A stretch of 23,566 bases of DNA from a virus, in IMG/VR virus record IMGVR_UViG_3300009182_000321, positions 1 through 23,566 of that record. One strand, given 5' to 3'. The notes under the pieces are model-generated. The model worked only from the letters and a program-made list of their open reading frames with translations, did not search any database and was not told the origin of the DNA. Shown here piece by piece: positions 1 to 23,566 of this stretch. The position numbers were made by a program, and so were the translations under genes. Position 1 is the stretch's first letter, and each line of letters opens with the position of its first letter.

Positions 1-240
1 AATTTTTAGATCATCTGGATGATCCACTTCTCCGAGAACTGAATAACCGTTTTGAATCTGATCGTTAAGGGTCTTAACAGCCTTGCCAATCTCATTAACA
101 GGGTAAACACGCTGGTTAGCGTTGCGTATACCGCCCTGGATGCAAATCCCGGACATGTACAAGTTTTTCCCATCTTTGTCATCAGATTCAACGATCATTT
201 TTGCTTCGTTGAAACTGAGATTCTCTCGGAGGTATAACAT
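1..240 (-). CDS. 21: Prohead core protease, T4 gp21-like (partial, N-terminal 80 codons)
   Basis: The frame is open from an ATG at 240 to the window edge. It begins MLYLRENLSFNEAK and continues with a beta-strand segment (LYMSGICIQGG, about residues 27-37), NANQRVYP (about 40-47) and GEVDHP (70-75). The N-x-R-x-YP block followed by a G-x-x-DHP block is the pattern of the T4 gp21 type of prohead maturation protease, where that His is expected to be catalytic. The catalytic Ser lies outside the window. In T4 this serine protease degrades the scaffold and trims capsid proteins after (L/I)-x-E motifs. The gene follows the acidic prohead core gene and the portal, the T4 order 20-67-68-21. The ribosome-binding site is weak (AAGAGA is far from the ATG), so translation may be coupled to the upstream gene, which ends 17 bases before the start codon. 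Confidence 0.85.
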   Translation of the reverse strand, partial: MLYLRENLSFNEAKMIVESDDKDGKNLYMSGICIQGGIRNANQRVYPVNEIGKAVKTLNDQIQNGYSVLGEVDHPDDLKI

Positions 241-256
241 AGTCTAGTATGTTCTC

Positions 257-1132
257 TTATTTCTTAATTGGACGTAGAGTGGCTTGAGTATTCTTCTCAC
301 CAGTCTGTTCATGTTCGCCAGTGCCAGCACCTACGCTTGGCCCAGGACGAGCACCTTTCTTCTCTGCGCCGTGACCTTTGCTGTCATTTTTGTAAGCTGG
401 AGCTTTCTTGTTTCCAGGAACATTAACATTGCCGCCATCCAGCTTGGCTGTGCTTGGCTTTAGCAAGCCGCCTTCAGTTCCGCCAGTTGTTGTTGAAAAG
501 TTCTTAGCGATATTGGCAGTTGTGCCACCCATATCGTTTTTCATGTTGTCAATTAGTGACTTGTTGTTAACACCGTTGTCGCCTGGTGTAGGTGTACCAA
601 CTTTATTAACATACTCCATTAGTTCTGTTTCTAAGTCGCCGCCCATTTCGTCACCACCAAATGATGGATCAGACATGCCGTCGTGATGCTCTGGCTCGTT
701 TTCTTCGTCAGCCATTAGTTGTTCAAATTCTGCTTTTAGATCTTCTAAAGCATCTTCAAGATCCATCACGCGATCTTCAATGTCGCCACCTTCGGCGCCA
801 TCATCGTCGCCCATGTCCATATCGTCTTCACCGTCGTCTTCGCCGTCAGTATCATCTTCTTCGCCGTCAGTATCATCTTCATCGTCTGACTCTTCGTCAT
901 CTGAACCATATGGGTTACCTTGGTCTTTAGCTTTAGGAGCGGCAGATTCATCTTCGTCGTCTGCTTCTTCTTCCATTGCTGGCTCTTCACCGCCAAAGTC
1001 GTCTTCTAAAAGACTTTCGTAGATTTCACGGCTTTTGCCTACTACGATGTTATGAAAAATTTCTTTTGCTGCCTGTTGATCGTCGTTGATCAAGGCTTCT
1101 AGCATGGCTTCAAATTGAGCGCGGTCAGTCAT
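257..1132 (-). CDS. Acidic prohead core protein, T4 gp67/gp68-like
   Basis: A 291-aa protein begins MTDRAQFEAMLEALINDD. An in-frame Met 21 codons further upstream is rejected because AGGAGA stands just before the ATG at 1132. The N-terminal 45 residues (A-L-I-N-D-D then A-A-K-E-I-F and S-R-E-I-Y-E-S-L-L-E) match the helical start of T4 gp67, which also runs into an Asp/Glu-rich tail. Here residues about 45-130 are almost pure D/E/G/S, followed by a predicted coiled coil (about 130-165) and a low-complexity Gly/Asn/Lys-rich C-terminus. It is much longer than T4 gp67 (80 aa) or gp68 (141 aa). In T4 these proteins form the assembly core inside the prohead and are cut by gp21; tripeptides such as LLE and LME could be cleavage sites (inference). 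Its place between portal and protease fits. Confidence 0.75.
   Translation of the reverse strand: MTDRAQFEAMLEALINDDQQAAKEIFHNIVVGKSREIYESLLEDDFGGEEPAMEEEADDEDESAAPKAKDQGNPYGSDDEESDDEDDTDGEEDDTDGEDDGEDDMDMGDDDGAEGGDIEDRVMDLEDALEDLKAEFEQLMADEENEPEHHDGMSDPSFGGDEMGGDLETELMEYVNKVGTPTPGDNGVNNKSLIDNMKNDMGGTTANIAKNFSTTTGGTEGGLLKPSTAKLDGGNVNVPGNKKAPAYKNDSKGHGAEKKGARPGPSVGAGTGEHEQTGEKNTQATLRPIKK
841..882. repeat. 21-bp tandem repeat in the acidic core gene
   Basis: Two adjacent 21-bp units (841-861 and 862-882) differ at one base. On the minus strand they encode repeated Asp/Glu/Thr/Gly heptads (EEDDTDG-like). They probably arose by slippage and extended the acidic tract. Confidence 0.8.
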
Positions 1133-1175
1133 GTTTATTCTCCTGTGGGTTGATTGTTGATACAAGGCTGTATTA

Positions 1176-1183
1176 TATTTACA
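1176..1183 (-). promoter_or_regulatory. Possible T4-type late promoter box for the prohead core gene
   Basis: The minus strand reads TGTAAATA, one mismatch from the T4 late consensus TATAAATA. It lies 43 bases upstream of the ATG at 1132, leaving room for a leader with the AGGAGA ribosome-binding site. It abuts the hairpin at 1182-1200. Single-element late promoters are short, so chance occurrence is possible. Confidence 0.45.
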
Positions 1184-1200
1184 CTTTTGTTGCAAAAGTG
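1182..1200. other. 8-bp perfect hairpin in the gap between the 79-aa gene and the core gene
   Basis: CACTTTTG, a 3-base loop, then CAAAAGTG form a perfect stem. No U-tract follows on either strand, so it is not a standard intrinsic terminator. On the minus strand its 3' arm runs directly into the late box of the next gene. It may be an mRNA end-protecting or processing hairpin. Apart from this hairpin and the box, the gap 1133-1245 shows nothing. Confidence 0.6.
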
Positions 1201-1245
1201 CATGGTTATAGGCAAAAAACAGTCAGTTTTGACAATTTTTTTCTA

Positions 1246-1485
1246 TTAAGCCGGTGGTGCCGGTGGAGTTGCGTACATTGAATGTATAAATTCGAGTTCG
1301 TTCTCTTGTTCTAGTATGTGTGCTTCGCTACTTTTACGTAGTTCATTTAGTTGTTTTAAAGTTAATCTAGTTTTACGAGTGTCAGTTCTATGTATAACTG
1401 TGTCGTCACGTTTAGGCTCGTAACGCAAGTCATTGGCCACGTGCCTAGTATCTGGATCAATATAAAATAACTCTCTTAATATCAT
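1246..1485 (-). CDS. Small conserved phage protein between portal and prohead core (79 aa)
   Basis: The protein begins MILRELFYIDPDTRHVAND, has a basic middle (DTRKTRLTLKQLNELRK, about residues 40-56), a Glu-rich helix (about 60-70) and ends Y-A-T-P-P-A-P-P-A. I recall small proteins of this pattern next to gp20 in T4-like cyanophages, annotated as hypothetical. By position it takes the slot of T4 gene 67, but it lacks the acidic tail, which sits in the next gene instead. A structural or scaffold role is inferred from position only. The start at 1485 is chosen because the in-frame Met further upstream lies inside the portal gene, and this ATG comes 7 bases after the portal stop codon. There is no convincing ribosome-binding site. 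Instead a late-promoter-like CATAAATA ends 4 bases before the ATG. Confidence 0.75.
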   Translation of the reverse strand: MILRELFYIDPDTRHVANDLRYEPKRDDTVIHRTDTRKTRLTLKQLNELRKSSEAHILEQENELEFIHSMYATPPAPPA

Positions 1486-1489
1486 CTTG

Positions 1490-1497
1490 TATTTATG
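1490..1497 (-). promoter_or_regulatory. Late-promoter-like box abutting the 79-aa gene start
   Basis: The minus strand reads CATAAATA, a match to the NATAAATA form of the T4-type late box. It spans the portal stop codon and ends 4 bases before the ATG. A start about 7 bases downstream of the box would fall in the start codon, giving a leaderless or nearly leaderless transcript. The stop-codon overlap constrains part of the sequence, so chance is possible. Confidence 0.3.
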
Positions 1498-3235
1498 CTG
1501 GAGGTGCCATTGGAGCAGGGGTGCCAGCTGTTTGACCAGCGGCTCCTGCTTGTGCATCTGCACCAGGTTCACTTAACATGTCTTCGGGAGGAGTCATATC
1601 GCCTGAAGCACCTAGATCTCCTTCAATACCTGCCGCAGATAAACCTGCACTACGCATTTCTCCAGCGGCATCTGTATGTGTAGGTTCACCTTTTCCGGCT
1701 TCCTCACCCCATAGACGTTCGTTTTCTGCTACTTCTTCGTCTGTTAAACCTAAGAATCGTTTAAGTGCAAAGCGTTTACTCATGAATGGCACTGCTTGTA
1801 CAGTATTAAATGTGTTTATACGTTCAGCATCGATACTGGCTTGCTTACTACTTGCAAAGTTCATTGGCGGGTTGAACTTTAATTCAAACAAATTACTGTC
1901 TAAATTAAGTCCCTTGGCATGCATGTACATCTTGAACTCTTCATCAAACACTGCTGTAATAAGACTTTGTAGTCTTTCACAGTATTTGTTGAATCTTAGT
2001 TCCTGGATATACGCTGTTCCGACTCTTCCATCATTGAAACTTGCTTGCGAATCGTCTGCGCCTGTAGGTAAGTAACTGCTAGGAATCCGCAAACCTCTAA
2101 AAAGTTTATTCGTAAAATATTTAAGGTCATCAATTTCACCTAAGTTAGTACCACCTGGCAGTGTTTCTACTTTAGAACCACGCCCTTCTGCTGTTGTTGG
2201 AAAGAAATAGTCTTCGTTTATGCTCAAAGGATTGTATGCTGAATCAATAACATTGTTGCCACCGCCACTTTGACTTGGAATACGTCGTTGATGTATCTCA
2301 TTTTTAACCCGTTCAACGAATGCCATGGCCAAATGGCTTGGCATGTTACCTACGTCAATATGAAATACACGTCGCTCTGGAGCACGTTGTATACGATAAA
2401 TTAAAATTGCGTCTTCTAAAAGTTCTTTTTGTTTGTAAACTTTAAAAATATTCTCTAATAAGCTGTTTCCAAAAGGATAGTTGTTGTCCAATCCCTCGCT
2501 TAGACTTAAATGTACAATATGTTTTGCATCTAATGCACTTTCATGTTGATTTAAACCAAAGCGATTGCCGTTTCCGCTGGCAGGGCTGTTGCCCACTGCG
2601 CCTTTATTACTACCTGTAGCACCTGCGGCACCACCATATCCATTACCACTATTTCCGTTATTACGAGGATTAATGTTAGGAGTAATCTGTGTTACAACTA
2701 AATTTTCAAAGTTAGGAGCAAGATCTTTGACGACATACTGTTCAGGTTTCTTGCCTTCGCTTTCGTTTACAATAACTTTGATAATTTGACTTGGATCTAT
2801 ATAACTCCATTTTTGATTTTCAGGATCTCTAACAAAGAAAGCATCACCATATTTGAATACATTGCGCACAATACGGAAGATTCTAGTTTCAAACTTTTGT
2901 AGTTTGCACCATTGTTGCATGTATTCAGAAAGAATCTTAACTTCACTGTTGGTCGCTTTGTTGCGCCAGCTGACTGTAAACGGACTTTTGCCGTCTTTTA
3001 ATTTTTGTGTGCAGAATTCTGCAAGAATATCTAATGCGGCATTAACTTCGGGATCACTATCCATTACTTCATATTGACTATAACGTTCAACACGATTAGG
3101 ACTACCTGTATAAACATCCGGCAAATAATTGCTGTAGTTAGTTTGACTAGGACCAATAGCCGTACTATTAGTAAACGGGCTCAAAGAACCCGAGGTGTTT
3201 GTTGCTACTGGTGTAAAATACTTTTTCCAACTCAT
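1493..3235 (-). CDS. 20: Portal vertex protein, T4 gp20-like
   Basis: The 580-aa protein is slightly longer than T4 gp20 (524 aa). Residues 51-69 (RYSQYEVMDSDPEVNAALD) and the following D-I-L-A-E-F-C-T segment match the start of the T4-type portal core, and K-Y-G-D-A-F-F-V with W-S-Y-I-D-P-S further on are also family-like. A Gly/Asn/Ala-rich insertion lies at about residues 200-235, and the C-terminus is low complexity and Pro/Ala-rich. In T4, twelve copies form the ring at one capsid vertex through which DNA is packaged and to which the tail binds. The start ATG at 3235 follows the upstream gene's stop by 12 bases. It is the second gene of the minus-strand head operon, between the tape-measure-like gene and the prohead core genes. 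Confidence 0.93.
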   Translation of the reverse strand: MSWKKYFTPVATNTSGSLSPFTNSTAIGPSQTNYSNYLPDVYTGSPNRVERYSQYEVMDSDPEVNAALDILAEFCTQKLKDGKSPFTVSWRNKATNSEVKILSEYMQQWCKLQKFETRIFRIVRNVFKYGDAFFVRDPENQKWSYIDPSQIIKVIVNESEGKKPEQYVVKDLAPNFENLVVTQITPNINPRNNGNSGNGYGGAAGATGSNKGAVGNSPASGNGNRFGLNQHESALDAKHIVHLSLSEGLDNNYPFGNSLLENIFKVYKQKELLEDAILIYRIQRAPERRVFHIDVGNMPSHLAMAFVERVKNEIHQRRIPSQSGGGNNVIDSAYNPLSINEDYFFPTTAEGRGSKVETLPGGTNLGEIDDLKYFTNKLFRGLRIPSSYLPTGADDSQASFNDGRVGTAYIQELRFNKYCERLQSLITAVFDEEFKMYMHAKGLNLDSNLFELKFNPPMNFASSKQASIDAERINTFNTVQAVPFMSKRFALKRFLGLTDEEVAENERLWGEEAGKGEPTHTDAAGEMRSAGLSAAGIEGDLGASGDMTPPEDMLSEPGADAQAGAAGQTAGTPAPMAPPA

Positions 3236-3247
3236 TTATGGTTGTCC

Positions 3248-5638
3248 TTAGGCAAACTTATTGCCGCTGAGGCCCTTAGTAGCTTTAACTTGTGCTTCAT
3301 TCAAATCAATTGATTTGGCACTGTGCTGAACTAATTGCATTATACCAGTATTTAACCTCATAAGTGTATCGTTGACGTCTTTTAGACTTATTGTTTCTGA
3401 AGAAACAACAGGTGCTTGTGGCGTATTAACTGTTTGTGTATTGGATAATTTTGATTCTTCTACTGAAGCAGGAGTTTTTAATGTGCTATTAACATAAGCA
3501 TTGGGATTATAATCAACTTTAGGCGTATTAATACTGCTTACTCGAGTATTAATTCCTTCAAATGCTTTTGAAAAATCTATATTGCCTTTGGGATTTGCTG
3601 GTTGATCACTTGTTGTTGCGCGGCTAGTAGCAGTATTTTTAACAAACATTGATTGCATAGAAGCTAATGCAGATTCTATTCCAATATTTTTTGATCCACT
3701 GGCTAAATTGTTTAGTTGTGCTAGATTAACTACGCCTTCACCTTGATGTGCCAATACTGAAGTACCCTTTGGACTGAAATTATCAATCAACGAACCAGTT
3801 TCATTTAGACTTGTATGTTTTCTAGATATCTTTGGCGCTGGCCCCACGGTTCCGTCCGAAGGTGTGACTGTTTCCGTTTTAGGCTTAGGTGCTGGAGGAA
3901 CTTCTATTTTAGGTGCTGTAGCAGGTGCAGGTGTTGGGATTGGTTGTAACAACCTCGGATCGTTTGCCATTGTTGGGCGAAGATTTGGCTGTACCGCCGG
4001 AGTAGCCGGTGTAGTTGTAGATTGTTGTTTCTTAGGAGCTGGAGTTACTGTGCCATCACTTGATGGATTTTTCTTAGGAGCTGGAGTTACTGTGCCATCA
4101 TCTGGACTAGGTTTTGTTTGTTTTGTTGGATTGTCTTCGTCTTTGCCTGTGACAAATTTTCGCATAGTACCAATAAAATCTCCAAGAGCTTTTGTAGCTT
4201 TTTCGGTAGTTTCTTTTGTGTCAAGCATTTTTATTGAAACAGCTTTAAACGCATCGGCTAGCTCTTGAGCTCCTTTGGAACTTTTGACAACATTATCAAG
4301 CGCCGCTGCCGTATTTCGATTCATCTGCGCGGCCGCTGCCTCCATTGCATTTAATCCTCGTTGCGCTTCACTTCCCGGTGGTGGTGCAGAAGGTTTTATT
4401 CCTTTTTCTTTATCTCCAACTGATTCAACTTTTGCTTCTCTACGTGCTTGGGCTAGAGCTTGTCTATCAGTCAAAGAAGGATTCTTTTGTAGAATTTCTA
4501 CAATGCGCTGGCCCATTTGATTTTCTTGATAGGCTTTTTTCATTGCCTCACCACGAGCATCTCCTGATTGCATAGCTTGTTGATACTGGGGAGTTGCTTG
4601 ATACTTGGCCTGCTCTACTTGTGATCGTTCTAATAGAGCTCTGCCAGCTCTGCGATCGTTTTCAGTTGCTCCCCTAGTGGCCAATGCAGTGCCTCGGCGA
4701 AACATTGCGCCGCCATCTTTCATGGTTTGCATGAATGCTATAGTTTCTGGTGTTGGTTTTCCACCTGCCACAAGATTTGCACTGGCTTTTTGCGCACTCT
4801 CACCCATGCCTGTAAGTTGTACTTGAGTTAAAATAAATGATTTGCGCTGTTCTTCATTCATTAATCTCATACGGGCCATTACTTCAGGCTGTCGCAGTCT
4901 TTCTTCTAATTCTCCTGTGATTGCTTCAGTACTCTTACCAGTAACTTTAGCTTGATTTAAAATTTCTAATGCTAGTTTGGCATTAGCTTCTGATAACTTT
5001 TTACGTTCTGCTTTGTCTGCCTCACTATTGCTTGACATATTCTTGGCACCAAGAGAACCAACAGCTTGAATATGTACCATTTGTTGATCTAATGTAATAC
5101 CATAATCTGTTAGTTTCTGTCCAAATTTTCCTTCCCTAGCGTCTTTACCCATCTGGATTAAATTATTGCCAGTGTCGTTTACGCTGCCGCCTAGGCCTTG
5201 GAGTCCGCCTCCAAACTTTTTCATCATTGCTAGATATTGTTCAACAGACAGATTGCCTTCTTTCATTTGCTTTGAAAGACCGGTCAAATCTAAACCGCCA
5301 AGTCCGGCTCTAGCCGCGGCATTGGTTTCTTTTCTTCTAGTTTCTAAATCTCCAATAAACCCTTTTAAAGATCCGCCGACAATAGGTAAAGCTCCGGCTA
5401 TATCTCCCATGACTCCGGCGGCTATTCCTGTGTTGTAAGATAATCCTGATAGTGCTATGGCAGCTTGGGTGGCAGGTTTTATTAAGCCCTCTATGGCGCC
5501 TATAGCGCCTTGTATTATATCCTTAGACAGAGACCCACTACCAGGGCCAGTAGTGGTAGTGGTTGTACCCGGTTTTGGTGGCGCACTGTTGCCCTCTGAA
5601 GGTCGCGAATTGCCTGTGTTATCTGCCAGGTCAGCCAT
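3248..5638 (-). CDS. Large virion protein, probably tape-measure-like (796 aa)
   Basis: Residues about 1-35 are Thr/Gly/Pro-rich. Alanine- and glycine-rich, mildly hydrophobic stretches follow (G-A-I-G-A-I-E-G-L-I, about 45-110), then long charged helices (about 200-470), a Pro/Thr/Lys-rich linker with a repeated PSSDGTVTPAPKK-type unit (about 505-600) and, near residue 620, the block FSPKGTSVLAHQGEGVVNL. That last block resembles the conserved motif near the C-terminus of many phage tape-measure or minor tail proteins (F-x-P-x-G-T then L-x-x-G-E-x-V-V). The size, helical content and position opposite the gp26-like gene fit a tail-length ruler, larger than T4 gp29 (590 aa). An internal head protein is the main alternative. 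It opens the minus-strand head operon downstream of a late-type promoter box. Confidence 0.5.
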   Translation of the reverse strand: MADLADNTGNSRPSEGNSAPPKPGTTTTTTGPGSGSLSKDIIQGAIGAIEGLIKPATQAAIALSGLSYNTGIAAGVMGDIAGALPIVGGSLKGFIGDLETRRKETNAAARAGLGGLDLTGLSKQMKEGNLSVEQYLAMMKKFGGGLQGLGGSVNDTGNNLIQMGKDAREGKFGQKLTDYGITLDQQMVHIQAVGSLGAKNMSSNSEADKAERKKLSEANAKLALEILNQAKVTGKSTEAITGELEERLRQPEVMARMRLMNEEQRKSFILTQVQLTGMGESAQKASANLVAGGKPTPETIAFMQTMKDGGAMFRRGTALATRGATENDRRAGRALLERSQVEQAKYQATPQYQQAMQSGDARGEAMKKAYQENQMGQRIVEILQKNPSLTDRQALAQARREAKVESVGDKEKGIKPSAPPPGSEAQRGLNAMEAAAAQMNRNTAAALDNVVKSSKGAQELADAFKAVSIKMLDTKETTEKATKALGDFIGTMRKFVTGKDEDNPTKQTKPSPDDGTVTPAPKKNPSSDGTVTPAPKKQQSTTTPATPAVQPNLRPTMANDPRLLQPIPTPAPATAPKIEVPPAPKPKTETVTPSDGTVGPAPKISRKHTSLNETGSLIDNFSPKGTSVLAHQGEGVVNLAQLNNLASGSKNIGIESALASMQSMFVKNTATSRATTSDQPANPKGNIDFSKAFEGINTRVSSINTPKVDYNPNAYVNSTLKTPASVEESKLSNTQTVNTPQAPVVSSETISLKDVNDTLMRLNTGIMQLVQHSAKSIDLNEAQVKATKGLSGNKFA
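4028..4100. repeat. Two 31-bp identical copies, 42-bp period, in the linker of the large virion gene
   Basis: Positions 4028-4058 and 4070-4100 are identical by eye, 42 bp apart. They encode repeated T-V-T-P-A-P-K-K units. A diverged third copy (S-D-G-T-V-G-P-A-P-K) is encoded near 3840-3870. This looks like a recent in-frame duplication in a flexible linker. Confidence 0.85.
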
Positions 5639-5663
5639 AAAAAAATCCTTGAAAATGTGCGTA

Positions 5664-5671
5664 TATAAATA
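5664..5671 (+). promoter_or_regulatory. T4-type late promoter box for the gp26-like gene
   Basis: TATAAATA is a perfect match to the T4 late promoter consensus, with its last base 32 bases before the ATG at 5703. A start about 7 bases downstream leaves a leader that includes the GGAGA ribosome-binding site. gp55, encoded at 12248-13075, would be its specificity factor. Confidence 0.7.
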
Positions 5672-5681
5672 CTACGTATTA

Positions 5682-5689
5682 TATTTATC
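5682..5689 (-). promoter_or_regulatory. T4-type late promoter box for the minus-strand head operon
   Basis: The minus strand reads GATAAATA (NATAAATA form, one mismatch to TATAAATA). It is 44 bases upstream of the ATG at 5638 and faces the plus-strand box at 5664-5671 with 10 bases between them. Confidence 0.5.
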
Positions 5690-5702
5690 TGGAGATAAAA
5701 CC

Positions 5703-6530
5703 ATGAGTTCCAACCCGTTACAACAATATTTTAGACAGCCTAAAATTTATATCAAACTACCTAGTCAAGGCATTTTTAACAAGCCTGGAACTATCCAAGG
5801 CGATGTTGCAAATTTGCCCATCTACGGCATGACTGGCATGGATGAAATTATTATCAAAACTCCAGATGCACTGATGACTGGAGAAAGCACAGCCAAAGTA
5901 ATTGCCAGTTGCTGTCCAAGTGTCAAAGACGCATGGGATCTCAATGTGTTAGATACGGAAATGATTTTTACTGCTATTAGAATTGCAACTTTTGGCAATA
6001 CTATGAGCGTGACTCATACTTGTCCCGGATGCCAAGCTGAAAACGAATATGACATTGATTTGACAAAGATTGTAGATCATTTGTCCACATGTCAGTACAA
6101 CAACAAAATTACAATAGATGATCTTGTTATTAAAATTCAACCGTTAACTTATAAACAAGGTACTGAGGTGAATATTAAAAATTTCACACTACAGCAAACA
6201 TTGTACAAAGCTGATGAACTAGAAGATGAAGCTGAAAAACAAAAAATTCTAAACGATTTGTGGAAACAAATTGGAGAAATTCAAACCGAAGTGTACATGG
6301 CCAGTGTTGAAAGTATTGACACTCCCACTGTGTCTGTAACTGAAAGAAATTTTATCACGGATTTTTTAAATAACTGCGACAAGTCCATATTCGATGCTAT
6401 CAAAAAACAAATTGATCTCAACAAAGACATTTGGAAGTTCAATGGTTTTGCTGTAAAATGTGATGCATGCAGTAAAGAAGCTAATCTCACTATAGAATTA
6501 GATCCATCAACTTTTTTCGTTCAAGCCTAA
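5703..6530 (+). CDS. 26: Baseplate hub / tail assembly protein, T4 gp26-like
   Basis: The 275-aa protein begins MSSNPLQQYFRQPKIYIKLP, with G-M-D-E-I and I-K-T-P-D-A-L-M-T-G at 45-60, then K-D-A-W and the I-R-I-A-T-F-G block near 92-98. I recognise this as the start of the family annotated gp26 (baseplate hub subunit) in T4-like marine phages; T4 gp26 has 208 aa. Two Cys pairs, CPGC (107-110) and CDAC (253-256), could form a zinc ribbon. The start at 5703 is chosen over the longer upstream frame because it has GGAGA 7 bases before it and sits correctly below a late box. The last codons contain a U_UUU_UUC heptamer, and translation may shift -1 there into the next frame, giving a 349-aa product. 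In T4 gp26 acts in hub assembly; a chaperone role like lambda gpG/GT is inference. Confidence 0.8.
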   Translation: MSSNPLQQYFRQPKIYIKLPSQGIFNKPGTIQGDVANLPIYGMTGMDEIIIKTPDALMTGESTAKVIASCCPSVKDAWDLNVLDTEMIFTAIRIATFGNTMSVTHTCPGCQAENEYDIDLTKIVDHLSTCQYNNKITIDDLVIKIQPLTYKQGTEVNIKNFTLQQTLYKADELEDEAEKQKILNDLWKQIGEIQTEVYMASVESIDTPTVSVTERNFITDFLNNCDKSIFDAIKKQIDLNKDIWKFNGFAVKCDACSKEANLTIELDPSTFFVQA

Positions 6531-6573
6531 TTGGATTGTCGGACGAGCAAATACAGGATCGTCTGGTTAGGCT
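6512..6573 (+). promoter_or_regulatory. Putative -1 programmed frameshift signal (slippery heptamer plus stem)
   Basis: The heptamer TTTTTTC (6512-6518) is in the correct X_XXY_YYZ phase of the gp26-like gene (codons ACT TTT TTC). Five bases later AGCCTAA (6524-6530), which contains the zero-frame stop, is exactly complementary to TTAGGCT (6567-6573). The stem can be extended inward by six pairs, four of them wobbles. The -1 frame is open from 6518 onward through the 71-codon downstream frame. No measurement of frameshifting is available. Confidence 0.55.
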
Positions 6574-6751
6574 GGATAAAGAAATTGCAGTGTTCAAAGA
6601 AGAACTGTTTAGAATCAGTTGGTACATGCGTGGAGGAATAACTGTAAACGAACTGCTGTTTAGTTTCAGCCACGATGACCGCACTGCGGCCTATGCCATT
6701 ATAAAAGAAAATATTGAATCTACAAAAAACACCGGAATGAATTTAATTTAA
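6536..6751 (+). CDS. Small downstream frame (71 codons), likely the -1 frameshift extension of the gp26-like gene
   Basis: The frame reads SDEQIQDRLVRLDKEIAV near its start, then the strongly family-like WYMRGGITVNE (about residues 29-39), H-D-D-R-T-A-A-Y and E-N-I-E-S-T-K near the end. I recall a small conserved protein with a W-Y-M-R-G-G block beside gp26 in T4-like cyanophages; by position it may be the counterpart of T4 gp51 (hub assembly). The only initiator near the start is TTG at 6536, with no ribosome-binding site, and the first ATG is 28 codons in. The frame is -1 relative to the gp26-like gene and continuous with it from 6518. If shifted, residues R-S-S-L-I-G join the gp26-like F272 to this frame. 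It ends 4 bases before the convergent gene, with no visible terminator between them. Confidence 0.7.
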   Translation: MSDEQIQDRLVRLDKEIAVFKEELFRISWYMRGGITVNELLFSFSHDDRTAAYAIIKENIESTKNTGMNLI

Positions 6752-6755
6752 ATTA

Positions 6756-8270
6756 TTACGGTTCTTGTCCTTTTGGCAACTGAACGTGTTTGCCTTTTTC
6801 GCCTTCTTTTGGATTTCCCCATACTATACTGTCAGGTAGCACATGTTCTATTGTCCATCCAGAAGCTGTAGTATATCCCATCTCACCTTGTTTAACACCG
6901 TTGGCATCAACTTTAGGTTTATCACTTGGAGCTGGTTGATCTGCCGGAGTTGTAGATTTTTTATCATCAGCGGCTCCGGGAGCTGGTTGTGCTGGAGTCG
7001 GTGCGGCTGGTTGTGCTGGAGCCGCCGGAGGTTCAGTATCATTGCCTGCTATAGTGTTTCCAACTTTCTTTCTTAAATAATTGGCAAATCGGGGCAATGC
7101 CAATACATCCTTAATAGTTCTATCTATGATGTTGGGCAAACTGTCTGTTGATAAATCATATGTTTGTCCAATAGTGCTTTTAACAGCAGTGTCGTGTGTA
7201 CTAGGACCTACTTGTTTGCCGGTTACATTATCGATTTCTGCGGTCACTTCCAGTTCTTTACCTAAAAGTTGTCCAAACTGTTTACTGATGCCACGATCAT
7301 TGACTTCTTTGACAAATTCGCCAAACAAAACAATACCACCAGCGACCAACAGATCACTTAGTACTGCCGCCGTACGTTCTAATTTGATGTATTTTATAAA
7401 ATTTATAAATTTAACACCGGCGGTGATTCCAAGCGCCGCAGTGGCCCCAATGGCGTAACACTGTGTTTTCAATCGTTGATTGTTGATAGTGTTTTGTCTA
7501 TCTACCCAAGTTGCCATATCGTTCTCTGTAGATGGTTTCAATTTGGTTGCAATCCAATCTTGAGCTTCAGCAGTTAAATTTCCTGGGTCAAAGCCGGCAG
7601 CTCGTAATTGTGCATTGTAATCATTTTGGGTAGTACCAAGATCTTTAAAACTTTGAATGTTTGCTCTAGTAGTGGCCCAATATTCGTACATAGGCCATGC
7701 ACCTGCCAGAAAATTTGCCAGGCCCAACAAAGCCCACCCGCCCCGTAGTACGGAGTATTTTTCTTTGATAGCTTCTATCGTCTTTTCTGTACGGGCCGCT
7801 GATATTTTTTCTAAGTTGGCTTTGTGTACTTTAGGCGCCAGTTTGTTACCTTGTTTGACAATCTCTTTCTGTACTTTAGGGTCTCTTGCAAACGGAGATA
7901 GTTCTAATTCAGTTGGCTTTCCATAATCAGGATTATCAACCCACTTGCCAGTTTCTTTACCGTCTTTGCCTATTTCTTTGATTTTAGGAGCAATAGTAGG
8001 ATCTCGGCTCATTTGTCGGGTAAACCATGTTGACACATCATCCGCAGTCTTGCCTGTCATTTTTTGTTTTGAAACATACTCAGCATACTGTTGAGCATAC
8101 TGTTCAATAAAGGCTTTTTCTTCACGTGTGAGTCCAGGCGCGAGTCGTAACAATTGCTTGATACCTTGAACAGCCAGTTGGTATGCATCTACAGCAAATC
8201 CGGCTGCACCGGGCAACTTCTTGACTTCAAATAATTCATGACGTGGCTTAATGATATCTATTGCTTTCAT
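6756..8270 (-). CDS. Unknown 504-aa protein with three hydrophobic segments and a Pro/Ala linker
   Basis: I do not recognise this family. The start at 8270 (MKAIDIIKPRHELF) is preferred; an upstream in-frame ATG at 8309 would add 13 residues that fall on a hairpin. Hydrophobic, possibly membrane-spanning stretches lie at about 177-198, 271-292 and 301-320. A charged helical region with K/E-rich segments (about 130-175) precedes them. Residues about 412-455 are a Pro/Ala/Gln-rich linker with repeated P-A-A-P-x-P-A-Q-P units, and a small C-terminal domain (about 462-504) with G-W-T-I-E-H-V follows. A large phage protein with internal hydrophobic segments could be a virion protein delivered to the host envelope, but this is inference. 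It lies downstream of the replication operon and the hairpin-rich gap and has a late-type box directly before its ATG. Confidence 0.75.
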   Translation of the reverse strand: MKAIDIIKPRHELFEVKKLPGAAGFAVDAYQLAVQGIKQLLRLAPGLTREEKAFIEQYAQQYAEYVSKQKMTGKTADDVSTWFTRQMSRDPTIAPKIKEIGKDGKETGKWVDNPDYGKPTELELSPFARDPKVQKEIVKQGNKLAPKVHKANLEKISAARTEKTIEAIKEKYSVLRGGWALLGLANFLAGAWPMYEYWATTRANIQSFKDLGTTQNDYNAQLRAAGFDPGNLTAEAQDWIATKLKPSTENDMATWVDRQNTINNQRLKTQCYAIGATAALGITAGVKFINFIKYIKLERTAAVLSDLLVAGGIVLFGEFVKEVNDRGISKQFGQLLGKELEVTAEIDNVTGKQVGPSTHDTAVKSTIGQTYDLSTDSLPNIIDRTIKDVLALPRFANYLRKKVGNTIAGNDTEPPAAPAQPAAPTPAQPAPGAADDKKSTTPADQPAPSDKPKVDANGVKQGEMGYTTASGWTIEHVLPDSIVWGNPKEGEKGKHVQLPKGQEP

Positions 8271-8275
8271 GCTTA

Positions 8276-8283
8276 TATTTATG
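8276..8283 (-). promoter_or_regulatory. Late-promoter-like box abutting the 504-aa gene start
   Basis: The minus strand reads CATAAATA, ending 5 bases before the ATG at 8270. A start about 7 bases downstream would fall at the ATG, giving a leaderless mRNA. No ribosome-binding site is seen at normal spacing, consistent with either leaderless translation or a wrongly chosen start. Confidence 0.4.
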
Positions 8284-8289
8284 ACTCTT

Positions 8290-8759
8290 TGTAGATGAAC
8301 TACGTTCATCTGTTCTTCGCTTGTCAGCTCGAACTGACTGTGTAATAAGATATAATTTAGTGCGAAGCACTTTAAATATTATCCAGATCGTTCAGTCACA
8401 CTTTGCCCTGGCGGGCAAAAGTGAAAAAACATTATCCGAGTCGAACATGTTCACCTAGCAGTACTGCATTACAGTGGCGGTCATCCGGTACCACGAGCAG
8501 AGTCTTTATATGACGGCGGGCTCCATGCATCTGCTAACACACATGAAACCGTGGGGCTACAACCCCTCTTTTAGCCTTGAAAATTCTTGCCAGTAAATCA
8601 AACGGGTTTGCGGCATATCCCATCATCGTCCGGTAAAGGATAGTGATTCACAGCTCTGTCACCAAGCAGAGATTACCTTGCCGCCACACATCAGAGCGGA
8701 TTCGGGGCACAATTACAACGCCTGTGCGGGCTTATTTGGTGATTTAACGGCCTGATTTA
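8290..8759. ncRNA. Hairpin-rich non-coding region, candidate structured RNA (strand uncertain)
   Basis: About 450 bases lack any plausible ORF and look more GC-rich than their surroundings. By eye they contain many local inverted repeats: 8293-8300/8304-8311 (8 bp, loop TAC), 8323-8327/8334-8338, 8359-8363/8367-8371, 8399-8408/8413-8423 (10 bp with one bulge), the 10-bp palindromes at 8443-8452 and 8458-8467, 8474-8480/8485-8494 (7 bp with a 3-base bulge), 8496-8501/8530-8535, 8553-8556/8563-8566, a nested set GGTAA 8632-8636/TTACC 8673-8677 around CTCTG 8654-8658/CAGAG 8667-8671, 8681-8684/8696-8699 and 8707-8711/8723-8727. It sits between the GIY-YIG gene and the 504-aa gene. I could not fit a tRNA, tmRNA, RNase P or group I intron core. 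It could be a large phage RNA, a regulatory leader, or a DNA site such as an origin or homing target. Confidence 0.35.
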
Positions 8760-9185
8760 TTATGACTTGAGTATATGTGAACCATGTACACGCACTTGAA
8801 TATGACCATTATAATAGTCTTTTGATTCAAGAACTCTGCGACTAAACTGTTCACGAGCCTCTATGTAACTGCATTCTGCCTTGCTTTGGCAGTAGAAAAG
8901 TATTTCTCTACTGAAGTTTTCCGGACCTAACTGCGCAACGTCCTTGCTCAACTCCGGGCTGGAACCATAATAGTCCCGCCAATCGCTGTCAATTTTACTG
9001 CGGATTTTCTTTTTTTTCTTAGCGCCGTTTTTTAATTTTACTGTTTTATAAGTAGTTTTAGAAAATTTTGCTAGTTTTTTGCCTATGTACATACGCCCTG
9101 TAACGGTGTTTGTTATAATATAAACAAACCCAACACACGTTTCGGGCAGTGATTCTACGATTTCATTTTGGTATGACCAGGACAT
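8760..9185 (-). CDS. GIY-YIG family endonuclease (141 aa)
   Basis: GFVYIITNTVTGRMYIGKK (residues 19-37) carries the two GIY-YIG half-motifs, VYI (21-23) and YIG (33-35). A Lys-rich insertion follows (about 46-60), then D-W-R-D-Y-Y-G-S (about 68-75), typical of phage GIY-YIG proteins, and E-N-F-S-R-E-I-L. Near 105-112 the segment S-Y-I-E-A-R-E-Q supplies the likely catalytic Glu. The protein is short and has no obvious separate DNA-binding domain, so it resembles the compact stand-alone members seen in T4-like phages, some of which are homing endonucleases. Nothing here shows it inside an intron. It follows the Hc1-like gene by 12 bases and has a poor ribosome-binding site. Its role (mobile DNA spread or DNA processing) cannot be decided from sequence. 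Confidence 0.85.
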   Translation of the reverse strand: MSWSYQNEIVESLPETCVGFVYIITNTVTGRMYIGKKLAKFSKTTYKTVKLKNGAKKKKKIRSKIDSDWRDYYGSSPELSKDVAQLGPENFSREILFYCQSKAECSYIEAREQFSRRVLESKDYYNGHIQVRVHGSHILKS

Positions 9186-9197
9186 TAACTATGTAGT

Positions 9198-9467
9198 TTA
9201 TTCTGTCCCACCATCCCCTGCCTTTTGGTTTGCCTTACGTGCTAATTTTTCCCTATCCAGCCAAACACGATACTGCTGTACATGTTCACGCCGTTCGCGA
9301 GCTATCTTGCGGATCTGCGCCAGCCAGTAGCGCATGTTCTCTCCTGCCCGCCTTGTGCCTTTAGCTTGCCAGTCTTGGTTTGCCTTGAAATATTCCTTAA
9401 AAGCCTGCATGAGTCGTTCGTGCGACTCTTCATTTTGATAATCTACAGGCTCAACATGCTTGCTCAT
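9198..9467 (-). CDS. Small basic protein resembling histone H1-like Hc1 (89 aa)
   Basis: The core KANQDWQAKGTRRAGENMRY (about 28-47), followed by L-A-Q-I-R-K-I-A-R-E-R-R-E (about 49-61), has the pattern of the bacterial Hc1/histone H1-like family: K-G-x-x-A-G-x-R, then a helix with L-x-x-I-x-K-L and R-x-E. The C-terminus is Lys/Arg-rich (R-E-K-L-A-R-K-A-N-Q-K). Such proteins bind DNA or RNA, so a nucleic-acid-binding role beside the gp46/gp47 recombination pair is plausible but inferred. The ATG overlaps the gp46 stop (TAATG), which suggests translational coupling. I recall similar small proteins beside gp46 in T4-like cyanophages. The alternative is an unrelated helical protein. Confidence 0.6.
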   Translation of the reverse strand: MSKHVEPVDYQNEESHERLMQAFKEYFKANQDWQAKGTRRAGENMRYWLAQIRKIARERREHVQQYRVWLDREKLARKANQKAGDGGTE

Positions 9468-11245
9468 TACTCAGTAACTTCTAAATCCGTAGCATACGAC
9501 GTATAGCCGTTTTCCTTAACAACCTTAAGTACATTATTCACCCGTCCAATAAGTTCATCTTTGTGACTAATTAGGAAAATGTTTTTCTTACGTTCACGTG
9601 CCATCTTTTTAAGTATGGCCAATGCGCCTTCAACTCCAGCCGCATCCAAGCCGTTGTCAATAAGTTCGTCAACAAACAGTAAATTAATCTGTTGATATAA
9701 ACTTTCCCATACATCGCGGAAGCTGAAGGATAATCCTAAAATTAGTCTATTGCGTTCGCCACGGCTCAAGTTGTCAAAGTCCAAATCTTGCCCTAACTGT
9801 GTGATCAATACTGACAAGTCGTTTTGAAACGCAACAGTATGTGGCAAGCCCATCCGGTCTAGATAGTAAGTAAGCCTGTTATTGAGATAGGCTAAGTTTT
9901 GATCAATAATCTTCTTGCGAATAAAGCTGTCTTTTGACGTTAGCAGTTTGAGTAAAAACTCTTGATGGTCTCGTAAACTGTTCAATTGATTAACTCGATC
10001 CCATGAGATTTCCTGGAGAGCAGTGTCAGTGAGTTCGTCAATTTGCTCTTGATAATGATCAGTTTCCCCAGCTTTGATAGTCAGCTGAGTTTCCAGGGTT
10101 TTGAGATTGTTCTGATGTTTTAATGCTTGTTCAACAGTGTCATAGTAAGTATCGGGTCGAGTATTTAATTCACCGATAGTGTCAATTTCTGTTTGTATTT
10201 TATTTCGATCCTGTGTGATCTTGTCAAAGTACTTTTGTGCTTCAGCTAGATGTAAGGTAGCTTGTGTGCTCATTTCTTCATGTTTGTGATCATGTAGTTC
10301 TTGTTCACAAGCGTGACACTTTTTGTCTTGCAGTTTAGCCAGCTCGCCAGCGTACTTTTTTACGCTTCGCTCCGCTTGCGCTATCGCGCTATCCAACGTA
10401 GCCCGTTCCTTATTTAGGCTTTTCAGCTTCGCTGCCTTTTCATCATAGGCTTTTAGCTCCGCATGCTTCGCAAGCTCAGCGTCAATATCTACGCTTTCGA
10501 GTTCGATGATAGCACGGCCAATTTTTTCTATTTCTTGTTGATGTTGATTGTTCCAAGCACTTTGTTTAGTCAGCAAATTATCAATGCTCTTTTGAATATT
10601 TTCGTTAGATTTTTTTGCTGCCTCAATATCTGCGGTCTCTTGTGTAATAGCATCCTTAGTTTGTTTAACCAGTTCTTTAAGGGTATCTGCTTTTTCACTC
10701 AATAGTGTAATACCCAATAACTGTTCAATAATAACCCGCTGATCGTTGGCCCGCATGCTGAGAAACGGTTCCGTATAAGTGTTCAGCGCAACAATATGTT
10801 TGAACATATCTGGACTCATGCCCAACAACTCGTCTAAATCTTTTTGCGTTTCTCGCATGTCTCCTTGGGCATCGTCTACTTCTTCAGTTTCCTGTGCTTG
10901 ATCGTTCACAAAGAATTGTAGCACGTTGGGTTTTCGCCCACGCTCAATGCGATAGTCCATGCCGTCTTTTTCAAACGCCAATGTAACCAACATGTTTTTA
11001 TTGTTGATCTTGTTGATGAGATTATCTTTTTTGATGTTGGTCAGTGCATTGCCAAATAGTGCATAACTGAGTGCGTTAACGATTGTAGTTTTACCTGTGC
11101 CGTTTCTGCTACCGTTATCATCACCACCTTGATCCAAGTTTTCACCCAACACCAGCGTTAAGTTTTCTTGTGCAAAATTTACAGCCTGGGTTTGATTGCC
11201 CACACTCATAAAGTTTTTAACTGTTAATTCTTTTAATTTTATCAT
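9467..11245 (-). CDS. 46: Recombination endonuclease subunit gp46 (Rad50/SbcC-like ATPase)
   Basis: The 592-aa protein shows the full Rad50/SbcC layout: Walker A GSRNGTGKTT at 45-54, a long coiled coil at about 185-450 interrupted by the zinc-hook CHAC (310-313), signature LSRGERNR (493-500), and Walker B LLFVDELID (522-530) with the D-loop N-G-L-D just after. A late conserved His in I-S-H-K-D-E lies near the C-terminus. In T4, gp46 pairs with gp47 to resect DNA ends for recombination-dependent replication and to help degrade host DNA. T4 gp46 is 560 aa, so the length is normal. Its ATG overlaps the gp47 stop (ATGA), a classic coupled arrangement for proteins made in a fixed ratio. Confidence 0.96.
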   Translation of the reverse strand: MIKLKELTVKNFMSVGNQTQAVNFAQENLTLVLGENLDQGGDDNGSRNGTGKTTIVNALSYALFGNALTNIKKDNLINKINNKNMLVTLAFEKDGMDYRIERGRKPNVLQFFVNDQAQETEEVDDAQGDMRETQKDLDELLGMSPDMFKHIVALNTYTEPFLSMRANDQRVIIEQLLGITLLSEKADTLKELVKQTKDAITQETADIEAAKKSNENIQKSIDNLLTKQSAWNNQHQQEIEKIGRAIIELESVDIDAELAKHAELKAYDEKAAKLKSLNKERATLDSAIAQAERSVKKYAGELAKLQDKKCHACEQELHDHKHEEMSTQATLHLAEAQKYFDKITQDRNKIQTEIDTIGELNTRPDTYYDTVEQALKHQNNLKTLETQLTIKAGETDHYQEQIDELTDTALQEISWDRVNQLNSLRDHQEFLLKLLTSKDSFIRKKIIDQNLAYLNNRLTYYLDRMGLPHTVAFQNDLSVLITQLGQDLDFDNLSRGERNRLILGLSFSFRDVWESLYQQINLLFVDELIDNGLDAAGVEGALAILKKMARERKKNIFLISHKDELIGRVNNVLKVVKENGYTSYATDLEVTE

Positions 11246-12255
11246 AAGCTGTTATAAATTTCCAACAATACGTTTTTGTCAAATTGATCCGATTCAATAC
11301 TTACAATCTGACTGGACACAATTTGATCAACACTTTCAAATGTTTGAATATCAATGTTGGTATTGATCTCAAGATCCTTTTTCTCTGCAATAAGTGTTAA
11401 TTCCCGGATGTCATGTTTTTTAATAAATGTTTCTTTAATAAAACTGGCTTCTTCGTAGCTGATATCAATATCTAATGTAACACGCAAATGTTGCTTGGGT
11501 TTGATAATTGTATCTTCTTCGTCAATCAACTGGCTTAGTTTTACAGTTCTAAATGTGGGTTGGTCTGGCCAACTATGATACACAGGTTCGCCTCCCCACT
11601 CTAACGTCATCATACCGCGATCATCGTCCCATGCATCTGCGTAATTGTGCGGAAATGCATTGCCGATATAGATCATATTTTTTTGCTGTTGGCGTTTGTG
11701 AAAGTGACCGCTGAATCCCAGCTCATAACCTTTAAAACTGTCCAGCTGAATTTCTCCGTGATCTGGCATCTGTATCATGGCGTTCATAAAAAAGCTGGGC
11801 AATTCAAAATGTCCAAATATGTACTTGCCACCTTTCTTACCTACCGATCGCCATTCGTCACCGACAAGCCACGGGCAGAGTGTAACGTCCCCAATGGTAG
11901 TCGGTTCGTGGACCACTGTGACTCCGGGGATGTATTTTCCAAACTCAACCGAATGAATGTCCCGTTTGTCTTTGTAATATAGATCATGGTTGCCAGGAAA
12001 AAAATAAAAATTATCAAATGCTTTACCCAGCTTTTCCAAAGCGCGAAGGCTATAATCCATAGTAGTGATATTAAGACTATTGCGATTGTGATGCCAATCT
12101 CCCATAAAAATTCCAGTGTCACAGCCTTCCTCCTTTGCCTTGGCAATATACCAGTCTACAAAATCTTCACAGTCTTGATTGTGTACACTGCTGTTGGATT
12201 TTAATCCAAAGTGAATATCGGTGAAACAAGCCACCTTTTTAAACAAATTACTCAT
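11242..12255 (-). CDS. 47: Recombination endonuclease subunit gp47 (Mre11/SbcD-like nuclease)
   Basis: The calcineurin-type phosphoesterase motifs are all present in order: F-T-D-I-H (D13, H15), GDWHHNR (52-58), GNHD (88-91), F-G-H-F-E (147-151) and GHFHKR (183-188). These residues bind the two metal ions of Mre11-type nucleases. The 337-aa length matches T4 gp47 (339 aa). The C-terminal third is the expected capping and gp46-binding region. The ATG lies inside the last codons of gp55 (8-base overlap) and the gene overlaps gp46 by 4 bases, so gp55, gp47 and gp46 are one tightly coupled transcription unit. Confidence 0.96.
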   Translation of the reverse strand: MSNLFKKVACFTDIHFGLKSNSSVHNQDCEDFVDWYIAKAKEEGCDTGIFMGDWHHNRNSLNITTMDYSLRALEKLGKAFDNFYFFPGNHDLYYKDKRDIHSVEFGKYIPGVTVVHEPTTIGDVTLCPWLVGDEWRSVGKKGGKYIFGHFELPSFFMNAMIQMPDHGEIQLDSFKGYELGFSGHFHKRQQQKNMIYIGNAFPHNYADAWDDDRGMMTLEWGGEPVYHSWPDQPTFRTVKLSQLIDEEDTIIKPKQHLRVTLDIDISYEEASFIKETFIKKHDIRELTLIAEKKDLEINTNIDIQTFESVDQIVSSQIVSIESDQFDKNVLLEIYNSL

Positions 12256-13075
12256 TGTCTGCTTCGTACCTTTTTACAGCGGCCGCATGTTCACCAGCGC
12301 CTGTTCTACTATAACTTGGATTCATACCGTTAATTTCTAAAATGTCGTCACGAATATTTTGATTTCGTTTTTCTATGTTAATAACACGAACAAAACTATT
12401 AGTAACAGCGGCAGTGAAATACGCAAAAGGGTTATCTGACTTTGATTCATCGAATTGTAATCCTATCTGTGTTAGTTGCAAAATTGCTTGACCCTTCATT
12501 TCGTCATTGTATGTGTAGCCACGAACGTTACCGCGAGTAGCATATCTCTCACATAATTTTAACATCATTCGTGCTAGAGTTGGAGTAATTTGGCCCGCAT
12601 CTTTATCAAAATGTCCTGTATCTAACGGACCTTTCCAGTGACTCTTGCCCACACAAATCAACTCGTCGGCATCATTAAATTTCCAATGTTGGAACGGTGG
12701 AAAGTTTACTTTGTCTCTATGATCGGCAAGACTCTTTGGGTTTTTCTTACGGGTATTATTCAACGGAATATGATCAAAACTCATTATACGAAATACTACA
12801 TCAGTTTTGGCAATTTTTTTATAATCGACTTCGCAATCTGCTTGTTTGACTTTCTCGCCTGCTTTTTTACGAGCTTCATAATCTTGTTGGCCCATGCGTT
12901 TAGCTCTTGCTCGTTTAGCATCGGCAATGCTTCTAATATTAATTTTGTCTACGCTGGGCAGAATTGCGTCATATTGGTGAAATGCAGGATCGGTAAAACT
13001 ACAATATGATGTTTTTGATCTGTGTATTTCCAATAACATATCCTTGTTATTTAGGTAGTTAACTTTAGCTGTCAT
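12248..13075 (-). CDS. 55: Late-transcription sigma factor, T4 gp55-like
   Basis: Residues about 165-245 carry the gp55/sigma region 2-like core: L-C-E-R-Y-A-T-R-G-N, G-Y-T-Y-N-D-E-M (187-193) and D-N-P-F-A-Y-F-T (214-221), then N-S-F-V-R-V and I-E-K-R-N-Q-N-I-R-D-D. In T4, gp55 directs host RNA polymerase to TATAAATA late promoters together with the sliding clamp and gp33. At 275 aa this is longer than T4 gp55 (185 aa); the extra N-terminal 160 residues include a Lys/Arg-rich stretch (54-78) and the block VNFPPFQHWKFNDADELICV (123-142). The start at 13075 has GGAG 9 bases upstream and a sigma-70 promoter above it. It is the first gene of the operon and precedes gp47 with an 8-base overlap. 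Confidence 0.88.
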   Translation of the reverse strand: MTAKVNYLNNKDMLLEIHRSKTSYCSFTDPAFHQYDAILPSVDKINIRSIADAKRARAKRMGQQDYEARKKAGEKVKQADCEVDYKKIAKTDVVFRIMSFDHIPLNNTRKKNPKSLADHRDKVNFPPFQHWKFNDADELICVGKSHWKGPLDTGHFDKDAGQITPTLARMMLKLCERYATRGNVRGYTYNDEMKGQAILQLTQIGLQFDESKSDNPFAYFTAAVTNSFVRVINIEKRNQNIRDDILEINGMNPSYSRTGAGEHAAAVKRYEADNE

Positions 13076-13097
13076 TAATTCATTCTCCGGAAGTATT

Positions 13098-13126
13098 ATT
13101 ATAAACTACGCACTTTAAAAAGTCAA
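13098..13126 (-). promoter_or_regulatory. Sigma-70 promoter for gp55-gp47-gp46
   Basis: On the minus strand, TTGACT (13121-13126) and TATAAT (13098-13103) are separated by exactly 17 bases. This is one base from perfect consensus. It lies just upstream of the gp55 ribosome-binding site and implies early transcription by unmodified host polymerase. Confidence 0.85.
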
Positions 13127-13133
13127 CTAAATA
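13126..13133 (+). promoter_or_regulatory. Weak late-promoter-like box for the baseplate operon
   Basis: ACTAAATA lies 21 bases before the ATG at 13155 and matches the late box at the core T-A-A-A-T-A only. It touches the -35 element of the divergent gp55 promoter. It is the only late-like site seen at the head of the long plus-strand baseplate operon. Confidence 0.3.
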
Positions 13134-13154
13134 TTATACCAAAAGGATAATAGT

Positions 13155-14162
13155 ATGCCAAGTTTAATTTCAACGTTGGGCGCATCAAGCAATTTACTCG
13201 GCGCTGGCGTATCAAGTTTCAACACACTCTCAAATTTGGCCGGAGCAATAAGTTCCGGTGCTAGCGGAGAAGGCGGCATTGCTGGTGCAATTCGCGCTAT
13301 AAATTTGCCAGCGGCCGGCGAAGCAGTTGGCGATGTCCTTAGCGCAGTATCTGCGTTCAGTGATGCCAACCCCAATGATTGGCGAGTAAGATTAAGTTTA
13401 GCCAACTGGGCCAGTTTCCAAACAAGTCCAGTTTTAAAACCTTTAAAAGACGCCGGTGGGTTAATATTTCCTTACACTCCTAAAATATCAATAGTCAACA
13501 AAGCAAATTATGAAACTATGGCCCCAGTGCATTCAGACTATACATTTCACACATACAAAAATAGCGACCCAGGAAAAATTACTATTACCGCTCCTATGTT
13601 TGTAGAAGATACTACACAGGGATTATACTGGGTTGCAATGGTTCATTATTTAAGAAGTCTTACAAAAATGTTTGTGGGAAATGATCCAAAAGCAGGCAAC
13701 CCTCCTCCTATTGTAAAATTTAATGCCTATGGAAATTATGTGTTTAAAGATGTGCCAGTTGTGGTAACAGATATTAGAGTAGAATTAGACAACGCCTGCG
13801 ATTACATTGGCGTGAATGTAGTAGGCAGTGCTGCCGGAGCAGTAGAAGGTGTAGCTGACAGTATCAGCGGTCTTGCCAGTGGCCTTGGCGGCCTGGCTAA
13901 CAATATTTTTGGAAGTGATAGTGTCGCTGGCGGAATACTTGGCGGAGTTAGCACAATCGCCGGCGGTATCGGACAAGTTGCGTCTCTAGCAGGAACGTTT
14001 GGATTAGGCGGCACCACTAGCGGCGGAGTAACTCATGTTCCAACCAAGAGTAGCTTCTCGATAACCTTACAACCAATATATAGTAGAGATAGTGCTCGTA
14101 AATTTAGTCTTGATAGATTTGTGCAAGGCGGCTACCTCAACAACTCTTTTGGATATATTTAA
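13155..14162 (+). CDS. 48: Baseplate tail-tube cap/initiator, T4 gp48-like
   Basis: The 335-aa protein has a Gly/Ala/Ser-rich N-terminus (about 1-60), then W-R-V-R-L-S-L-A-N-W (about 76-85), GGLIFPYTPKISIVNKANYE (about 100-119), H-S-D-Y-T-F-H-T-Y-K-N-S-D (about 125-137) and YWVAMVHYLRSLTKMFVG (about 159-176), then V-K-F-N-A-Y-G-N-Y-V-F. These blocks are those of the family annotated gp48 in T4-like marine phages. In T4 (364 aa) gp48 caps the hub and, with gp54, starts tube polymerisation. A long Gly/Ala-rich insertion lies near 225-285 before a C-terminal strand pair. AAAGGA precedes the ATG. It is the first gene of the plus-strand baseplate operon. A gp54-type role is the nearest alternative. 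Confidence 0.7.
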   Translation: MPSLISTLGASSNLLGAGVSSFNTLSNLAGAISSGASGEGGIAGAIRAINLPAAGEAVGDVLSAVSAFSDANPNDWRVRLSLANWASFQTSPVLKPLKDAGGLIFPYTPKISIVNKANYETMAPVHSDYTFHTYKNSDPGKITITAPMFVEDTTQGLYWVAMVHYLRSLTKMFVGNDPKAGNPPPIVKFNAYGNYVFKDVPVVVTDIRVELDNACDYIGVNVVGSAAGAVEGVADSISGLASGLGGLANNIFGSDSVAGGILGGVSTIAGGIGQVASLAGTFGLGGTTSGGVTHVPTKSSFSITLQPIYSRDSARKFSLDRFVQGGYLNNSFGYI

Positions 14163-14164
14163 TT

Positions 14165-14467
14165 ATGGCCGCTCAGTACTCAAATACCAGTCCGTGGTTT
14201 AATACCCGGGTTACAAAAAATTACTTAGATGTATTGACTATACGTCCTGTCGCGGCTCAAACAAATGATTTTTTATACACTATAGAAAGTCAATACAATT
14301 ATAGACCAGATTTATTAGCGTTTGACTTATACGGTGAAGCAGGCCTTTGGTGGGTCTTTATACAACGAAATCTTGATGTATTACAAGATCCTATATTTGA
14401 TTTTGTAGCAGGAACCAAAATTTATATACCCAAGGGTAGTGGATTAAAATCAGTATTAGGATTATAA
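14165..14467 (+). CDS. 53: Baseplate wedge subunit gp53 (LysM-like)
   Basis: The 100-aa protein contains Y-N-Y-R-P-D-L-L-A-F-D-L-Y-G (about 44-57), WWVFIQRNLDVLQDPIFDFV (about 62-81) and G-T-K-I-Y-I-P (about 83-89), the hallmark of gp53. It is about half the length of T4 gp53 (196 aa), because only the LysM-like domain is present. In T4, gp53 joins neighbouring wedges around the hub. It starts 2 bases after the gp48-like stop and ends 1 base before the next ATG. Confidence 0.9.
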   Translation: MAAQYSNTSPWFNTRVTKNYLDVLTIRPVAAQTNDFLYTIESQYNYRPDLLAFDLYGEAGLWWVFIQRNLDVLQDPIFDFVAGTKIYIPKGSGLKSVLGL

Positions 14468-14468
14468 G

Positions 14469-16730
14469 ATGGATTTAGGAAATATTACCACTGCCTTAAA
14501 TTCAGCTACTAATTTAACTAAAACTGTAAGTAATTCTTTTACAAGTTTAGGAAATGCTAATTCAGTATCTGGAGCACTTAATTCCATAACAGGAGTTTTT
14601 AGTAGCATTGGCAAATTTTTTAAAACGTTAGAAGGAACACAGCTTCCTCTGCCAAATCCGCTAAACGCTTATGCCTCATACGATTACATCATAACATTAG
14701 CATGTTTAAGTGTGAAGGAAATAACAAATCCTGATGCAACTTACATGTCAGGAGCTCCGTTAACAATAATATGTAAAAGTGCTAATGCAAATCCAAGTAA
14801 TCGAGTTAATACAGCGTATGGAAAATTTGATTTTTTCTTTCAACACTTAAAATTTGATATTACTCCTCAGATTGATAGTACTAATACAACTACTTATAAC
14901 TTAGATTTTACTATCTTAGAACCATATAGTATGGGTTTGTTTTTTGAATCCTTGCAGACTGTGGCTTATTCTCAAGGGTACGATAACTGGCGAGAAGCTA
15001 ATTTTTTAATTGCTATTGAATTTAGAGGAAATACTGAAAATGGATCTATGGTCAATATACCAGGTTTAAAACGATATATTCCTTTTAGATTTGTAGATAT
15101 GACTATGAATATTGATGCAAGGGGTGTGACATATAAATGTGTAGCACTACCGCAGAATGCGTTAGCTATGGCAGATATTGTTAGCATGTTACCAGTAGAT
15201 GCATCGTCAGACGGTAGTACTGTAGCAGAAGCCTTACAGTATGGAGAAAATAGTCTACAACACATTTTAAATAGTTTTGAAAAAGAAAAAGTAGCTAAAG
15301 GTCTGCAAGCACAACCTAATCAATATTTGATTTATTTCCCGCAAGAAATAGCCAGTGCAAGTAGTTCTGGGCCAGCCGGCGCAATTGAATCAACTATAGG
15401 AGCAATCATAAATCCTAGCGACGCTGATGCTTCCACTATAAAAGACAAATTAAAATTAATTACAGTTAATAATAACCTAGCACAAGATAACGGTGATATA
15501 AATGAAATAGGCAATTCAGAAATGGGATATGATGAATCTCGCCCAGGTGACACTCCAATGGGAGAAGCTGTGCAGACTTATGATCCCGCTAGTAAAACTT
15601 TCTTTGGCGGAAAACTAACCACTGATATAACTAGAGGGGACATGAAATTTGATCAAAAAACAAACATACCCAACGCAATTAATCAAGTAATATTGCAAAG
15701 CAACTATGTGAAAGATAAATTAGATCCGTCGTCATTAAGTGCAGAAGGATATAGAGGCTGGTGGAGAATTGCCTATCAAGTATTTCCATTAAGCTCAACA
15801 TCAGACCCCAACACCAAACAAGTCCCTAATTTGTATGTTTATAAGGTAATTCCCTATAATGTCCATTCTAGTAGATTAAAAGCAGGCGGCGAAAACACTC
15901 CTGGTTTTGACAACTTAATTAAACAAGCTGTAAAGCACTACAACTATATCTATACTGGAAAAAATGACAACATATTAAGTGTTAGTTTACAAATGAACAA
16001 CGGATTTGTATCAATAATGCCAGCTGACGGTGGCGCTGAGAACTCGGATTCAAAAAACGGAGTTAGTGCAGGCAGCGGTGACATTGGAAATCCTAACGAA
16101 AAATCTATCCTTCTTAAATTAGGAGGCCAGCCTCTTACAGGCCAACAAACTACTACTCCAAGCATAGTAAGTTATGTTGGCAGTTTGTTCAAATCAGATA
16201 ATAAAGGCGGCGGAGGATTAGATAGAGCTGCCACTAGAGCAGCCAGAGCATTTCAAGATGCATTAACTTGCCCCAATGATATTTTTGACCTCAACTTAAA
16301 AATTATGGGAGACCCGTATTATATTGCGCATAGTGGTTTAGGAAATTATACTTCAGAAGCTACACAGTATGCAAATTTAAATGCTGACGGCACAATGAAT
16401 TACGAAAACGGGGAAGTAGATATTATTGTTAATTTCAGGTCCCCGATAGATATTAATCAAACTACAGGGCTTTATAACTTTGGCCCTAACACTAAAACAG
16501 CACCAGTTAACAGATTTAGCGGAGCTTATTGTGTAACATCGGTGAGCAATGTATTTGATGAACGCGGTCAATTTACGCAAACAATACATGCTTTTCGACG
16601 TGCTGATCAAGAATCTGAACTAACAGCAACACCAGAAGAATTGGCAGGATCTGCCGCAATACCAGATCCAACAAATCCAAGCGGATCGATGGATTCTCCA
16701 GACGACTCTGCAGAAGAAAGCGGAACTTAA
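14469..16730 (+). CDS. Large baseplate hub structural protein (753 aa), possible gp27 counterpart
   Basis: Residues about 60-260 hold a conserved block that includes L-N-A-Y-A-S-Y-D-Y, N-W-R-E-A-N-F-L-I-A-I-E-F-R-G, PGLKRYIPFRFVDMTMNIDA and Y-K-C-V-A-L-P-Q-N. The C-terminal block has F-D-L-N-L-K-I-M-G-D-P-Y-Y-I (about 609-622), V-D-I-I-V-N-F-R-S-P-I-D and F-S-G-A-Y-C-V-T-S-V-S-N-V-F. I recall this combination in large virion proteins of T4-like cyanophages. The I-M-G-D-P-x-Y segment followed by a C-terminal strand-rich part is common in tail hub proteins. The gene lies between gp53 and the gp5-like spike, and no other gp27 candidate is present, so a gp27-like hub role is inferred. The N-terminal 60 residues are Ser/Thr/Asn-rich and the C-terminus is acidic. 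It is far longer than T4 gp27 (391 aa). Confidence 0.7.
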   Translation: MDLGNITTALNSATNLTKTVSNSFTSLGNANSVSGALNSITGVFSSIGKFFKTLEGTQLPLPNPLNAYASYDYIITLACLSVKEITNPDATYMSGAPLTIICKSANANPSNRVNTAYGKFDFFFQHLKFDITPQIDSTNTTTYNLDFTILEPYSMGLFFESLQTVAYSQGYDNWREANFLIAIEFRGNTENGSMVNIPGLKRYIPFRFVDMTMNIDARGVTYKCVALPQNALAMADIVSMLPVDASSDGSTVAEALQYGENSLQHILNSFEKEKVAKGLQAQPNQYLIYFPQEIASASSSGPAGAIESTIGAIINPSDADASTIKDKLKLITVNNNLAQDNGDINEIGNSEMGYDESRPGDTPMGEAVQTYDPASKTFFGGKLTTDITRGDMKFDQKTNIPNAINQVILQSNYVKDKLDPSSLSAEGYRGWWRIAYQVFPLSSTSDPNTKQVPNLYVYKVIPYNVHSSRLKAGGENTPGFDNLIKQAVKHYNYIYTGKNDNILSVSLQMNNGFVSIMPADGGAENSDSKNGVSAGSGDIGNPNEKSILLKLGGQPLTGQQTTTPSIVSYVGSLFKSDNKGGGGLDRAATRAARAFQDALTCPNDIFDLNLKIMGDPYYIAHSGLGNYTSEATQYANLNADGTMNYENGEVDIIVNFRSPIDINQTTGLYNFGPNTKTAPVNRFSGAYCVTSVSNVFDERGQFTQTIHAFRRADQESELTATPEELAGSAAIPDPTNPSGSMDSPDDSAEESGT

Positions 16731-18422
16731 ATGTCAAATTATACAACACCTAATAGTACTCATTATTCTAGCTCAGAGTATCCGTCGACTCCGTCCGGCC
16801 CGTTTTTAGCCACGGTAGTTGGGCATCAAGACGGAAAATATATGGGACGTCTTAAAGTATTAATAGAACGTCCGGGCTCTGGAAATAAAGATACCACCGG
16901 GCAAACTCGAACTGTTGATTACATGAGCCCGTTTATGGGTGTTACTAGTTTTGATTTTACCACAGAAACCAACGACTACGACAATTCACAAAAAAGTTAC
17001 GGCATGTGGATGATACCACCGGACGTGGGATCAACGGTTTTAGTAATGTTTTTAGCCAACGATCCTAAAAGAGGATTTTGGATAGGCTGTGTACCTAAGG
17101 AAGATTCATTTGTAAATTTTATGACCCCAGGTCTTGCCGCAACTAAATTTGCGTTCTTAGATGATGCAAGTCTTTCTGCAACAGAAGATAGTCAAGGCAG
17201 AGAATTACGAGTTCCAGTTTCAGAATATAACAAAAAAGTTCCTGAAAATTCAGGAGCTCAACCGCCTACTACATTTAAAAAATCAGTTCATCCGTTAGCA
17301 TTATATTTAGATGCTCAAGGATTATTGTTAGATGATGTGCGCGGCATCACTACTAGCAGTGCTAGACGAGAAACACCTAGTAGCGTGTTTGGAATAAGCA
17401 CCCCTGGCCCGGTGGATCAATTAGGAAAAACAGGTAGTCTTGGAACTGCAAATGCAAGTGTGCCAGACGCTCCTGTTAGTAGACTTGGTGGTAGTACTTT
17501 TGTTATGGACGACGGCCATAACAAATATCTCCGTAAGACTAGTGCCAGTAAAGGTCCTCCGGTATACGCCAGTGTAGAAGATGGTGAGACTGACGGCGAT
17601 CCAACACTTTTACACAATGAACTAATTAGATTGCGCACAAGAACTGGTGCCCAAATATTATTTCACACTACTGAAGATTTAATTTATATCACAAATAGTA
17701 GAGGTACTAGCTGGATTGAAATGACCAGTGATGGCAAAATAGATGTGTATGCGCAAGATAGTATTAGTGTGCATACAGACAATGACATGAATTTTTTTGC
17801 AGGCAGAGATATTAATTTAGAAGCTATTAGAAATATCAATATCAAAGCAGGCGGCAATCATCAACTAGAAGTTATAGGAAATAAAACTATCATCGTAACT
17901 GGTAATAGAACAATAAGTGTAAAAGGTACACACGACGAAACTATCATAGGTGCTACCAATTTATCAATACAAGGCGATTATAGCCAACTATTAAATGGAA
18001 ATTTAGGGATTACAGTTGCCAAAGATACTAATATAAATGTCACTGGCGGAACTGCTATTACTAGTGCAAAAGATTTTAACGTTAAAACAACTGGCGGAAA
18101 TAATCTAACTGCTGGCAAAGCCACAAACATCAAGAGCGGAGGCAATCATGTGGAAACAGCCGCGCAAATTCATATGAACGGACCAGCTGCCACAGCCGCT
18201 ACAGAAGCAACAAAAACTACTAAGGCTAAAATTCCTGTAGCTTTAGCTGTATATCCTAATCCAACTGAAACAGACGGAACAACAATTAACAGCATTATGT
18301 TAAGAGTGCCTACAACAGAACCATATCCGCATCATGAAAATTTAAATCCAGAATTATTTAAACGAGATAAAACAGATGCCAACGCCGCAAATAGTTCGGC
18401 ACAATCACAAGTATCGGGGTAA
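16731..18422 (+). CDS. 5: Baseplate hub/spike protein, T4 gp5-like without lysozyme domain
   Basis: The 563-aa protein has an OB-fold N-terminus (about 22-130: F-L-A-T-V-V-G-H-Q-D-G-K-Y-M-G-R-L-K-V, then W-M-I-P-P-D-V-G-S-T-V-L-V-M-F and R-G-F-W-I-G-C-V). From about 295 to 480 comes a strand-rich, repetitive region (I-E-M-T-S-D-G-K-I-D-V-Y, then short repeats such as I-N-I-K-A-G-G-N and I-I-V-T-G-N) typical of the gp5/VgrG triple-stranded beta-helix needle. The segment between them (about 135-290) shows none of the T4 gp5 lysozyme motifs. Thus the spike probably punctures without digesting peptidoglycan, as I recall for gp5 of marine T4-like phages. The last 60 residues are an extra tail. The ATG follows the previous stop with no gap. 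Confidence 0.88.
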   Translation: MSNYTTPNSTHYSSSEYPSTPSGPFLATVVGHQDGKYMGRLKVLIERPGSGNKDTTGQTRTVDYMSPFMGVTSFDFTTETNDYDNSQKSYGMWMIPPDVGSTVLVMFLANDPKRGFWIGCVPKEDSFVNFMTPGLAATKFAFLDDASLSATEDSQGRELRVPVSEYNKKVPENSGAQPPTTFKKSVHPLALYLDAQGLLLDDVRGITTSSARRETPSSVFGISTPGPVDQLGKTGSLGTANASVPDAPVSRLGGSTFVMDDGHNKYLRKTSASKGPPVYASVEDGETDGDPTLLHNELIRLRTRTGAQILFHTTEDLIYITNSRGTSWIEMTSDGKIDVYAQDSISVHTDNDMNFFAGRDINLEAIRNINIKAGGNHQLEVIGNKTIIVTGNRTISVKGTHDETIIGATNLSIQGDYSQLLNGNLGITVAKDTNINVTGGTAITSAKDFNVKTTGGNNLTAGKATNIKSGGNHVETAAQIHMNGPAATAATEATKTTKAKIPVALAVYPNPTETDGTTINSIMLRVPTTEPYPHHENLNPELFKRDKTDANAANSSAQSQVSG

Positions 18423-18425
18423 CAT

Positions 18426-18986
18426 ATGAGTATATTTTCTAGAATTAGTACAGACTTAGGTGAAGTTAAAAAACTTGCAAGCATTGCACACCTTGGTAAC
18501 GGCATTAGCATTGATGCTGCCAAATCTTTAATTTCAAAACAATTAGGTGCCGTAACATCTGGACTCACTGGCGCAATTACTACAGCAACAAAATTAGCAG
18601 GAACGGCAACAAAATTATTAGACACAGCTAGTAAAATTAGCGGAGCTAATCTTCCCAGCCCAGTACCTTCAGCGCCAGTAGTTTTTAGTACTCCTCCTAT
18701 AATTAAAATTGGGTGCAGTAAAACCCAGCTAGTAGTTGTAGCAAACAACCAAGACTCTATATATTTTAGTTGGGAAATTATAGGGGCTACCAGTTTTTCA
18801 ATTATTGATTCGCGTCCTTATATAACATTGCTACAAACCAACCCAGGACAATTTGGATTTGGCCCAATTACTCCTACATTAGGAGGATCAGATTTTAAAG
18901 GTGCTAGCTTTACTATCACTGCTTCTAACAGCCGTGGAACTACAGTTGAATCAAGACAGTGGACACTTGTTCAACCGGCTACTTAA
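18426..18986 (+). CDS. Unknown baseplate-region protein (186 aa)
   Basis: I do not recognise this family. Residues 1-70 are Ala/Thr/Leu-rich and probably helical. A Pro-rich hinge (P-S-P-V-P-S-A-P-V-V) follows at about 76-88. Residues about 90-186 are strand-rich with Y-F-S-W-E-I-I-G-A, F-S-I-I-D-S-R-P and a final I-T-A-S-N-S-R-G-T-T-V-E-S-R-Q-W-T-L, a pattern like an Ig-like or fibronectin-like beta sandwich. It starts 3 bases after the gp5-like stop. Position between the spike and gp25 suggests a small spike- or baseplate-associated structural part, but this is inference. Confidence 0.75.
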   Translation: MSIFSRISTDLGEVKKLASIAHLGNGISIDAAKSLISKQLGAVTSGLTGAITTATKLAGTATKLLDTASKISGANLPSPVPSAPVVFSTPPIIKIGCSKTQLVVVANNQDSIYFSWEIIGATSFSIIDSRPYITLLQTNPGQFGFGPITPTLGGSDFKGASFTITASNSRGTTVESRQWTLVQPAT

Positions 18987-18998
18987 AAGAGAACTTAT

Positions 18999-19157
18999 AT
19001 GGCAGATACTCCTACGGAATTAACACCAAGCATAGAACCAGTTATAGGAACAGCAATAGAAGTTCCAAAAGACTATTGGAAAGCCTACTCAACAAATAAA
19101 GATGTGTTTGATAGACCCCCGCCTCCTGCGGACTCAGAAGATCAAGCCAATGCTTAA
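18999..19157 (+). CDS. Small unknown acidic/Pro-rich protein (52 aa)
   Basis: An ATG at 18999 with AAGAGA upstream opens 52 codons ending in TAA. It contains T-P-S-I-E-P-V-I-G-T-A-I-E-V-P-K-D-Y-W-K-A-Y (about 9-30) and a Pro-rich acidic end (R-P-P-P-P-A-D-S-E-D). The frame exactly fills the gap between the 186-aa gene and gp25 with normal spacing on both sides, which supports it as real. No PAAR or other spike-tip motif is seen. Function unknown. Confidence 0.7.
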   Translation: MADTPTELTPSIEPVIGTAIEVPKDYWKAYSTNKDVFDRPPPPADSEDQANA

Positions 19158-19171
19158 CATAAGGAATAATC

Positions 19172-19615
19172 ATGGCATCAAACAGTAATTTATACGATAA
19201 AATTGTTTTACCAGCAGTTAGACAACTCACAGATAGCCCTACAAAAATGTATAAAGGGTTTAGCACTATTAGTGGCAATACAGAAAACTATAATCTTTAT
19301 GATTTTGATTTAATCAAACAAGACATATTAAATCATTTTCATGTCAGACAAGGGGAAAGACTGATGAACCCGGCTTTCGGATGCGCCATTTGGGATATAT
19401 TATTCGAGCCATTAACCGAGGCTGTGAAAGATATCGTGCTGAAAAATGTTAATACTATAGTTAATTATGATCCTAGAGTACAAGCAGAAAATGTTATAGT
19501 AACTTCTTATGATACTGGAATTCAGATTGAATTAACCTTGCTTTATGTGCCCTATAACCTACAACAAACGTTACAATTACAATTTGACCAGACCAACGGC
19601 TTAGTAGTGCGATAA
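19172..19615 (+). CDS. 25: Baseplate wedge subunit gp25
   Basis: The 147-aa protein carries RQGERLMNPAFGCAIWDILF (about 59-78), the hallmark of the gp25/GPW family (R-x-G-E-R-x-x-x-P-x-F-G-C), followed by a helical segment and a C-terminal strand pair. T4 gp25 is 132 aa. In T4 it is the sheath initiator in the inner baseplate next to gp6 and gp53. AAGGA lies 7 bases before the ATG. The C-terminal Q-T-L-Q-L-Q-F-D is also family-like. Confidence 0.95.
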   Translation: MASNSNLYDKIVLPAVRQLTDSPTKMYKGFSTISGNTENYNLYDFDLIKQDILNHFHVRQGERLMNPAFGCAIWDILFEPLTEAVKDIVLKNVNTIVNYDPRVQAENVIVTSYDTGIQIELTLLYVPYNLQQTLQLQFDQTNGLVVR

Positions 19616-19636
19616 ACTACGCACATATTCTTTACA

Positions 19637-19644
19637 AATAAATA
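19637..19644 (+). promoter_or_regulatory. T4-type late promoter box for gp6
   Basis: AATAAATA (one mismatch to TATAAATA, match to NATAAATA) lies 18 bases before the ATG at 19663. A start about 7 bases downstream would still leave the AGGA ribosome-binding site (19652-19655). It sits in the only real gap of the baseplate operon after 13155. Confidence 0.55.
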
Positions 19645-19662
19645 CACTACTAGGACAATTAA

Positions 19663-22600
19663 ATGAGCTCAACTGATAGACAAAATAATCTGCTAATTAA
19701 TCAAGATTGGAAAAAAATATACCAGTCTTTTAAAAATGCTGATTTTCAAAGTTATGATTTTGAAAATTTACGCAGAACTATGATTACGTATTTGCGCACA
19801 AATTACCCAGAAGATTTTAATGACTATATTGAAAGCTCAGAATATTTGGCTTTAATAGATTTAGTAGCATTTGTTGGGCAAAGTGTTGCCTTCCGTGTGG
19901 ACTTAAATGCCCGTGAAAATTTTCTAGAACTAGCGGAGCGCCGGGACAGTGTATTACGTTTAGCACGTTTAATTAGTTACAATGCTAAAAGAAATATACC
20001 TGCACAAGGGTTGTTGAAATTTACTACTATTCGTAGCACAGAAACTATTGTTGACAGCAACGGCAGAAATTTGTCAGGACAAGTAGTAACTTGGAATGAC
20101 CCTGCAAATGCCAACTGGTATGATCAATTTATTAAAATAATAAATGCGGCCATGCCTTCAACACAACAATTTGGAAATCCATCTGCTAAAGATACAATTT
20201 ACGGAATTCCAACAAGTCAGTATCGTTTCCAAACTACTAGTACTAATGTTCCTGTTTTCAGTTTTACTAAAACAGTAGCAGGGCGTTCAATGAACTTTGA
20301 AATCACCAGCACAACTTTTAGTGGTCAACAATACATTTATGAAGAAGCTCCTAAGTTAGGAAACAAACTTGCTTGCATTTATCGAGATGACGGCCAAGGC
20401 GCTGGCAGTAATAGCAACGGATTTTTCTTGAATTTTACACAGGGCACATTGAACATTGGTGCATTTACAATTACACATCCTAGCAGTAATGAAAGTGTAG
20501 ATATCAACACAACAAACATTAACAATAACGATGTTTGGTTATATAGATTAAATCAAAATGGCGCCGAGTCGGAATTATGGACCCCAGTGCCAACTATATC
20601 AGGTAATAACATTATCTATAATAGTTTAAATAAAAACATAAAAAACATTTATAATGTTATTACACGAGCAAGTGACACTATTAGCTTGGCATTTAGCGAT
20701 GGTGTATTTGGAAATCTTCCATTAGGAGATTTTAGAACATACTATAGAGTTAGTAATGGATTATCTTATGTAGTAAACCCTGCTGATGTTCGTAATGTTA
20801 CAATATCAGTTCCTTATACTAGCAGAAAAGGCCAAACTGAAACTCTATCTATCACGATGAATTTACAAACTAGTGTTTCAAATTCTGCTGTGTCTGAAAC
20901 TAATGCTAGTATTAAAGCCAATGCACCGCAAACATATTATACACAAAATAGAATGATAACTGCCGAGGATTATAATATTAGTCCTCTATCAGTTACCCAG
21001 CAAGTTGCCAAGGTAAAAAGTATTAATAGAACGTCTAGCGGTATTAGTAGATACTTTGATTTAAAAGACCCGACTGGAAAATATAGTTCGACAAATTTAT
21101 ATGCAAATGATGGAATTATATATCAAGATTTCTATTCTCAAATTACTACGTTCCAGTACGCAACTAAAGTTGATATTGAAGGAATAATTTATAATACAAT
21201 TTATGAGTTATTACAAACTATTGATTTAAGAAATTTTTATTACAATAATTTTATTAATTTTTTAACTACTAGTCTTAATATTAGTTGGTACCAAGCTAGC
21301 TCTACAAGCTCTAGCAGTACTGGGTACATTGGAAATATTGTTGGGGCGATCCCCTTTCCAGTGGGCGGATACACTGCAACGGATTTAAAATATTTAACGC
21401 CTGGCTCATTGATTAGGTTTGTAGCCCCAACTGGTTACTATTTTGATAAAACAAATTCAAACAAATTAGTTTTTGGATCAACCGGAGCATTAGGCAGTGC
21501 GGATTATCTGTGGGCAGAAGTAGTTAGCGTTACCGGTAACGGAGTTCCAACTGTAGGCATTCCAGGCCCTATAATGTTGAATACAATCGTACCCGGCTCC
21601 GCAGTTATTTCACAAATTATTCCAAAATTTTCAACTACATTAAATTCTACAGTTATTACTACAATGATAGATTTAATTTTTAGTAATAGACCATTTGGAC
21701 TACGTTACGATGGTACTACGCAAAATTGGCAAATTATTTTTGAAACTAATTTAAATCAATCATCTGCATTTACACTAGCAAAACAAGCAGATGCAACCAA
21801 CACCAATCAAGATTCAAGCTGGATGTTATTGTTTACAACTGATAACGAAACATATACAATTACTACTCGATTATTAAGATACATTTTTGAAAGCGATTCC
21901 GAACTATCATTTTATTTTGATGACGATTTAACTATCTACGATAACACTACTAATTCAACAGTTAGAGATCAAATTAAAATTTTAAATATAAATCGACAAC
22001 CTACAAAAGTTTATCCTTTTACTGAAGATTATGTATGGGATGTAACATCGGCTTATAGAGGCTTAGATGGATATATTGATAATAAAAAAATTGTTTTATC
22101 ATTTGCGGATACAGATTATAACGGTGTAGTAGATAATCCTCAGCTATTTTTAGACATAGTAGATCCAACTACTTCTCCAACAACCAAATATATTGTTCAA
22201 CAAAAATATTTTATTTCTACGGGCCAAGAAGATTATCGATATGTTGCTAATACTAATAATCTTATGATTGTTCTTAATTCAGAAAGTGAGCTGTTGTCTT
22301 ACAACAACTATAAAGACGGCCAATATTTTTACTTTACTAGTACAGGTGTAGTAAAACAATTAAATATTGTAACAGGATCATTAATTCCAACATTAGATTA
22401 CAAGGTCTTTGTTGGTAGAGATAATTTGAAATTTCAATACACCCATAGTGCAAACTATGAAAGTAGAATTGATCCAGGTGTAAGCAATATTATGGATGTT
22501 TACGTATTAACTAAGTCGTACGATACATCTTTTAGACAATGGGTAGACGGTGCTCCAATATCAGAACCATTACCACCTAGTTCAGATGAACTTAGTAATT

Positions 22601-23106
22601 TAATTGGCGCAACGTTGGATGTTATTAAACCAATATCAGATGAAATCATATACCACCCTGTAAGTTATAGGGCATTGTTTGGAGTTTCTGCAAGTTCTGA
22701 TTTACAAGCTAAATTTAAAGTTACGAAAAATATAAATTCAGTAGTGTCGGATAATGATATACAGTCTAGAATAATCACAGCAATTAATCAATTTTTTACA
22801 TTAGATAATTGGAATTTTGGAGACACGTTTTATTTTACAGAGTTATCGACTTATGTAATGAATCAGTTAGCACCGGACATAACAAACTTTATCATTGTGC
22901 CTACACAAAGCGGATCATATTTTGGTAGTTTATTTGAAATATCCTGTCCTAGCGACCAGATTTTTATTAGCACTGCAACAGTTGCTAATATAGAAATTAT
23001 CACCGGCATTACTAGCGGAAATATTAAATCAGTTACCGGAACAGCTCTTAACTCTGTCTCCAATCAAACTATTACTAGCGCAACATACGGAAATCTAAAT
23101 GGCTGA
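19663..23106 (+). CDS. 6: Baseplate wedge subunit gp6 (long form, 1147 aa)
   Basis: The N-terminal 140 residues are clearly gp6: INQDWKKIYQSFKNADFQSY (about 12-31), Y-P-E-D-F-N-D-Y-I-E-S-S-E, ALIDLVAFVGQSVAFRVDLN (about 63-82), A-R-E-N-F-L-E-L-A-E-R-R-D-S and N-A-K-R-N-I-P-A. A later block (N-R-M-I-T-A-E-D-Y-N near 430) is the conserved baseplate-J-like strand. In T4, gp6 dimers form the iris ring of the baseplate that opens on contraction; T4 gp6 has only 660 aa. Here the extra length falls after about residue 450 and includes strand-rich segments, so the wedge probably has an added domain. AGGA precedes the ATG. It overlaps the next gene by 8 bases. Confidence 0.93.
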   Translation: MSSTDRQNNLLINQDWKKIYQSFKNADFQSYDFENLRRTMITYLRTNYPEDFNDYIESSEYLALIDLVAFVGQSVAFRVDLNARENFLELAERRDSVLRLARLISYNAKRNIPAQGLLKFTTIRSTETIVDSNGRNLSGQVVTWNDPANANWYDQFIKIINAAMPSTQQFGNPSAKDTIYGIPTSQYRFQTTSTNVPVFSFTKTVAGRSMNFEITSTTFSGQQYIYEEAPKLGNKLACIYRDDGQGAGSNSNGFFLNFTQGTLNIGAFTITHPSSNESVDINTTNINNNDVWLYRLNQNGAESELWTPVPTISGNNIIYNSLNKNIKNIYNVITRASDTISLAFSDGVFGNLPLGDFRTYYRVSNGLSYVVNPADVRNVTISVPYTSRKGQTETLSITMNLQTSVSNSAVSETNASIKANAPQTYYTQNRMITAEDYNISPLSVTQQVAKVKSINRTSSGISRYFDLKDPTGKYSSTNLYANDGIIYQDFYSQITTFQYATKVDIEGIIYNTIYELLQTIDLRNFYYNNFINFLTTSLNISWYQASSTSSSSTGYIGNIVGAIPFPVGGYTATDLKYLTPGSLIRFVAPTGYYFDKTNSNKLVFGSTGALGSADYLWAEVVSVTGNGVPTVGIPGPIMLNTIVPGSAVISQIIPKFSTTLNSTVITTMIDLIFSNRPFGLRYDGTTQNWQIIFETNLNQSSAFTLAKQADATNTNQDSSWMLLFTTDNETYTITTRLLRYIFESDSELSFYFDDDLTIYDNTTNSTVRDQIKILNINRQPTKVYPFTEDYVWDVTSAYRGLDGYIDNKKIVLSFADTDYNGVVDNPQLFLDIVDPTTSPTTKYIVQQKYFISTGQEDYRYVANTNNLMIVLNSESELLSYNNYKDGQYFYFTSTGVVKQLNIVTGSLIPTLDYKVFVGRDNLKFQYTHSANYESRIDPGVSNIMDVYVLTKSYDTSFRQWVDGAPISEPLPPSSDELSNLIGATLDVIKPISDEIIYHPVSYRALFGVSASSDLQAKFKVTKNINSVVSDNDIQSRIITAINQFFTLDNWNFGDTFYFTELSTYVMNQLAPDITNFIIVPTQSGSYFGSLFEISCPSDQIFISTATVANIEIITGITSGNIKSVTGTALNSVSNQTITSATYGNLNG

Positions 23107-23566
23107 TATTACTAATCCTTTTGGAGATAAAAAACCGCTGTCGGTTGAACTTTTACCTAATTTTTATAAAACAGATCCTAATAAAAGATTTTTACAAGCA
23201 ACTGTAGATCAGTTAATACAGCCTGGCGTTGTTAAAAAAATTAATGGATTTATAGGAAGACAGGATTCTAAAGCTACGGTCGGTACTGATATTTTTCTCA
23301 ACGCGGCTACTACAGACAGACAAAATTATCAATTAGAACCTGGTATCACTATTAACGACACATTAGGAAATAATTTATTTTTTAAAGATTATATTGATTA
23401 TATAAATCAGTTATCAGTGTTGGGCGCAAACACATCCAATCATGCGAGAATTAACAAAGAAGAATTCTACAGTTGGGATCCGCATATTGATTGGGATAAA
23501 TTTGTTAATTTCCAAAATTATTATTGGTTGCCGTACGGCCCAGAAACTATCAGGGTTTACGGACAG
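23099..23566 (+). CDS. Large virion structural protein after gp6 (partial, first 156 codons)
   Basis: The frame opens at an ATG inside the last codons of gp6 and runs off the window. It contains L-P-N-F-Y-K-T-D-P-N-K-R-F-L-Q-A-T (about 19-35), NGFIGRQDSKA (about 53-63), R-Q-N-Y-Q-L-E-P-G (about 78-86), F-F-K-D-Y-I-D-Y-I-N-Q-L and EFYSWDPHIDWDKFVNFQNY (about 128-147). I recall this sequence pattern at the start of a very large virion protein that follows gp6 in T4-like cyanophages. In T4 the gene after 6 is 7, the largest wedge protein, so a gp7-like role is a positional guess. The end of the gene is outside the window. Confidence 0.85.
   Translation, partial: MADITNPFGDKKPLSVELLPNFYKTDPNKRFLQATVDQLIQPGVVKKINGFIGRQDSKATVGTDIFLNAATTDRQNYQLEPGITINDTLGNNLFFKDYIDYINQLSVLGANTSNHARINKEEFYSWDPHIDWDKFVNFQNYYWLPYGPETIRVYGQ

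Follow-up and report, generated by a model that had tools for sequence, protein, structure and literature searches.

A predicted −1 programmed ribosomal frameshift with a covarying stem at the end of a gp26-like, putative tail assembly chaperone gene

The DNA considered here is a stretch of 23,566 nucleotides from a virus (IMG/VR record IMGVR_UViG_3300009182_000321), the whole of which is referred to as the window. At issue is the 3' end of a gp26-like gene, that is, one whose product matches the Pfam family PF12322 at 50.2 bits in a profile search (versus a cut-off of 24.5) as well as phrog_150, baseplate hub, in a PHROG search (E 6.7e-17). The relevant features are as follows.

3248-5638, minus strand: divergent 796-aa open reading frame (ORF) adjoining the gp26-like gene, probable tape measure protein and putative chaperone client
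5664-5671, plus strand: T4-type late-promoter-like TATAAATA, located 31 nt before the ATG of the gp26-like gene, a candidate by consensus match only
5703-6530, plus strand: gp26-like gene (PF12322, T4_baseplate), encoding the short form, TAC-N, of 275 aa; stop TAA at 6528-6530
6512-6518, plus strand: in-phase slippery heptamer T_TTT_TTC
6518-6751, plus strand: −1 frame extension (77 codons and a stop), forming the C-terminal domain of the predicted 349-aa fusion, TAC-NC
6519-6524, plus strand: 6-nt spacer between the heptamer and the conserved stem
6525-6534, plus strand: 5' arm of the putative stimulatory stem, which holds the gp26 stop codon
6563-6572, plus strand: 3' arm of that stem
12248-13075: gp55-like late sigma factor

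Neither Pfam nor PHROG gives a significant match to the 796-aa ORF. Its counterpart in jumbo phages, however, lies between the gp20 portal gene and gp26 and is annotated as a structural protein, and it is from this position and annotation that it is viewed as probably the tape measure protein. The late-promoter-like TATAAATA at 5664-5671 is the sole match to that motif in the window. Converging on the gp26-like gene from its other side is a minus-strand ORF of 517 aa (6756-8309), with a Pro/Ala-rich stretch near its C-terminus and without a match in either Pfam or PHROG at E 0.001. Further along, in a cluster of structural and replication genes, is a SegE-type GIY-YIG homing endonuclease (8760-9185, minus strand; PF19835, 114.6 bits).

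A first-pass annotation of this DNA had placed a slippery heptamer in phase at the end of the gp26-like gene, followed by a −1 frame that is open from the heptamer onward and lacks an ATG, and this description holds. The codons of T_TTT_TTC are TTT (6513-6515) and TTC (6516-6518), while the −1 frame is open already from 6485, through the heptamer, and ends at 6751. There is no ATG in that frame before its W-Y-M block (ATG at 6626), the sole near-start being a TTG at 6536. The complementary arms that had been described, AGCCTAA (6524-6530) and TTAGGCT (6567-6573), likewise are both present, and the resulting hairpin spans the gp26-like stop codon, as had been claimed. Two particulars nevertheless need amending. 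The stem is longer than the 7 bp originally described, its conserved core spanning 10 bp (6525-6534 paired with 6563-6572). In addition, a slip on the heptamer is predicted to join 272 codons to 77, giving, as had been stated, a fusion of 349 residues versus the 275 of the short form, but with a post-slip portion of 77 residues (6518-6748) rather than 71. As TTTTTTC occurs 11 times in the window, versus 11.85 expected, the heptamer by itself is unsurprising, and the case for recoding therefore depends on position, phase, stem, and conservation.

Conservation was assessed using 80 related loci from an IMG/VR scan (47-73% identity), thus 81 loci including that of the window and 61 unique junctions. 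An alignment of the junction had been suggested by the first-pass annotation, and in it the heptamer is identical at 81 of 81 loci, followed by G in every one, the phase is always −1, a start codon is mostly absent, and the structure covaries. That is, for all 80 relatives as well as the window, the homologous downstream frame has phase −1 and stays open through the heptamer, and at 67 of the 81 loci codons 1 to 30 of the −1 frame include no ATG, GTG, or TTG. The gp26-like stop itself is found one codon after the heptamer at 13 loci and three codons after at 68, a shift by which the −1 frame is unaffected. The codon pair TTTTTTCG (TTT TTC) is present in 61 of 61 unique junctions, versus a usage among gene-body Phe codons of 81% TTT and 19% TTC. 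Since synonymous differences among these relatives are near saturation (pS 0.73-0.74), unchanged codons over the T run mean selection.

The 62 nt following the heptamer in the window fold at −20.6 kcal/mol (z −3.42), with none of 200 shuffles as stable, which bears out the fold proposed from inspection. Among the 61 unique sequences the folding minimum falls exactly at the site (mean −16.7 kcal/mol), versus means of −4.8 to −11.4 kcal/mol at neighbouring, non-overlapping positions. The stem region of the relatives aligns gap-free, and in that alignment the 10 stem pairs are formed in 97.4% of cells, with both-sided changes at four of the pairs (e.g., U-A to A-U, or G-C to A-U). The resulting covariation score is reached by none of 500 shuffles and exceeds that of every slid version, sliding of the stem arms destroying the pairing. 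Codon choice in the arms supports the same stem: 58 of 60 sequences have AGG as the Arg codon of the 3' arm, versus a background share of 6%, and 58 of 61 have CTA as the Leu codon of the 5' arm, versus 12%. No match was found at the junction in Rfam. This covarying stimulatory stem is suited to bench work.

The −1 frame, in turn, is under purifying selection. Its pN/pS after codon 21 is 0.35, versus 0.91 and 1.43 for the other two frames of the same DNA, and it contains no stops, versus 6.3 and 9.8 per sequence in those other frames. Protein conservation begins right at the heptamer (FR..L), and W36, M38, R39, and G40 of the −1 domain are invariant. AlphaFold predicts this domain confidently as three helices (pLDDT 88.6). 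The domain alone gives no significant match in Pfam or PHROG and no convincing fold match in the PDB.

The same arrangement is seen well beyond these relatives. Among cyanophage-type loci T_TTT_TTC is present in 76 of 76 unique sequences, always one codon before the stop and with a folding minimum just downstream of the heptamer. It is found as well in S-RIM8, Aeromonas 65.2, and Mendera. SAR11 phage HTVC008M and C48C1 have instead an all-T run, of T7 or longer, directly before the stop, RHph_Y68 has T_TTT_TTG, and Stenotrophomonas phages possess the same layout. The 10 jumbo or otherwise distant isolates checked (Phosso, PA5oct, 121Q, Atu_ph07, RaK2, BF, Vibrio 2.275.O, SCTP-2, RAS14, and XacN1) all carry T6C or T7 in phase along with a −1 extension of 72 to 81 residues. 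In Phosso, 121Q, BF, and others, a start codon of the −1 frame lies close to the gp26 stop, and in some such lineages coupled reinitiation is possible. The exception is Vibrio phage K476 (record L178, at about 2723), whose gp26 homologue lacks T6 and instead has an ATG overlapping the stop (TAATG); in that lineage coupled reinitiation may have replaced frameshifting. The joined product is annotated in none of the isolate records examined, the extension being either missing, called as a small hypothetical protein, or labelled ‘gp51’ or ‘baseplate hub assembly catalyst’. Short ORFs so labelled in cyanophage and SAR11 phage records (L089, 6657-6752; L174, 2262-2399; L180, 16366-16503) seem to be the −1 extension, called in truncated form.

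Judged from sequence, the locus very probably amounts to one tail assembly chaperone gene that undergoes −1 programmed ribosomal frameshifting. The frameshift itself had been proposed in the first-pass annotation, and it has since gained support from the phase, the heptamer, and the covarying stem, as well as from extension to cyanophages, HTVC008M, and jumbo phages. Alternatively, the downstream frame could be a small gene in its own right, with coupled reinitiation starting its translation, past the gp26 stop, at the TTG at 6536 or at some other near-start. Consistent with this are the existence of that TTG, the annotation in several jumbo phages of separate ORFs whose starts coincide with the stop or lie close to it, and the overlapping ATG of Vibrio K476, where T6 is absent. 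An independent gene, however, would give no reason to keep either heptamer or stem, would have to do without any ATG, GTG, or TTG over 30 codons at 67 of 81 loci, and does not account for protein conservation that starts at the heptamer (FR..L) nor for a −1 frame that is unaffected as the stop moves from one to three codons past the heptamer. It is quite improbable.

From a different perspective, the T run might be a site of transcriptional slippage, with the fusion made from mRNAs possessing one extra base. The T6 run is invariant, as such slippage would have it, and in two relatives, HTVC008M and C48C1, it is longer; six T's nevertheless are short for efficient slippage by RNA polymerase, and the conserved C, like the covarying stem that follows after 6 nt, is in keeping with ribosomal shifting instead, making this explanation highly improbable. 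There is as well the prospect of mere chance, i.e., a T-rich gene end that happens to lie beside an overlapping ORF, with no recoding involved. Although TTTTTTC is no commoner in the window than expected, chance does not explain conservation in the face of saturated synonymous sites (pS 0.73-0.74), nor stem covariation together with the AGG bias of the 3' arm, and it has virtually no probability left to it. The retention of heptamer and phase in 80 of 80 relatives, the covarying stem, the 76 of 76 cyanophage-type loci, and coding selection on the −1 frame together refute it.

Frameshifting in cells, along with its rate, we infer from what is observed, namely the signal, its phase and conservation, the covarying stem, and the coding constraint on the −1 frame. 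Under programmed frameshifting, most ribosomes would read the gp26-like frame to its stop at 6530, yielding TAC-N of 275 aa. A minority would pause at the hairpin, which begins 6 nt after T_TTT_TTC, with the P- and A-site tRNA-Phe then moving one base backwards to pair with UUU UUU, after which translation would run on in the −1 frame to 6751, yielding the 349-aa TAC-NC fusion. By analogy with lambda G and GT, many TAC-N and few TAC-NC would then coat the tape measure protein, with the C-terminal domain of TAC-NC recruiting tail tube subunits. Phage T4 would obtain the equivalent two products from a pair of genes, the short gp26 and the fusion-like gp51. The chaperone role likewise we infer, on the basis of the PF12322 family, the layout, the adjoining probable tape measure gene, and a modest match to the HK97 tail assembly chaperone (2ob9). 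The last involves residues 1-97 of the model, with 85 of 107 residues aligned at a Z of 5.9 and an rmsd of 3.3, which is lower than is usual for chance arrangements and is not decisive alone. Foldseek returned no match in the PDB at E 0.001 or better.

The relationship to T4 requires separate consideration. T4 gp26 and gp51 each match PF12322 over the whole domain, with gp51 possessing about 48 extra residues. T4 thus has two copies of this family, versus exactly one in all 23 other records with a family match (16 of 17 other records in a first search and 7 of 7 in a second); SCTP-2 falls below the PF12322 threshold, yet has a tblastn match. The Phe-Phe site of T4 gp26 is not slippery, its codons being GAG TTC TTT GAG, so that the site reads GTTCTTT. 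Cyanophage −1 extensions, taken alone, hit phrog_634, ‘baseplate hub assembly catalyst’, at E 6.6e-31 and 8.6e-29; of the two tested, one also matches phrog_150, over positions 232-281 (E 1.1e-5, versus 0.092 for the other). The gp51 tail alone matches both phrog_150 (236-281) and phrog_634 (62-103), and cyanophage extension and gp51 tail match each other (hhalign E 2.3e-5). As these matches are shared, the layout of gp51 is that of a TAC-NC made without frameshifting. For the window, direct profile comparison of the −1 domain with the gp51 tail detects no match (hhalign E 0.39), and the whole fusion matches gp51 weakly. The window extension does match the jumbo phage set (E 8.6e-18), which in turn matches the gp51 tail (E 0.0078), and it is via jumbo phages that the window extension may be indirectly linked to that tail.

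From these comparisons it may be proposed that a U_UUU_UUC frameshift at gp26 is ancestral for almost all of the T4-like supergroup, taking in cyanophages, SAR11 phages, jumbo phages, and the group to which the window belongs, that in the T4 lineage a gene duplication led to its loss, with gp51 a frozen fusion, and that the covarying hairpin is specific to the lineage considered here. We weigh the chances for and against this proposal as about even.

Frameshifting of the G-T type is described in review as widespread in long-tailed phages, T4 excepted (PMC5009743). The first-pass annotation had supposed that a frameshift at the gp26/gp51 position was new, and that supposition falls, as poly-T signals in T4-like TAC-N genes have already been described, per papers citing Vladimirov et al. 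2022. The Adele paper (PMC12846349) credits Vladimirov et al. 2022 with poly-T −1 signals in T4-like TAC-N genes, PRFect (PMC10885494) states, after the same work, that in some T4-like phages a short gene and a separate fusion gene take the place of frameshifting, and citing papers attribute to it the gp26/gp51 chaperone assignment. For jumbo phages no report of the frameshift was found in the literature searched, and the covarying hairpin, as well as the extent across jumbo phages and the window's group, may be unreported. The results indicate that T4's relatives mostly follow the frameshifted tail chaperone rule, with the gp26/gp51 pair of T4 replacing the frameshift. They would also explain the orphan short ‘gp51’ ORFs of cyanophage and SAR11 phage annotations, correct a hidden protein in many genomes, and offer an evolutionary path, open to testing, by which recoding gives way to gene duplication.

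Among known systems, the likeness to lambda G/GT that had been claimed from layout is upheld by a −1 frame that is under coding selection and mostly without its own start. As in lambda, and also in P2, HK97, and other long-tailed phages, there is a short chaperone plus a −1 fusion, an upstream gene carrying a slippery site at its 3' end, a downstream frame lacking its own start, and a gene located beside a probable tape measure gene. The window differs in that its protein is from a different sequence family (PF12322), its signal is U_UUU_UUC with a strongly conserved hairpin, and its probable tape measure gene is on the opposite strand. The TAC locus of Vandenendeviridae and Andersonviridae (phage Adele, PMC12846349) likewise involves a comparatively inferred −1 frameshift with a poly-T motif at the 3' end of TAC-N. 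There, however, the phage families are others, the motif is GTTTTT, and no covarying stem is reported in the portions of that paper available to us. With T4 gp26/gp51 the window shares PF12322, and gp51 consists, as does the predicted fusion, of a gp26-like domain plus a C-terminal tail. T4's two forms, by contrast, are two genes on opposite strands, and the Phe-Phe codons of its gp26 are TTC TTT, with the slippery site absent.
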